Assembly (NCBI RefSeq): GCF_000760695.4
Contig: NZ_JHEG04000001.1
Span: forward strand, 5,462,204-5,526,203
Source of the DNA: Tolypothrix bouteillei VB521301
GTDB lineage: Bacteria; Cyanobacteriota; Cyanobacteriia; Cyanobacteriales; Nostocaceae
Reading direction: 5' to 3'
DNA length: 64,000 nt
The notes below the pieces were generated by a model. That model ran no database searches and was not told the origin of the DNA. It worked only from the letters and a program-made list of their open reading frames with translations. The translations under genes and the position numbers were made by a program. Shown piece by piece: positions 1 through 64,000 of this stretch; position 1 is the first letter of the stretch, and every line of letters starts with the position of its first letter.

Positions 1-1338
1 GTTGCAGCAAAAACAAAAGGGCGCTTTCTTCAAAATCAGTTACTACTTGCTTTTGTACAGGTGGAGTTGGCGATCGCACCACTCACAGCCCTGTTACCTT
101 TAGGATTATTTGCCCTATTTGTGCTTGATGGTTCCATTTGGTTGGGATTAGTTCTCGTCACTCTTTTGCTGGGATTGCTAGCAGGTTTAGAAGTCCCACT
201 CTTAACACGACTTGTAGAATCATCAGAAGGAGTTAGAGAAGCCCTAGCAGGAGTTTTAGCACTGGACTATCTAGGCGCACTTATTGGTTCACTCCTGTTT
301 CCAGTACTCCTGTTACCCTGGTTGGGCATGTTTCCCACAGCTTTCATATTGGGTGCATTTCCCGCTTTTATGGTCTTCGCGATTGGAAAATCTTTTCCCC
401 AACTGCGACGCTGGGCTTATTTAGGGTTAATGGTAGGCGTGCTGCTCTGTACCTTGGCACCAATTTCTCTACCTATTAGCAATAATCTAGAGAATAACTT
501 ATATAAAGCACCTGTTATTCAGCGTATTCAAACACCCTATCAACGTATTGTCCTGACAAGACAAGGGCAAGACGTGCGGCTGTTCCTGAATGGCGATCTA
601 CAATTTTCTACAATAGATGAATATCGCTATCACGAAGCACTCGTGCATCCAGCAATGAGTGCAACTCCTAACAGAAAACGAGTCCTCGTGTTGGGAGCTG
701 GAGATGGTATGGCGGTGCGGGAAGTGTTGAAGTGGCGAGAGGTTGAGAAAGTCGTACTGATTGAACTCGACCCAGCAGTTGTTAAGTTAGCTACTCGTCA
801 TCCGCAACTCGTGCAAGTTAACAATAAAGCTTTAACAGACCCCCGCGTTGAAGTCATCAACGCTGATGCTTTTACCACAGCCCCAGGTCTGAAAGAAACC
901 TTTGATGTTATTATCGCGGACTTTCCCGATCCAGATCAAGAAATCCTTGCCAAACTGTACTCAGATGGTTTTTACCGACGTTTGATGGGACGACTTGCAG
1001 ACAGTGGGGTGTTAGTGACCCAAGCATCCAGTCCATTTTTTGCCCCCAAAGTGCTGAGTTGTATTACTGAAACTATTGCCCACACTGGGCTAAAAGTACA
1101 TCCTTACGTAGTCGATGTTCCCAGTTTTGGTCCGTGGGGTTTTGTAATGGCTTCGCGGGCTGCTATTGAATCAGATAAACTTGAGCTTCCCGTATCAACA
1201 CGCTTTCTGACTCCAAATATTCTGCATCATTTATTTGAATTACCTAAAGATGTGCTACTAGGAAATACTAAGGTGAACCGCTTATCCGATCCCGTAATTG
1301 TTCGTTACCAATTGGATTCTCGCTGGGTTTCATATTAA
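1..1338 (+). CDS. Membrane-bound spermidine synthase-like protein, 5'-truncated by window edge
   Basis: The reading frame is open from base 1, so the gene starts outside the window; the GTG at 61 is only an internal candidate. The first roughly 130 visible residues are hydrophobic and form several membrane segments. The C-terminal half is a spermidine-synthase-type methyltransferase fold: the nucleotide-binding motif GAGDGMAVREVLK, the acidic IELDPAV strand and the catalytic-type IIADFPDPD. Known family members transfer aminopropyl groups from decarboxylated SAM to a polyamine; the true substrate of membrane-fused versions is often unproven. The DUF4178 gene directly downstream matches a gene neighbourhood commonly seen with this family (DUF4178, DUF350, speD, speE-like). 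Confidence 0.85.
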   Translation, partial: VAAKTKGRFLQNQLLLAFVQVELAIAPLTALLPLGLFALFVLDGSIWLGLVLVTLLLGLLAGLEVPLLTRLVESSEGVREALAGVLALDYLGALIGSLLFPVLLLPWLGMFPTAFILGAFPAFMVFAIGKSFPQLRRWAYLGLMVGVLLCTLAPISLPISNNLENNLYKAPVIQRIQTPYQRIVLTRQGQDVRLFLNGDLQFSTIDEYRYHEALVHPAMSATPNRKRVLVLGAGDGMAVREVLKWREVEKVVLIELDPAVVKLATRHPQLVQVNNKALTDPRVEVINADAFTTAPGLKETFDVIIADFPDPDQEILAKLYSDGFYRRLMGRLADSGVLVTQASSPFFAPKVLSCITETIAHTGLKVHPYVVDVPSFGPWGFVMASRAAIESDKLELPVSTRFLTPNILHHLFELPKDVLLGNTKVNRLSDPVIVRYQLDSRWVSY

Positions 1339-1406
1339 TAATGGCTAATAGCTAATGGCTAATGGCTAATAGTGCAATTAGCCATTAGCCATTAGCTATT
1401 AGCAAT
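1337..1406. repeat. Heptanucleotide STRR-like array with inverted copy
   Basis: Period-7 copies of GCTAATG/GCTAATA (about 1337-1372) are followed at once by the complementary ATTAGCC/ATTAGCT copies (about 1375-1404). The transcript would fold into a long hairpin between the spermidine-synthase-like gene and the DUF4178 gene. It may act as a terminator or mRNA stabiliser; that is inference. Confidence 0.8.
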
Positions 1407-1421
1407 TTCAAGAGGTTTGTT

Positions 1422-2012
1422 ATGACATTCATTTGGCTGGGAATTTTTGTTGTTGGAACTGCTGCTGTTGTTTTGTTCGTACTTCAACAGCAAGGAAAAA
1501 TTTTAATTGGTAGCAATCGCAAGGAACTACCATCGCTACACCGCACGGTATTTAATTTACAAATTGGCGATATCGTGCAACATATGGGTATTGACTGGGT
1601 TGTTGAAGGTCACCTAATTTACACTGTTGGTGAATTTACTTGGTCTGAATATATGTTGCAGGATGGCGATCGCATTCATTGGTTGTCTGTGGAGGAAGAC
1701 GATCGCGTGGAGGTTGCCTTGTTAGAACCTACAAATCAATTAGATATTAGCGACGAACCGCCAAAGCAGTTAAACTTTGCGGGCGAAACTTTTCGATGTG
1801 TTGACTCCGGTACAGCTAGAATGACTCGCAAAGGTACAATTAGAAAACCTGTAGCTTCCCGTTGTCAATATTTTGACTATCAAGGTTCAAATAACAAAGT
1901 GCTTTCAGTAGAAATTTGGGATGGAGAGGTGGAAGTGACTGTTGGAGAACTTATTAATCCTAGGTCGTTGTTGATACTACCAGGTGATGGAAAGAGAGTT
2001 TATAATGAGTAA
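1422..2012 (+). CDS. DUF4178 domain-containing protein
   Basis: This is a 196-residue protein with one N-terminal membrane segment (residues about 2-20) and then a soluble domain that resembles DUF4178: an IGDIVQHMGIDWVVEG strand, GEFTWSEYML and LSVEEDDRVEVALLEP. The domain has no established biochemical function. Such proteins are usually found beside spermidine synthase-like and SAM decarboxylase-like genes, which fits the gene just upstream. An AGAGGTTTGTT stretch before the ATG gives a plausible ribosome site. A 46-base piece of this gene (1630-1675) recurs at 13549-13594 with three mismatches. Confidence 0.75.
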   Translation: MTFIWLGIFVVGTAAVVLFVLQQQGKILIGSNRKELPSLHRTVFNLQIGDIVQHMGIDWVVEGHLIYTVGEFTWSEYMLQDGDRIHWLSVEEDDRVEVALLEPTNQLDISDEPPKQLNFAGETFRCVDSGTARMTRKGTIRKPVASRCQYFDYQGSNNKVLSVEIWDGEVEVTVGELINPRSLLILPGDGKRVYNE

Positions 2013-2064
2013 ATCGCTTTTGCCTATTTTTTAGTTGCTACAATTGAAATAGGCATTCATGTAT

Positions 2065-2183
2065 TTACTCATTCATTGGCAGGCGGATAAAAAACTCACT
2101 GCCTTGACCTAATTGAGATTGTACCTCCAGGCTACCATGATGTTTATCGACCAGCCATGACTCTGCAAGAACGGTAAACTGTT
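2065..2183 (-). pseudogene. Remnant of a sensor histidine kinase C-terminus
   Basis: On the minus strand an open stretch of about 38 codons ends at TAA (2065-2067). It reads like the last part of a HATPase domain: a segment containing LVDKHHGSLEVQSQLGQG and then SEFFIRLP, matching the usual VxxHGGxLxVxSxxGxGxxFxIxLP ending of two-component kinases. An in-frame stop lies just upstream and no kinase core follows, so only the tail survives. The assignment is by motif resemblance. Confidence 0.55.
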
Positions 2184-2822
2184 TTGACTCTCAAAATCAT
2201 TAATTTGCCTTGCTCGGCTCTAGAGTTGAGAAGAGTTTGCGTTGCTAAACTCAAAATCTTGATAGCGCTTCAAATCACCAATAACCACATCTTAATTCTC
2301 AAATTTTATGAGTATCAATAAACTCAAAAATCACCAAGCCTTTTTAAAGATTGATGGCGCTTTCAGGAGAAAGAAACTAGCTTCACCTCTCCTAAGTGTT
2401 TTAAAAGTTGAACGGCAGCCTCTTCCAAGTTGCTCTGTTTGTGAAGCTTAGAAATGCGATCGCAAACTATATTGGTGTGGAAGAAGGGTAAGGAGACATA
2501 TATAACTTTTAGAGAAATAAGTATTTTTATTTACTAATTCCTTGAATCTGCAATTTAAGAAAACTCTTGCGATCGCTCTTTCGCCTGAGAACTCATAAAG
2601 CGATCTGCAAATAACACAAGGGAACTATTCATTGCGGTTCTTCCCGACCAATACCAAGGAAGAGTAATTTACTTTTCAAGTCTTGCGGTTCAGTTCCACA
2701 GTAATAATACCTTTTATAAGGTTGCAGCATTGTACGGGTATTAAAAGCGATCGCATCTATCATTGCTGATTCTAATTGTCAGTCTCTTGCCTGTCTTCGG
2801 GCAACTTGTTTGTAAAGCAGAC
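2184..2822. other. Intergenic stretch with two tiny coupled minus-strand frames
   Basis: No convincing gene is visible. On the minus strand a 44-codon frame (2763 to 2629) and a 25-codon frame (2632 to 2555) overlap as ATGA. Neither resembles a family I know and neither has a clear ribosome site; they may be decayed coding sequence. Several HIP1 octamers are present. Confidence 0.25.
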
Positions 2823-3842
2823 TTATCGTGTTGGATCGTCACTGACTTTAACAATCAGCTTGCCGAAGTTTTTCCCTTGTAGTAAACCTATAAAGGCATG
2901 CGGGGCTCGATCCAATCTCTCTACAACATCTTCCTTATACTTGAGTTTACCTTCTCGCAACCACTCAGAAACATCTTTGACGAATTCTGCCTGACGATGC
3001 TGGTAATCTCCAACAAGAAAACCCTGAATGAGAGCGCGTTTAACCAACAGTGGCATTAAATTAGGACCGGGAGGGGCATTTTCTGCATTATATTGCGAGA
3101 TTAAACCAACCAATGGTATTCTTGCCCCAAGATTAATCTGCTGCAACACGGCTTCTAAAATTGGACCTGCCGTATTGTCAAAGTAAACATCAATTCCGTC
3201 AGGACAAGCAGCTTTTAGGTCCGAACTCAGGTCTTGAGTTTTACGGTTAATACAAGCATCAAACCCTAATTCTTTCACCACGTAATCGCATTTGCTATCG
3301 CTCCCTGCAACTCCCACCACCCGACAGCCTTTGATTTTAGCAATTTGACCTGCTACAGAACCGACCGCACCAGAAGCAGCAGAAACAACAACCGTTTCGC
3401 CTGCCTTAGGTTGACCAATATCAAGCAAAGCAAAATACGCAGTCATACCGGGCATTCCCGTTACGCCCAACGCATAGGAGATAGGAGCTTGCTTGGGGTC
3501 AAGCTTACGCAACGTTTCGCCTTTTGATATGCCATAAGTTTGCCAACCATCATAACCGAGTACAAAATCTCCGGTTGAGAATTGGGGATGGTTAGATTTT
3601 ATGACTTGGCTAACTGTACCACCTACCATCACAGACCCTAACTCCACCGGAGCAGCATAAGACTCGCGATCGCTCATGCGACCGCGCATATAGGGGTCGA
3701 GGGACAGGTAGATCGTGCGGTTGAGGATTTCGCCTTCCCCTGGTTCTGGGATTGGAGTTTCAACAAAGACAAAATCGCGCTCTTTTGGTTCTCCAACCGG
3801 ACGGCTTTTAAGTAAGATTTGTTGATTAATCGGATCAGTCAT
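2823..3842 (-). CDS. NADP-dependent oxidoreductase, zinc-independent MDR family
   Basis: This 339-residue protein is a medium-chain dehydrogenase/reductase of the leukotriene B4 dehydrogenase / CurA-like group, which reduces alpha,beta-unsaturated carbonyls with NADPH. Visible signs are the substrate-side YLSLDPYMRGRMSD motif (about 45-60), GVTGMPGMTAYFALLDIG, and the Rossmann loop SAASGAVGSVAGQIAK followed by GCRVVGVAGSDSKC. The zinc-binding cysteines of alcohol dehydrogenases are absent, as usual here. The length is standard for the family. It stands alone, with heptamer repeats upstream. The precise substrate cannot be told from sequence. Confidence 0.9.
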   Translation of the reverse strand: MTDPINQQILLKSRPVGEPKERDFVFVETPIPEPGEGEILNRTIYLSLDPYMRGRMSDRESYAAPVELGSVMVGGTVSQVIKSNHPQFSTGDFVLGYDGWQTYGISKGETLRKLDPKQAPISYALGVTGMPGMTAYFALLDIGQPKAGETVVVSAASGAVGSVAGQIAKIKGCRVVGVAGSDSKCDYVVKELGFDACINRKTQDLSSDLKAACPDGIDVYFDNTAGPILEAVLQQINLGARIPLVGLISQYNAENAPPGPNLMPLLVKRALIQGFLVGDYQHRQAEFVKDVSEWLREGKLKYKEDVVERLDRAPHAFIGLLQGKNFGKLIVKVSDDPTR

Positions 3843-3890
3843 AGCTTACACACATCAAATATAGTAGATGCTACGCTCTGTTGGGATAGC

Positions 3891-4178
3891 TTAATAATAG
3901 CTAATAGCTAATAGCTAATGGCTAATAGCTAATGGCTAATGGAAGACTGGTGAGTCCAGAGAAAGCACGCGGTGAGACCAGTGCTGTAGGCGGGTTTCCC
4001 ACACCCTGGCAACTGGCGTATAGCCAGCCCTGGCGGGCATAGCCCAAAGGCATCGCGGAGCGTGTGCCTTACACATAGCATCTGTGCTCCTGAGATACAA
4101 GGGAGGGCTAATGGCTCATAGTCAAAACACAATTAGCAATTAGCAATTAGCAATTAGCAATTAGCAATTAGCAATTTA
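3891..4178. repeat. Composite dispersed repeat flanked by heptamer arrays
   Basis: Heptamer copies (GCTAATA/GCTAATG, 3891-3942) lead into a GC-rich unit (about 3949-4107) that begins GGTGAGTCCAGAGAAAGC and ends AAGGGAGGGCTAATGG. ATTAGCA copies follow (about 4125-4175). Related units lie at 40331-40440, 41842-41976 and 47998-48061. It contains an inserted segment with GTATAGC and GCGGGCATAGC, shared with the 40.3 kb copy. Open frames across it are not genes. Confidence 0.75.
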
Positions 4179-4231
4179 AAGAGAGAGTTAGTCAATTAAG
4201 CGCAGACTCGTATTCAGAACTCAAAAAATTA

Positions 4232-6475
4232 TTAACTTTCCGTGCGGAGTAAGGTAGTATATTTACCCCCTGAGAGCCACAACTCCTCATGCGTACCCCT
4301 CTGCACCACTTTCCCTTGCTCCAGTACAATAATTTCATCACAATCGCGAATCGTACTGAGTCGGTGAGCAATAATAATACAAGAGCAACCGCGTCGCCGC
4401 AAATTCCTATCAATAATCAATTCTGTTTGAGCATCCAACGCAGAAGTCGCTTCATCCATAACTAATACTGAGGGATTCCTGACTAAAGCACGGGCAATTT
4501 CTAATCGTTGGCGCTGTCCGCCACTCATGTTCATTCCCCCTTCAATCAACTTGGCATCATATCCCCCAGGCATAGAAACAATCAAATTATGAATGTCGGC
4601 GTCAGAGCAAGCCTGCACTAAGTCGGTTTGTGGTACTGTCGAATCCCATAAAGTAACATTTTCCCGAACTGTCCCAGCAAATAGAAAAATATCCTGTTCT
4701 ACCATTGCCAAAAAGTTTGCCAAAACAGTGCGAGGAATCTGAGTTCTGGGTACACCATCAAAGCAAATTTCCCCTTGCCAAGGTTTGTATAAACCGCAAA
4801 CTAGTTTCGCAATTGTAGACTTACCAGAACCACTCCCTCCTACTATTGCTACTCGTTGTCCCGGCTTGAGACACAGGTTAAAGTTCTCAATTAAGGGATT
4901 TTCCACTCGGCTGTAGCCAAAAGTGATATTTCGTAACTCAACGTAGCCCTGTAGTTGGACGGGAATTGAGAATTGGGTATGGGGCATAGGGTATGGAGCA
5001 TTGGCTATTTTCTCAAGCTCCATGCTCCTCTGTGCTTCTGCATCCACAGAATTCTGTAATACGTCATCTAAACGGTTGAAGTCAGCTTCTAAATCTTGCA
5101 GCGTACTACCGAAATTGACTAGACTGCCGATCGGTTCTAAGAAACTGGCTGTTAAACTCTGATACGCAACCAGCATCCCAATACTAAGGCTACCATTCAT
5201 TACCCGAAAACTGCCGATAATTAAAATAGCAGTTGTAGTGAGTGCTGTTAAAAGGGTGGGTAATATTGTGAGAATTTGAGTTTGTAAAGCTAGCTCCTGC
5301 TGGGCGTTGAGCGCTTTGGCATAATACCCAGCGAATTTAGCAAATGAATCAGACTCAAGCCCGTTCGCTTTGATTGTTTCTATAGTTTGAATGCCTGCGA
5401 TCGCCACTCCATTGACCTTACCAGATTCGATCGCCAGCTTCATATTGGCATCAACACGAGTCTGCGATAGAAACTGGAGGGCAAAAAAGTTGAGCGCGGC
5501 AAAACTAATAGCGATCGCACTCAGTACAAGGTCGTATTGAACCATAATTAAAAAGTAAAAGACCATCATCACTGTGTCGATAACGGTGGTTGCAAGGCGA
5601 CCTGAGAGTATCTCTGCTACTTTATCGTTAAGTAACATCCGACTGCTGATTTCACCTGCAAAGCGTTGGGCATAAAATCCAATTGGCAACCGGAGAATAT
5701 GCCAAAGAAACTGCCCTGACATCGTAACTGACAACTTCAGCATCAGCAAGCGCAGGTAGGTAAGCCGCAGTCTGGCAACTAGTGCTCGCAGTACACTAGT
5801 TATAGCCATTCCTAATACCAACGGTCGTATCCACTCTTGCCGATCGGTAATGAGAATTTCATCAACAAATATTTGAGTAAAACCGGGCACTGCTAACCGA
5901 GCAATTGTCAGTAATAGTCCTGCAAAAAAGCAGAACAAAATGGTATTGCGTGAGTGTTGCAAACGCGAGGCTAAAGCAGTAAAAATGTTACTTTTTTGAC
6001 CACTAGTTTGAAATTCCGGTCCTGGTTCCATCACCAAGACGACGCCTGTATAAGCACGATTAAACTCTTCTAGGGAAACTGTCCGGCGTCCTGTAGCGGG
6101 ATCGTTGAGGTAGACGCGGTTTTTGCCGAACCCCTCCACCACTAAAAAATGGTTGAAATTCCAAAAGACAATGTAGGGAGGACTCAAAGTGTTGAGGTTT
6201 TCCAACAACCTCTTCAAACCTTTGGCGTTTAAGCCATAGTTCCGGGCTGCTTTAACGATATTAAAAGCGCTGCTCCCATCTCGGGAAACACCGCACTCGC
6301 GCCGCAGTTCTGCTAACGGGACAATGCGCGAGTAATAGCCGAGAATAATTCCGAGGGCAGCAGCGCCGCATTCGGTTGCTTCAATTTGCAGCAGTGTGGG
6401 GGTTCTGACACGAGTCGTGTGTGCTGGCTGTAGAATACTTCTAATAAAAGTAAGTGGCTTAACCTTAAAAAACAT
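4232..6475 (-). CDS. C39 peptidase-containing ABC exporter (NHLM/NHLP bacteriocin type)
   Basis: This 747-residue protein fuses three parts. An N-terminal peptidase C39 domain (about 25-150) carries the catalytic Cys36 in EATECGAAAL, His109 in FNHFLVV and Asp125 in YLNDPATG. A six-helix ABC exporter membrane domain follows (about 175-450). The ATPase domain (about 510-747) has Walker A GGSGSGKST, signature MSGGQRQRLEIARAL and Walker B VLVMDEATSALD. Such proteins cut double-glycine leaders and export the core peptide. The two double-glycine peptides at 7413 and 8313 and the partner genes at 8725 and 10511 make this the peptidase subunit of an NHLM-type system. All catalytic residues are present. 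Confidence 0.92.
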   Translation of the reverse strand: MFFKVKPLTFIRSILQPAHTTRVRTPTLLQIEATECGAAALGIILGYYSRIVPLAELRRECGVSRDGSSAFNIVKAARNYGLNAKGLKRLLENLNTLSPPYIVFWNFNHFLVVEGFGKNRVYLNDPATGRRTVSLEEFNRAYTGVVLVMEPGPEFQTSGQKSNIFTALASRLQHSRNTILFCFFAGLLLTIARLAVPGFTQIFVDEILITDRQEWIRPLVLGMAITSVLRALVARLRLTYLRLLMLKLSVTMSGQFLWHILRLPIGFYAQRFAGEISSRMLLNDKVAEILSGRLATTVIDTVMMVFYFLIMVQYDLVLSAIAISFAALNFFALQFLSQTRVDANMKLAIESGKVNGVAIAGIQTIETIKANGLESDSFAKFAGYYAKALNAQQELALQTQILTILPTLLTALTTTAILIIGSFRVMNGSLSIGMLVAYQSLTASFLEPIGSLVNFGSTLQDLEADFNRLDDVLQNSVDAEAQRSMELEKIANAPYPMPHTQFSIPVQLQGYVELRNITFGYSRVENPLIENFNLCLKPGQRVAIVGGSGSGKSTIAKLVCGLYKPWQGEICFDGVPRTQIPRTVLANFLAMVEQDIFLFAGTVRENVTLWDSTVPQTDLVQACSDADIHNLIVSMPGGYDAKLIEGGMNMSGGQRQRLEIARALVRNPSVLVMDEATSALDAQTELIIDRNLRRRGCSCIIIAHRLSTIRDCDEIIVLEQGKVVQRGTHEELWLSGGKYTTLLRTES

Positions 6476-7412
6476 TAAATCTACCTTAACAAGTCAAAGA
6501 TTGCGAGGAGCAGCACTGGTATTCAGAATGCAAAAACCATATAGAGTTCTTGCTTCTTGTAACAAAATATGCTTTTTAAGTATTAGATAAACAAATATAT
6601 CTAACTATTTATATACCTCTAATGATGCAGAGATGAAAATAGATACCGAAAAAAACATCAAAAATTCCCAAATATCGGAATGACGTGGAGTATTTTGATA
6701 TGTTACTTCTCATTGATTTAAGTCTTTCTCAAACAAAGATACGTGAGTATCTTAATACTCTTTCCACAAAATAGTTATCACAGAGTGAGGAGTGATAAAA
6801 CTATAGATTTTCATATTTCTCCCCTTTCTAAGGAGAGGCTAAGAGGAGACTAAGGGGGCAAATCTAACCTATGTGTACAAGCAGTAGCTAAAAGGGGCGA
6901 AATACTCTTAACGCCATCTTTTTTACGGAGATTTGGAGGGAGTTAAAGTTATAAATACCTCAGTCACCACTGTTAAAATACCCTCTTAGCTACGTATACG
7001 TACAATATTTAATTATTTTTCTTACAAGCTTATAAGGAAAATTTTAAATATAAGATAAACAAATATACTATACTACAGACATACGTCTAATTGCATAGAA
7101 GCAGTAAAAAGACTAAAAAATTAATCAAACTTTTCAAAAAAAAAGAAAATACTTAAAGTAATTTTAGTATCTTAACTTCTCTTATCAATCTTATTCTATG
7201 TGAAATAAAAATACGAGAATATCTCAAAACCCTTGCTAAAAGCCAATTACGAGAGATGAAGAATTGGTAAATTGCTTGATAATTTTTTTTTATATGGATG
7301 ATTGCTAGCTTATTTGCAACATCGAACACGTGTATCTAAAGATATATATACAAAAATTTGTAAACCTTTTATAAAAATAAGTGTAATCACTCAATAGAAA
7401 GAGAAAAGCGAA
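6476..7412. other. AT-rich spacer upstream of the first precursor peptide
   Basis: This 937-base stretch separates the ABC exporter (minus) from the peptide gene (plus) and should hold divergent promoters. It is strongly AT-rich with many short stop-filled frames. I found no further double-glycine peptide in it. AAAGAGAAAAG just before 7413 may be the ribosome site of the peptide. Confidence 0.4.
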
Positions 7413-7625
7413 ATGATTAATAATGAAGCTGTAACCAAAGTTACTCAAGAAGTAAAGGAATGGGAAGGAGAACTGGATGATGCTGATTTAGCAGCTATAT
7501 CTGGTGGTGGACCTGTAGGACAACTCGTTGGGGGCGTAGTACAAGTTGTCGGTGGTACAGTAGGGGTTGTAGGGGGAGCAGTAGCGGCTGCAGGCGGGTA
7601 TATTGCTGAAAATCTTCCTCTGTAG
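7413..7625 (+). CDS. Double-glycine leader precursor peptide with glycine-zipper core
   Basis: This 70-residue peptide has an acidic leader ending in ELDDADLAAISGG (residues 20-32), the kind of site cut by C39 peptidases. The predicted core (33-70) has no cysteine and few polar residues. It contains GG pairs at 40-41, 47-48, 54-55 and 61-62, exactly seven residues apart, in VVGGTVG-like units. That is the spacing of a glycine zipper, suggesting a membrane-active helix. The leader ending is nearly the same as in the peptide at 8313. Its substrate relationship to the exporter at 4232 is inferred from leader and location. No modification enzyme is nearby. Confidence 0.8.
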   Translation: MINNEAVTKVTQEVKEWEGELDDADLAAISGGGPVGQLVGGVVQVVGGTVGVVGGAVAAAGGYIAENLPL

Positions 7626-8312
7626 AGGTATTGCTAGGCAATGTAGGTTTTCAAGTTACAGGTTTCTGCGAACAGGTGAATAAACTTGTGCTTTAATTGC
7701 ACTCACAATATCACTGAATTTTGGTGAATTTTTGTACCATCTCTGGTACTTTAGGCACTCCGATACTTAACTCTCTTCAATCGATTTGGAAAGAGGAAAA
7801 CGCTATAACCTCTTTTGAATAATAGACATAATCAAGCTTTAAGCGCTTTTATCCCCTTCATTATTATTTGACTCTCTTTGTTGTGAAAGTTCATAGTGGT
7901 AATAGTGGTAGATTATACTCCAACAAAAGAGATAAAAGAGAACTAAAAATACTTAGCTAAGTATCAAGGAATGCAATAAGTATTCACGCATTGCTTAATT
8001 TACCATAGCTTTTTGTGCAGCTAGCAAGTTGTACTCCTCCTGTTTTGCACCATTGCCGTACTGCAAAAATAAAAGCTCGGAAATCTGATTATTTGCTGGG
8101 GTGGGCAGCGCCCACCTTACCCCTCTACTTGAAGGCGCAAGATGTCAGCCTCCGACTAGCCGTGAAAATCGCCGCTAGTAATATATGAAAGACGCACATT
8201 TTTTTCATTTTCTGAAAGCCTTGCTATATAAGGGTTATAAAATGTGCATCTTAGGAGATACTGTGAGCATCGCTTCAAACAGTGAAAACACGAAAAATTA
8301 GGGTAGTGAAAA
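7626..8312. other. Spacer between the two precursor peptides
   Basis: No supported gene is seen. A 38-codon frame from ATG 8185 lacks a ribosome site and a leader motif. The stretch holds a short GTGGGCAGCGCCCAC inverted repeat at 8101-8115 and the 9-bp inverted repeat described separately. Confidence 0.4.
8194..8247 (+). promoter_or_regulatory. Inverted repeat upstream of the second precursor peptide
   Basis: GCACATTTT at 8194-8202 is matched perfectly by AAAATGTGC at 8239-8247, about 65 bases before the ATG at 8313. It could be an operator or an mRNA hairpin. A role is inference. Confidence 0.35.
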
Positions 8313-8615
8313 ATGGAAGCACATCAAACAAACGTACCTAAAACAGCAGTCAACATCTCAGTATCCAAAGAACAAAAATTAAACAATACAAATTTTGGGG
8401 ATTGGGAATTGTCAGACGAACTAGACGATGCTGATTTAGAAGCAATTCGTGGAGGGTTTTTGTTGAACGGACCTTTATTTAGTATTGGAGAGATTAATAT
8501 ACTGAGTGGAATTGGAAGCCAGAATGGAGGTTATAATACAACCTCTAATACCCAAACTGCGTATACTTCAGTCAACAATACAAATACTAATAATACAAAT
8601 ACAATCGGGAACTAA
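8313..8615 (+). CDS. Double-glycine leader precursor peptide with Asn/Thr-rich core
   Basis: This 100-residue peptide has a leader whose end, ELDDADLEAIRGG (residues 36-48), nearly repeats that of the 7413 peptide. The predicted core (49-100) starts with a hydrophobic FLLNGPLFSIGEINIL stretch and turns into a low-complexity tail of Asn, Thr and Ser. It has no cysteine, so it is not a lanthipeptide of the usual kind. It runs toward the HlyD-like gene. The two cores share no obvious similarity, while the leaders do, as expected for substrates of one exporter. Confidence 0.78.
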   Translation: MEAHQTNVPKTAVNISVSKEQKLNNTNFGDWELSDELDDADLEAIRGGFLLNGPLFSIGEINILSGIGSQNGGYNTTSNTQTAYTSVNNTNTNNTNTIGN

Positions 8616-8724
8616 ATAAGGTCAATTTTAGGTATAAGAAGGAACTGTTGCACGATCGCCTGCACTTGATATGACTAAAGTATCTGTGTGGATGGTTATA
8701 CGTGCAATAGCCTTAACCACCAAA

Positions 8725-10332
8725 TTAATAAATACCAGTCAAAGAGCGGAATAGAGGAATAACGTAGGAGATAGGTGCTACTTCTCCTATTTTGACCCGG
8801 ACCTCCGCAGTCGTACCGGATGAAATTTGTAATTCTGGACCTTTGGAAGAAGACCATTTGTAACCACTGATAGTGGAAGGATCTTTTTCCAGTTGGATCT
8901 GAACTTGCACGCGAGCTGCGTTACTATTGGCAAGGCTACGAGCTAAGTCTTCGTTACCAACTTGCGCTATAATATCCTGGGTCGTCACGGGAAAGGGAGA
9001 AACGTTCGTTACTACTCCAATAATTCCACCAAAGCGATCGCGCTTGACAACGCTGGGTGTTACTTGTACTGTCATGCCTGGTTTTATCTGTTTACCATCC
9101 TTATCAGCAAAGTAAACAAGACTTGACAGTTTTGTGTTAGGGTCTTCAACTTCAATCGTTGCAATCCGGGTACCGGAGCTAACAACTTGACCGGGGAGTG
9201 TACCAACTGACAAGACGCGACCATCAAATTTGCTAACAATTTGGCTCGACTGATTTAATTGCAGTTTTAACGAGGAAATTTTGCGTCGTACTTCCTGAAT
9301 TTGATTTAATTTGTTGACTGACTTTTCCAAATCTTGTTGAATGAGTTTGGTTTTTTGAGCTTCAATATCTTTAATTTTAGTTTTAATGTCGTCAAGTTTA
9401 TTCAGATTTTGCAGGTAATCCCGGTTTGCATTAGTTTTTTGAACTTGAATTTCTTGAATATTATTTTTGATATCATCAATTCTGCTCAGGTTTTGTAGGT
9501 ATTCCCGTTCGCTCGACGTTTTTTGAACATCAAGGTCTTTAAGTTGTGTTTGAATATCGTCAAGTTGCGTCTGTTGGTTCAACAAGTCCTGCTGGGCTTG
9601 AAGCACTACATCCTGGCTAATAACTTTTTCCTGAAATAAACTCCGACGAGCTTCAACTCGTTGTTGTAAAGTTTGCAATAATGAGCTAATTTTTTGCTTT
9701 CTCTCTAAAAGACTTTTACGTTTTTCTGCTATTGCGGTAAGAGTTTGGTTGTACAGTGTGGGTACGACTTGTTGTCTTAACAGGCTTTGCTCCAAGCTTT
9801 GTCGTTTTTGCTCTAACGCTTTTAAAGTTTCAGAGTGTAGCGTTGGTGCTACTGATTCTCGACGCAGGCTTTCTTCAAGGTCTTTTTGCTGCTGCTCCAA
9901 TGTTCTTTGTGACAAGGCGATCTGTTGTTTTTGCAGTCTCTCAGTGTCCCGGTTTTGCTCTTGCAACTGGATAAATTTCGCGTTTTCTTGCTGTAGTTGT
10001 TGCTTAATATTAGATTGATCTACGATCGCGAGTATTTGATTCTGCCTAACGACATCTCCTGGCTTGATGTTCAAGGCTAACAATTGACCGCCACCAAGTG
10101 ACTGAATTTGTACCACATGACGGGGTCGGATCAACACGCCAGAACCCGTAACTGTGAGTGGAATTCGCCCAACTATACTCCAAGTACCAGCAACGAAGAC
10201 CAAAAAGCCCATAGAAACTAAGGGTAGCCAAGCTTGGCGGCTTGTTAAGAGCATCAGTTTGTCAAGTTGCTCTGGAGAGTTTAAGCGTAAGAGCGCTTCT
10301 TCACGGAAGAGTTTTTTCGCGTTATTGGGCAT
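8725..10332 (-). CDS. HlyD-family adaptor, NHLM bacteriocin secretion protein type
   Basis: This 535-residue periplasmic adaptor has one membrane helix near residues 36-56, a short biotinyl-lipoyl-like strand region (GVLIRPRHVVQIQSLGGGQLLALNI), a very long coiled coil (about 110-350, rich in Gln, Leu and Lys, with internal repeats around QLDDIQTQLKDLDVQKTSSE) and a return lipoyl/beta-barrel part (about 365-535). In NHLM systems this component links the two ABC subunits to the cell envelope. It lies 178 bases downstream of the ABC gene at 10511 on the same strand and is probably in one transcript with it. Confidence 0.88.
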   Translation of the reverse strand: MPNNAKKLFREEALLRLNSPEQLDKLMLLTSRQAWLPLVSMGFLVFVAGTWSIVGRIPLTVTGSGVLIRPRHVVQIQSLGGGQLLALNIKPGDVVRQNQILAIVDQSNIKQQLQQENAKFIQLQEQNRDTERLQKQQIALSQRTLEQQQKDLEESLRRESVAPTLHSETLKALEQKRQSLEQSLLRQQVVPTLYNQTLTAIAEKRKSLLERKQKISSLLQTLQQRVEARRSLFQEKVISQDVVLQAQQDLLNQQTQLDDIQTQLKDLDVQKTSSEREYLQNLSRIDDIKNNIQEIQVQKTNANRDYLQNLNKLDDIKTKIKDIEAQKTKLIQQDLEKSVNKLNQIQEVRRKISSLKLQLNQSSQIVSKFDGRVLSVGTLPGQVVSSGTRIATIEVEDPNTKLSSLVYFADKDGKQIKPGMTVQVTPSVVKRDRFGGIIGVVTNVSPFPVTTQDIIAQVGNEDLARSLANSNAARVQVQIQLEKDPSTISGYKWSSSKGPELQISSGTTAEVRVKIGEVAPISYVIPLFRSLTGIY

Positions 10333-10510
10333 CTTGTATATTTTTCTTTTGAATTTACTCTACACTCAGACAGAATGCCGTGCCAGACATATACTGTTGC
10401 GTTTCCAGGCTTGACACTTATATCATATTATACTTTAAAATTGCTCGTTTTTGAACAAAAAAGTTTCGCCCAGTCCCCACCTAAAAATATTATGAGTTTG
10501 TCTCTTTTTA

Positions 10511-13252
10511 TTAATTTGATTCCATTTGTCGGGCTACTAGTTGAGCAAATAACCCCTCAGTATTAACCAGTTTCTCAAATGTACCTACTTGCACCACGCG
10601 ACCCGCTTCGATGGCATAAATTCGGTCAGCATTGCGAATTGTGCTCAGTCGATGAGCAATAACTATCCGAGTCGCATTCAACTTTTCTAAACTCTGAGAA
10701 ACGATCGCTTGGGTACGGTTATCCAAAGAACTGGTAGCCTCATCCATCAAGATAATTTTTGGCTGATTCACAAGCGCTCTTGCAATTAACAATCTCTGGC
10801 GTTGTCCCCCTGAAAGATTAGTACCGCCTTCACTGACAATTGTATGCAATCCCATAGGCATTTGTGCGATATCATCAGCCAAACCTGCCATTTGCGCCGC
10901 TTCTTGAGCTTGAGCTTGGGAAATTAATCCTCCGGCAGCGATATTCTGAAAAATTGAACCCGTGCCAATGCGACCATTCTGTAGCACTACTCCCAATTGC
11001 CTCCGCACCGCTTCAAGATTGAGTTCTGCTAAGTCAAAGCGATCGTAGAACACCGTTCCCGATTGTGGAGTTTCAAACCCCAACAACAACCTCAATATGG
11101 TTGATTTCCCACTGCCGGAAGGTCCCACTATCGCTACAAATTCCCCAGGTTCTGCATGGAGACTCACCCGGTCGAGAATCGGCAACCCATCGTCACGGTA
11201 GCGAAAGGTAACGTTGTCTAAAGCTACGCGACCCATCAAGTCGCCTGGGTTTGCCTTGGTAGGATCGTACTCCGGCTGTGCTTGCAAAATTGGTTTTGCC
11301 CTCTCCCACAAAGGCACAATTGCCAAAATATCAGTCAGTGTGTTGCTCAGGCTAGTTACACCTCCAATAAAAATCCCCAACGCAGCATTAAAAGCCAAAA
11401 ACTTACCAGCAGTCAGCCCGTCGCCTGTTGTCTGAGCCATCTGTATCGATGAAATCGCAAACCAATATAACAGCGCTGAAGTCACAAGCGGTAGAACCTC
11501 GTTAAACACAGAAACCCGATCTACAATTCGTTGGAAACTAGCCTTGAGCATCATTTGCTGGCTGTACTGCTCCGCCCAAGCAGCAAATGCGCGATCTTCC
11601 GCCATCGCCACCCGCAGCTTAGCTACCCCGTTAATGAGTTGTACTGTCAGTCCATTAATCTCGCCAATCAGTTGTTGCTGGCGGCGCAATTTGCGTATTA
11701 ATACCAAGCTAGCAACAGTAGTGACAACAGTTGTTAGAAGGGCTATACCTACACCCACTAGAGCGAGTTGCCAACTGTAAACAAACATCAGTACCAAGTT
11801 TAGTAGAGCAAACAGTGCGCTTAAAAGAGTGCGTTGCGTTCCTCCTGACAATTTCTGACGAATTTGGTTCACCGATAAAACGCGGTTTACCAAGTCACCA
11901 GAGGAATAGTTGCGAAAAAATGCCGGACTTAATCTCAGCAGTCGATCCCAAATTGCAGGCTGCAATGCGCTATCAGCAGCGTTTTCGATTCGCAGCGAAA
12001 TTATGCCTTGGGACATAGCAAATACTGTTCTTCCCATAAGAAGTGCAAACAACGCTAGCCCTATTTGCCCTAACAAGCCGCGATCGCTATCTGGAATGGC
12101 ATTATCGAGCAACAGCGCTGTTGCCTGTGGCACAACCATTCCTAGCGCCGAGGCAACAACCCCAGTTGCCAAAACTAAAATTATGTCTTTTTGATAACCC
12201 TTGACGCCAAACTGAAACAATTGTATTGCATTGTTGACGACGTTGGGTAATGGTCGGTAAAATTGGTGAGCCTGTGTTGCAAGTGTTGCCGCTACTCTTT
12301 GATTTACAACAGTGCGAGTCTGCGTTGTGGGGTCAAACAAAATATAACGGTTGCCCGCTGGTAACAAAGCTACTGGAAGGTTTTCTTCTTGGGTGTAAGC
12401 TAATAACGGACCATGCTCGTGAAGCCACCAGTTATCCTCAAGCACTACGCAACGGGTGCGAATTTGGGAGGAGCGTGCTAGAGCTTCTATCGGCTCTTGA
12501 ACTCGACTGAGATCCTCTGACTGCGTCGGCGGACTAATCGTTATACCCATTGCTCGTGCAACTGCTCCCGCTGCTACCAGCAACGGCGTTCCTGGCTGAT
12601 GAAAAAATGCAGTTTCTTGCTGCGGTTGCACTACAGCAGCTAACTTAGAAAGTGCAGAGCTAACTACCTGATGATTGAGTTGCTCTCGTTCCATAAAAGA
12701 GCGGCTCGCTGCTTCTGTTTCCTTTATTAACAAATTCAAAGAATGGAAGAAATCAGTATGTAAATCAGCTAGAATATTTGGCAGTTTGGTTGCTAATTCT
12801 TGCTCGGTCAATAATTTGTAGCGCTCTTTATTTGTCGTTCTATTGGCGTTAGTGAATATGCGATCGAGATGATTTACCCAATTTTCTACCAAGGCTATTG
12901 TACTAGCTTTTCCTAAAGCTATTTGTGCTGCTAAATCCGTTATTGTAATTTGAAATAATTCTGTTGGCTCAATTGCTACCGCTAAAAAGGATTTTGGATT
13001 ATCGATTGCTGCACCAAACAACGCTTCACCAGATCTTGTATTGAACAGATAGCGATGATGTTTGGCAAAATCTTGCCCTACCTCTACGCGCAAAGCGGCT
13101 TGTCTCGCTCGCTCGCTTAAATCATCCTCATCTCTGACTTCTGTTACAAACAATGACATGGCACCAGATTTAATAATCCATACCTTTTCTGGGTCATTCA
13201 GCAGTAATGATTCATTTCCTTGGAGGCGATACAAGACTTCCATATTACGCAA
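10511..13252 (-). CDS. NHLM/NHLP-type ABC transporter ATP-binding/permease subunit without peptidase
   Basis: This 913-residue protein has a long soluble N-terminal part (about 1-360) that lacks the C39 catalytic residues. An ABC exporter membrane domain follows (about 365-640), then an ATPase domain with Walker A GPSGSGKST, signature LSGGQRQRLLIARAL and Walker B IILMDEATSSLD. Size and arrangement fit the second, peptidase-free ABC subunit of NHLM systems, which pairs with the C39-containing subunit at 4232. It is first in a minus-strand pair with the HlyD-like gene. Confidence 0.9.
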   Translation of the reverse strand: MRNMEVLYRLQGNESLLLNDPEKVWIIKSGAMSLFVTEVRDEDDLSERARQAALRVEVGQDFAKHHRYLFNTRSGEALFGAAIDNPKSFLAVAIEPTELFQITITDLAAQIALGKASTIALVENWVNHLDRIFTNANRTTNKERYKLLTEQELATKLPNILADLHTDFFHSLNLLIKETEAASRSFMEREQLNHQVVSSALSKLAAVVQPQQETAFFHQPGTPLLVAAGAVARAMGITISPPTQSEDLSRVQEPIEALARSSQIRTRCVVLEDNWWLHEHGPLLAYTQEENLPVALLPAGNRYILFDPTTQTRTVVNQRVAATLATQAHQFYRPLPNVVNNAIQLFQFGVKGYQKDIILVLATGVVASALGMVVPQATALLLDNAIPDSDRGLLGQIGLALFALLMGRTVFAMSQGIISLRIENAADSALQPAIWDRLLRLSPAFFRNYSSGDLVNRVLSVNQIRQKLSGGTQRTLLSALFALLNLVLMFVYSWQLALVGVGIALLTTVVTTVASLVLIRKLRRQQQLIGEINGLTVQLINGVAKLRVAMAEDRAFAAWAEQYSQQMMLKASFQRIVDRVSVFNEVLPLVTSALLYWFAISSIQMAQTTGDGLTAGKFLAFNAALGIFIGGVTSLSNTLTDILAIVPLWERAKPILQAQPEYDPTKANPGDLMGRVALDNVTFRYRDDGLPILDRVSLHAEPGEFVAIVGPSGSGKSTILRLLLGFETPQSGTVFYDRFDLAELNLEAVRRQLGVVLQNGRIGTGSIFQNIAAGGLISQAQAQEAAQMAGLADDIAQMPMGLHTIVSEGGTNLSGGQRQRLLIARALVNQPKIILMDEATSSLDNRTQAIVSQSLEKLNATRIVIAHRLSTIRNADRIYAIEAGRVVQVGTFEKLVNTEGLFAQLVARQMESN

Positions 13253-13548
13253 TACACAACAGTCAATGCCAACGATTTTAATGAATCGCTACTGCCTTTG
13301 GGAGTGTGGCAGTTTGTAAACGCTTAGCGATCGTTTGTTTTTTTATACTTATATACTTAACAGTATTATTCCGTAGTTTTGTTTCAAAGTCAAAAAATAA
13401 TTATACTTCATACGAAAGTTTCTATTAACTGGGTGAGTATTTGTGCTGAACTTAACTCAAGCTAATTTCATAACCAGCTAGCAGCTTGCTTCCCCCGTGT
13501 AAGACTTACTAGCAAATTTTCCCACATGGTGAAAAACCTTTACTGCCA
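13253..13548. other. Spacer upstream of the ABC gene
   Basis: This AT-rich stretch, without a supported gene, probably holds the promoter for the minus-strand ABC/HlyD pair. Nothing else is clear. Confidence 0.35.
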
Positions 13549-13594
13549 GTGAATTTACTTAGTCTGAATGTATGTTACAGGATGGCGATCGCAT
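13549..13594 (+). pseudogene. Fragmentary second copy of the DUF4178 gene
   Basis: These 46 bases match 1630-1675 inside the DUF4178 gene with only three differences, all G/A transitions, in the same orientation. Similarity fades upstream, and downstream the frame ends at TAA. It is a remnant of a duplication; the two copies flank the peptide export island. Confidence 0.7.
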
Positions 13595-13636
13595 AATAGT
13601 AAAATGTAGTTAAAAGTCATTGGAAAAGTTGAAACA

Positions 13637-13912
13637 ATGCAGCGTTTTTCTGTTACAGAGATCCAAAATACTCATACTGAGGTTTTAAACCAAGCCTCTG
13701 TCGAGCCTGTTTTGCTGACAGAGGAATCACAACCTAACTATGTCATTATGTCAATTGAAAACTACGAGCAATTGATGAATCGACTAACTCGATTGGAAGA
13801 TTCGATCGTAGGTCAACAAGCAGAAGCTGCACTCTCCAAGTCGCGGATGGTTGGTACAGAAACTTTTACAGCAGAACTCAAGCGGTTGGTAACGCTTGAT
13901 GATAACAGCTGA
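13637..13912 (+). CDS. Phd/YefM-family antitoxin
   Basis: This 91-residue protein has the Phd/YefM N-terminal pattern: FSVTEIQN, then VEPVLLTEESQPNYVIMSIENYEQLM, followed by a helical C-terminal tail expected to wrap the toxin. Antitoxins of this family bind DNA with the N-terminal half and repress their own operon. Four bases after its stop an ATG opens the ruined toxin frame at 13917, which is the normal coupled layout. The antitoxin itself looks intact. Confidence 0.85.
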   Translation: MQRFSVTEIQNTHTEVLNQASVEPVLLTEESQPNYVIMSIENYEQLMNRLTRLEDSIVGQQAEAALSKSRMVGTETFTAELKRLVTLDDNS

Positions 13913-13916
13913 TTGT

Positions 13917-14056
13917 ATGGCAAAACTTGATGGTCTTGAGACGGTTCTTGATTTTCTCAAAGGTTACAGCCTAATGCGGATTTGGTTGAGGTAATTTTGG
14001 TGGGAAAGCGTAATGATGACGAAGTATATAAGCAAATGAAGCGTTTACTAGTCTGA
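13917..14056 (+). pseudogene. Remnant of a RelE/ParE-like toxin
   Basis: The frame from ATG 13917 stops after 25 codons. In a shifted frame (13952-14056) lies a toxin-like C-terminus with VEVILVGKRNDDEVYKQM and a stop. Toxins of this family have about 90-100 residues; here only about 46 codons in two frames remain, so a deletion and a frameshift are needed. It is probably non-functional. Confidence 0.5.
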
Positions 14057-14088
14057 GAGAATAACACTTAAGTTAGCGGTAAGAGGTA

Positions 14089-14328
14089 ATGCCAAAGAAA
14101 ATCAGAGAACTGAAGGCAATGGTAGCAAAAGTAGGATATGTTCTTCAACCAGGTCGAGGGAAAGGCAGTCATAGTTATTAGAAACATCCTTTGCTACCTG
14201 AAGAACCGCTAACTATCCCAGGAAAAGATGGAGATGATTCTCCGTTATATTTAGAAAGAAATATTCAACGAGTGCTGAAAAAGTTAGAAGAACTAGAAAA
14301 ACTGGAAAACAAGGAAGGCGAAGAATGA
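14089..14328 (+). pseudogene. hicA: HicA mRNA interferase gene interrupted by an in-frame amber stop
   Basis: The 80-codon frame reads as a HicA toxin with residues such as VGYVLQPGRGKGSHSY, including the catalytic-type His28, but codon 31 is TAG (14179-14181) where the family normally has a tryptophan or similar residue. After it the family pattern resumes (KHPLLPEEPLTIPG, then DDSPLYLERNIQRVLKKL). A single base change would restore it. The end overlaps hicB by the ATGA arrangement. HicA cleaves mRNA; this copy should give only a 30-residue fragment unless the stop is read through or is a sequencing error. Confidence 0.75.
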
Positions 14329-14555
14329 GCTACCACTACAGCATGGTGATTCAATGGTCTCAAGAAGATCGACTTTTCTTAGTTCACTTGCCTGAGTTTC
14401 CCTGGCAGCAGTTTCATACACATGGTAGAACTTATGAAGAAGCAGCCAAAAATGGTCAGGAAGTGATTGAGGCTTTCGTTGAGATGCTGACTGAAGAAGA
14501 TAAACCACTACCAGAACCTAGAATGCTTCCCACAAAGCCGTTGTTGATTGCTTAA
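14325..14555 (+). CDS. hicB: HicB-family antitoxin
   Basis: This 76-residue protein has the HicB fold pattern: YSMVIQWSQEDRLFLVHLPEFP (strands 1-2), then HTHGRTYEEAAKNGQEVIEAFVEMLTEEDKPLPEP, the typical helix and proline-rich end. It lacks a C-terminal DNA-binding domain, so it is the short form. Its start overlaps the end of the broken hicA, so it seems to be an antitoxin that outlived its toxin. Confidence 0.88.
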   Translation: MSYHYSMVIQWSQEDRLFLVHLPEFPWQQFHTHGRTYEEAAKNGQEVIEAFVEMLTEEDKPLPEPRMLPTKPLLIA

Positions 14556-14752
14556 GGTTCCACTCATAGCCAAATCACGCCAAAGAACGGGCGAGGACAC
14601 CCATCCCACAAGATGGATAATTGATTTCTTGGAAATCCCCTAAATCGGTTTCATGCTTGCGACATTACCAACCAATGTAACCGTTTCACCAATTATCGAC
14701 TACTCGCATTTACTTGATAGCTCAAATGATAATCTGATGATAATAATTAAAC

Positions 14753-14781
14753 CTCGTTCCCAAGCTCTGCTTGAGAACGAG
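14753..14781. terminator. REP-like hairpin between convergent genes
   Basis: CTCGTTCCCAAG and CTTGAGAACGAG form a 12-bp stem with one mismatch around CTCTG. It lies between hicB (plus) and the E2 gene (minus), so it may serve both as a terminator. Similar CTCGTTCCCA hairpins are common dispersed repeats in cyanobacteria. Confidence 0.55.
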
Positions 14782-14803
14782 CAGTCAAGAGAAACTAGAG
14801 TTT

Positions 14804-16132
14804 TTACAGCACCAAGGAATCAGCCTTAGTTTCGATTAACTGTGCCAATTCTTGCAAGAATGCTGCAGCATGAGCACCGTAAATAATCCGATGGTCGGAA
14901 GTAATATTCACCTGCATTTGTTGTTTGATACCAAACAAACCGTCTTTTGTTGCAACGACTTGCGGGCGGGATGCGCCAATTGCCAAAATCGAACCCTGTC
15001 CGGGAGGCAAAATCGCGTCAAATTTATCGACACCAAACATTCCCAAGTTGGATACTGTGAAAGTTCCACTGTTATACTCTTCTGGTTGCAATTGTTTTGC
15101 TCTAGCACGATCCACCAAAGATTTCCAATTGCGTGACAGAGAATAAATATCCACAGAGTCGGCATTTTGTAAGACTGGTGTAATCAATCCTCCATCATCC
15201 ATTGCGACTGCAACAGCAATGTTAATGCTGGAATGGTACACAATACCCTGTTCCGAGTAGCTGGCATTCAGTAGCGGATGTTTTTTTAATGTTACAGCCA
15301 CGGCTTTTGCAAGCAGGGCTGTCATTGTTACGCCTTTAGACTTAATTTGTTTGTATAATTTGTCGAGGGCATCAGTGGTAATTGTGTAACCAACATGGAA
15401 TACGGGTACCGCAAGGCTGGCTTCCATATTCCGCACCACAGCTTTTTGCAACGTTGTCAAAGGTGTGATTTGACCGGGAACGGCTGCAACAACTGGCGCG
15501 GGTACAGGCGCAGTGGGTCTTGCTGGTGTGGGTGCTGCTACAGTCGGTGTTGGTACTGATGGAATTTGTGTAACGGGGGTAACTTTTGTCGGTGGAGTAC
15601 TAGATCTTCCCACCGCTGCTTCAACATCTTCAGCGACAATACGACCGTAGGGACCACTACCAGAAATACCACTTAAATCAACTTTGAGTTCCTTCGCTAA
15701 CTTCCGGGCGCGAGGAGATGCAACAGTCCGTCCATTCTGGCGAGCAGGGCTGCCATTTTGTGATTCGGTTGCTCTTTCGGCAACACTCGTTGCCTCTGCA
15801 AGTTGTTTGCTGGATAAGGTAGCAGCTACAACTTCTTTGCTTTGAGTACCGGAAGATTGGGCTTGAGCAATGGCAGTTTCGATTTCAGCTTCGGTTTCTG
15901 CTAACAGGGCAATCGCTGCTCCTACGGGAGCGGCGTCACCAGCTTGCACTATGATATGAGCCAGATACCCTTCGTAAAAGGATTCCACATCCATATCAGC
16001 CTTATCTGACTCGACAACCACCACTGTTTCGCCTTTTTCCACTTTGTCACCTGGTGATTTTACCCAAGAGACGATCTTTCCCTCGGTCATGGTGGAACTA
16101 AGCGCCGGCATGAATACTTCGTGAATGCTCAT
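14804..16132 (-). CDS. Dihydrolipoyllysine acetyltransferase (pyruvate dehydrogenase E2)
   Basis: This 442-residue E2 component of the pyruvate dehydrogenase complex transfers the acetyl group from lipoate to CoA. A lipoyl domain (1-80) carries the lipoylated Lys44 in VESDKADMDVE. A peripheral subunit-binding domain lies at about 135-172 (SPRARKLAKELKVDLSGISG). A Pro/Ala/Thr-rich linker follows, then the catalytic domain (about 215-442) with the active-site His414 in TSDHRIIYGAHA. Having Tyr where many bacterial E2s have Asp (HRxxDG) is typical of cyanobacterial and plastid E2, as far as I recall. It is monocistronic. Confidence 0.93.
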   Translation of the reverse strand: MSIHEVFMPALSSTMTEGKIVSWVKSPGDKVEKGETVVVVESDKADMDVESFYEGYLAHIIVQAGDAAPVGAAIALLAETEAEIETAIAQAQSSGTQSKEVVAATLSSKQLAEATSVAERATESQNGSPARQNGRTVASPRARKLAKELKVDLSGISGSGPYGRIVAEDVEAAVGRSSTPPTKVTPVTQIPSVPTPTVAAPTPARPTAPVPAPVVAAVPGQITPLTTLQKAVVRNMEASLAVPVFHVGYTITTDALDKLYKQIKSKGVTMTALLAKAVAVTLKKHPLLNASYSEQGIVYHSSINIAVAVAMDDGGLITPVLQNADSVDIYSLSRNWKSLVDRARAKQLQPEEYNSGTFTVSNLGMFGVDKFDAILPPGQGSILAIGASRPQVVATKDGLFGIKQQMQVNITSDHRIIYGAHAAAFLQELAQLIETKADSLVL

Positions 16133-16355
16133 AGGTGAGGTTTGGCGAGTTTAAACTAGCTTGTGCCAGATCGAATTGTAACTTGACCTCGGACGTGAGG
16201 AACTATATTAAGCCCAATATGTCTATTAATTTGTATTTCTCATCACGGCTGGGAAAAATCCCAATCTCTACTCAAAAGCTAGAAGAGGAATAGTGACACC
16301 TCAATTTAAAATTCAGAATTGACGACTAACTTGAGTTTAATTCACTTTAAATTTT

Positions 16356-16865
16356 ATGTCGGCAAAGTTAAAATTGTTACTCATTGTGGTTTTCAGTATC
16401 TTTGCCACTGCTGCTACTGGCATCTACATTACCCAACGCCAGCCATCAGCAGCAGTTTCTAAAACGAGCAACGAGCAACCACAGCGTTTCGTTACCACTA
16501 GCCAACAGGGGATAGTAGGGCACCCCGAACGGGCTAATTATCAAGAAATTCCTTTAGAAAGTCTCAACTCATCCCTCAAAGGGAGTGACCCTACCGATCT
16601 TGCTCTCAATGCCTTCGAGCGAGACCTTGCATTACGCAAAGGAGCCAAAAAGATAGAGGTCTCTTACCCGCAACCGAATCGGGTACTGGTCACAATTACA
16701 CAAACCAAGCAGGAAAACAATTCAGCCAAAACTGCCAAATACCGAGTTGAACTGACTACTTTTGGCCGATCGCTTTTTGTCAGTTCACCTCAGATGTGGC
16801 AAATTGTTTGGGCTGGTTCGCAAGAATGTTTTGCTAACAGTTCTCAGAAGAACTGCCATAGCTAA
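16356..16865 (+). CDS. Hypothetical secreted or membrane-anchored protein
   Basis: This 169-residue protein starts with a hydrophobic helix (residues about 5-25, LLLIVVFSIFATAATGIYI) suitable as a signal anchor. A polar region follows, then a beta-rich part with ALNAFERDLALRKGAKKIEVSYPQ-like segments split by prolines. I do not recognise a family. Two cysteines lie close to the C-terminus (QECFANSSQKNC). It is transcribed toward the YlqD gene with a heptamer repeat in between. Confidence 0.6.
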   Translation: MSAKLKLLLIVVFSIFATAATGIYITQRQPSAAVSKTSNEQPQRFVTTSQQGIVGHPERANYQEIPLESLNSSLKGSDPTDLALNAFERDLALRKGAKKIEVSYPQPNRVLVTITQTKQENNSAKTAKYRVELTTFGRSLFVSSPQMWQIVWAGSQECFANSSQKNCHS

Positions 16866-16952
16866 TGGCTAATAGCTAATGGCTAATAGCTAATGGAAAT
16901 AACAATTAGCTTTTTAGCGATTAACAATTAGCAATTAGCTTTTTAGCAATTA
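16857..16952. repeat. Heptanucleotide array with inverted copies between convergent genes
   Basis: Copies of GCTAATG/GCTAATA (16862-16895) are followed by ATTAGC-bearing copies (16903-16950). The array overlaps the ends of both neighbours' untranslated regions and can form a bidirectional hairpin. Confidence 0.75.
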
Positions 16953-17399
16953 AATATCACCGCGAATTTCTTCGACAACTCCGTCACGCAAGACGACTTC
17001 AACTTGCAACTTGCTAATCAGGTTATCCCCTGGTTCCACGCGGAAAAAACCTTCCATTTGAAATTGGTTGACTTCCTGATCTAATTCTAAAAACTGGACC
17101 TGTTGGAGGTTTTGTAAACTCTGATTTTTCTGTTCTAAGAGCTCGCTCTTCTTTTGGTTAATCTGACCCTGAATATTATCGATTTGTTGCAGTGTCTGAG
17201 GACCGGGAGGTTGTAGACTCTGCTTTTGAATTTCGGCGACCGCTCTTTGTCCTTGAACGTCCAACTGTTGCAACTGCTGGTCAATTTGATTGATTTGGGT
17301 TTGCAGTTGCTGCTGAACTTCGTCTTTCCAAAGGGGGGTCACAATGGCTTTGACGTTGATAACGCGTTTTAGAAGCAATTGAGGTTTGGAGACATCCAT
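16950..17399 (-). CDS. YlqD-family coiled-coil protein
   Basis: This 149-residue protein has a short N-terminal strand (LLLKRVINVKAIVTPLWKDE), a long Gln-rich coiled coil (about 30-110) and a C-terminal strand pair (EGFFRVEPGDNL, then VEVVLRDGVVEEI). This matches the YlqD family of unknown function. It lies 41 bases downstream of the acyl-CoA/ACP synthetase gene on the same strand, so the two may be co-transcribed. Confidence 0.75.
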   Translation of the reverse strand: MDVSKPQLLLKRVINVKAIVTPLWKDEVQQQLQTQINQIDQQLQQLDVQGQRAVAEIQKQSLQPPGPQTLQQIDNIQGQINQKKSELLEQKNQSLQNLQQVQFLELDQEVNQFQMEGFFRVEPGDNLISKLQVEVVLRDGVVEEIRGDI

Positions 17400-17440
17400 A
17401 AATGTTTCACGTTCACTCTAGTCATTTTTACTGGGAATTA

Positions 17441-19429
17441 TCAGGCAAACATCCCGTCAATAATATCGCGATAGTGTTCCATCACGACGTGTCGTTTCGT
17501 TTTTAGTGTTTGCGTCATCATTCCGTTTTCTGTTGAAAACGGTTCTAGAATCAGCTTGAATGGACCAATACGGTCATCAGCTCGGTAGCCAGGACGGTTT
17601 TGCACTTCCCGATTCAATTCTTGCCGAAATAAATCCTGAACCATTTTACTCTCTAGATCTACTTCCGCAGCCACTGTATTACTGAGGGTTTCGGCGGTGG
17701 CTTCTCCCGGTAGAGACAGAAGGAGATTTTGAGAATGTGCCCATTTCTGCAAGGTTTCTAGATTGGGAACAATCAAAGCACCGATACTGCGTTGGTCTTG
17801 TCCTACAAGCATAATTTGATCTATGTAGGGCGATCGCAAACAAGCATCTTCTATCGGTTGCGGCTCGATATTTTCTCCATTTGTTAATACGATAGTATCT
17901 TTGGCTCGTCCGGTGAGTACCAAATCATTTTGTGGTGTTAGCCAACCCAAATCCCCACTATCAAACCAACCTTCAGTATCTATTGCTTTGGCTGTGGCTT
18001 CAGGATTTTGATAGTAACCTTCCATCACTTGCGGTCCCCGCAGCAACACCAATCCTCTTTCCCCCGTAGGTAATGGCTTGCGAGTTTCTGGATCGACTAT
18101 TTTTGTTTCTGTTCCGGGTATTGCTTGACCTGCTGAACCCCGTAAATTACGCCAAGGACGTCGCGCATGGGTTACGGGTGCAGTTTCTGTTAACCCGTAA
18201 CCTACCAAAATTTCCACACCGATAATCTCAAAAAAGTCGTCGATATGCTTGGGTAGCGCACCACCACCGCTAATCATTTGCTTGATTTTACCTCCTGTTG
18301 CTTCCCTTACCTTGGAATAAACGATTCGTTCTCCTAGAGCATGAAGGGGATACAAAGCTGAAGCTTGGGCGCTGGCTGCTAGTTGCTCAAATCTTGAAGG
18401 TTTTAAATTTTCCAAATCTAACCCTTGAGCAATTCGCCTTGCTTTAATAAATTTTTCGCTGATTTCAAGAAAGAAATTAATCAGACGTTGCTTGTTCTCT
18501 GGTTGTTCGCGAAACTGTTTCTGCACTGCTTCATAAATCGATTCCCACAACCGGGGTACGCCGATTGTAAATCGGGGTTGGAATTTTTTTAAATCCCGTT
18601 TGATCGACCGGAGGTTGGTATAAACTTGCGTACAGCCCTGAGAAAGTAAAAAGTATTCGCCACTGCGTTCGTAACTGTGCCAGGTAGGCAAAATACTCAG
18701 TACAGTGTCCTCCGGTTGTGGTTGCACCACTGACCTCAGCACTAAAACTTGATGTAGTAAATTACCGTGAGTTAGCATTACCCCTTTCGGTTTACCTGTG
18801 GTTCCAGAGGTGTAAATTAAAGTTGCTAGAGTTTCCCTCGTTCGTTTTATGGGTGTGAGCGTATGCTTTGCTCCAATTTCCATCAATTGGGAAAAGTTCA
18901 AGACCTTCAAGTTGTTGTTGGCTGGTGGTGTTTCCTCTGTCAGCAAAACAATGAGTTGAATTGGTAACTCCAAAAGACGTGCTTGCAGCTTATTGAGTGT
19001 CTTTAGATCTTCAACCACTAGAGCCGTGCTGCCGCTATTTGCTATTATGTATAAAACTTCTTCCCGTTCTGCTTGGGAACTACGCACTGCATTAGCAGCC
19101 CCAGCGGTCATAATCCCTTGGTCTGCAATTAACCACCGGGGACAATTATCTGCAATCAGCGAGACGCGATCGCCTTCTTTCACACCCAATGCTTGCAAAC
19201 CCGCAGCAAATTGTTGAATCTGTTGTGATAGTTGAGTATAAGTGATAACTTCTTCTGGTTGCGAGTGTGGGTTATGCAGGGCAACAGTACTACCAAATTC
19301 CTTTGCTGCCAACGGCCAAATTTCTGGTATTGACTCTATATTGGAATAATTAACGATGGAATTTAATGCCTGACGCTCTCGCTCGGTAATATTAAATAGG
19401 TAAGAAGAGTTCTCGTATTTTTTTGACAT
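17441..19429 (-). CDS. aas: AMP-dependent long-chain acyl-ACP/acyl-CoA synthetase
   Basis: This 662-residue ANL-superfamily enzyme activates fatty acids with ATP. The P-loop-like motif LIYTSGTTGKPKGVMLTHGN (about 210-230), the GYGLTETAPV motif and the C-terminal GWFDSGDLGWLT and hinge region are present. Cyanobacterial members of this length are usually acyl-ACP synthetases that recycle free fatty acids released from membranes; the choice between ACP and CoA as acceptor is from family knowledge, not from a residue I can point to. It is followed by ylqD. Confidence 0.85.
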   Translation of the reverse strand: MSKKYENSSYLFNITERERQALNSIVNYSNIESIPEIWPLAAKEFGSTVALHNPHSQPEEVITYTQLSQQIQQFAAGLQALGVKEGDRVSLIADNCPRWLIADQGIMTAGAANAVRSSQAEREEVLYIIANSGSTALVVEDLKTLNKLQARLLELPIQLIVLLTEETPPANNNLKVLNFSQLMEIGAKHTLTPIKRTRETLATLIYTSGTTGKPKGVMLTHGNLLHQVLVLRSVVQPQPEDTVLSILPTWHSYERSGEYFLLSQGCTQVYTNLRSIKRDLKKFQPRFTIGVPRLWESIYEAVQKQFREQPENKQRLINFFLEISEKFIKARRIAQGLDLENLKPSRFEQLAASAQASALYPLHALGERIVYSKVREATGGKIKQMISGGGALPKHIDDFFEIIGVEILVGYGLTETAPVTHARRPWRNLRGSAGQAIPGTETKIVDPETRKPLPTGERGLVLLRGPQVMEGYYQNPEATAKAIDTEGWFDSGDLGWLTPQNDLVLTGRAKDTIVLTNGENIEPQPIEDACLRSPYIDQIMLVGQDQRSIGALIVPNLETLQKWAHSQNLLLSLPGEATAETLSNTVAAEVDLESKMVQDLFRQELNREVQNRPGYRADDRIGPFKLILEPFSTENGMMTQTLKTKRHVVMEHYRDIIDGMFA

Positions 19430-19944
19430 AGCACCTCATCCATAAAAAATCCATTGTACTTAACTACAGAATATACAGTGACCGATGAATCTCTGTACTT
19501 CAATGTAGGGGATTTGAACACTCAATTAATTGTCTTGTTTTTTCATATTCGATCCAAGCACAGCTTGAGAAGTTCTCAGTATTTACATTAATTTATTGTT
19601 ATTATTAAGTAGTGTGAATAAATCTAAATAGATTGGATTTCGATTTCTTTAAAGATGCTGTTGGCGAATTATGGGTTTGACTTTCACGTCGTTCCCAGTC
19701 AAAAGCTTGGAACAAGAGACGAAAGATGGGAAAATGAAAGGTGTTAATACCATAGATAGGTTGTATTCTTCAAGAAGTTAGAAATTTCAAATCAATCATT
19801 CTTTCTATAGCAAGAGTCAGAAACTTCTATATTTAATTTATCTTATGTATGTAAAAAGAAATTTAAATTCTTATTTTAAGTCATAAGAGAAATTTTGCTT
19901 CACAATAGTATTTTATGGTCTCATAATAAAAAGGAACATTCCCT
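19430..19944. other. Spacer upstream of a small ORF
   Basis: This AT-rich stretch has no supported gene. It should contain the promoter of the synthetase gene on the minus strand and of the small ORF on the plus strand. Confidence 0.35.
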
Positions 19945-20112
19945 ATGAGCTTAATAGATGGTTTGCTTCTAACTCTTGTGAATACAATCGCTTGTCTTGT
20001 TTTTCCGAAGCTAGTGTCTGTAATTCTTGTAAAGAAAACTAAATCCACTGCATCCACTCCAGCTAATGCAGCTGCAAATGGAACAAGTTCCGAAGTACCT
20101 AGTTTTTCTTAG
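19945..20112 (+). CDS. Small hydrophobic protein (55 aa), unknown
   Basis: The ATG at 19945 is preceded by AAAAAGGAACATTCCCT, giving a good AAGGA ribosome site. The 55-residue product has a single hydrophobic helix (residues about 5-30, LLLTLVNTIACLVFP and on) and a short Ala/Ser/Thr-rich tail. I do not recognise it. The ribosome site, a coherent membrane helix and isolation between two minus-strand genes favour a real small membrane protein. Confidence 0.5.
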   Translation: MSLIDGLLLTLVNTIACLVFPKLVSVILVKKTKSTASTPANAAANGTSSEVPSFS

Positions 20113-20198
20113 GTATCTTAAAACAGTAAATTGTTCCATATGCGCCCAATAATTTCAATTCAACTAGTGACCGGATGCATTTGCTTCTTACCTATCGG

Positions 20199-21809
20199 TC
20201 ACTGGTTCTTTAGCTTCCACAGTCTTCCTGGTTTCAAGGCTTCTACTAACTGACTTTGCTCTGGCTTGAGGGTTTTGATAAATTGACCGGAGGGTCGAAA
20301 CACAAAAGGTTCTGTGTTTCCCGATAGTAGAGATTTGACATTTTCCAATTGCGGGGGTTGACTCAATAGCACCAGCGATACATCTTCTTTCAATAAATAG
20401 CTTAAAGAAATTAAGTCACCTGTATTTGTGAAATCATCGCCAATCTCGCTGATAACTTTTGGAGAAGACGAAGCGTTAACATATCGCGCAACTTCAGCGT
20501 TATGGTAGCTTAAGTCTTTGTTCCACCATGTATCAGAATAAGAACTGACCGTACAGGATGCGATCGCACCCGCACTCAGAAGTACCAGAATACCCCGCCA
20601 CAGCTTGTGTCCTTGTAAAATCTGAGTCCCCAATAAGTATGCAACCGCGAGTTGTATTCCAGGGTAGCAAGAAATGAGGTAGCGGCTAACAGCAGAACGT
20701 TTTCCGCCTAATAGTAAATCTGGTAGAACCAATAGCAAGAAAGGTACAAAAATTGTAGTGATGATAAATAACCAAGTTGCTTTGGGAGTCCGACAGCAAA
20801 CTTGATAAATTCCTACACCAGTAATGGCAATAACGATCGCTCTAGTTATGTAAGTCCAAACATTATCAAATCCAAAGTCTAAGTCTAGCAATAACGAACT
20901 AAAACTAAGAATCCAAAGTTTAACTAGGTAGAGAAACTCTACTTGAGCTTTAGTCCAATCTGTCGTAGCAGCCGCACGTTGGTAATTAGAGAGCAACACG
21001 ACTATCCAAGGACTAAATAACACTAGAGAGCAGGCGATCGCAAGGAAAAATTGTCTAATACTTTTGTAGTCTACACGATAGAACTTCCTTTCTTCTGATG
21101 AAGAACTCTGAGGTGATTTCTGAAACGATACTTTTAGTAACAATACATAAACTGCGTGAGCAACAGTTGTTAACCCAAAAAAGGGATGAGTGTAAAAGCC
21201 CAGCGCACTAGATAAAGCGTACAGACCCCAATTGACTCGTGTTGGTAAGCGCAAAGCTTGTAGAAGTGTAAAACTACTACCAATAACAAGAGTTGTTAGC
21301 AAACTGTATTGTCTGGCTGTTTGAGCAAACAGTACATCAAAAGGGGATAGAGCCAACAGTACTGTTGCTAGTATTGCCACTATTGGTGAGGCAAAAAGTT
21401 CTAGACCTAAAGCATACATCAAAGGTAATCCTATCAAGCTAAATAGCACTGGTAAAACACGCGAAGCTGTTAAGGAACTACCAAAAATTTGCATCCAAAA
21501 CCGGGCTATCAAAAAGTATAAGGGGGGATGCTGCGGGTCTTCAATTGCTAGAGATTTAATTGTGTCTTCTGCGGTACTTTCTAATTTAGGGCGTTGATAC
21601 TTCTGCAAGTCTACAGCCCGAAGTATGCGATTTTGAAAAAGTTCTTTGTCAATTTCATCACGAGTGAAGCCAGCAGCCCTCATGGACGTATAAACTTCAT
21701 CATGCCAGTAAACTTTCTTATGAAGATTAAAAAAGTGGAAGAAAACACCCACCACCAACATGGCGATCGCAAAAAACTTCAACCATTTTGGAGTTGTATG
21801 ATTTGTCAT
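20199..21809 (-). CDS. GT39/PMT-like membrane glycosyltransferase
   Basis: This 536-residue protein has about ten predicted membrane helices. The first helix is followed by the acidic loop motif YWHDEVYTSM, the typical catalytic-type Asp-Glu of lipid-linked-sugar glycosyltransferases of the GT39/ArnT class. Such enzymes use polyprenyl-phosphate sugars at the outer face of the membrane. It is clearly paralogous to the gene at 23453 (compare GVFFHFFNLHKKVY with GVFFRFYNLDTKVY). Its start codon lies only four bases after the stop of iscB, so its expression signals must sit inside iscB. The substrate is unknown. Confidence 0.82.
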   Translation of the reverse strand: MTNHTTPKWLKFFAIAMLVVGVFFHFFNLHKKVYWHDEVYTSMRAAGFTRDEIDKELFQNRILRAVDLQKYQRPKLESTAEDTIKSLAIEDPQHPPLYFLIARFWMQIFGSSLTASRVLPVLFSLIGLPLMYALGLELFASPIVAILATVLLALSPFDVLFAQTARQYSLLTTLVIGSSFTLLQALRLPTRVNWGLYALSSALGFYTHPFFGLTTVAHAVYVLLLKVSFQKSPQSSSSEERKFYRVDYKSIRQFFLAIACSLVLFSPWIVVLLSNYQRAAATTDWTKAQVEFLYLVKLWILSFSSLLLDLDFGFDNVWTYITRAIVIAITGVGIYQVCCRTPKATWLFIITTIFVPFLLLVLPDLLLGGKRSAVSRYLISCYPGIQLAVAYLLGTQILQGHKLWRGILVLLSAGAIASCTVSSYSDTWWNKDLSYHNAEVARYVNASSSPKVISEIGDDFTNTGDLISLSYLLKEDVSLVLLSQPPQLENVKSLLSGNTEPFVFRPSGQFIKTLKPEQSQLVEALKPGRLWKLKNQ

Positions 21810-21813
21810 ACCA

Positions 21814-23190
21814 TTAGATAGGCTTTAAACGTAGTAAATCTTGGTCAATCGTAGTAAAACTGTATTCATAACCATCGGAGCGATGAATAAGTTTAATATG
21901 TTGTTGGTCAATTGCAATCCGATGCCCGCTAATTAGTACCTCTACTCCTCTATTTGTAGGCGTTTTGACTCTAGCACGATAAATTCCCGCTAAAGTATGT
22001 TTGCGATCTTTGAGCAGATTACAAATCACATAATCACCAGCCCTGAGGTGAGTATATTTTTGATTTTTGGCTACTAACTTAACTTCTTTTTTACCAGTTA
22101 CGGGATTCTTTTTGATGCTAGCGATTGCAGGAAAGCCACTGGCATTAACTCTTTGGACTTGTCTTGTCCCGTGTCCCTTACAGGTAACACGCAATGGTTG
22201 ACAGATACGCAATTTAACAATTTGGTCTGTTCCTACACAAGCACTATCAATCCAGTGTGCTTTTGGCAATCCGCTTTGAATACGAATCATTTTAGTAGAT
22301 GCACCGTTTCCACTGATTACTCTTAATCCGAAGTGTTGTGCCATTTGAAATATAGCTTTCCGGGTAGAGTTAACAGCAGCTGCATCACTTAATGATTCCT
22401 TTTGGTGTGCTTTAATTTTTTGGAGAATTTCGCCTTTGTTTTTGAGAAATTGCTCTACTGGCTTATTCCCTTTTTTCTGATTGCATTTTTCACAAGATAA
22501 AGTGAGATTTGAGAATCGGTCACTACCTCCCTTGCTACGTGCATTAATGTGCTCAATCTGTAAGGGGACATCCGTTTGACCGCAATACACACACTCTCTT
22601 CCCCAGTGTTCTAAGAGTGCTTCACGTAGAGTATAGCCGAATAACGTACCTTGCTGATATTCAATACCTTCGATATCAGGTGTCTCCATCTTTTGCAAGT
22701 CAAATTTCACCGATTCAATTGCAATTGATTTAATTGGTGCTATTTTCAGCAATCGTTTGATCCAGCTTTCAGTAGTTAACAGACGATGGCGTAAACTAGG
22801 TGCTAACCAACCATCTGGCTTTTTGCGGTCAAATCTCTTTTTTCGGTAACGAAGTCTTCTGGATCTCCTAGCGCGTCGAACACTTGCTCTAGTAATCATC
22901 TCCATCTTAATTGCTAATCCCCGATGCTCTAATTCCATTGCCCAGACGGCTTCATTCTTATTTAAATCCACTAGACAAATCCCTGTATAGCGGCTTCCGG
23001 GGTCAATTCTCATTTCTAAATACGGTTCTATATTTTCGTCAACGTCCTTATCCAGAATTAAAGTAAATGGGAATAACTTGAGTTTTTTAGCTTTGCCAAC
23101 AGACTGTAAAATCCTCGCTCTAGCTGGTGTTGTTGGTTTTAGGATTAAGCCATTCTTATTTAAAACAAATACTGAGTTGGTAATCATCAT
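21814..23190 (-). CDS. iscB: IscB RNA-guided nuclease (RuvC-HNH), IS200/IS605-associated
   Basis: This 458-residue protein has the IscB domain order. A PLMP-like N-terminus (about 7-46) carries ILKP instead of PLMP. RuvC-I has Asp63 in RIDPGSRYTG. An arginine-rich bridge helix lies at 104-122. RuvC-II has Glu159 in IAIESVKFD. The HNH domain (about 198-245) has zinc cysteines 200, 203, 233 and 236 and Glu213-His214. RuvC-III has His312 and Asp315 in HWIDSACVG, and a C-terminal target-interaction region follows. All nuclease residues appear intact. IscB proteins, ancestors of Cas9, cut DNA guided by an omega RNA encoded upstream. No tnpA is nearby, so it is an orphan or non-autonomous copy. Confidence 0.92.
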   Translation of the reverse strand: MMITNSVFVLNKNGLILKPTTPARARILQSVGKAKKLKLFPFTLILDKDVDENIEPYLEMRIDPGSRYTGICLVDLNKNEAVWAMELEHRGLAIKMEMITRASVRRARRSRRLRYRKKRFDRKKPDGWLAPSLRHRLLTTESWIKRLLKIAPIKSIAIESVKFDLQKMETPDIEGIEYQQGTLFGYTLREALLEHWGRECVYCGQTDVPLQIEHINARSKGGSDRFSNLTLSCEKCNQKKGNKPVEQFLKNKGEILQKIKAHQKESLSDAAAVNSTRKAIFQMAQHFGLRVISGNGASTKMIRIQSGLPKAHWIDSACVGTDQIVKLRICQPLRVTCKGHGTRQVQRVNASGFPAIASIKKNPVTGKKEVKLVAKNQKYTHLRAGDYVICNLLKDRKHTLAGIYRARVKTPTNRGVEVLISGHRIAIDQQHIKLIHRSDGYEYSFTTIDQDLLRLKPI

Positions 23191-23400
23191 TTGATGAATC
23201 TCCCGATTGGGGTATGGTTTGCCTCGACACTGCTTTTAAACTTCTCAAAAAGGTTCGGTGTTGCACTGGTGCAAAGCAGCCATGTTCCTCCCTCGACGCT
23301 TGAGACTGGCTAATCTCCCGCACGTCATGATTTAAAAGCGGACTTAAACTCTTGCGAGTAACGTAGAATAAACAGTTCTACGCTCTTGTCTGGTGAAGTC
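23191..23400 (-). ncRNA. Probable omega RNA of the iscB locus
   Basis: The 210 bases directly upstream of iscB have no gene but dense base-pairing potential. A long-range 9-bp stem joins 23331-23339 and 23232-23240 (TTTAAAAGC / GCTTTTAAA). A 7-bp hairpin spans 23362-23382 (CGTAGAA / TTCTACG). A 6-bp hairpin spans 23261-23274 (TTGCAC / GTGCAA), and ACTC-GCAA-GAGT forms a tetraloop. This is the place and strand where omega RNAs of IscB are encoded; the guide would lie 5' of it, around 23385-23425. The exact ends are not visible from sequence alone. Confidence 0.6.
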
Positions 23401-23452
23401 AATAGATCGAATTACTCCGATTTACTCCGGATTTCTCCGTTTTGCATACTTC

Positions 23453-25054
23453 TCATCTGTCGTTAAATTTCGATAATTTCCAAAATGTGTAAGATTTATA
23501 GCTATATAATTTACGAGTTTTGGTATTATACTTTTTTTCTATTGCCTTACGTAAGCTTGTTGAAGGATTGAGCAAAAAAATATCAGTAAATCCTTTAGGC
23601 TGTTTGGGAAGAGCTTTACCTCTTACCAACAGAAAGCGGACTTTTGGTTGAACGAGATAGCTCAGAGAAAAGGTATTTCCGGAATGACTGCTAGAAGCAT
23701 GGCTGATTAACAGCGGACGATAAGATTGATTAATAATTTTAGCAATTTGTAGATTACCATAACTTACACTTTTACTCCATAAAGTTTCTTTTTGAGAAAT
23801 GACCGCACAGGAGATCGCACCACTCAAAATAACTACAATCAAAATCATTTCCCATATTTTCCGGCGTAAAATATTGCCATTGTAAAGTTGAGTAGCCAAC
23901 GCATATGCAACAGCTAGCTCTATACCCAAGTAAGAAGGCATGAAATATTGTTCCCCAGTTGACCGTATTCCTCCAAACATTAAGTCTGGAAGTATGAGGG
24001 GTATTGCTGGTACAGCAATTAACAGTACAATAAATAACCAGATTTTTGGATGGGTTGTCAGACAAAGAAGATAAATTGAGTATCCTGTTCCTATTAAAAA
24101 TATTAAAGCGCTCAAATAAGTGAATGGATTTTCGATTTCAAAACCTAAATCAAAAAAAATCCGACTCAATTGAATGAGCCAAGCTTGGAAGAGAGCAAAC
24201 AGAGGTAATTTAGATGATGTCCCATTTGTTGTTTGATGAAATTGAAAGAAATTTGTAAGTATAATTAATATCCAAGGAATAAAGCTGCAAAATCCTGCTA
24301 GCGATGCAAGGGTGTAGGCTTTGACTGTTTTATTCCAACGAAAATCTGCTGTTGCAGTGACATAAATTCCATGAGCAACTGCAAGAAATCCACTTAACAA
24401 AGATGTATAAAAGCTAAGTGTTAAGGTGACTGTATAGATTCCCCAGACATAAATGCGATCTTCCTTGTGTTCTCCTGTAGTTTCCAGTCGCAAAGCTCTC
24501 AGTAGCGCTCCACTAGATATTACAATTGTGACCAGCCATAAAATATATTCTTGTGCTTCTTGAGCGTACACAAGATGAATTGGGGAAATGGTTGTGAGTG
24601 CGATCGCAACGTAGGGAACCGATAGCGGTACAATAAATAATTCCCGGCAAAGCCAATAAAGACTGGGAAAGACTAGTAAACTCACGATCGCAGAAAAACT
24701 TCGGATTGCTGTTACCGAAGTGCCAAAAAGTTGAACCCATATTCGTATGAGTAAGTAATACAAGGGCGGGCGTTGAGGGTCTTCGATTGCTAAAGACATA
24801 AGTGTATCCCCCAAGCCTTTTTCATAATTGAGGCTTTGAAACTTATCAAAAGCTTCCTTTTTGAGGGTACGACTGTTAAAAATTTGTCGTTGAACTTCTA
24901 GAGATGTGTATCCAGAAATACGTAATGACGTATGGGTTTCATCCTGAGAGTAAACCTTGGTATCAAGATTATAGAAACGAAAGAATACACCAAGCGCAAA
25001 CACTGTAATAATTAGAAACCGCAACCAATAAGGAGCAAGTTTGATTTGCCGCAT
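23453..25054 (-). CDS. GT39/PMT-like membrane glycosyltransferase, second paralog
   Basis: This multi-helix protein, 533 residues from the chosen start, has the acidic loop motif VYSQDETHTS after the first helix, as in the GT39 class. I chose ATG 25054 because the paralog at 20199 aligns from there (APYWLRFLIITVFALGVFF) and AAGAAG precedes it. The frame is open up to ATG 25186, but the extra 44 residues are basic and unlike the paralog. The two paralogs probably arose as a tandem pair that now encloses the iscB locus. Substrate unknown. Confidence 0.8.
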   Translation of the reverse strand: MRQIKLAPYWLRFLIITVFALGVFFRFYNLDTKVYSQDETHTSLRISGYTSLEVQRQIFNSRTLKKEAFDKFQSLNYEKGLGDTLMSLAIEDPQRPPLYYLLIRIWVQLFGTSVTAIRSFSAIVSLLVFPSLYWLCRELFIVPLSVPYVAIALTTISPIHLVYAQEAQEYILWLVTIVISSGALLRALRLETTGEHKEDRIYVWGIYTVTLTLSFYTSLLSGFLAVAHGIYVTATADFRWNKTVKAYTLASLAGFCSFIPWILIILTNFFQFHQTTNGTSSKLPLFALFQAWLIQLSRIFFDLGFEIENPFTYLSALIFLIGTGYSIYLLCLTTHPKIWLFIVLLIAVPAIPLILPDLMFGGIRSTGEQYFMPSYLGIELAVAYALATQLYNGNILRRKIWEMILIVVILSGAISCAVISQKETLWSKSVSYGNLQIAKIINQSYRPLLISHASSSHSGNTFSLSYLVQPKVRFLLVRGKALPKQPKGFTDIFLLNPSTSLRKAIEKKYNTKTRKLYSYKSYTFWKLSKFNDR

Positions 25055-25476
25055 AAACAGCTTCTTGATGAATTTGCGTAATGTGATGAGAGTGAAAAAT
25101 CCGAGTAAATTGCAATTGTCATAAGCTAGGTACAGCTTGCGCCGAAGCGATCGACAAAGCTTAACGGAAGACAGTCGTATCGCCAATACTACTTTTAAAA
25201 TATGTAGATATGGTAATTTGACGATAGTTGTTTCACTATTATCTTTATAAAGATTTTTGCAAAGTTTTGTAAAAATCCTAACTCAATCTTTAGACTTAAG
25301 CTTTGCATGAGCTTTTAGGGGTTTGCACCTTTTACTTCAACGCTCATAAAAATCTGAAATACCTCGATCCGACACGGTAACTTTTAAGTTCGGAGATGAT
25401 TGAGCGAAAGACTCAAGAAGCCATTGATTTGATTTTGGCTGGAATCAAAGCTTAATGCAACACTAGATAAGTTTAA
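25055..25476. other. Spacer upstream of the glycosyltransferase
   Basis: It contains the 44-codon upstream extension of the glycosyltransferase frame, which I doubt is translated, and a 19-codon plus-strand frame from about 25397. No supported gene is seen. Confidence 0.3.
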
Positions 25477-25674
25477 AATACAGATGCCTTCAAAATTCAT
25501 TCATGGTATATTACACTTCCCCGATCTGGTAACAGAACATTAAACCTGCATAACTATGACAAGATTAGAATTAAAATTCGTTAACTTTGGCAAGATTTAA
25601 CTGAAATATTAGAAAATTTAGATGTTAAGATTCCCGAAAATTTAAGTTTTCTTGAAATAATTTTATATGTTTGA
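25477..25674 (+). pseudogene. Decayed gene fragment coupled to the next gene
   Basis: A plus-strand frame of 66 codons without a start reads through coherent coding-like sequence (HSWYITLPRSGNRTLN, then LWQDLTEILENLDVKIPENL). It is broken by TAA at 25582-25584. Its final TGA overlaps the ATG of the 109-residue gene. I do not recognise the family. It looks like the remains of an upstream partner gene. Confidence 0.4.
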
Positions 25675-25996
25675 ATGTCAAGTAGAGCTTCTTTCCCTTA
25701 TAGAAGAGGATGGAGAAACAATTTATTTTTTGGTAGGTCAGTACAGTTTCGATCCAGGATTACAAATTGGTGAAGAAGTTTGGATTAATTGTGAAGTAGG
25801 AGGTGAAATTTTTTCTCTCAAAACTAAAGTAAGAGAACGCAAAAAAGAAATTTATCCCAAGGGTTCTCATTCACGAAATATCAATGAAAGTCTTTTTTTG
25901 CTAAGAATTTTTGTTGAAGCCGAAGATAGGGAAAGAATACTTGCGATTCAAGACTTTTTAGAACGTGTTTGCGAATTTACAACTAGAGGTGAATAG
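25667..25996 (+). CDS. Hypothetical protein, 109 aa
   Basis: This small acidic protein begins MFECQVELLSLIEEDGETIY and is predicted to be mainly beta strand in its first two thirds, with a C-terminal helix (EDRERILAIQDFLERV). Strand patterns such as IGEEVWINCEVGGEIFSLK suggest a small beta-barrel, but I cannot name a family. Its start overlaps the stop of a decayed upstream frame, suggesting it was once second in an operon. Confidence 0.55.
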   Translation: MFECQVELLSLIEEDGETIYFLVGQYSFDPGLQIGEEVWINCEVGGEIFSLKTKVRERKKEIYPKGSHSRNINESLFLLRIFVEAEDRERILAIQDFLERVCEFTTRGE

Positions 25997-26132
25997 ATAT
26001 TTCACTGAAATGTTGATGGAGCTAACTTTCACGATCTCTTAAGGAAATAGATAAAAATCTATTTCTGAATATTTGAGAATATGCTCCCAGCAGAAATGTC
26101 GTTCGGAAAAATTTGATAAAAATAGCCCAAAA

Positions 26133-26163
26133 TATGTTAATACAGAATATTTCTATTAACATA
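26133..26163. terminator. Hairpin downstream of urtE
   Basis: TATGTTAATA and TATTAACATA form a perfect 10-bp stem with an 11-base loop. On the minus strand it is followed by TTTTGGGCTATTTTT. It lies between urtE and the convergent 109-residue gene, so it may end both transcripts. The stem is AT-rich and thus weak. Confidence 0.45.
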
Positions 26164-26207
26164 CTGATTTGACAGACAACACTTTCTTAAGGTAAGGCAT
26201 TGTTCCA

Positions 26208-26906
26208 TCAAACAGCTAAAAACCTTTGAATCACATCCTGACTCAATTCATTAGTAAAACCCGAAGCAACGATACCGCCTTTTTGCATTGCGTAATAGTA
26301 ATCGGCTTGGCGGACAAAATGTAAGTGTTGCTCTACTAACAAAACAGAAATACCAGTGGTAGCAACTATACCACGAACTGCTGCTTCAATTTCCAAGATA
26401 ATTGAAGGTTGAATACCTTCAGTAGGTTCATCTAATAAAAGTAATTGGGGTTGACCCATTAAAGCACGAGCAATAGCTAGTTGTTGTTGCTGTCCGCCAC
26501 TCAAGTCACCGCCCATTCGTGAAAGCATTGATTTCAACACGGGAAATAGGCTAAAAATTTCTTCAGGAATTTCTTGATTTTTTCTCCTGGCGGGTCTCGC
26601 TTCTAATCCCAGCAAGAGATTTTCTTTGACTGTCAGACGGGGAATAATTTCTCGTCCTTGGGGAACGTAACCAATTCCGAGCTTTGCTCTTCGATCTGGA
26701 GATTTTGAATTTATTAATTCTCCTGCAAAAGTGACTGTACCATTGCGGGGTTTGAGTAACCCTATAATTGTTTTCAGGAGGGTTGTTTTACCTACACCGT
26801 TACGTCCAATTAAGCAAACCATTTGCCCCATTGGTACGCTTAAATCTACATTACGTAGAATGTGGCTTTCACCGTAATAAACATCAAGATTAGAGATTTG
26901 TAACAT
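26208..26906 (-). CDS. urtE: Urea ABC transporter ATP-binding subunit UrtE
   Basis: This 232-residue ABC ATPase is of the branched-chain amino acid transporter (LivF) type: Walker A GRNGVGKTT, the QGREIIPRLTVKENLLLG segment, signature LSGGQQQQLAIARAL and Walker B LLLLDEPTEGIQPSI. Being last of five genes in the order urtA-B-C-D-E identifies it as UrtE. It powers high-affinity urea uptake across the inner membrane together with UrtD. It starts 40 bases after urtD. Confidence 0.93.
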   Translation of the reverse strand: MLQISNLDVYYGESHILRNVDLSVPMGQMVCLIGRNGVGKTTLLKTIIGLLKPRNGTVTFAGELINSKSPDRRAKLGIGYVPQGREIIPRLTVKENLLLGLEARPARRKNQEIPEEIFSLFPVLKSMLSRMGGDLSGGQQQQLAIARALMGQPQLLLLDEPTEGIQPSIILEIEAAVRGIVATTGISVLLVEQHLHFVRQADYYYAMQKGGIVASGFTNELSQDVIQRFLAV

Positions 26907-26946
26907 TAAAAAGATTTGTGTATTGTGTTTGTTAATAAAATTTATG

Positions 26947-27696
26947 TCAATTTAGGATAACCTGTCCTAAATAAACTTCAATAACACGCTTGTCATTTTG
27001 TACTTCTTCGATAGTACCTTCACATAACACTGACCCTTCGTGCAAGACCGTTACTTTCCGAGCAATTTGACGTACAAATTCCATGTCATGTTCAATGACT
27101 AAAATTGAATGACTTTGTGATAGTGCTAAAAGAAGTTCTCCTATATTATATGTTTCTTCGTCTGTTAAACCAGCGACAGGTTCGTCAACAAGTAAGAGAT
27201 CCGGAGATTGTGCGACTAACATCCCAATTTCTAAGCGTTGCTTTTCTCCGTGAGACAGAGAACTCGCTCGTCTGTCTGCTTTATCAGCTAAACCTATGGT
27301 TTCCAATAACCCTATAATGGTCTTCCTTTCAGCAGTAGTGGGATACTCGAACAAAGTAGAAAACACATTTTTATTGCGGTTACTGCTCAGTTCCAAGTTC
27401 TCGTAAGGTGTTAGGTTGAGATAGATGCGAGGAGTTTGGAATTTACGTCCGATTCCCCGTCTAGATATTTGATGTTCTGATAAAGAATACAAACTTTTGC
27501 CTTTGAAAAAAACTCTTCCCTCGGTTGGTTTCACTTTACCTGTAATAACATCAAGAAATGTCGTTTTTCCAGCGCCGTTGGGACCAATAACGACCCGTAA
27601 TTCACCCGCCTCCATGCTAAAGTTTAGCTGATTGAGTGCCTTAAAGCCGTCAAAACTAACTGTGAGGTTTTTAGTTTCTAAAATTTTGGCGTTCAT
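26947..27696 (-). CDS. urtD: Urea ABC transporter ATP-binding subunit UrtD
   Basis: This 249-residue LivG-type ATPase has Walker A GPNGAGKTTF, signature LSHGEKQRLEIGMLVA and Walker B LLLVDEPVAGLTDEE. Its start lies inside the last 26 bases of urtC, so the two are translationally coupled. Context within urtABCDE sets the substrate as urea. Confidence 0.93.
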   Translation of the reverse strand: MNAKILETKNLTVSFDGFKALNQLNFSMEAGELRVVIGPNGAGKTTFLDVITGKVKPTEGRVFFKGKSLYSLSEHQISRRGIGRKFQTPRIYLNLTPYENLELSSNRNKNVFSTLFEYPTTAERKTIIGLLETIGLADKADRRASSLSHGEKQRLEIGMLVAQSPDLLLVDEPVAGLTDEETYNIGELLLALSQSHSILVIEHDMEFVRQIARKVTVLHEGSVLCEGTIEEVQNDKRVIEVYLGQVILN

Positions 27697-28810
27697 GCTG
27701 CACCTCAGAATTTTCTTCTATGCTGGGATAAGTGGCAATTTGCTGACGGCGTTGGAAAAGCTGAATTCCTTGAGTGCGAAACCACCCTACTACCCCATCA
27801 GGAAGAACAGTGACAACTATCAAAAATAACGCCCCTTGGAAAAGCAACCAAATTTCGGCAAATTGTTCGCTTAAAAAAGCACGAGCATAGTTGACTAACA
27901 AAGCTCCTAAAATGGCTCCGATTAAAGTAGCACGTCCTCCTACTGCTACCCAAATCACCATTTCAATGGAAAAGGCAATGTCCATTGCTCTCGGTGAGAC
28001 AGAACCGCTTTGCAAAGCGTACAATGCTCCAGCTATACCCGCGATCGCTCCCGAAACTGCAAATACTAAAACTTTAAAATCTATTGGATTGTAACCAGAA
28101 AAACGCACTCGACTTTCATCATCACGAATTGCTATTAATAATCTTCCAAAGCGTCCGCTTGTCAACCAACGACAGAGTGCATAGCTAGCTGCAAGAAACA
28201 ATACCGTGAGGCTGTAGAAAACAAATTGGGTGTTTGTATCGCTAACGGTTGCTCCAAATAAAGTTGTAAAATCGATCAACCCATTTGTACCGTTAAATAG
28301 CCCTTGCTGACCGTTAAAGAAGTTAAAAAATATAATTGTTGCGGCTTGAGTCAATATAGAAAAATACACTCCGCGAATTCGATTGCGAAATACCAAGTAT
28401 CCGAGTAATCCTGCAAGTATTGCGGGAACCATCGCAACAGCTATAACTGCAAAAGGGAATGAGTAGAAAGGAGTCCAAAACCAGGGGAGTTCCGTAACAC
28501 CATAAAGCTCCATGAAATCAGGTAACTCCCCTGGAGGAACTTGCAATTTCAGATGCATGGCAATTGCATAGCCACCCAAACCAAAGAAAATTCCGTGTCC
28601 CAAACTGAGTAACCCGGTGTAACCCCAAATCAAATCAATCCCCAAAGCAACAATAGCTAGGGACAAAAACCGCCCCAACAAATTCAGCCGAAACCCTGAA
28701 AGCAGGACTGGTACGATCGAGATGAGGATGAGAGCGATCGCCACTACCACCCCCACCTCAATTAAAATTAACCTTCTTCCCTTCCACCTCATCAAGTTGC
28801 GTTCATACAT
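27671..28810 (-). CDS. urtC: Urea ABC transporter permease UrtC
   Basis: This 379-residue LivM-type permease has about nine hydrophobic segments. The SLGHGIFFGLGGYAIAMHL motif and FSGYNPIDFKVLVFAVSG near the EAA-like loop are typical of the family. It partners UrtB to form the membrane channel. It lies 51 bases after urtB and overlaps urtD at its end. Confidence 0.92.
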   Translation of the reverse strand: MYERNLMRWKGRRLILIEVGVVVAIALILISIVPVLLSGFRLNLLGRFLSLAIVALGIDLIWGYTGLLSLGHGIFFGLGGYAIAMHLKLQVPPGELPDFMELYGVTELPWFWTPFYSFPFAVIAVAMVPAILAGLLGYLVFRNRIRGVYFSILTQAATIIFFNFFNGQQGLFNGTNGLIDFTTLFGATVSDTNTQFVFYSLTVLFLAASYALCRWLTSGRFGRLLIAIRDDESRVRFSGYNPIDFKVLVFAVSGAIAGIAGALYALQSGSVSPRAMDIAFSIEMVIWVAVGGRATLIGAILGALLVNYARAFLSEQFAEIWLLFQGALFLIVVTVLPDGVVGWFRTQGIQLFQRRQQIATYPSIEENSEVQHERQNFRN

Positions 28811-28861
28811 TGTACTTTCCCCCTTGTCTCCGTTGTCTCCCCCCTCTCCCTTGTCTCCCTA

Positions 28862-30022
28862 TTACACATCAACACTACGACCTTTTTGAGGAAAAATTCC
28901 TCCAGGCTTTACCTGTAAAAACACGATAATCAGCGCAAACACCGTTGCTTTTGCCATACTCGTTGTTGCAAAGAACGCGAATAAATCAGCCAGGGGTTTA
29001 ACAGGAGTCAACAACGAAGCCAAAGTTGCAGAACCAATCAAGTAATTCGCCGTACCAATTCCCAATGCAGCCACAATAGTTCCCACCAGATTACCCACAC
29101 CACCTACAACAACAACCATAAAAGTATCGATAATGTAGTTTTGCCCTGTATTTGGTCCCACCGAACCGAGTAAAGCGATCGCACAACCAGCTACGCCAGC
29201 CAATCCCGAACCCAGTGCAAAAGTGATTGCATCAACTTTTTGAGTCGGGATGCCCAAACAAGCACTCATGTTTCGATTTTGCGTGACAGCGCGAATTCTT
29301 AATCCCCAATGAGAGCGTTGCAAAAATAGGTAAATGCCCGTTACGCATAGAATTGTTAAAGCAATAATAAATAATCTGGGGTAAGGCAATTGGACACCTG
29401 CTAAAGATATGCCATCTTGCAACCAACTAGGAGCAGTGACATCCAAATTTTGAGCGCCAAACCAAGGTTGAGTCATTGCTAACTTATAAGTTTCGCTCAA
29501 AAATTTACCTGTTGAGATTGCCACTCCTACTGACAGGAACAAAATCGCTGCTACAATCCAGTTCTGAACTCTGCCAAAATCCGTGCGCCTTTTTAAAATC
29601 CACAAACCGCCCAAAAACAACAGGCAAAACAGGGCAATTCCAATGACAAGCACCGAATTTACACTCCGAACAAACTGCTGCAAAATCAAACTCACGCCCC
29701 AAGTAGCCAGCAGAGTTTCTAAGGGACGCCCGTAGAGATATCGAATCACGCCCCGTTCTAGCAGCCATCCTACAGCCGCCGATATCGCAAAAGCGACAAT
29801 CAGGGCAAAAAAGATATAAATTTCAAACCATACTCCGCCTAGTTGTTTGCAAGCATTTTGCACGACAAATGTTGCGTATGCTCCCAGCATCATCAACTCG
29901 CCATGCGCCATGTTGATAACGCCCATAAGTCCAAAGACAATAGCTAATCCTAGCGCTGCCATCAATAATACAGCACCAATACTAATGCCATTAAATACTG
30001 CTTCCAAAAACTCTGCGAACAC
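28862..30022 (-). CDS. urtB: Urea ABC transporter permease UrtB
   Basis: This 386-residue LivH-type permease has NMAHGELMMLGAYATFVVQ near the N-terminus and GVGNLVGTIVAALGIGTANYLIG near the end. It has about eight to ten membrane helices. It is the second gene of the urt operon, 65 bases after urtA, separated by a short inverted repeat. Confidence 0.92.
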   Translation of the reverse strand: MFAEFLEAVFNGISIGAVLLMAALGLAIVFGLMGVINMAHGELMMLGAYATFVVQNACKQLGGVWFEIYIFFALIVAFAISAAVGWLLERGVIRYLYGRPLETLLATWGVSLILQQFVRSVNSVLVIGIALFCLLFLGGLWILKRRTDFGRVQNWIVAAILFLSVGVAISTGKFLSETYKLAMTQPWFGAQNLDVTAPSWLQDGISLAGVQLPYPRLFIIALTILCVTGIYLFLQRSHWGLRIRAVTQNRNMSACLGIPTQKVDAITFALGSGLAGVAGCAIALLGSVGPNTGQNYIIDTFMVVVVGGVGNLVGTIVAALGIGTANYLIGSATLASLLTPVKPLADLFAFFATTSMAKATVFALIIVFLQVKPGGIFPQKGRSVDV

Positions 30023-30032
30023 GTTCTCCTCC

Positions 30033-30087
30033 CTAGTGGTTAGTAGTTAGTAGTTATTAGAACAACTAACTACTAACAACCAACAAT
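30033..30087. repeat. Inverted repeat in the urtA-urtB spacer
   Basis: GTTAGTAGTTAGTAGTTATTAG faces CTAACTACTAACAACCAAC in the 65-base spacer. The mRNA could form a hairpin after the binding-protein gene, an arrangement often seen where the first gene of an ABC operon is expressed in excess. That role is inference. Confidence 0.6.
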
Positions 30088-31404
30088 TTACACCTTCTTA
30101 TACTTACCGCCCTTCGCTGGATCTGACCAATCGCAAGAAAATGCTTTGGTCTCTTTCACAAATTGATTCCAAGGAATTGGTTCAACAGGAGCAGGAGTCG
30201 CATAGACAATATCAAATAAACCATCATCTCTCACCTGACCGATCCGCACAATTTTTGATAGGTGATGATTGGCATTCATGCTAACTTTGCCTGAAGGAGC
30301 ATCCAAAGTTTGACCGTATGCTGCCAAACGTACCTTGGCTATATCGGTCGTCCCAGCTTTTTCTACTGCTTGTTTCCACAAATAAACACCCGTGTAAGCT
30401 GCTTCCATTGGATCGTTTGTCACCCGTTCTGTACCGTATGCTTTCTTAAAAGCTTCAACAAATTTCTTATTAGCAGGAGTGTCTACTGTTTGGAAATAGT
30501 TCCAGGCTGCGTAGTGACCTTTGAGATACTGCACGCCAATTGCTTTTACTTCTTCTTCAGCAATACTGACAGACATGGAAGGATATTTATCTGCTGTTAA
30601 TCCCGCTGCTTTTAATTGTTTGAAAAAAGCGACGTTGCTATCACCATTTAGCGTATTGTAAATCACTCCACCATTTGGTAACGCTTGCTTGATTTTAGTA
30701 ATAATAGGTGTTACCTCTGTGTTACCCAGTGGTAAGTAATCTTCTCCAACAGTTTTACCACCAAGTGCTTCTAGCTGAGATTTAATAATTTTGTTGGCTG
30801 TACGGGGAAAAACGTAATCAGAGCCGACTAAGAAGAATTCTTTGCCCTTATTTTTTAGCAACCAATCAATTGATGGTTCGATTTGCTGATTGGGAGCAGC
30901 ACCAGTATAGAAGATATTTCGGGAACATTCTTGACCTTCATACTGCACTGGATACCAGAGCATATGGTCTTTGCTTTCAAATACTGATTTAACATTCTTA
31001 CGGCTTGCAGAAGTCCAACAACCAAAAACAACGCTAACTTTATCTTGGTCGATTAATTTGGTAGCTTTTTCCCTAAAAGTGTCCCAGTTAGAAGCACCAT
31101 CTTCAACAATAACTTCAATTTGCTTGCCTAAAATACCACCATCGGCGTTAATTTCTTTAATTGCTAATTTTTCAGCATCTACAACGCTTGTTTCACTAAT
31201 TGCCATGGTGCCACTGAGGGAATGCAAAATTCCTACTTTGATCGTATTTCCAGTATTAGAAGCACTGACAGAAGAAGCCGCAGGCACTGAACTTTCTATA
31301 TTATTATTTGAGCCATTGTTAGCACAACCTTTTAATAAAAGACTTGCACCAAAGGAAGCGGAACCGTAGACTAAAAACTTACGTCGATTAAATTGTTTTG
31401 TCAT
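30088..31404 (-). CDS. urtA: Urea ABC transporter substrate-binding protein UrtA
   Basis: This 438-residue binding protein of the LivJ/AmiC class has an N-terminal [13 protein letters not shown] twin-arginine-like stretch and a lipobox-like LLLKGC, so it is probably a lipoprotein. The mature part starts its ligand domain with [20 protein letters not shown], and [12 protein letters not shown] and YNTLNGDSN follow, as in UrtA/FmdD-type proteins that bind urea or short amides. It is first of five urt genes. Cyanobacterial urt operons are usually NtcA-controlled; a candidate box lies at 31519. Confidence 0.93.
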
Positions 31405-31455
31405 ATCTAAATAATTTGGTTTTAAATGAATCAGCTAAATATGTATGCAGCTGAT

Positions 31456-31579
31456 ATAGCAATCCTGTTGGCTTTATGAAGTACATATAGGTTGGGCATT
31501 GGCGCATCAAACCCTTATGTAATGGGTAATACCAGCCCTACAGTACTAAAATTTTTCATGAATGAGTTAGGATTGCTAT
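31456..31579. mobile_element. MITE-like element with 11-bp terminal inverted repeats
   Basis: ATAGCAATCCT (31456-31466) and AGGATTGCTAT (31569-31579) are perfect inverted ends of a 124-base noncoding unit upstream of urtA. Its right half (GGGTAATACC, then TACAGTACTAAAA) resembles 52041-52080, supporting a dispersed element. No transposase lies inside. Confidence 0.55.
31519..31532 (-). promoter_or_regulatory. Candidate NtcA box upstream of urtA
   Basis: The sequence is GTA-N8-TAC, the consensus of the nitrogen regulator NtcA, 115 bases before the urtA start. No good TAN3T -10 box stands 22 bases downstream, and the box lies within a MITE-like repeat, so chance is possible. Confidence 0.35.
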
Positions 31580-31667
31580 GTTGTTATTCATCGAATTGAA
31601 ATCTTAGTGTTATATTTATCTGATAAAAAGTATATTTTGTTACTTTTTAAAAAATATTAAAACTTAA

Positions 31668-31986
31668 TTAACCCGTATCGCTAACCACGAGCGATGATGG
31701 GGTGAAAAAGCCCCTTCTCCCCTTGGGAAAGGTTTGTGGTAGATCTGAGGCGGAGCCTGGAAAAGATAAGTAACGTGAGTTCGACGAACTCACGTTAAAG
31801 TAGGGTGGGCAAGGAAGAAAAAGCCCCTCTTTTCCCCTTATGGGAGAGGGGGTTAGGGGTGAAGGAGTTTCCAGTGGCAAAGCCACCGGGGCGAGAAGAT
31901 AGCAAGAAGGTGGGTATTGCCCACCTAACATGAGGTTTTTACACGATGAAGTTGCAACTTTTTGATGCTGATGAAGTCGCAACAGA
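31668..31986. other. Repeat-filled spacer downstream of nadK
   Basis: No gene is supported. It holds a perfect 27-base palindrome at 31771-31797 (arms TAACGTGAGTTCG around one A), a GTGGGTATTGCCCACC hairpin near 31910-31925, and purine/pyrimidine-skewed stretches with CCCCTTCTCCCC and GAGAGGGGGTTAGGGG. These are typical dispersed intergenic repeats. The palindrome may terminate nadK. Confidence 0.5.
31771..31797. repeat. Perfect 13+1+13 palindrome
   Basis: TAACGTGAGTTCG, A, CGAACTCACGTTA. A GAGTTCGACGAA core recurs at 51341-51353 in another spacer, so it is probably a dispersed palindrome. Confidence 0.7.
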
Positions 31987-32910
31987 TCAATTTGCGTGAT
32001 TATTACTGCTGTAGTGAATCCTTGTACCAGCCCACAGCAATTTTTCTCGTAACGTCTGATAGTACGAGTTGTTTTCTCGTAGAATAATAAACTTAGCCCG
32101 AGAATCTGCCATGCGTATATCAACACGATGTCCGGGCCAAATGGAAGTCGCCAAAACCCCATCAGTCCATAGTTTGGTGCTGAGATCGTAATCACCTAAA
32201 GGCCAAACGCTGACAACGGAACCTGGGGGTAAAATCAGGGGGCGACTTGAAAGACTCATCGGACAAATAGGAGTGATGGTAATTGCTTCCATACCATCAT
32301 GCACGATTGGACCGTTGGCAGAAACAGTGTAACCTGTTGAACCAGTGGGTGTAGAGATTATTAACCCATCGCCCTGATACTGATCCACAACCTCACCATC
32401 AATTTCCATTTCCAAAATTGAGGTGATCATGCGATCGGCAGAAGCGGGTTTGACACACATCTCATTTAAAGCAAAAAAGCGATCGCTCACTGGTTCTGAA
32501 TTAGTACTGTTACCCTCAAACACTGCGGCTTGTAACATCATCCGACGTTGGATAGCGTAGCGATCTTCCAACAATCTTTCCCAAACTTTCTCAGTGTCTT
32601 TAAACTCTTCTGGTGATTCAGTAAGAAACCCCAGATGACCTCCCACATTAACAGCTAATATTGGGATGCCAGCTGAGGCTAAATGTCGCGCACCAGTTAA
32701 AACAGTACCGTCACCACCAAGTATCAAAGCCATGTCAATTGGCTGACCGGCAGAAGCCAAAAATACTGGATAAGGATTATCTTTTGGTCCGCTTGGTCCC
32801 ATTAAAACTTGGCATTGGCGACTTTCTAGTTGCTTGGCACAAATTTCTGCCCAACGTTTGCTCTGGGGGTCTCGTGCTTTATAAGCAATAATTACCTGCT
32901 TGAGATCCAC
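31987..32910 (-). CDS. nadK: NAD(+) kinase
   Basis: This 307-residue enzyme phosphorylates NAD to NADP. The motifs are LILGGDGTVLTGAR (about 67-80), NVGGHLGFLTES, FALNEMCVKP and ISTPTGSTGYTVSANGP, all standard for NAD kinase. Its start lies only four bases after ndhE ends, so it is in the ndh transcript. Cyanobacteria usually carry two NAD kinases; I cannot tell which this is. The link to NDH-1 fits supply of NADP(H) for photosynthetic electron flow, as inference. Confidence 0.93.
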   Translation of the reverse strand: MDLKQVIIAYKARDPQSKRWAEICAKQLESRQCQVLMGPSGPKDNPYPVFLASAGQPIDMALILGGDGTVLTGARHLASAGIPILAVNVGGHLGFLTESPEEFKDTEKVWERLLEDRYAIQRRMMLQAAVFEGNSTNSEPVSDRFFALNEMCVKPASADRMITSILEMEIDGEVVDQYQGDGLIISTPTGSTGYTVSANGPIVHDGMEAITITPICPMSLSSRPLILPPGSVVSVWPLGDYDLSTKLWTDGVLATSIWPGHRVDIRMADSRAKFIILRENNSYYQTLREKLLWAGTRIHYSSNNHAN

Positions 32911-32914
32911 GAAT

Positions 32915-33220
32915 TTACCACTTTAGGAGATTGAACTGCTCCATATCGACAGTATCGCGGTTGCGATAGATGGCAAGTACAATAGCCAAACCTACCGCTG
33001 CTTCTGCTGCCGCTACGGTGATCACAAAGATAGTGAATACCTGACCCTTAATTGCAGTTGAGTCTAGGTAGTTAGAAAAAGCCATTAAGTTCAAATTAAC
33101 AGCATTGAGCAACAGCTCAATAGACATCAGGACTCGCACGGCATTACGGCTATTAATCAAACCGTAAATACCGATGCAAAACAAAGCTGCTGCTAGTAAC
33201 AAAAAGTACTGGATTTGCAT
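32915..33220 (-). CDS. ndhE: NAD(P)H-quinone oxidoreductase subunit 4L (NdhE)
   Basis: This 101-residue membrane subunit of NDH-1 has three helices and the conserved [23 protein letters not shown] and [20 protein letters not shown] segments, including the membrane glutamates of the proton path. It is fourth in ndhA-I-G-E. Length is normal. Confidence 0.95.
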
Positions 33221-33235
33221 GAATCTTAATACCCC

Positions 33236-33320
33236 GATTGGCTAATTACTAATTCCCAGTTACTAAAAAGCTAATTGCTAATTGCCCTAATACCATTAGC
33301 TATTAGCCATTAGCCATCAG
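33236..33320. repeat. Heptamer array with inverted copies in the ndhE-ndhG spacer
   Basis: GGCTAATTACTAATTC and AGCTAATTGCTAATTG copies face CATTAGCTATTAGCCATTAGCC. It can fold into a hairpin inside the ndh transcript. Confidence 0.7.
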
Positions 33321-33322
33321 CA

Positions 33323-33934
33323 CTACTGTATATTCCGACTTGCTTCGCCTACCGATACTAGTTCTCTAGGACGTTCTGGCAAAGTCAAAACGGTTTGCCG
33401 ATCTTCAGAGAGAGTTTGCTCTGGCAAAAACTCGCGACGCGCCAAAATAATTGCGCCTACCATTGCCATTAACAGCAAAACAGACGCTAGTTCAAAAGGC
33501 AGTAAAAAGTCACTGAAGAAATGCTCGCCAATGAGAACAATAGAGTTTGCCACAGGTTGAGCGTTAGACAATGACCAAGGGGTTGCCAAAATCATCGTGC
33601 TTAAAAGCGCAAACAATCCCACGCTGACGACTGCTGTTAGTGCTTTACGTATCCAAGCCGTAGGAAAGGGTACAAAAGCTTGCCGCTTGTTTACTAACAT
33701 AATGGCAAACAAAATCAACACGTTGACTGCACCAACATAAATGAGTAATTGTGCTGCTGCTACAAAATCAGCATTCAGCAACAGGTACAGACCAGCAATG
33801 CTGACAAATACACCTCCAAGTAAAAAGGCGGAGTAAACGATGTTCTCGATCAGGACAACACCCAATGCTGCCCCAATTAACATCACTGCTAATAGGCTAA
33901 AAGAAACAAACTGTACTCCTGCTGCTAGATTCAC
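33323..33934 (-). CDS. ndhG: NAD(P)H-quinone oxidoreductase subunit 6 (NdhG)
   Basis: This 203-residue NDH-1 membrane subunit has five helices, with the family segment NADFVAAAQLLIYVGAVNVLILFAIMLV (split here by family usage) and LLLMAMVGAIILARRE near the end. It is third in the ndhA-I-G-E order. Confidence 0.95.
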   Translation of the reverse strand: MNLAAGVQFVSFSLLAVMLIGAALGVVLIENIVYSAFLLGGVFVSIAGLYLLLNADFVAAAQLLIYVGAVNVLILFAIMLVNKRQAFVPFPTAWIRKALTAVVSVGLFALLSTMILATPWSLSNAQPVANSIVLIGEHFFSDFLLPFELASVLLLMAMVGAIILARREFLPEQTLSEDRQTVLTLPERPRELVSVGEASRNIQ

Positions 33935-33947
33935 TTTTTTATTCCTT

Positions 33948-34024
33948 TGCTAATTGCTAAAAAGCTAATTGCTAATAGCTAATAGCTAATTGTTTCATGA
34001 CTATTAGCTATTAACTCTTAGCGA
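33948..34024. repeat. Heptamer array with inverted copies in the ndhG-ndhI spacer
   Basis: GCTAATTGCTAAAAAGC and GCTAATAGCTAATAGC copies face ACTATTAGCTATTAACTC. Hairpin-forming, like the neighbouring spacers. Confidence 0.7.
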
Positions 34025-34606
34025 TTAGCCCTCTTTTTCCACAATATCTTCTGGGCGAGCACCAGGGCGAGGTGCATCTGCGGGTAGATCGTGGGGGTCC
34101 ATGACACCTTTGGGTAGGTAAACCAGTTCGCGCAAAGGTGTCACCATGGGGTCAAGGGTGACTTTGTAAGGCAAACGACCTAATGCCACGCTGTCATAAT
34201 TCAATTCATGACGGTCGTAGGTGGAAAGTTCGTAATCTTCTGTCATTGATAAGCAGTTAGTTGGACAATATTCCACACAGTTACCGCAGAAGATACAAAC
34301 TCCGAAGTCAATGCTATAGTGTTTGAGCTTTTTCTTTTTGCTTCCTTTATCAAATTCCCAATCCACCACGGGTAGGTTGATGGGACACACTCGAACACAG
34401 ACTTCGCAGGCAATGCACTTATCAAACTCAAAGTGAATCCTACCGCGAAACCGTTCGCTGGGAATCAGTTTTTCGTATGGGTATTGTACAGTTACCGGAC
34501 GCCGCCGCATGTGGTCAAAAGTTACAGCTAACCCCTGACCGATATAGCGACCTGCTTGCACGGTTTCTTTGGCGTAATCACCAACTTGTTTCAGGAATTT
34601 CAACAT
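34025..34606 (-). CDS. ndhI: NAD(P)H-quinone oxidoreductase subunit I (NdhI)
   Basis: This 193-residue peripheral-arm ferredoxin-like subunit has two 4Fe-4S motifs: [12 protein letters not shown] (about 64-75) and [12 protein letters not shown] (about 103-114). They conduct electrons from ferredoxin toward plastoquinone in NDH-1. Second in the ndh block. Confidence 0.96.
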
Positions 34607-34624
34607 TTTTGTGTCTCTCTCTTC

Positions 34625-34698
34625 AGAATTTTGGATTTTGGATTTTGGATTTTAGATTTCAGATCCAATCCAAAATCTAAAATCTCAAATCTAAAATT
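34625..34698. repeat. TTTGGAT heptamer array with inverted copy in the ndhI-ndhA spacer
   Basis: Repeats of TTTTGGATTTTGGATTTTGG are followed by CCAATCCAAAATCTAAAATC, the complement. This is another period-7 family, different from GCTAATG. Confidence 0.75.
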
Positions 34699-34701
34699 CG
34701 T

Positions 34702-35820
34702 TTATCCGCCAAAAGCGACGGGGAAAGCTATTTTCAGGGCTGCAGTTAGTAGCAAGTTAACCAAGCCTACTGGTAGCAGGAACTTCCATCCTAAATCTAG
34801 CAATTGGTCAATGCGAACTCGAGGCACCGTCCAACGTACTAATACCGCTAGAAAGACAAGGAAGTATGCTTTAAGTACGGTCATGGTAATTCCCAATGAG
34901 GCAGTTACAACCTGTAAAATGGGATTTGTTTCACTGACTCCAAATACATTAGCTAACAAATTTAGGGGAATGGGGAAATCCCAACCACCCAAGTACAAAA
35001 CTGCAAACAGCAGGGCAGAAAGGACTAGGTTAACGTAAGAACTCAGGTAGAATAAACCAAATTTCATCCCGGAGTACTCAGTCTGATAACCTGCTACGAG
35101 TTCTTCTTCTGCTTCAGGTAAGTCAAAGGGCAAGCGTTCGCATTCAGCAAGGGCGGCGATCCAAAAGATGATGAAGCCAACTGGTTGCCGCCAGATGTTC
35201 CAGCCAAGAATGCCATAACCAGATTGCTGATTGACAATGTCAATGGTGCTGAGGCTGTTGGACATCATAGCTATTGCTAGCACCGAGAGTGCTAAGGGAA
35301 TTTCATAGCTAATTGATTGTGCTGCTGCCCGCAAGCCCCCTAACAGAGAGTATTTGTTATTGGATGAGTAACCAGCCATTAACAAACCAATAGGCGCAAC
35401 GCTAGACAGGGCAATCCATAAGAAAACCCCAAGCGAAACATCTGTAATGACTAGGTTCTGTCCGAAAGGCACAATCAAATAAGACAAAAACACCGGAATT
35501 GTCACAATGATTGGGCCGAGGGTAAACAGTATTCGATCGGACTTGGCTGGCACCACATCTTCTTTAAAAACCAGCTTAAGACCATCTGCTACAGGTGCGA
35601 GCAAACCAAAAGGACCTATGTACTCAGGACCAATTCTCTGCTGTGCTGCTGCTGAAATCTTTCGTTCCAGCCAAACGCAGACTAGTACTCCTACCGTGGC
35701 ACCAATTATCATTAGTATCATCGGTAGTGGCATCCAAATGGCTTTAGCGGCATCGGCAGGCAGCCCTAACTCCATGAGAGATTCAATAAATGTTCCTTGC
35801 AGATCAATTCCTGAATTCAT
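34702..35820 (-). CDS. ndhA: NAD(P)H-quinone oxidoreductase subunit 1 (NdhA)
   Basis: This 372-residue NDH-1 membrane subunit at the quinone-site interface has about eight helices. [20 protein letters not shown], the [20 protein letters not shown] loop and [20 protein letters not shown] are diagnostic. First of ndhA-I-G-E, 368 bases downstream of gltA. Confidence 0.96.
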
Positions 35821-35832
35821 GTTCTACCAAGT

Positions 35833-35945
35833 TTATGAAGTATGAAGTGTGAAGTACGAAGTGTGAAGTATCAGGTATGAAGTATGGTATTTTACCCTTT
35901 ATCCTTCATCCTTTACCCTTTATCCTTCATCCTTTCCTTTACCCT
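35833..35945. repeat. Period-7 repeats of GAAGTAT/GAAGTGT and CCTTTAT/CCTTCAT
   Basis: Tandem heptamers GTATGAAGTGTGAAGTACG (about 35835-35887) are followed by CCTTTATCCTTCATCC (about 35896-35940). They lie in the leader of ndhA. Confidence 0.7.
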
Positions 35946-36123
35946 TGTATGTTAATAACTGTAAATTCACCTCTTACTATTTCTTTCTAAATCATGCAAA
36001 ATTTAAGATCTTTTGCAATTCCCATGCCTAGTATACCGTTGGAGTGTTTGAGTCCCTTACTGAGCGGACAAGAAATTCTACCTATGGTATGAATTAGGAT
36101 TTACTTATGGCGTTGGGGGATGC

Positions 36124-36181
36124 GGGGATGGGGAGACTGGGGAAAGGCACTTACAAACGCTCTGGCCAATCCCCCATCCCC
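36124..36181. terminator. G-rich/C-rich hairpin downstream of gltA
   Basis: GGGGATGGGG (36124-36133) pairs with CCCCATCCCC (36172-36181), just after the gltA stop on the minus strand. It may end the gltA transcript before ndhA. Confidence 0.5.
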
Positions 36182-36188
36182 AAGTCTC

Positions 36189-37325
36189 CTACCTCTTCTC
36201 AATTGGAGTGTAAGAAATAGAATGCTTGCCGTTATAAACTTGGGTGGGGCGATAAATCCGGTTTTCTTCTAGTTGTTCTTTCCAATGGGCTAACCAACCG
36301 GCAACACGGGCGATCGCAAATATTGGTGTAAACAAGTCTGTAGGGATTCCCAATTTTCTATACACCAAGCCGGAATAAAAGTCAACATTGGGATAAATAC
36401 CTTTATGTCCCAATTTTTCCTCTACGACTCGTTCCATTTCTTGAGCGATGTCATAGTATTTATCCGGACCAAATTTATCAAACAGTTGCTCTGCCATATT
36501 CTGCAGAATGGTGGCACGCGGATCTTTTACCTTGTACACGCGATGACCAAACCCCATAATCTTGGCTTTGCGTTCGAGGCAATCCTCAATAAAAGGACGG
36601 ACATTTTCTACAGTACCGATCGCCTCCAACATCTGAATCACTTCTTCATTTGCCCCTCCGTGTAGCGGTCCCCCTAAGGTTCCTACGGCACTAGCAACGA
36701 CAGCATATGGATCTGTTAGGGTAGAGGCTGTGACTCTAGCACTGAATGTAGAAGCATTCATTGTATGTTCGGCGTGAAGTATCAAGCAAATATCAAATAT
36801 TCGCGCCGCCAGTGCATCGGGTGCTTGCTCGTTGAGCATATACAAGAAATTAGCGGAATAATCCAAATCATCTCGAGGACGTACCGCATCATTACCGTTT
36901 CGCATCAATTGGAAAGCCGCCACCATTGTGGGAATCTTGGCTATGAGGCGAACAACAGCATCACGAATGTAGATTGGATTGTTCAAATCCCGACGCGAAT
37001 AAAATAACCCCAATGCAGCCGCAGAGGCTTGTAAAGCATCCATTGGGTGACCGCTTTCGGGAAAGCATTTCATCATGTCGCTAATGCGATATTTGATCCG
37101 CCTGTGATTGCGAACCTCAGACTCAAATGCTGCCAATTCTTCGGATGTGGGCAATTCGCCCCAGATTAAGAGATAAGCAGTTTCTAAAAATGTACTCTTT
37201 TCTGCTAGTTCCTCAATCCGAATGCCACGGTATTCTAATATTCCCAAATGCCCATCAACACTGCTAATACTGGATTGGGCGGCGGGAATGCCATCCAGCC
37301 CAGGCTTGAATTCGCACACCATCAT
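36189..37325 (-). CDS. gltA: Citrate synthase
   Basis: This 378-residue enzyme condenses oxaloacetate and acetyl-CoA. The active-site segments are present: GGPLHGGANEEV, KIMGFGHRVYK and YPNVDFYSGLVYRKLGIP. The N-terminal GLDGIPAAQSSISSVDGHLG part fits short bacterial citrate synthases. It is upstream of ndhA on the same strand with repeats and a hairpin in between. Confidence 0.95.
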   Translation of the reverse strand: MMVCEFKPGLDGIPAAQSSISSVDGHLGILEYRGIRIEELAEKSTFLETAYLLIWGELPTSEELAAFESEVRNHRRIKYRISDMMKCFPESGHPMDALQASAAALGLFYSRRDLNNPIYIRDAVVRLIAKIPTMVAAFQLMRNGNDAVRPRDDLDYSANFLYMLNEQAPDALAARIFDICLILHAEHTMNASTFSARVTASTLTDPYAVVASAVGTLGGPLHGGANEEVIQMLEAIGTVENVRPFIEDCLERKAKIMGFGHRVYKVKDPRATILQNMAEQLFDKFGPDKYYDIAQEMERVVEEKLGHKGIYPNVDFYSGLVYRKLGIPTDLFTPIFAIARVAGWLAHWKEQLEENRIYRPTQVYNGKHSISYTPIEKR

Positions 37326-37438
37326 GGCAACACCATCTGTTTCGTAAAATATTTCTAAGAAAGCAACATCCCAGAAATTCTTATCACCATAACAGTATCC
37401 GTTTCCTTGGAATTTCTTTCAAAAACGTTGCACTACTG

Positions 37439-37936
37439 CTAAAGCAAGTACTTGGGTGGCGTCAACCAAAACATTTGACTGCAACCCAGAGGAGATCCCT
37501 TTTCTGGTAGTTTTACCCCGATCATACCTGCTTTTTTCAGGACTAAGGATGCTTTGTCTTGCCCCCAAACCAGAATTTCTGCCCAAGCGCTTAAATTTGG
37601 TTCGTGTCCCACCAATGCGAGTTGGGTGTCAGGCGCGTAATTTCTCGGTTCTAGCCATTGGGTCACCCAATTGTAGATCTGCCCTTGAGGAGCAAGATAG
37701 GTACATTCTTCAAGTTGAGAGCTCAGTCCCTCTGCTATAAGTATTTCTGCTGTTTGACGCGCTCTCACCAAGGGACTTGTAGCAATTAAATCAAAATGGA
37801 ACCCCATTTGCTTGAGCCGATGGGCGACTTTCTCTGTTTTTTGCTTTCCCTCTTTTGTAAGACTTCGCTCTTCATCTTTTTTGATTTCTGGTTGTTTCTC
37901 TTCGGCTATGCCGTGACGGATTAAATATAGTTCCAT
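37439..37936 (-). CDS. sixA: Phosphohistidine phosphatase SixA
   Basis: This 165-residue histidine phosphatase has the catalytic LIRHGIAEE at residues 4-12, TSPLVRARQTAEIL near 54-67 and LVGHEPNLS in the second half. SixA removes phosphate from phosphohistidine in HPt-type domains. It lies downstream of the DHH gene with a heptamer spacer. The role here is by homology. Confidence 0.85.
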   Translation of the reverse strand: MELYLIRHGIAEEKQPEIKKDEERSLTKEGKQKTEKVAHRLKQMGFHFDLIATSPLVRARQTAEILIAEGLSSQLEECTYLAPQGQIYNWVTQWLEPRNYAPDTQLALVGHEPNLSAWAEILVWGQDKASLVLKKAGMIGVKLPEKGSPLGCSQMFWLTPPKYLL

Positions 37937-37942
37937 TTTTTT

Positions 37943-37987
37943 ATTGCTAATAGCTAATAGCTAATGGCTAATAGCCATTAGCCAATC
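37943..37987. repeat. Heptamer array in the sixA-DHH spacer
   Basis: TTGCTAATAGCTAATAGC and GCTAATGGCTAATAGCC, then the inverted ATTAGCCAATCGC. A short hairpin is possible. Confidence 0.65.
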
Positions 37988-37988
37988 G

Positions 37989-39281
37989 CTATTCCGACTG
38001 AATCGGATTATCTTTAGGGTTTACCAATCTCAAAAGCTTTTGCTTTATTTGAGCATCAAAAACTTCCCATTTCATTTTCGCATAAGCAGAATTCTCATTG
38101 CTGCCCGATAAGAAACCCATGGGAATCTCAAATCCACCTGCGCTTGTTCTCCCACCACCAAAAAAGCGCCCGCTACTATCTTGTCCAAAGGCTTCTTTGA
38201 TAAATTCATCGGGGTCGAGCGTTAGCTTGGTGGTTCTGAGGGAACCAATCACAACTTCTAATTCTTCATCTTCATCATGAACTATGCCGTACACTACGGC
38301 AGTATGAACGTTTTCTTCTGTGACTAGAAAATCAGCCGCTTGAGGAATGGCATCACGGTCATCGTAGCGGAGGTAACCAACACCCGCAATGGAAAAATTA
38401 TTTTGCACAATGCGGTTTTTTAGCGATCGCTCTATAACATCCATCACTCGTTTAGAACGATTCGCCTGCAGTACCGCATTTAGCAGTTGTGCGTCATAAA
38501 ATCTACTCAGATACGCTGCTGCCATAAAATCATCTTCCTGTGCTTGCATCAGTCTATTGGTATCCGATCGCAAGCCATGCATCAAGGCTGTCGCGCATTT
38601 TACGTGTTGGTTAATACTACTATCAAGCGATAGCAATCCTGCCTGCAAGTACTGAGTAAAAATTGTTGCTGTTGCTCTGACAGAAGGTCGAATATCAACA
38701 AAGTCTGATTTGATATCGCTTTGCAAACTGTGATGGTCAATAATTGCTACCAAAGGAATACCCGCATTCTCTACCACAGGCATAAGCTGAGAAGTGGTTC
38801 CTTGATTATCTATCAGTACAAAACCTTGATAGGATGAGGGCAAATCTTTGCCTTTTAGTGTTTGCAACGTCCAACGCTGGGCGGGTAAATTCGTGAGCTT
38901 TACCAAAGCGATGTTTTCTTGATGGCTCAAAGCTCCCGCGTATACAATATCACACTTGATGTCGTATTGCTGTGCAATGAGTTGGTATGTCCAAGCAGAA
39001 GACAAAGCATCAGGATCGGGAAAATCTTGCAAGACGATCAAATGTCGTTCCTGTCGGTGGGCTAGAAGCATAGCACGCAGTTCTTCCGCTTTGCGATCGC
39101 TTGCTCCACCGTTACGCTGATTTAAAGAATTTCCTGACTCATTAGTCAACGTTGTTGTACTTGATTGTCGATTGAGCGGAACTTCAATTGAGTCTTTATC
39201 GTCTACCTCACCATCCTCTGATGTTGAATCTGTTAGTACTGGAAAATTTTCAAACTGGGTTAGGGAAGAATTCACTTGCAT
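37989..39281 (-). CDS. DHH-family phosphoesterase (NrnA/RecJ-like)
   Basis: This 430-residue protein has a low-complexity N-terminus (1-70), then the DHH domain: VLQDFPDPDALSSAW (motif I-like), GFVLIDNQGT, AIIDHHSLQSD (the DHH motif) and HGLRSDTNRL. The DHHA1 part follows, with GRFFGGGRTSAGGFEIPMG. Such proteins hydrolyse nanoRNA, pAp or cyclic dinucleotide products using Mn2+. The first motif has PDPDA rather than the usual HxNPDxDA, common in one cyanobacterial clade. Substrate not certain. Confidence 0.82.
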   Translation of the reverse strand: MQVNSSLTQFENFPVLTDSTSEDGEVDDKDSIEVPLNRQSSTTTLTNESGNSLNQRNGGASDRKAEELRAMLLAHRQERHLIVLQDFPDPDALSSAWTYQLIAQQYDIKCDIVYAGALSHQENIALVKLTNLPAQRWTLQTLKGKDLPSSYQGFVLIDNQGTTSQLMPVVENAGIPLVAIIDHHSLQSDIKSDFVDIRPSVRATATIFTQYLQAGLLSLDSSINQHVKCATALMHGLRSDTNRLMQAQEDDFMAAAYLSRFYDAQLLNAVLQANRSKRVMDVIERSLKNRIVQNNFSIAGVGYLRYDDRDAIPQAADFLVTEENVHTAVVYGIVHDEDEELEVVIGSLRTTKLTLDPDEFIKEAFGQDSSGRFFGGGRTSAGGFEIPMGFLSGSNENSAYAKMKWEVFDAQIKQKLLRLVNPKDNPIQSE

Positions 39282-39707
39282 ATCTAAGGTCTTTAAGAGT
39301 GTGGGGCTTCCTGTTCTTCGCTAAGAAATATTACAGGTTGTAATTTGCTACTTCAGCCACACATCTACAATCTTCGCAGAATTATTCCAGACTGGCACTA
39401 TATTTGTCAGTCTATATCTTAAGTATTTTTTCACTCAACTTGATATTATTGGGTTGCTGAACTCTGGCAAAATACGTTGTGTCGCCCAAACTTGGCAAAT
39501 TCTTAGCGTACCCTGGTTGCCTTTTCGCCAATCCATGTTATATTAACAAAGTTGCTTGAAAGGATGCAAAAAATTTTGCAGCCTCATCTGTCAACTTCAG
39601 ACGTTTGCGTCTGGGTTAAAGTCACAGATCGACAAAGCTTCACCAAGCTAGGGCAACAACGCGATGGCTGACAATGCGCCGCCGTTCTCAGATAGGAACA
39701 AGGTATG
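39282..39707. other. Spacer with small hairpins
   Basis: No gene seen. It has TGCAAAAAATTTTGCA (39565-39580) and a CAGACG-TTTG-CGTCTG hairpin (39598-39613). The promoter of the DHH gene should be here. Confidence 0.35.
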
Positions 39708-40205
39708 TCAGAGTCCGATAACGTATTTTTGCCATTCTTTGTGCAATCCACTCTTGAGATGTTTGCTGACCTCGAAATAGAGACTGCTGTAAGGTCTTCG
39801 GGGATGATGGCGTAACATCATGTGAGCTTCACTCGGTGTACGATTTCCCTTTTTGACATTACAGCGAACGCAGGCTGTCACTATGTTTTCCCAAGTATCG
39901 CCGCCCCCACGCGATCGCGGTACAACATGGTCTAGCGTCAAGTCATCTCCCGTGTAACCGCAGTATTGGCACGTATGACCGTCCCGATGCAGGAGATTCC
40001 GTCGAGTGAGAGGAATTTCCTTATAGGGAACGCGAACGTAATGTCGTAACCTAATAACGGTCGGAAGTGGAAAGCCAGAATAGAGTTGCTTGTTATTGAT
40101 TTCAACCCTTTCAGCTTTGCCTTTTATCAACAAGACCACGGCTCGCCGCCAGCTCGTGATATTGAGCGGTTCGTAAGAGGCGTTTAGAACTAAAACCTTC
40201 CCCAT
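39708..40205 (-). CDS. HNH endonuclease family protein
   Basis: This 165-residue protein has an N-terminal conserved region (MGKVLVLNASYEPLNITSWR), then an HNH/zinc motif: CQYCGYTG, LTLDHVVPRSRGGGDTWEN and CVRCNVKKGNRTP, with two CxxC pairs and the His-Asn-type core. This short form is widespread and conserved in cyanobacteria; its role is not established. It stands alone and shows no mobile-element signs. Confidence 0.88.
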   Translation of the reverse strand: MGKVLVLNASYEPLNITSWRRAVVLLIKGKAERVEINNKQLYSGFPLPTVIRLRHYVRVPYKEIPLTRRNLLHRDGHTCQYCGYTGDDLTLDHVVPRSRGGGDTWENIVTACVRCNVKKGNRTPSEAHMMLRHHPRRPYSSLYFEVSKHLKSGLHKEWQKYVIGL

Positions 40206-40605
40206 TGATAAGCGCTCAAGCTATTAATTTTACATATATTAACACAAATCTATCCTCCTATGGTGATGAGGATAAATTATACTTCCTACAAAAGCAGGAA
40301 TTGAGGAAATAGTCAAGGGTTAGTGGTTGGTGGTGAGTCTAGTCCTGTAGGTGCGGTTCCCGCTGCCTAGGGACTAGCGTATAGCCCTTGCGGGCATAGC
40401 TTCGTCGCATCGTATAGCGTGTGCTTTGCACATAGGACATTTCTCCTTCATCTTCCTACTCCCTACCTCCCCTCAGTCTCTACTCCTCACTCAAGTTGTG
40501 AGATTTTTACAAAGAAGGTTAAACTTTCCGATTATCGAGAAAGATTGCGAGTATTGGGAATAATACTTACAACTAAAAAGTGGTGTGATAGGAGAATAAG
40601 CAAAA
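40206..40605. other. Spacer with dispersed repeat unit
   Basis: It contains the divergent promoters of the HNH gene and alr, and a shortened copy of the dispersed unit (40331-40440) starting GGTGAGTCTAGTCCTGTAGG and carrying GTATAGCCCTTGCGGGCATA. Open frames over it are not genes. Confidence 0.5.
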
Positions 40606-41796
40606 ATGCTAAGCCACGAGAAAAATCATCTTACCTTCGATCGGCAGAATCATAGCTATGCCTGGATGTCCCAACGTGCTTGGGTAGAAATCGATTTAGA
40701 AGCACTGTCCCATAATGTGCGTCAACTGATAAAGTTACTGTCGCCAAGTACCCAACTTATGGCGGTCGTGAAAGCTGATGCTTACGGACATGGAGCGATC
40801 GTTGTGGCTCAAACAGCTTTAGAAGCAGGTGCAAGTTTGCTTGGAGTTGCTACAGTCCCAGAGGGAATTCAATTAAGAGAAGCAGGTATTAAAAGTCCAA
40901 TTTTGATTCTAGGAGCAACCCACACGCCAGAACAAATCCAAGCTATTGCACATTGGAAACTTCAACCAACACTGACAAGCCCCAAACAAGCTTTAGTATT
41001 TTCCAATACTCTAGAAGAGATTAACTGTGATTCTCCCTTACCCGTACATATTAAGTTAGATACGGGAATGTCAAGGTTGGGAACAAATTGGCAAGAAGCT
41101 AGTGAGTTTGTTCAGCTAGTGCAGCGTTTGCCACATCTTGCTATTAAGAGCATTTATTCTCACCTTGCAACAGCCGATAGCCCGGACACTACTGTGATGA
41201 AACAGCAACAGCAGAGGTTTGAAAATGCGATCGCTCAAATTAAAGCTTTGGGGATAGAACCTCCTTGTTTGCATCTAGCAAACTCAGCAGCCACTCTAAG
41301 CGATAAGTCATTACATTACGACATGGTGCGTGCGGGTTTAGCACTCTACGGTCTTTACCCAGCTATTCATTTAGAATCTAGCATCGATCTCAAGCCAGTC
41401 ATGCAAGTAAAAGCCCGAGTTACCCAAGTAAAAACTATTGCTCCCGGAACGGGCGTCAGCTACGGTCATCATTTTATAGCACCGCAAGAACTCCGCTTAG
41501 CCGTAGTGGGAATTGGTTATGCTGACGGCATACCTCGCAATCTTTCCAATAAAATGCAAGTGTTGATTCGAGGTCAGCGAGTGCCGCAAATTGGTGCAAT
41601 TACAATGGATCAGTTGATGCTAGATATCAGTGCATTACCAGATATACAAGAAGGCGAAGTTGTGACTTTACTGGGGAAAGAAGGAGAAGAACAAATTTCT
41701 GCTGAAGATTGGGCAAATCAGCTAAATACAATTTCTTGGGAAATTCTGTGTGGCTTTAAGCATCGCTTACCGCGTGTAGCATTGGGGAATGGCTAA
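40606..41796 (+). CDS. alr: Alanine racemase
   Basis: This 396-residue PLP enzyme makes D-alanine for peptidoglycan. Lys56 in AVVKADAYGHG binds PLP and the catalytic tyrosine is in GTGVSYGHHF. GIGYADGIPR and GAITMDQLMLDIS are also present. The start at 40606 gives a short extension before WVEIDLEAL; ATG 40666 is an alternative. Heptamer repeats follow at once downstream. The VanY-like carboxypeptidase at 57140 acts in the same D-Ala chemistry but is not linked. Confidence 0.95.
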   Translation: MLSHEKNHLTFDRQNHSYAWMSQRAWVEIDLEALSHNVRQLIKLLSPSTQLMAVVKADAYGHGAIVVAQTALEAGASLLGVATVPEGIQLREAGIKSPILILGATHTPEQIQAIAHWKLQPTLTSPKQALVFSNTLEEINCDSPLPVHIKLDTGMSRLGTNWQEASEFVQLVQRLPHLAIKSIYSHLATADSPDTTVMKQQQQRFENAIAQIKALGIEPPCLHLANSAATLSDKSLHYDMVRAGLALYGLYPAIHLESSIDLKPVMQVKARVTQVKTIAPGTGVSYGHHFIAPQELRLAVVGIGYADGIPRNLSNKMQVLIRGQRVPQIGAITMDQLMLDISALPDIQEGEVVTLLGKEGEEQISAEDWANQLNTISWEILCGFKHRLPRVALGNG

Positions 41797-42030
41797 TGGC
41801 TAATGGCTAATGGCTAATGGCTAATGGCTAATGGCTAATGGTGAGTCCAGAGAAAGCAGGCGGTGAGACCAGTGCTGTAGGCGGGTCTCCCGCGACCACC
41901 GGGACTGGCGAACAAGGGAGGGCGAACAAGGGAGGGGTTTCCCGCGATCACCGGGACTGGCGAACAAGGGAGGGCTAATGGCTGATGGTTAATTAACAAT
42001 TAGCTATTAGCTATTAGCCATTAGCAACCA
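41793..42030. repeat. Heptamer arrays enclosing a dispersed GC-rich unit with an internal tandem copy
   Basis: GGCTAATGGCTAATGG copies (41793-41841) lead into the unit GGTGAGTCCAGAGAAAGC, here with GGCGAACAAGGGAGGG present three times (tandem duplication within 41842-41976). Inverted ATTAGC copies follow (about 41995-42027). Related units: 3949, 40331 and 47998. Confidence 0.75.
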
Positions 42031-42079
42031 AAAACTTACTTGCTACAATTAATTTCTTGTGATAGTATAGACTACTAAT

Positions 42080-42161
42080 GCGGATGTGGCGGAATTGGCA
42101 GACGCGCTAGATTTAGGTTCTAGTACCGCAAGGTGTGAAGGTTCAAGTCCTTTCATCCGCA
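42080..42161 (+). tRNA. tRNA-Leu (UAG anticodon)
   Basis: An 82-base class II tRNA: acceptor stem GCGGATG / CATCCGC, D-arm with AATTGGCAGACGCG, anticodon stem CTAGA / TCTAG with loop TTTAGGT (anticodon TAG), variable arm TACCGCAAGGTG and T-loop GGTTCAAGTCC. CCA is not encoded. Confidence 0.96.
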
Positions 42162-42191
42162 TAGCAATTATTTAATACCTATTTAAAGAGA

Positions 42192-42256
42192 GATACCAGT
42201 TAAGGTTTCCAGAACCTTAAGGACTGGTGTATCTTGCTATGCCTGTAAAGTTTTTT
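42192..42256 (+). terminator. Hairpin and T-run after tRNA-Leu
   Basis: TAAGGTT / AACCTTA stem extended by ACCAGT / ACTGGT (42192-42233), followed by a run of eight T near 42251. Confidence 0.55.
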
Positions 42257-43015
42257 TTCGTATAAAATAAACATATTTTCTTCAGTATTGCAGCCTCTGT
42301 CTTCTACCTTTCTTAACTCAAATTTTTCTGTCTTCTACGTGCAAGGATAGAGTGCTTTCTGAAAACCTTTTGATACCCTGTAAGGTTAACTAAAAGTTAT
42401 CCGGAAGTTTTTTGACAATTATGCTGTTAAATTTTGTTTCGTATAAAGTTCAACTACACGATTTTCATTCGTACAGTTAATATCATAGCTGGCAAATGTA
42501 CCTGAGAGGGTATATAACAGACAGTGGCACTATTCTATGGTGAGGGCATTTTTATGTTTGGTTTACATATTTTGCAAGTAAAAATACTGATGATAGGGTA
42601 AATAACCCCTGAAACATTATCTTGTCCTGAGAAACCGTACTATACTGAAAGATAAGTACTTAAAATAGCAGGTTCGCCCTTGCAAGTCAAAGTCACTCAT
42701 CTACAGTATTACTTCGGTTGCTGTCAAACAAGTTCTCTTTAGGTAGATGATTTCATCTAGTCTTTACACTTTTTTTACTTGCCGTGTAAAAATGTCTGCT
42801 AATCTCAGTATCATTAGTAAATTTCATGGCTATTGACGCGTTAACTGAGATTTTTCATCTTAAAAGAAGGGTGCTACCACTGAGTTTCCTGCAAGCCTCA
42901 AAGTCACAATTTTGTATTCTTTGCAACAAAGATTTTAGCAAATTCTATTGACTTGTAGGGAAACTCTGTAACAGATAAGCTCACACCTAATTGAATTTAG
43001 CCAAAAACAGCACTC
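42257..43015. other. Long leader of the pix operon
   Basis: About 760 bases without a supported gene. Short frames (for instance a 41-codon one from 42826) have no ribosome site. TTGACA-like and TATAAT-like elements are present but none stands out. Confidence 0.4.
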
Positions 43016-44092
43016 ATGAGCACAACTCCTATAGGTAGCTACAAGTTTTTTCAAAAACTACATCCGCTATCTCTATTAGCACAACTGACTAGTCGGCGTG
43101 CTACAGGCTGCTTACAAGTATTCACAGAGTCAGTGTCTTGGTCAATCTATCTAGAAGACGGTAAACTTATTTATGCGTCCTCAGATAAAATGTTTGACCG
43201 ACTTGAGAATCATGCTTCTCGCCTAAGTCAGCAATTGCCCACGCTCAACAGTACAATTATGATGCAGGTACGGCTGATATTTGAAGCAAACGGCGACGAT
43301 GGCTCCATACCTGTACCAGATTATCAAGCTATTTGCTGGTTGGTAAATGAGGAATATATAACTCCTCCTCAAGCAGCCATATTGATTGATGAAATGGCTA
43401 AGGAAGTACTGGAGGCATTTCTTGCTATTAAACAAGGGAACTACGAATTCAATGGAGAATCTCCCTTGAATCAAATGCCTAGATTTTGCCGATTGGATTT
43501 GCGATTGCTTGTGGAACACTGCCAAAAGCAACTTCGCAATCGACAAAATCCTCAAGCGACGGTTACCGCACAAGCTCATGCTCCTGCTTACTATTCAACA
43601 CCTGTTTCACAGACCCAAGTTCAGCCATCATCTCAACTGAAACTAGGGGAACAATTGCAGAATACGAACCATTTTGAAAATTCTCATTTCAATGGTAGTA
43701 AATACCAACAACAAAGTAGTAAAAACACTTACACCGTTGCTTGTATTGACGACAGCCCAACGGTACTAAATTCTATCAAACACTTTTTAGACGAAAGCGC
43801 GTTTTCAGTAGTGACGATTAACGATCCGGTGAAAGCGCTCATGCAAATACTACGTAGCAAGCCGGATATCATATTACTAGATGTTGAGATGCCTAACCTG
43901 GATGGTTACGAGCTATGCTCTTTGTTACGAAGGCATTCGGCTTTTAAAAATACTCCCATCATTATGGTGACTGGCAGAACGGGATTTATAGACCGAGCCA
44001 AAGCAAAAATGGTCAGAGCATCGGGGTATTTAACAAAGCCGTTTTCCCAGTCAGATTTGCTAAAAATGGTGTTTAAGCACATTGGCACTTAA
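43016..44092 (+). CDS. pixG: PatA/PixG-type response regulator
   Basis: This 358-residue protein has an N-terminal PATAN/DUF4388-like domain (about 10-175: LLAQLTSRRATGCLQV, WSIYLEDGKLIYASSD), a Gln-rich linker and a C-terminal receiver (240-355) with Asp245-Asp246, phospho-acceptor Asp289 in ILLDVEMPN and Lys341. In cyanobacteria such regulators head the CheA-like operons that control type IV pili in phototaxis and hormogonium motility. It is the first of five genes in the order of pixGHIJL; paralogous pil, tax, ptx and hmp operons share the order, so the name is provisional. Confidence 0.82.
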   Translation: MSTTPIGSYKFFQKLHPLSLLAQLTSRRATGCLQVFTESVSWSIYLEDGKLIYASSDKMFDRLENHASRLSQQLPTLNSTIMMQVRLIFEANGDDGSIPVPDYQAICWLVNEEYITPPQAAILIDEMAKEVLEAFLAIKQGNYEFNGESPLNQMPRFCRLDLRLLVEHCQKQLRNRQNPQATVTAQAHAPAYYSTPVSQTQVQPSSQLKLGEQLQNTNHFENSHFNGSKYQQQSSKNTYTVACIDDSPTVLNSIKHFLDESAFSVVTINDPVKALMQILRSKPDIILLDVEMPNLDGYELCSLLRRHSAFKNTPIIMVTGRTGFIDRAKAKMVRASGYLTKPFSQSDLLKMVFKHIGT

Positions 44093-44135
44093 GTAACAAA
44101 CAGGAAAATTTCATCATTTATTAGGAGAGTTAGGA

Positions 44136-44513
44136 GTGAGTATTACTTTGTTAGGCACAATTTTGATTGTTGAAGATTCTCCCAGTGAATTGGAGTTAAT
44201 GAGCCATTATCTTAAAGAAAGTGGTTACAACGTAATTAAAGCGGCTGGCGCAAAAGAAGCTTTAGAAAAAGCTCAATCACACAACCCGGATGTGATAGTC
44301 ACAGATGTTGTTATGCCGGGAATGAGTGGTTTTGAACTGTGTCGTTCCTTGAAAAGAAATCCGAGCACACAAAAAGTTCCAATCGTGATATGTAGTTCTA
44401 AAAACCAGGAAATTGACCGATTATGGGCAATGCGACAAGGAGCTGATGCTTATGTAACAAAACCTTACACTCGCGAACAGCTCCTCCGGGCTATTAAATC
44501 TGTGGCGATTTAA
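44136..44513 (+). CDS. pixH: CheY-like response regulator
   Basis: This 125-residue single receiver domain has ILIVEDSPSE, Asp57 in IVTDVVMPG and Lys in YVTKPYTRE. The GTG start follows a strong AGGAG. It is second in the operon, with five bases to the CheW-like gene. PixH/PilH-type proteins oppose or tune the PixG output. Confidence 0.88.
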   Translation: MSITLLGTILIVEDSPSELELMSHYLKESGYNVIKAAGAKEALEKAQSHNPDVIVTDVVMPGMSGFELCRSLKRNPSTQKVPIVICSSKNQEIDRLWAMRQGADAYVTKPYTREQLLRAIKSVAI

Positions 44514-44518
44514 TTCTA

Positions 44519-45016
44519 ATGAACAGTTCTAAAATTACTCTTTCGACAAAACTTACTCAAAATAACTTGGGAGATGGTTATCTCAAGTTTCAGTTAAACA
44601 GACAAACGTCCGCCGTGTTGCCGATGAGGCACACGCAAGAAGCAATTATCGTGCCGATTGAAGCCATAACATCAATGCCCAATATGCCCGGTTGCGTATT
44701 GGGGTTAATGAATTGGCGGAGCCGGATAGTTTGGGCTATTGATTTGCCAAGAATGTTCAATTTGGAATATCTTGACAATCGGTTGCGACAGTATAACGTA
44801 ATTATTATTCGGGTGGATACATTACTTTTGGGCTTGGTTGTACAAGAAATACAAGGTACAACTAAGTTTATGCCGGATGATATACGCTCTCCTGTAGGAC
44901 AAGTGGCATCTAGTTTGATTCCCTATTTACGCGGGTGTGTTGTTCAACAAAAAGAAATTTTACTGGTGTTAGATGCACAGGCTATTGTGCAATCTTCTAT
45001 TCTCCGCAGTGATTAG
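44519..45016 (+). CDS. pixI: CheW-like coupling protein
   Basis: This 165-residue CheW-domain protein has VPIEAITSMPNMPGCVLGLMNW, WAIDLPRMF and LLLGLVVQEIQGTT. It joins the receptor to the CheA kinase. It follows the CheY gene by five bases. Confidence 0.88.
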   Translation: MNSSKITLSTKLTQNNLGDGYLKFQLNRQTSAVLPMRHTQEAIIVPIEAITSMPNMPGCVLGLMNWRSRIVWAIDLPRMFNLEYLDNRLRQYNVIIIRVDTLLLGLVVQEIQGTTKFMPDDIRSPVGQVASSLIPYLRGCVVQQKEILLVLDAQAIVQSSILRSD

Positions 45017-45077
45017 GGTGTACTACTAAGAAAAACTGTTTTAAGTATGTTTATTCATCACCTCAGGAGAATTCCCT

Positions 45078-47909
45078 ATGTTTAATAAAACTAATGATGC
45101 TAAAGATAGCTTGGATGCAGAAAAAAATGGAGTAGCTGATAATTCTTCAAAAAGAAAAGATAGCAATTTTGTAGAAATAGAGAGAGAGCGAAATACTGAG
45201 TTAACTGTTGATTCTAGCCTAAATAGGTTATCAGCACCGTTGAAGCGGTTGAGTTTGGGAACTAAAGCTGCATTACTTGCGATCGCAATTGGCACAATTC
45301 CCGTGTTAGCAATTGGCACGTTAGCTTATCATGTAGCTAGTATGGCAACGGGCAGTAAAAGTTCCCAAATTCAACAAGCAGAAGTGAATGGTATAGCAGA
45401 TAAAGTAAACCGCTTTATGTTAGAGCGCTATACCGATATGCAAGTCTTATCAACTTTGCCAGTTTTAACAAATACTAAATTTAGGGATTCTCTAACTCCT
45501 AAAGAAAAACAAGTTTTATTAGACAAATATATAGAGAGTTATAAAGTCTATGACAGCATTGCAATCCTTAACCTAAGTGGGGATGCGATCGCACAATCTC
45601 GAGGAGCTTCTATAACCCATCAAGGGAAAAATAAATATTTTGAGGCAGCAAAGCAAAAAGGAAGCACTTACATCAGCCAGCCACAAGTTTCGCAAGAGAC
45701 GGGAAATGGCAACATTATTATTGCTGCTCCAATTAAAGATTCAGTTACAGGACAAGTTTCATCTATCGTCAGAGCCAGTATGCCTCTAAAATCTCTAGAT
45801 GAGATCTTGAAAAACTATACAGAAACAGGGCATAAATACTATTTAGCTGACGATTTAGGAAAATTATTTTTGCCTGTTGACAAAACTTATATAGGAAGAG
45901 AAATTCAAGCAGATTTTCCCGGTTTAGCTCAACGTCAAGGACAAAGAAAAGAAGATACTTTTACGACAGTTAATCAACTTGAAGGAAAAGAACAACTTGT
46001 CAGCTATACATCTAGAATTCAAGAAGGATTGCCAGATCTAAAATGGCAAGCCATTCTGACAACAGATGCAGGAATTGCATTTGCACCTCAAAGACAATTG
46101 GGACTGACAATTATTTTAGGAACGGGATTGGCAGCAATCGTTGTAGCTGCGATCGCAGTCTTATTGGCGAAGAAAATTACAGAACCAATTGTGAAAGCGA
46201 CAGATGCAGTGGCAAAACTCGGACAAGGGGATTTAGGAACCCGTTTGGAAGTAGAGTCAGAAGACGAATTGGGTATTTTAAACGCCAATATTAACCAGAT
46301 GGCAGCCCAGTTACAGACATTGGTTAAACAACAAGAACTGGATACAGAAAGAGCAAAATTACTAGCAGAAATTACTCTCCGAACCCGCAGAAGCCTCAAC
46401 ATGGAGGATATTTACAAAACAGCGGTCAGAGAAGTTCGTCAGGCAATCAAAACGGATAGAGTTTTGATTTATCATTTCAATCAAGAAACCTTTGATGGAG
46501 ATGTTGTTGCTGAATCTGTAACTGCTGGCTTGCCAAGAATGCTAGGCGTACCAATTGACGATCCCTGTTTTAGAGAACGCCATGTAGAAACATACAAAGA
46601 TGGTAGGGTTCGGGCAATATCTAACATATATCAAGACCCAAATCTAAGCAACGCTCAATGCTACATCAAGATGTTAGAAAAATTTGCTGTCAAAGCAAAT
46701 TTAGTCGCACCAATTATTAGTGACGGACAACTTATTGCCTTAATGATTGCCCATCATTGTGATAGTCCCCGTATTTGGCTGCAATCAGAAATAGAGTTGT
46801 TTAAACAAATTGCCACCCAAGTAGGGTACGCCCTAGAACAAGCACTGCTTCTACAAGAAGTCGAAAAAGCAAGATCCATTGCCGAAAGATCGTCAGAAGA
46901 TGAGCGTCGGCAAAAAGAAGCATTGCAAATGCAACTCCTAGAACTCTTAAGTGAAGTGGAAGGAGCAGCAAGTGGGGATTTAACAGTACGTGCGGAAGTC
47001 ACAGCTGGAGAAATTGGCACAGTTGCCGACTTCTTTAACTCCATTGTGGAAAGCTTGCGGGACATTGTTACCCAAGTTAAACAAGCAGCCATCCAAGTTA
47101 ACCAAGCGATCGGTCAAAACGAAGGCTCGATTCGCCGCCTTGCAGAGGAAGCACTCGCCCAAGCTTCAGAAATCAATCGCTCCCTTGATGCTGTTGATAA
47201 CATGACCCACTCAATTCAAGCAGTCGCAGCAAGCGCCCAGCAAGCAGCCTTTGTTGCCAATACAGCTGCCAACACGGCTAAAAAGAGTGGGATAGCAATG
47301 GATATGACAGTGCAGAATATTTTGCACCTACGCGAAACAGTAGGCGAAACTGCCAAGAAAGTAAAGAGATTGGGAGAATCAACCCAACAGATATCCCGTG
47401 TGGTAGCTTTGATCAATCAGATTTCCATGCAAACCAACTTACTTGCCATCAACGCCGGTATTGAAGCGGCGCGGGCGGGAGAAGAAGGACAGGGTTTTGC
47501 GGTTGTAGCTGAGGAGGTAGGAGAATTAGCAGCCCGAAGTGCGGCGGCGACAAAAGAAATAGAACAAATTGTTGAAAACATTCAACGCGAAACAACGGAA
47601 GTGGTGCAGGCGATGGAACTGGGAACAACCCAGGTTGTAGAAGGTACGCGCATTGTCGAAGACGCCAAGCAAAGTCTAACTCAAATCTTAGATATTTCGC
47701 GGCAAATCGATTTGTTGGTGCAGTCAATTTCTCAAGCAACAGCCTCTCAAGTGGAAACATCACAAACAGTCAGTCAGTTGATGAGAGAAATTGCCTCCTC
47801 CTCGCAACGCACCAGTGATTCTTCACGTCAAGTTTCGGAGTCTCTGCAACAAACTGTAGAGATTTCGCAACAGTTGCAAGCAACTGTTGGTACCTTCAAA
47901 GTAGATTAA
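45078..47909 (+). CDS. pixJ: Methyl-accepting chemotaxis protein with DXCF-type cyanobacteriochrome GAF (PixJ-like)
   Basis: This 943-residue receptor has a first helix near 66-88, a Cache-type outer domain (about 95-310), a second helix (about 340-363), HAMP (about 365-420) and a GAF domain (about 440-590). A HAMP-like stretch and an MCP signalling domain (about 700-943, with the hairpin tip [20 protein letters not shown]) follow. The GAF has DDPCF at 494-498 (DXCF motif, Cys497) and a second cysteine at the chromophore position (Cys528 in [10 protein letters not shown]), plus [10 protein letters not shown] and [11 protein letters not shown] typical of cyanobacteriochromes. This predicts bilin binding and phototaxis sensing; chromophore and colours are inference. 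A clean AGGAG precedes the ATG. Confidence 0.85.
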
Positions 47910-48080
47910 TGTTAATAGCTAATAGCTAATAGCTAATTGCCAGACAATTAATTAAACATTAGTTATCAGCCATTAGCCATCAGCCATTAGCCATTAGCCC
48001 TCCCTTGTTCGCCAGTCGCCAGGGCGTGGGAAACCCTCCTACAGGACTGGACTCACCATTAGCCACTAGCTATTAGCCCT
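47907..48080. repeat. Heptamer arrays and dispersed unit in the pixJ-pixL spacer
   Basis: TTAATAGCTAATAGCTAATAG, then inverted CATTAGCCATCAGCCATTAG, then a short dispersed unit on the minus strand (47998-48061, CCCTCCCTTGTTCGCCAGTC to GGACTCACCATTAGCC). It interrupts the operon between receptor and kinase. Confidence 0.72.
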
Positions 48081-51000
48081 ATGTCACAAGACAAAGAATT
48101 AGAAATCCAGATGCAATTTCTGGAGGAAGCGAATGATTATCTTAATACCTTGGAAGGGGTATTGCTGGAAATTAACCCCAGCAATCGCATTTCTCCAGAA
48201 AAAATTAATGCCGCACTAAGAGCCGCCCATTCTATAAAAGGTGGTGCTGGCATGATGGGATTTCGGTCTCTGAGCGATCTGGCTCACCGTTTAGAAGATT
48301 CATTTAAAGTTTTAAAAACTAGGAAAAATTCTTTAGAAATAGATACTGAGTTACAGAGTTTACTGCTTGCTGCGGTGGATTGGTTGCGTCAGATAGTGGA
48401 ATTGCTATCGGAAGGTGGGGAGGTAGAGGAGCAGTGGTTGAGTACTTTTTGTTACCCAGTTTTTGATGAACTGCATCAACGTTTGGGCGATCCTACTCCT
48501 GAAGATGCAGCAACTATGCTGTCTCCAGAAGACGGACAAGATATCGTACCTTTGCTGTTTGAAACAGAGGTGGAAGGATGTTTGCAGCGTCTTGAAGCAG
48601 TACTGGCTGATGGCGAACAGCCTTGTCTGAAAGAAGAAGTGGCTATTATGGCAGCTGAGTTGGGTGGATTGGGTGAAATGCTCCAACTGTCAGCTTTTTC
48701 TCAGTTATGTATGTCAATTGCAGCTTATATAGAAGCTGCGGAACCTTCTCAGGTGGAAACAGTTGCTCGGTCGGCGTTGGAAGCATGGCGGCGATCGCAA
48801 GCTTTAGTACTGACAAATCAACTGGAAAGCTTGCCAATAGAGTTACAAATTGACGATGTAGCGGCTGCAATAATAGAGAGCACCCCAACAGAACTACTAG
48901 AAGTAGAACCAGCCCCAGTTCCTGAAGTAGAACCAGAATTTATAGAAGCAGGAGTTCTGCAACCAGAAGAGACGGAAGAATCCTGGCTGGATCGAGAAAT
49001 CATTGCAGCCGACTTTGAAGCTTTGGAAGCAGCTTTTGCTGAAGAAAGCAACGCTCAAGTTGAAGAACCAGAACCAGAGCCAGCTACAGTATCTTCTAGA
49101 GAAATTCCTACATCAAGTTACAATCGCAAAGCCGAGCAAACTGTAGGTGGTCATAAGAGCGAAACTCCAGAAAATACAGTCCGAGTTCCAAGCAGACAAC
49201 TTGAGCAAATTAACGATCTCTTTGGAGAACTGATAATTCAACGCAATGGGATGAATTTGCAACTTGAAAGGTTACGCAAACTCATTCGTAATTTGAACCA
49301 ACGAGTCCAAGTTTTGGAACGAGAAAACCAACAACTGAGGACAGCTTATGATAAAATAGCCACTCAAAGTGTAGTGCCATCTGGAGAAGCATTAAGAGCA
49401 CTAGCACCAGCCGAGCAACCAGAAGAACTTCCAGCGCCAGTTTCAGAGAAGAATGATGGAGCAAATGGAGTGGAAGGTGAGTTTGATTCCTTGGAAATGG
49501 ATAGCTACAACGAACTCAACTTGCTTTCTCAGGAAGTTATGGAAACGATCGTTCAAGTGCAAGAAGTCACAACTGACATTCAACTTAGCATTGACGATAC
49601 AGACCAATTTGCCCGCAAGCTTACCAAAACATCCAAGCAACTGCAAAGAAAGCTCACACAAATCAGAATGCGCCCGCTATCTGATGTTGTGGATCGCTTT
49701 CCTAGAGCCTTGCGCGACTTGTGCGTAGAATACGGCAAAAACGTACAGTTAAAAATTGAAGGGGCTAACACTTTAATCGAAAGAAGCATCCTAGAGTCTT
49801 TGAATGAGCCTTTGATGCACTTAGTCCGAAATGCTTTTGACCACGGAATTGAAGATCCGGTCACACGTCGTGCTTCTGGTAAGAACGAACAAGGGTTGAT
49901 AGAAATTAAAGCAACCCATCAGGGAAATCGTACCATTATTTCGCTCCGAGATGATGGACGCGGGATTTCGCTAGAGAAAATCCGGACTCGCGCAATCGAG
50001 ATGGGATTGGAACCTGCTTTATTGGCACAAGCAACAGAAGAAGAACTCCTGTCGTTAATTTTTGAGCCCGGTTTTAGCACTTCTGAACAGGTGACAACTC
50101 TATCTGGTCGTGGTGTTGGTATGGATGTCGTGCGTAACAACCTCAAGCAAATCCGGGGCGATGTCAAAGTTGATACAAAAGTAGGGAATGGAACTACATT
50201 CACCCTCTCCGTACCATTTACACTCTCAGTTGCACGAGTGCTGCTTGTCGAAAGCAATCGCATGCTCCTGGCATTCCCCACAGATGTTGTCTCCGAGATA
50301 TTCCTACTTAACGAAGAGCACGTCTTACCAATGGCGACAGGCGAAGTCCTCAACTGGCAGGGTACCATGCTTCCGTTAGTTCGTTTGAGTCGTCACTTAG
50401 ACTTTAATTGTCCCCGCTATGACAATCCAACCCTAGAGACGCCCCCAGCAATTAATGCTTCCAGCGTTATTATTGTTAGCCAAGGAAATCAGCCAGTTGC
50501 AGTGCAAGTGGATCGTTGTTGGGGCGAACAAGAAGTTGCTATCCGTCGGGTAGAAGGCAATATTGCTTTACCAAGTGGTTTTAGTAACTGTACGATTTTG
50601 GGTGATGGTCGCGTTGTACCGTTGGTTAATGCCAATGAGATGCTTTATTGGATTGCGACTAATGAGCGCGTACCCAGAACCAGTCAGCTTCCATCTTCTA
50701 AATTAAAGACAGTTTTCTTAACACCATCTGATGACAAACAAGCAGCGCTTTCAGGAAATCGTAAAGGCACTATTTTAATAGTAGATGACTCGATTAACGT
50801 GCGGCGCTTTTTAGCTTTAACTCTAGAGAAAGGAGGATATCAAGTCGAACAAGCTAAAGATGGTCAAGACGCTTTGGAAAAACTCCAGAGTGGTTTGAAA
50901 GTTCAGGCTGTGATTTGCGATATTGAAATGCCTCGCATTGATGGTTATGGATTTTTAGGCCGCGTGAAATCAAATACTGATTTTAAGGATATACCGATTG

Positions 51001-51149
51001 CGATGCTGACTTCTCGGAGTAGTGATAAACATCGCCAGTTAGCTATGCAGTTGGGTGCGCGGGCTTATTTTTCCAAACCTTACAATGAACAAGAGTTGTT
51101 GAGGACTTTGGATGATATTATTTTTCCTTTCGCAGGGGCTGCTAAATGA
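48081..51149 (+). CDS. pixL: CheA-type hybrid histidine kinase (PixL-like)
   Basis: This 1022-residue kinase has an HPt domain (1-110) with phospho-His50 in RAAHSIKGGAGMMGF, a second helical region, an acidic Glu/Pro linker (about 265-345), a dimerisation helix pair, and a HATPase domain with HLVRNAFDHGIEDP and DDGRGISLEKIR. A CheW domain (ARVLLVESNRMLLAFP) and a C-terminal receiver (ILIVDDSINVRRFL, CDIEMPRIDGYG, FSKPYNE) complete it. It phosphorylates the receiver proteins of the operon under control of the receptor. All key boxes are present. Confidence 0.92.
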   Translation: MSQDKELEIQMQFLEEANDYLNTLEGVLLEINPSNRISPEKINAALRAAHSIKGGAGMMGFRSLSDLAHRLEDSFKVLKTRKNSLEIDTELQSLLLAAVDWLRQIVELLSEGGEVEEQWLSTFCYPVFDELHQRLGDPTPEDAATMLSPEDGQDIVPLLFETEVEGCLQRLEAVLADGEQPCLKEEVAIMAAELGGLGEMLQLSAFSQLCMSIAAYIEAAEPSQVETVARSALEAWRRSQALVLTNQLESLPIELQIDDVAAAIIESTPTELLEVEPAPVPEVEPEFIEAGVLQPEETEESWLDREIIAADFEALEAAFAEESNAQVEEPEPEPATVSSREIPTSSYNRKAEQTVGGHKSETPENTVRVPSRQLEQINDLFGELIIQRNGMNLQLERLRKLIRNLNQRVQVLERENQQLRTAYDKIATQSVVPSGEALRALAPAEQPEELPAPVSEKNDGANGVEGEFDSLEMDSYNELNLLSQEVMETIVQVQEVTTDIQLSIDDTDQFARKLTKTSKQLQRKLTQIRMRPLSDVVDRFPRALRDLCVEYGKNVQLKIEGANTLIERSILESLNEPLMHLVRNAFDHGIEDPVTRRASGKNEQGLIEIKATHQGNRTIISLRDDGRGISLEKIRTRAIEMGLEPALLAQATEEELLSLIFEPGFSTSEQVTTLSGRGVGMDVVRNNLKQIRGDVKVDTKVGNGTTFTLSVPFTLSVARVLLVESNRMLLAFPTDVVSEIFLLNEEHVLPMATGEVLNWQGTMLPLVRLSRHLDFNCPRYDNPTLETPPAINASSVIIVSQGNQPVAVQVDRCWGEQEVAIRRVEGNIALPSGFSNCTILGDGRVVPLVNANEMLYWIATNERVPRTSQLPSSKLKTVFLTPSDDKQAALSGNRKGTILIVDDSINVRRFLALTLEKGGYQVEQAKDGQDALEKLQSGLKVQAVICDIEMPRIDGYGFLGRVKSNTDFKDIPIAMLTSRSSDKHRQLAMQLGARAYFSKPYNEQELLRTLDDIIFPFAGAAK

Positions 51150-51473
51150 GAATTACAAATTTATTTATAAACCGCTAATAAACCTGACGGAAGCTGATAA
51201 TGAATTATTGTAGAGATTTTTTATTCGTAGATAAAGAAGTTAGCAATAAGGTCAAATATTTTTGATTTTGATACCAAGTTTTAGTTTAATAACTCCCTTT
51301 TGTAGAGCCTGCATACGCAGGCTTTTTTCTTAAATAACGCGAGTTCGACGAAGCTACTCCCTTTCTGGTGTAAGATTACCGACGTAATTTCTTCACAAGG
51401 TGCTCCCTTTCTCCCCAGAGCAAAACCAACTTTATCTACTGATATAGAATATCGATCTGGAGGTAATTGAGCG
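51150..51473. other. Spacer after pixL
   Basis: No gene seen. It holds a CGCGAGTTCGACGAAGC fragment similar to the palindrome at 31771 and a GCCTGCATACGCAGGC hairpin (51308-51323) followed by a T-run (TTTTTTC), which may terminate the pix transcript. Confidence 0.5.
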
Positions 51474-51623
51474 ATGGCTACCGTCGATGAATACCGTCAA
51501 TACATCCAACACCTATTAACTGAACACGCAAAACCGATCTGGGATAATCGCATTCAAGCTCAAACTATTTTTGACACTGGGATTCGATCCTCCAAAGATG
51601 CGCCATTATACGGAGTTTGCTGA
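51474..51623 (+). pseudogene. Truncated XisI-like fragment
   Basis: An ATG with GGAGG upstream opens 49 codons resembling the start of XisI-family proteins (VDEYRQYIQHLLTEHAKP, then AQTIFDT), which are about 110 residues long. The rest is missing after a TGA. XisI proteins are best known from fdxN-element excision in heterocystous cyanobacteria; most genomic copies have unknown roles. Confidence 0.4.
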
Positions 51624-51726
51624 AGCCTAAAATTTGCTCCCATTTCTTAAGATTTAAAAGTGTGCTTGCTACTTCCCAAAGCAAGTTATAGATAGAATCA
51701 ACAAAACTACAGGAGTGCGATCGCAA

Positions 51727-51837
51727 ATGTCAAAACAGGAGCAGGGTAATTGTTCTGGTATTGTCGGCGATGGCGTCCTTATAGCGCTGACAGAACTTGT
51801 TTTTTCAGGAATGAAAGTAATTTGTGGAAAGCAATGA
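51727..51837 (+). CDS. Possible 36-aa small protein, unknown
   Basis: An AGGAG lies 11 bases before the ATG. The product has a short hydrophobic centre (VLIALTELVFSGMKV) and two cysteines. No family recognised; chance is quite possible. Confidence 0.2.
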   Translation: MSKQEQGNCSGIVGDGVLIALTELVFSGMKVICGKQ

Positions 51838-52323
51838 ATAAATTGAGATTATAGTGACAGGCTCTAAAGAACAGTTACAAACTCAATATAGAATTCTTAT
51901 TTAATTTTTGAACTAAACCTATATAGGGACATTGGTAGGTAATATCCCAATAGAGTTCAGTTAACAATATATAATCCTTGAAGATCCCTCCAACTCTCCA
52001 ATCGGTTGGGGGGCTAGGAGGAGCGCGTCTTATCTGAACCGTATTGGGTAATATCCACCTTACAGTACTAAAAATTTTTTACAAAATATTAATAATTACT
52101 TGATAATTATTAATATTGAATAATTGCTCCGTAAAAACCCGGATCTAAGCAAAAATCCTTCTGTGAATTTTTCCGTAATTTTAACGTGGCGAATATCGCG
52201 TTATTTAAATTTAATACTGTAAAGATATTGTAAATTGATGGCAACAATAAACACTGTTTTATCTTCACAAAGTCTTCACGATTTATTGCCATAATTCGTA
52301 TTTGGTTAGGTAAGGTTTATCCT
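51838..52323. other. AT-rich spacer with a dispersed repeat portion
   Basis: 51941-52080 shares GTATTGGGTAATATCC and TACAGTACTAAAA with the MITE-like element upstream of urtA. No gene supported. Confidence 0.4.
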
Positions 52324-55275
52324 GTGAAGGAAACACATTTTTTCTTGCATTTACCAAATCTGGGTGTGTTGTTTATGCTTAATAATAAAGTTAATATTTC
52401 CAGCTTGCAAGGTTCTCAATCTAGATTGCGTACCCAACAATCTCAAATCGGTAAAGTAGACCGACCTAACAACAAAACATTTTTACTACAACGTTTTAAT
52501 AACCTCCCTATTAGTAGCAAACAATTTATTGGTTTAATTACTTGTGAATTGGTATCTGTTATAGGTATAGCTGGTGGCATCATATTAATTATTAACCAAG
52601 GATTGCAAAGTCAATTATTAGAACAGGCTAAGTTGGAATTGGCTGTCACGAATGAAAATTATAATTCACAGGTCAATCAAATCAACTCAATATTGAGACA
52701 AAAAGCAATCAATCCTACAATAATTCATGCCGCGATCGCTCATAATAGTAATTCTTTAAGTCCAAGTTTACAAGAAAACACTAAAAAAATTTTAGAAGAG
52801 GAAGCTCGCAATAGCAAAATAGAGTATGCAACTCTAGTAGGTAGAGATTTTAAGATTATTGCCAATCTTAACCCTGACCGTCAAGGAGAAATTTTTAATC
52901 CTAACAATCAAGTTAGTGAGGCAATAGAAAATTCTCAAACAATAACATCCAATAGCGTTATTACATGGTCGGAATTGAGCCAAGAGTTACCTGCTTTCCC
53001 AGAAGGTTTTAAACAGCAAGACACTCTCATCCGTTATACGATCGTACCCGTTAAAGATGAAAAAACACAAACAGTTGTTGGCGCTTTAGTTGCCGGAAAA
53101 ATTTTAAGTGGGAAAGATACAATCGCCAAAAAGACTGTGGAAACTATTGGAGGTGGCTACAGTGCTGTTTATTTCCGCAACATAAATGGAGAATTGGCAC
53201 TAGCAACATCTTTATATCAAGATAACTTAGAAGACACTAAACAAAATTTTCCCTTACCAAAAAAAGCTTTATCTTTACTTAATATAGCTACTAAGAATTC
53301 TCCAGGAAAAACAGTCACTCAACACCTGGTTTTAGATAAGAAAACTTATGTGATAGCAGCTAAAGCCATTCCTAATAAAATGACTGAAGGAGTGGAGGGC
53401 AATCAAACAATTTCTGGTGACGCTCCTGTGGCTATTTTGGTTCGAGGCACTCCAGAAACGGCTTTGAGTGATTTATTAAGGCATGGTTGGCAAGGACAAG
53501 CTCTGACTATTTTTATTATATTGCTGTTGATTTCTCTTTGGACATTGCTTGTGGAACGGGCAATTATCAGACCAATCAAAAACTTGCAACAAACAGCACA
53601 GAAATTTACAGTTGGTCAAGCATCCACGCGATCGCAAATTTTTACCACTGATGAAATCGGGCAATTAGCTATGAGTTTTAACTCAATGGCAGACAGCCTT
53701 GCAGAACAAAACCAACGTCGAGAAAATCAAGCAAAACTAGAATTTTACCTCAACAGTATCACGACCCGCATTAGAGAAACCTTAAATCCTGCAACAGTTT
53801 TGAAGACATTAGTATCAACGACGAAAGAAGCGATACAAGCAGATAGAGTGGTTTTTTATCGTTTAGACGAGAACTTACAAGGAAAAATAGTTGCCGAGTC
53901 TTCGAGCAATATTTTAACATCAGTAATAGGAACAACTGTTATTAAACCTTACCAAATTCAAGAAGAATTTAAAGAATATGAAATAGGTCGTGTCAAAGCA
54001 GTTGATAACATTCAAGAAGTTTCTCTCAGCCCGTCTTGCTTAGAGCAAATAGCAGCGCTAGCTGTCAAAGCATATCTCATCTCGCCTATCTATGCGAACA
54101 AGCAACTATACGGCTTGTTAGTTGCTCATCAATGTTCTAATCCCCGGAACTGGCAAGTTGTAGAAATTGACTTATTTAGACAAGTTGCAGTTCAAGCAGG
54201 TTATGCTTTGGAGCAAGCACAACTTCTCCAACAAGTAGAACGTGGTGTTGCCATAACTTCCCCTGAAGAACAGCAAAACAAAGACACTCTACAAGCTCAA
54301 CTCTCAGATCTTATAGATAATATAGAGAGTGCAGCGCGTGGAGACTTAACAGTACGTGCTGAAGTGACAGTTGGAGAAATTGGCACTGTTGCTGACTTTT
54401 TCAACTCCATTGTTGAAAGCCTGCGAGATATTGTGACGAAAGTCAAAGAATCAGCATTGCAAGTGAATCAGGCGATCGGATCGAACGAAGGAGCAGTCCG
54501 CCACCTAGCTGAAGAAGCCCTTGCTCAAGCAACAGAAATTCACAGCACTCTTGATGCAGTTGATAACATGACTCAATCAATTCAAGCAGTAGCAGCAAGC
54601 GCCGAACAAGCAGCTACAGTAGCCCATGATGCTGCTCACACAGCCACAAAAAGCGGGTGGGCGATGGATATGACAGTGCAACACTTCCTGCGTTTGCGAG
54701 AGACAGTCAGCGACACTGCGAAAAAAGTCAGGAGATTGGGAGAGTCAACACAACATATTTCCCGTGTCGTCGCCTTGATCAACCAGATTTCTACCCAAAC
54801 AAACTTGATTGCCATCAATGCTGGTATAGAAGCATCGCGTGCGGGTGAAGAAGGTCAGGGTTTTGCGATCGTCGCTGAGGAAGTAGGAGAATTAGCAGCC
54901 CAAACTGTAGTCGCCACGCGAGAAATTGAACAGATAGTTGAGAGTATTCAACTAGAAACAACAGAAGTTGTTCAAGCAATGGAGTTAGGAACAACTCAAG
55001 TGATGGACGGTACGCGCATTGTGGACGATGCCAAGCAAAATCTCAATCAAATTCTAGAAATTTCTCGGCAAATCGATTTGTTAGTGCGATCGATTTCTGA
55101 AGCCACAGCCTCCCAGGTGGAAACATCACAAGTCGTAAGTCAATTGATGAAAGCAATTGCAGCAACTTCTCAACGCACGAGTGATTCTTCACGTCAGGTT
55201 TCCAATTCTTTTGCCCAAACTCTACAGATTGCTGAAGAGTTACAGCAGGTTGTTGGGACATTTCAGGTGAAGTGA
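52324..55275 (+). CDS. Methyl-accepting chemotaxis protein, paralog of PixJ with degenerate GAF
   Basis: This 983-residue receptor starts at GTG 52324 (ATG 52375 also possible). It has a helix near 80-100, an outer double-Cache-type domain, a helix near 395-412, HAMP, a GAF (about 475-640), a HAMP-like stretch and an MCP domain nearly identical in pattern to that at 45078 ([20 protein letters not shown]). The GAF aligns with the cyanobacteriochrome GAF of the other receptor but reads KPYQ at 541-544 in place of DPCF, and has Ser571-Cys572 where Cys-Tyr stands. So the DXCF cysteine is lost and the other is displaced by one residue. It may sense something other than light. Confidence 0.88.
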
Positions 55276-55408
55276 TACGATTTTAGATGCGTGGATTAAC
55301 AAATCAACTATATGTTAACGCAATCTAAAATCTCTCCTAGTATAAATGCAAGTGCTGGACATCGCCGTTCACAATGGAATTTGATGCGAGTGCTTCGGAA
55401 GAGAACAA

Positions 55409-57127
55409 GTGAACGAAGATGAGTTTGTCAAGCAGATTCAATACGTGCAGAAACGCATGACTGAACTGCAAAAGAATGCCAGCAAATTACCTTTACACCA
55501 ACAAAGTCGATTGACAAAAGCTCTTGAGAACTTGAGCTATGCCATGAGGGACTTGCAAGTCGCAGAAGAGACCATACGGCTTTTACTGTCTGCAGTACAA
55601 CAATCTAAAGATTCTATTATTATTACCACAGCAAAACTTGACCCCCCAGGGCCTGAAATTGTCTTTGTCAATCCAGCTTTTAGTCAAATGACTGGTTACG
55701 AGATTGAAGAAGTATTGGGTAAAACTCCACGTTTGTTGCAAGGTCCTAAAACCGATCGCTCTGTCCTGGATGACTTGCGGAAACATCTGTCTGAGGCGAT
55801 ACCTTTTCATGGTGAGGCAATTAACTACCACAAAGATGGTACGGAATATTATGTGGAATGGAATATTAGCCCGATTTGTAATGTCAATCAAACCATAACA
55901 CACTTCATTGCCATTCAACGTGACATTACTGCCCGCAAACGCATGGAGGAAGAACGCGAGTCTCTGCTCTCCCGAGAGCAGGCAAACCGCGCAGAAGCAG
56001 AAGCAGCAAACCGAATTAAAGATGAGTTTTTGGCTATGCTCTCCCACGAACTCAGAACTCCTCTGACGCCAATTCTGGGTTGGTCAAGGCTGTTGCAAAC
56101 CAATAAGTTACCGGAAGCAAAACTACAACAGGCAATGGCGTCAATTGAGGAGCACGCGAAACGTCAGGCAAAATTAATTGACGATCTGCTTGACCTTTCA
56201 CGAATTGTGCGGGGCAAATTAACACTTAATTTAACTTCAGTGACATTGATCGTGCCGCTTGCTGCTGCTCTTGAAACAGTTCGTCTGGCTGCTGAAGCAA
56301 AATCAATTCGTATCAAAACAGTACTTGAATCGACTGTAGAACCAGTTATGGGTGATGCAGATAGATTGCAACAAGTTTTTTGGAACTTGCTTTCAAATGC
56401 CATCAAATTTACTTCAGAAGGCGGCTCTATTATTGTAGAACTACAACGAGTGAACCGCTACGCTCATATTACAGTCAGTGACACGGGACAAGGTATCCAT
56501 CCCGACTTCTTACCCTTTGTGTTTGACCGTTTCCGCCAAGAAGATAGTTCTATCACTCGTCAATTTGGAGGTTTAGGTTTGGGGCTGGCTATTTCCCGGC
56601 AATTAGTAGAAGCTCATGGCGGAACAATTGTGGTGGAAAGTCTTGGTGTTGGAAAGGGTACAACCTTTACAATCAAGCTACCACTGATAAAAGCTCCCCA
56701 ACAGACACACTCAAACCCCAAAAAACCTCCGCTATTTTTGGATTTGAGCAATATAAAAGTTTTAGTGGTAGAGGATGATGCTGGTACGCGAGAATTTATC
56801 ACCTTCGCGCTTGAACAGTATGGAGCTAATGTCAACGCCGTGGGATCTGCCACTGAGGCGCTAGAAGTATTGGCACAATCAAAGCCAAATATATTGATAA
56901 TCGATATTGGGATGTCAAAAGTAGATGGTTACACTCTGCTGCGTCAGATTAGATCGATGTCGCAAGAGCAAGGAGGGCAAATTCCGGCGATCGCTCTTAC
57001 GGCGTATGTAGGAGAAAACAATCGGCAACAAGCCCTTGCAGCTGGTTTTCAAATGCATGTTCCCAAGCCAGTTGAGCCTGCTGAAATAGCTGTAGTTATT
57101 GACCAATTATTGGGCAAAAAGCAATGA
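55409..57127 (+). CDS. PAS-domain hybrid sensor histidine kinase/response regulator
   Basis: This 572-residue soluble kinase has an N-terminal helical region (1-55), a PAS domain (about 58-175) with MTGYEIEEVLGKTPRLLQGPK split by family usage, a HisKA domain with His213 in LAMLSHELRTPLTP, a HATPase domain (FWNLLSNAIKFT, GLGLGLAISRQLVEAHGG) and a C-terminal receiver (VLVVEDDAGTREF, IIDIGMSKVDGYTLL, VPKPVEP). The PAS resembles LOV domains but has TPR where LOV has NCR, so no flavin-binding cysteine. It follows the second MCP by 133 bases and may be in its pathway. Confidence 0.9.
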   Translation: MNEDEFVKQIQYVQKRMTELQKNASKLPLHQQSRLTKALENLSYAMRDLQVAEETIRLLLSAVQQSKDSIIITTAKLDPPGPEIVFVNPAFSQMTGYEIEEVLGKTPRLLQGPKTDRSVLDDLRKHLSEAIPFHGEAINYHKDGTEYYVEWNISPICNVNQTITHFIAIQRDITARKRMEEERESLLSREQANRAEAEAANRIKDEFLAMLSHELRTPLTPILGWSRLLQTNKLPEAKLQQAMASIEEHAKRQAKLIDDLLDLSRIVRGKLTLNLTSVTLIVPLAAALETVRLAAEAKSIRIKTVLESTVEPVMGDADRLQQVFWNLLSNAIKFTSEGGSIIVELQRVNRYAHITVSDTGQGIHPDFLPFVFDRFRQEDSSITRQFGGLGLGLAISRQLVEAHGGTIVVESLGVGKGTTFTIKLPLIKAPQQTHSNPKKPPLFLDLSNIKVLVVEDDAGTREFITFALEQYGANVNAVGSATEALEVLAQSKPNILIIDIGMSKVDGYTLLRQIRSMSQEQGGQIPAIALTAYVGENNRQQALAAGFQMHVPKPVEPAEIAVVIDQLLGKKQ

Positions 57128-57139
57128 TCTGAGTTAACT

Positions 57140-57931
57140 TCACTTTCTAGCATGAGCGAATGCTGCTATTGCATTTGGTGAACCAACATATCGCCAATGC
57201 CAAGGCTCAAAACTCACACCTTGGGAATTATTGCGCTTAAAAGACAATTCAAATCCAAACTCTCGAGCATGACGAGTCAACCAACGATAGGCATTTGTCT
57301 TTTCAAATTCCAAGGTGACATCTTGCTTTGGGGCTCTACCATCTGCTAAATCCACAGCAAAACCAGTATGATGTTCGCTAAATCCTGCAGGTGCGCTGAT
57401 TTTTGCTGCTGCTTCTACGGAACCGCGACGCTTCACTTGGTCTTGAAACAATTTTTGTTGCTGTTCTATGGTACGAAAACCGGAAACAGGTACTATCCAA
57501 ACACCTTCTTCTCTTGCAGAATACATCATTCGCATTAGTGCTTGTCCTGCTTCAATATTTAACAACTCAAAGCGTTGGTCATCACCCGTTGCGTAACTAC
57601 TGACAATCATCAATTCGCTAGGATTGGCTTGTGCATAAGAAAAATGTCCATATGCTATTTGATTTTCTACCGGTTGTTTCTGGAATGAAGCGGGATTGGC
57701 TGCAATTTCTACTGGTTGGGAAGAGACAATAACAGAAGACGCTTCTGTTGGATGGGAGGTTGGGACGACGGAAACAATCTTTGGTGGAGAGGAGGGTCTT
57801 CCTCCAACATTCGTTGGGTTTGGTGCAGAAAATTTTAGCGCCAATGCTGCACTCAAAATAATACCAAATGAAACTGTCATTGCAATAATTAAAATTCGTG
57901 CAATATGGGGTATTTTTTTTAAAAAATTCAT
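57140..57931 (-). CDS. D-alanyl-D-alanine carboxypeptidase, VanY/M15B family
   Basis: This 263-residue protein has an N-terminal membrane helix (11-33), a low-complexity Pro/Ser/Val stretch, then the M15B domain. The zinc motif SxHxxGxAxD is at 185-194 (His187, Asp194), and the catalytic Glu242 and zinc His245 are in FEPWHWRYVG. It trims the terminal D-Ala of peptidoglycan stem peptides in the periplasm. It is convergent with the hybrid kinase gene. Confidence 0.92.
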   Translation of the reverse strand: MNFLKKIPHIARILIIAMTVSFGIILSAALALKFSAPNPTNVGGRPSSPPKIVSVVPTSHPTEASSVIVSSQPVEIAANPASFQKQPVENQIAYGHFSYAQANPSELMIVSSYATGDDQRFELLNIEAGQALMRMMYSAREEGVWIVPVSGFRTIEQQQKLFQDQVKRRGSVEAAAKISAPAGFSEHHTGFAVDLADGRAPKQDVTLEFEKTNAYRWLTRHAREFGFELSFKRNNSQGVSFEPWHWRYVGSPNAIAAFAHARK

Positions 57932-58229
57932 ATATTTTTGAATTTTGGATAGACGAAGGTTTTATTGGATTTAATTTTACTTAACTCTTTATATGACTCC
58001 CTCGAGCACTATAAGCCCACTCATCTTCTTGTTTTTATTCTTCGTGTCCTTTGTACCTTTGCAGTTTATTTAGATACTTAATCTTCAGACAAAAGGCATT
58101 TATTCAATCAATGTAATTGCTGGCATTGTATGCGGTAGCGCTACTACGGACTTTTTTATCTAAAGATTGGGTTTAAAGAAATAGTATAAATCCCCCTATT
58201 TGAAAATAGAGAGATTTATCGGTCAACCG

Positions 58230-59894
58230 TCACCGATCGCTATTAATAATTTCAGTTGAAGCTATCTTCCAACGGTCATCGGCAAATTCTAGATTATAAC
58301 GAACTGTTCTTGTTTTATAATCAGTTTCTTTTGGCAAAATGTTACCATTTCTATCTAAAAGTGTACGGTCTTCCGTCACTTTAACCTGGATAATAGCGCG
58401 ATCGCCATTCACAGAAAACTCATCTACACTATCTATAGTTTGTACTCTGTACCTGTAGGAATGACCGTCTTTCTTCAAGGAGTTTATAGAACCTTCCTCT
58501 CCTGCGGTACTCTCATACTGGCTACCTGTTGTTAGCTCAGCCGCAGGTTGGGGATCGTAAGGAGGTGCAAACATCACTCGTTTGGCTAGCAACCACTTAT
58601 TAATCAAATCTCTTGCTTCACTTTCTGCAAAAGCAGGTGGAGAAGTTGCATTACCCTGTTGCGATTGCTGAGAATCAGAGTCTGGTGGTGTCGAAGAATT
58701 ATTTGATTGTGTCGTGCTAGGTTCTTGTCCCCTATTAGAGTTTGAACTAGATTTTGAAGTAGAACCCGACCGGACGACAGTTGTTCCCTCTAAGGGGGCG
58801 GGTGTTTGTCCTTTCAAAAACCAAAAACCACCTACAACACACGCCCCAACTAAGACACCGATAGCAATACCCTGTTGCCAAGGTGCTATACCGTTATGAC
58901 TTGTCACAGATGCAGTTGTTGCTGGTGATTGGTAAGAGACAACAGGAGGTTGTCCAACTGGGATAGTTGGTTGTGGTGCTGGTATTGATGGAGGGGATGG
59001 AGTGACTGGAGGAGAGTTTAGGGGCACTGTAGGAGCGACATAAACTGGTACTGTAGGTGCAACGGGAATAGCAGGAGTTTGCAATGCCACAAGCATTTGT
59101 TGGACACTCGAATAACGCTCGCTAGGTGTTCTTCTAATTGCTCTATCCAACACATCTGCAAAACCAGGGCTAATATAAGGAGCAAAATCCCGCCAGAGAG
59201 TTTCACCTGTGATGTTATCGCATGCAAGCTGTTGTGGCATTCTACCTGTAAGCAAATAAATTGCCGTTAAGCCCAAACTATAAATATCACTAGCAAAAAC
59301 CGGTCTTCCTATAGATTGTTCCGTGGGCATAAATCCCGGAGTTCCAATAACAATTGATGGGTTGGCGTTTCCTGAAGCCATTTCTGTTTGCATTGTCAGT
59401 TTCACCGCACCAAAATCAATTAAGACTGGTTTGCCGTCTGAAAAGCGCAAAATAATATTATCTGGCTTGATATCTCGATGCACGATGCGCTTGCTGTGAA
59501 CAAAATCTAGAATCGGCAAAATATTGATTAATATATCCTTGACTTCACTTTCATTCAGCACACCTTGCTGATACACCTTTTGGGTCAAGGTTTGACCTTC
59601 AATATACTCTTGAACTAAATAAAATTGCCCGTTTTCAGAGAAATATGCATACAATCGGGGAATGCGATCGCTTCGATCTCCGAGTTCTTCTAAAATCGCT
59701 GCTTCTTGCTGAAATCGTTGCTGTACGAGTTGATAAACTTGGAGGTTATCAGCAACAGGCTTAAGTTGCTTAATCACACAGCGACGACTTGAGGGCATTT
59801 GGGTGTCCTCTGCTAAAAACGTTTCCCCAAATCCTCCACTTCCTAATACTCTCAGTACCTTATAACGATTATTTAATAGTGCTGGTGTTATCAT
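58230..59894 (-). CDS. Serine/threonine protein kinase with C-terminal ARC6-like IMS domain
   Basis: This 554-residue protein has a kinase domain (about 10-275): glycine loop GSGGFGETF, Lys42, catalytic loop VHRDIKPDN with Asp141, DFG at 160-162 and a GTPGFMPTEQ activation segment. A Pro-rich linker, one membrane helix (about 345-363), a Ser/Asn/Gln-rich linker and a C-terminal IMS/DUF4101-like domain (about 425-554, ARDLINKWLLAKR to DDRWKIASTEI) follow. The last domain is the one in the plastid division protein ARC6. This kinase-IMS fusion recurs in cyanobacteria; its signal is unknown. Confidence 0.9.
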   Translation of the reverse strand: MITPALLNNRYKVLRVLGSGGFGETFLAEDTQMPSSRRCVIKQLKPVADNLQVYQLVQQRFQQEAAILEELGDRSDRIPRLYAYFSENGQFYLVQEYIEGQTLTQKVYQQGVLNESEVKDILINILPILDFVHSKRIVHRDIKPDNIILRFSDGKPVLIDFGAVKLTMQTEMASGNANPSIVIGTPGFMPTEQSIGRPVFASDIYSLGLTAIYLLTGRMPQQLACDNITGETLWRDFAPYISPGFADVLDRAIRRTPSERYSSVQQMLVALQTPAIPVAPTVPVYVAPTVPLNSPPVTPSPPSIPAPQPTIPVGQPPVVSYQSPATTASVTSHNGIAPWQQGIAIGVLVGACVVGGFWFLKGQTPAPLEGTTVVRSGSTSKSSSNSNRGQEPSTTQSNNSSTPPDSDSQQSQQGNATSPPAFAESEARDLINKWLLAKRVMFAPPYDPQPAAELTTGSQYESTAGEEGSINSLKKDGHSYRYRVQTIDSVDEFSVNGDRAIIQVKVTEDRTLLDRNGNILPKETDYKTRTVRYNLEFADDRWKIASTEIINSDR

Positions 59895-60350
59895 TCCTCA
59901 CCCTTTCAGCTTGATACATACAGGAAATAAAGTAAAAAATATACTCAGCATGATTAATGAGCCTACCCAAAATGAGTGGTATCTAAATTTACTCTTTTTT
60001 TGGACAAAGTGGTAGATGTTTGCTAATTCTTAACAGCTTTAGATACTGAAATTTTATAAATGCTATAGATTCCCAACCTCCTTAAAGAAGCTAGTACAAC
60101 ATGGCGTAAATAAGGTAACCCTTAGTAACAGACAAAAAGCTTAAAATAAAAGCTTTTGTGCCTTCTGCCCTCTGACGAGCGTACTTCTGCCTTTATGTAC
60201 TAGGGATTTTTACGCAATACCAATGCTTTCTATTATGAGCTAGCTCATAGAAGTCAGAAAAAATGCTTTCTATGATGGTAATAACAAAAAATAATTCAGT
60301 CAAAACAACACAAGAAATGACTGAAACACTTTAAAATTTAGGAGTTATTT
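59895..60350. other. Spacer upstream of the globin gene
   Basis: AT-rich; no gene supported. AGGAG lies eight bases before the globin ATG. Confidence 0.4.
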
Positions 60351-60812
60351 ATGGTCAGCCAAAAAACAATAGAAATTGTTAAATTGACAGCCCCTATACT
60401 TAAAAAGCAAGGTTTGCAAATCACAACTAGGATGTATCAAATCATGTTTCAAAAGCATCCAGAAGTGAGAGAAAAGTTTAATATGTCGGCGCAAGAAGAT
60501 GGCTCTCAACCAGTAAAATTAGCACAAGCAGTTTATGGTTATGCTCTTCAAATTGACAATCTAGCTGCTTTAGGATCGATGGTTGAGAGGATTGCCCATC
60601 GTCATGTAGAAGCTCAGGTATTAGCAGAAGAATACCCTATTGTAGGAAAGTGTTTGTTGCAAGCAATAAAGGATGTGTTGGGAGAAGAAGGAGCTACGGA
60701 AGAAGTCATCGCAGCATGGACAGAAGCATATGAGGCCTTATCAAAAGTCTTTATTAACAGAGAGCACGAGATTTATGAAGAGGACGCCATTCAGCCAAAA
60801 TTAGCAGTTTAG
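60351..60812 (+). CDS. Single-domain globin of the flavohaemoglobin (Hmp) type
   Basis: This 153-residue globin has Tyr29 (B10), Gln53 (E7) and His85 (proximal F8) at exactly the positions known for E. coli Hmp, and the IAHRHVEAQVLAEEYPIVG segment typical of this class. No FAD/NAD reductase domain is attached. Such globins bind oxygen or nitric oxide and need a separate reductase. The gene stands alone with a clear AGGAG and a downstream hairpin. Confidence 0.9.
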   Translation: MVSQKTIEIVKLTAPILKKQGLQITTRMYQIMFQKHPEVREKFNMSAQEDGSQPVKLAQAVYGYALQIDNLAALGSMVERIAHRHVEAQVLAEEYPIVGKCLLQAIKDVLGEEGATEEVIAAWTEAYEALSKVFINREHEIYEEDAIQPKLAV

Positions 60813-60952
60813 CCTCAGAAAGAAAAAGGTTCAACAACAAGTTTCTCAACCAAAATTGACAATGACTCTCTTCCCATCAGAAAGGATGTCTGATAATGAT
60901 TGGTGAAAAATTTTCAGCACTGTAAGATGGGTATTCCAAATGTGTAAATTGC

Positions 60953-60973
60953 CCTCACTCTTCTAGAGTGAGG
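60953..60973 (+). terminator. Perfect 9-bp hairpin after the globin gene
   Basis: CCTCACTCT, loop TCT, AGAGTGAGG. No T-run follows, so termination would be imperfect. Confidence 0.5.
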
Positions 60974-61113
60974 CTATACAACCAAAGCCCGCCTCTACAA
61001 ACTACAATAAGTCCGTATAGCCGAATTTCGTTTGTATAGTCGTGAATTCTACTTGCCAGAAATTTTGACAAAATTAGCTAATATCCTACGTATAGATCGC
61101 TATAATTTTTTAT

Positions 61114-61539
61114 TTATGTACCTTTTACTACCATTACAGAACAAGGGGCATCTTCTACAACTTGACCGCTGACGGAACCCTGAACAATTCGATTCACGCC
61201 TGTTAATCCACGACTGCCAGTGACAATTAAGTCAGCTTTGTAAATGTTAGCAAGACGAATAATCTCTTGGGCTGGGTCGCCTGCAACGAGTTCTATATCA
61301 CTTTCAACCGCTAGTTGAGTTTGATACCCTTTGAGTTGTTTTTCAATTTGTGCGTAAGAAAAGGTTGAAGACTCTGGATGCGGGCGGTCAGCAGGAAGTT
61401 CCATCTTTGATTCTGAAGTAGCAAACACGTGACACAGAATGACTTTGCTATCTTTCGGCAGCATAAATTGCTGTACCGTTTGAATAATTTGGTCGGTAAC
61501 TTCTGAATCGTCTAGAGCTACTAAAATCGTTTTTATCAC
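61114..61539 (-). CDS. Universal stress protein (UspA family)
   Basis: This 141-residue USP has KTILVALDDSEV at the N-terminus, a GDPAQEII middle and the ATP-binding GSRGLTGVNRIVQGSVSGQV, followed by CSVMVV. I chose GTG 61539 because USPs begin just before this strand and a GGAG lies nine bases upstream. The frame is open to ATG 61617, but the 26 extra residues are hydrophobic and unlike the family. ATP-binding-type glycine motif present. Confidence 0.85.
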   Translation of the reverse strand: MIKTILVALDDSEVTDQIIQTVQQFMLPKDSKVILCHVFATSESKMELPADRPHPESSTFSYAQIEKQLKGYQTQLAVESDIELVAGDPAQEIIRLANIYKADLIVTGSRGLTGVNRIVQGSVSGQVVEDAPCSVMVVKGT

Positions 61540-61697
61540 CGCTGTTGTCTCCAAAACAGTAGACCTCACACACAGATAATAAGTAATTATAGTTAACGCT
61601 ATACTTACCATGCCCAAACTTTGGACAGAGTTTGCATAGCCTTAAACTTTAAGTTTGGCAATTGCAAACTCTTTTTTGCAAAAAGTCTAGGCAAAAA

Positions 61698-63014
61698 TTA
61701 ATAATTCATATCATCTTTTTCCTTATCAATTCGGCGTTGTACCGAGTTAACGTGCGAAGGCAAGTCTTCCGAGGATGCTAGGACGTCAATTGCATGAGCC
61801 ACTTTCTCTAGTGCAGTTTGCGAGTATTGAATAATACTAGAGTGTTTCATAAAGGTTTCTACTCCTAATGGAGAAGCATACCGGGCAGCGCCAGAAGTGG
61901 GTAAGGTATGGTTGGGACCTCCTAAATAATTTCCCACAGCTTCTGGTGTAAAATGCCCTAAGAAAATTGCACCGGCATTGTGAATAAGTGATAAGATTTC
62001 CCAGGGTTCTTGCACTTCCACTGCTAAGTGTTCGGGTGCAAATTCATTTGAGAGTTCTGCGGCTGCTCGGAGTGATTCCACAATCACAATCAAGCCGTAG
62101 TGAGCAATAGCTTTCTCTGTTAGCGTTCGTCTGGGATGATCTATCAGCTGTCTTTCCACTGCTACTTGTACGTTTTTTGCCAAACCCGGATCTGTGGTCA
62201 ACAAAACTGCTGCTGCCATTGGATCTTGTTCTGCCTTGGCTAACATATCAGCCGCAACGCGAACGGGATTTGCAGTTTCATCAGCAATAATTAAGACTTC
62301 CCCTGGTCCTGCAAGGAAATCTATGCCAACTGTACCGTATACTAGTTTTTTCGCTAACGTGACATATATATTACCTATACCTGTAATGATATTGACTTTG
62401 GGAATAGTTTCTGTACCGTAAGTTAAAGCAGCGATCGCTTGTGCGCCTCCAACACGGTATATTTCTTGCACTCCAGCTTCTTGAGCAGCGACCAACACGG
62501 ATGGGTGAATCGCTTTTAAAGGACCGGGTGGTGTCACCATAACTATGTGAGGTACGCCAGCCACTTTTGCCGGAATAGCATTCATTAATACCGTACTTGG
62601 ATAGGGGGTGCGACCACCGGGCACGTATAACCCTGCCCTATCTACAGGTGTGTAGCGCTTGCCAAGCACTACATCATCATCCTCAAAGTGAACCCAACTT
62701 TTTGGTATTCGCTGGCGGTGAAACGCTTCAATTTTGCGACACGCCAACTGAATTGCCTCAAGTAACTCTTGCGATACCTGTTGGTACGCTGCATCCAGTT
62801 CTGAGCCTGTCACGCGCAGTTCTTCTGGCTTCAGGGTTTGCTCGTCAAATTCGGCTGTGTATTGCAGTACAGCTTTATCGCCTTGGCGCTTCACTGCTTG
62901 CAACACTTCCCGCACTGTTGCTTCTTTATGAAGTACCTGTTCATCTTGGATGCGATCGCAGATCCGTTGTAGTTCTGCTCTAACATCTGCCTGCTGAGTA
63001 ATGATTCGCAGCAT
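61698..63014 (-). CDS. hisD: Histidinol dehydrogenase
   Basis: This 438-residue enzyme carries out the last two steps of histidine synthesis. GLYVPGGRTPYPSTVLMNAIPA is split here by usage; RVGGAQAIAALTYGTETIP, DFLAGPGEVLIIAD and AEQDPMAAAVLLTT are diagnostic. I chose ATG 63014 because cyanobacterial homologues begin near MLRIITQQADVRAELQ, giving normal length; the frame is open to ATG 63080, which would add 22 residues. Confidence 0.93.
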   Translation of the reverse strand: MLRIITQQADVRAELQRICDRIQDEQVLHKEATVREVLQAVKRQGDKAVLQYTAEFDEQTLKPEELRVTGSELDAAYQQVSQELLEAIQLACRKIEAFHRQRIPKSWVHFEDDDVVLGKRYTPVDRAGLYVPGGRTPYPSTVLMNAIPAKVAGVPHIVMVTPPGPLKAIHPSVLVAAQEAGVQEIYRVGGAQAIAALTYGTETIPKVNIITGIGNIYVTLAKKLVYGTVGIDFLAGPGEVLIIADETANPVRVAADMLAKAEQDPMAAAVLLTTDPGLAKNVQVAVERQLIDHPRRTLTEKAIAHYGLIVIVESLRAAAELSNEFAPEHLAVEVQEPWEILSLIHNAGAIFLGHFTPEAVGNYLGGPNHTLPTSGAARYASPLGVETFMKHSSIIQYSQTALEKVAHAIDVLASSEDLPSHVNSVQRRIDKEKDDMNY

Positions 63015-63080
63015 GGAGTAAGGACATTGCCAACTTGAGAAAATTCTTGCCATTGAGTTTGAGTTTTGCTCCTTACCCAA

Positions 63081-63802
63081 ATGAGAGGTGCAAAGCTAAC
63101 CCCAACTCTCTTCTCTAGCTTAACCTGGATTTTTTTGATACTTCCATTGCTTCCCACATATCGTTTGCTAAACGCCGATAACCAACCACGGGTTGCTTGA
63201 AACAGATAGAACCTTAAAAGGTCAGTAGGGTTGGTAGTTCTTAACAACTTCGCGTTTTATCTCCCGAAGTATATGGCAAGTTATTAGTGTGTTGTTTCAA
63301 TCAGTTCCCCTTTTCAAGCATAAGTAGCAACTGAGTATAATTTTTATGTATCCTTTACTTCATAAGCCAACATTTTTACAGAGGGGATGGATTTAATATC
63401 TCTATGTAACCTCTCAACTTAACATTTGACTGGCGAGCTCCCTACGCACGACATCTCAAACGAAGAGAGAATGCAGGCGATGTTCGCCATCACATGCGTG
63501 ACAAGCAGTCATGCTAAGCTACATTGAGTGAGTATCTTATTCTATCGTATTTTTAGACTTGACAGCAAACCCTCTATCCCCTTTATCCCCGTTAAAAAAA
63601 CGGAGCGGTCGTTTCAAACTTTTAGAGGCGTAATACCTTGTGTCCTACAAGATACGATAATATTTCTCATTTCTTCACAAATCAAATGTTATATCCCTAA
63701 TAATACCCGTTTCATATTTGATACTTGCTGTCAACAGGTAAGCCCCAAATTTGAGAATTTTTCTCTAGTACCATCTGCTAATATGCAAATTAAATGTTGT
63801 CG
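63081..63802. other. Spacer without clear gene
   Basis: A 95-codon plus-strand frame (63528-63815) runs into the opposite-strand TldD-like gene, has no ribosome site and shows no known pattern; I do not accept it. Nothing else is supported. Confidence 0.35.
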
Positions 63803-64000
63803 TCACAACGTATAAGTAAAATCCTCAACCAACATACCTGGAACCATATTGCCTCCGAGTTGGCGAGCCTCGTAAGTTCCCACTTCAGCAATAAATTCTT
63901 GAAAATTAGTCAGATCGATTAGATTATCTCCCCAAAAACGATAGAGACTGTCATCAAATCGCAAATTTTCAATAGGCGCAACAATTTCGCCTTTTTCAAC
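63803..64000 (-). CDS. TldD/PmbA-family protein, C-terminus only
   Basis: The last 65 codons of a minus-strand gene that begins outside the window. The segment GEIVAPIENLRFDDSLYRFW is the conserved C-terminal strand of TldD/PmbA metalloprotease-like proteins, and the stop is at 63803-63805. These proteins take part in peptide maturation or degradation. Whether it is TldD or PmbA cannot be told from the tail. Confidence 0.8.
   Translation of the reverse strand, partial: VEKGEIVAPIENLRFDDSLYRFWGDNLIDLTNFQEFIAEVGTYEARQLGGNMVPGMLVEDFTYTL

Follow-up and report, generated by a model that had tools for sequence, protein, structure and literature searches.

A LanM-free NHLM-type peptide export island in a filamentous cyanobacterium and chaplin-domain precursors at related exporter loci

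The NHLM trio of export genes and its link to precursors with GG leaders were described by Haft et al. in 2010 (PMC2887384), and trios without LanM were set apart as group V, with 12 clusters in nine cyanobacterial genomes, by Wang et al. in 2011 (PMC3140520); an NHLM architecture free of LanM is thus not new. Small GG proteins are also secreted by Synechococcus elongatus, in which export of the EbfG proteins depends on a C39 protein (PMC4997328) and EbfG1-3 form amyloid (PMC9981879). Among the actinobacteria, chaplins and rodlins are coat proteins of Streptomyces (PMC4255298; PMC5314377); a 2013 survey of actinobacterial genomes describes chaplin-like proteins in that group (PMC4255298), and RdlB forms amyloid (PMC5314377).

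The island considered here lies in a 64-kb stretch of DNA, hereafter the window, within a genome of 9,949,079 bases (9.95 Mb, two contigs) from a filamentous cyanobacterium; the closest named relatives encountered belong to Scytonema, Tolypothrix and Brasilonema. Three exporter genes occupy the minus strand: a C39-ABC gene of the NHLM ABC1 type (4232-6475), with peptidase, permease and ATPase regions (TIGR03796, 1138 bits against a cut-off of 853.3); a gene for an HlyD-like adaptor (8725-10332; TIGR03794, 353.9 against 156.2); and an NHLM ABC2 gene lacking the peptidase domain (10511-13252; TIGR03797, 987.6 against 709.4). The C39-ABC protein is predicted from its sequence to cut GG leaders and export the cores. 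It contains a Peptidase_C39 domain (E 7e-35) and matches the solved bacteriocin transporter 4ry2 over its full length, and its residues C36, H109 and D125, which we take to be the catalytic Cys, His and Asp of the C39 family, are all present. Walker A and signature motifs are intact in the ATPases of both this protein and ABC2. The island drawn in a first-pass annotation of this DNA is therefore real and its coordinates are correct, including the claim that the three exporter parts are complete. Three C39-ABC proteins in the whole genome exceed the TIGR03796 cut-off. An open reading frame for a PhdYefM-type antitoxin adjoins the island (13637-13912, plus strand).

By its three genes, each above the curated cut-off, the island agrees with the NHLM/NHLP systems, but it differs from them in that no modification gene is linked and neither precursor peptide matches the NHLP or Nif11 leader models (TIGR03793, TIGR03798) at an E value of up to 1. 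The two peptides are substrates of an NHLM-type exporter by position and are not members of the NHLP or N11P families. Likened by description, a close counterpart is group V as defined in PMC3140520, which shares a short-type C39 transporter, an HlyD protein, an extra ABC protein, several small GG precursors and the absence of LanM; the window, with its trio and no LanM, falls within that definition. A tblastn search of the window with one reference sequence did not recover the CAP_ED-only protein that is mentioned for group V. The EbfG1-4/PteB system, again compared by description (PMC4997328; PMC9981879), has in common with the island small GG-leader proteins, C39-dependent secretion and no modification in the text available, and differs in that PteB and EbfE, not an NHLM trio, are named there.

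Both precursor genes lie on the plus strand between the C39-ABC and HlyD genes. Precursor 1 (7413-7625) has 70 residues, a leader ending in ELDDADLAAISGG and a predicted core of 38 residues; precursor 2 (8313-8615) has 100 residues, a leader ending in ELDDADLEAIRGG and a predicted core of 52. Neither core contains cysteine. A degenerate DNA pattern for E-L-D-D-A-[DE]-L matched the genome exactly twice, at these two genes, and the reversed-pattern control gave no match in the 9,949,079 bases, so that the matching ELDDA-type leaders and Cys-free cores noted earlier are borne out and the pattern occurs nowhere else in the genome. The cores are dissimilar in composition: that of peptide 1 is hydrophobic and Gly/Val-rich, with a GRAVY of +1.14 and GxxxG motifs, and that of peptide 2 is Asn/Thr/Gly-rich, with a GRAVY of -0.39; each is slightly acidic (net charge -1). 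The first-pass annotation called both potentially membrane-active, a description that suits peptide 1 and does not suit peptide 2. Neither precursor received a confident structure from AlphaFold2 (mean pLDDT 45.3 for peptide 1 and 41.9 for peptide 2, values too low to support a fold search); the model of peptide 1 has two low-confidence strands in its core. Peptide 2 evolves fast, with a dN/dS of 0.60-2.22 over six pairs from which purifying selection is not clear, and its coding status rests on its leader, its homologues and in-frame conservation. A scan of positions 6400-8800 gave no usable signal, with seven promoter-like sites where 8.0 were expected and no terminator-like site.

A search by tblastn with the LanM of this genome and one of its YcaO proteins found no match in the 64-kb window, and relatives of either were likewise absent from all 15 loci of the same exporter subclade, the window's own included, most of which were covered for about 10 kb on each side and some only to a contig end; LanM was recovered by the same procedure at two positive-control loci (L036 and L088). 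The claim that the island has no modification enzyme therefore holds for the window and, for LanM and YcaO, extends to its relatives, and by the usual mark of a lanthipeptide or TOMM cluster, a linked LanM or YcaO, none of these loci is one. One radical SAM gene, carrying a DUF3641 domain, was noticed among the clade loci, at L047. Elsewhere in the genome, a scan for maturases returned one LanM, two YcaO and 37 radical SAM matches, all outside the island. The only LanM adjoins another NHLM trio together with 13 precursors in tandem (L036:778-4315, minus strand), most of them nearly identical, with two Cys per core and a leader of a different type, ELSDEALEEVAGG. The third NHLM trio of the genome has no such precursor within the 19 kb examined. 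Stand-alone YcaO proteins of about 750 residues are encoded on the minus strand at L065:3939-6191 and L066:3791-6031, and near the latter a 187-residue open reading frame (L066:7446-8009, minus strand) starts with a GG-leader-like stretch.

Of the 217 family genomes, 15 (the window's own among them) encode an HlyD relative that is 74-100% identical to the window's protein, and the next best match falls to 47%. A maximum-likelihood tree of 24 C39 proteins places the window's protein in a clade of 13 with support of 100/99. Nine of the relatives are named: Iningainema tapete, Tolypothrix campylonemoides, Scytonema tolypothrichoides, Scytonema sp. NIES-4073, Scytonema sp. RU_4_4, Brasilonema bromeliae, B. 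angustatum, B. sp. UFV-L1 and B. sp. CT11. At the locus of T. campylonemoides VB511288 (L041, 6520-8800, plus strand) the C39 gene can be read only in two open stretches that overlap, and this copy may be broken or misassembled. In a rule-based scan for GG leaders, 10 of the 15 loci yielded a total of 19 precursors; 16 have Cys-free cores and the remaining three are chaplins. The scan found no precursor at G023, G024, G179, G181 and G182, and when these five were searched by tblastn with known precursors (E<=0.01), G023 yielded only low-complexity Gly/Ser/Val-rich stretches and the other four nothing.

Matches to the window's own peptides at E<=0.01, several of them weak, were found in nine of the 217 genomes for peptide 1 and in eight for peptide 2, the window's genome being counted in each case. 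Four relatives of peptide 2 (P0002-P0005) are 61-76% identical to it. The leader of peptide 1 is common to P0007 and P0008, and in P0008 it is joined to a core of the peptide 2 type. Some relatives of peptide 2 (at L038, L040 and L042) are distant from any exporter gene, and because of this a single exporter may serve scattered precursors. Beside the lone relative at L038 (9774-10076) a second copy of the leader pattern follows some 220 bases downstream, at about 10100-10250, perhaps as a second or decayed precursor. Peptide 2 had no match among plasmids, and its candidacy as a rodlin relative was rejected when hhalign aligned the leader only.

At three of the 15 clade loci (G020, G021 and G025) a chaplin behind a GG leader, either EELDDADLLTVIAG or EELDDDDLLTVIGG, is encoded between the HlyD and C39 genes. 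The ChpA-C domain (PF03777) exceeds the Pfam cut-off in each (E 5.6e-29, 1.2e-23 and 1.3e-27), the three loci fall within the window's C39 clade in the tree of 24, and the genes, in Brasilonema-type genomes, lie on the minus strand inside the exporter cluster (L060:4102-4413, L053:5123-5404 and L058:15261-15560). No ChpA-C match was found in the window's peptides or anywhere in its genome. Across the family the domain exceeds the cut-off in seven of the 217 genomes (eight at E<=0.01), with a GG leader in six of the seven and a Sec-like signal instead in the seventh, G130, where the protein is encoded on the plus strand at about 9760-10130 of L100 and has no MauE-like neighbor. Among the best 120 of 7505 homologues of the G020 protein (E<=1e-5), 14 had a GG leader, 98 were called Sec-like by a crude rule and eight had neither; the named GG-leader proteins among these best 120 come from Brasilonema, Nostoc and Tolypothrix. 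The cores are up to 98% identical to chaplins of Streptomyces in alignments that cover about 41-52% of the query. In several of the cyanobacterial proteins the shared sequence (DAGAQGAA...) starts directly after GG, at the place where the signal region ends in Streptomyces, presumably the point of cleavage there. A comparison of the chaplin with PDB sequences gave no meaningful match (three rows, E 0.49 to 0.71).

Two Nostoc-type genomes (G124 and G136) have, beside the chaplin, another gene with a GG leader, which encodes a rodlin (NF041022, 109.6 and 129.8 bits against a cut-off of 75). These rodlin genes (L097:9345-9698 and L098:9386-9742, minus strand) adjoin both the GG-leader chaplin and a gene for a MauE/thioredoxin-like protein, and no exporter genes were found near them in the stretch examined. 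Rodlins encoded by 11 Streptomyces plasmids share 74-85% identity with their cores, and the matches start between one and three residues past GG. The second peptide beside the chaplin in G154 is a different, Cys-bearing one. The MauE/thioredoxin-like protein, of 307-321 residues with a CxxC motif, adjoins the chaplin in six of the seven chaplin genomes, G130 being the exception, and is a candidate disulfide helper. In the exporter clade it is found at four of the 15 loci, namely the three with a Cys-bearing chaplin and G022, where no chaplin was found, and it is absent from the window. The first-pass annotation had held that a conserved maturase linked to the cluster in relatives would tell against its reading, and in a narrow sense the MauE/thioredoxin-like protein is a candidate for one, although not at the window itself.

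The chaplin and rodlin genes have a cyanobacterial-like G+C content (34-40%, in surroundings of 41-45%); since they also have cyanobacterial neighbor genes and lie on contigs of different assemblies, contamination is unlikely. The scatter of chaplins over seven of the 217 family genomes, and not a tree, is what suggests the direction of transfer. NCBI names such as 'chaplin [Nostoc sp.]' and 'chaplin [Brasilonema bromeliae]' show that annotation already labels such proteins. Among the open-licence papers listed for these subjects, we found no report of cyanobacterial chaplins or rodlins and no earlier description of their GG leaders and link to an exporter.

We read the island as an NHLM-type, group V-like system that exports short, unmodified ribosomal peptides to an extracellular role, most probably that of a matrix or surface material, and put the probability of this reading at about 0.55. 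The leader of each precursor would be removed behind GG by the C39 transporter, and the core would leave the cell through C39-ABC, HlyD and ABC2 acting together; no linked enzyme would tailor it covalently, and the exported cores would self-associate outside the cell, as C39-exported EbfG does and as may be expected of the chaplins of the clade. A surface or matrix role is preferred because chaplins are the apparent cargo of the same exporter clade and because EbfG offers a parallel; for the window's own peptides this role is perhaps to be expected, by analogy with their relatives and with the published EbfG amyloids. The intact trio, the two leaders unmatched elsewhere in the genome, the placement of LanM with other precursors, the lack of LanM and YcaO relatives at all 15 loci, the Cys-free cores of 16 of the 19 clade precursors and the net charge of -1 of both window cores speak for the reading as a whole. 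The likeness to the Streptomyces coat is that the predicted exported core is a chaplin in three clade relatives and a rodlin in the two Nostoc-type genomes; the differences are the Sec-type signal used there, to judge from the 98 Sec-like homologues called by the crude rule among the best 120 of 7505, and the window's own cores, which are neither chaplin nor rodlin. Several results speak against a surface role: the window's genome has no chaplin match, peptide 2 aligns to rodlins in its leader only, neither peptide has a confident fold, relatives of peptide 2 at three loci sit away from exporters, no precursor was detected at five of the 15 loci, and one relative of peptide 1 passes a bacteriocin model. 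The fast evolution of peptide 2 also counts against it and would be expected of a bacteriocin too. Peptides 1 and 2 could indeed be unmodified class II-like bacteriocins, the first acting on membranes and the second its partner or a bacteriocin in its own right. The island possesses the class II trait of GG leaders with a C39 transporter, the core of peptide 1 is hydrophobic with GxxxG motifs, and P0007 exceeds the class IIb model TIGR03949, if narrowly (22.2 bits against a cut-off of 21.5). We nevertheless regard this as rather unlikely: peptides 1 and 2 themselves fall below every curated bacteriocin cut-off, both cores are slightly acidic, relatives of peptide 2 occur at L038, L040 and L042 with no peptide 1 neighbor detected, and there is no convincing immunity gene, since the four gaps around the island genes (6476-7412, 7626-8312, 8616-8724 and 13253-14803) contain one doubtful hydrophobic frame of 39 codons, immunity proteins being hard to recognize.

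Modification by an enzyme encoded elsewhere, be it a lone YcaO, a radical SAM protein or a distant LanM, is improbable. The genome does encode candidates, Ser and Thr are abundant in core 2, and a LanM acting on scattered precursors has been discussed for Prochlorococcus MIT9313 (PMC3140520). The distant LanM was rejected as a main reading, and it is an unlikely maturase for peptides 1 and 2 because it sits with 13 Cys-bearing precursors of its own that have another leader; neither core has a Cys from which a lanthionine or thiazole could be formed, and relatives of LanM and YcaO are missing from all 15 clade loci. Of the distant enzyme that the first-pass annotation offered as an alternative, the two YcaO and 37 radical SAM proteins thus remain as candidates, and its interpretation as a whole is partly supported. 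Least probable of all, to our minds, is that the peptides are extracellular signals, neither structural nor antimicrobial. Some signals are likewise small, exported by C39 proteins and fast evolving, but at 38 and 52 residues the cores would be long signals, and no receptor or two-component gene was noticed in the island.

The preferred reading, export of unmodified peptides to the matrix or surface, has a more far-reaching form that we put forward tentatively and consider possible but doubtful. The exporter clade may be a cyanobacterial surface-coat exporter that has acquired rodlet-layer proteins from actinobacteria, their Sec signal having been swapped for a GG leader at the start of the mature protein; the linked MauE/thioredoxin-like protein would then form the chaplin disulfide, and the window's peptides would be home-grown coat substrates. 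If so, terrestrial filamentous cyanobacteria and streptomycetes would share an aerial-growth toolkit by way of two unrelated export routes. The chaplin cargo of the clade makes it a more interesting variant than was supposed at first and is a hint that it may help to build the cell surface and not only to make antibiotics. By near default, GG-leader peptides of cyanobacteria are classed as bacteriocins or as modified natural products; chaplin and rodlin cores that follow such leaders, three of them inside an exporter cluster, would show that these exporters also serve the cell surface, and the purpose of hundreds of unassigned cyanobacterial GG peptides would become testable by established amyloid and surface-hydrophobicity assays. 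They would also provide a clear example from nature of a secreted protein that switched its export route by leader exchange after transfer between phyla.

A further class of Cys-free GG peptides, with the motif GNGG[RT]PT[ST]G in the core, is followed on the same strand by a gene for an NCS2-type permease at five of five loci (L043, L044, L046, L047 and L048). The permeases are 83-100% identical to the copy at L048, which belongs to PF00860.
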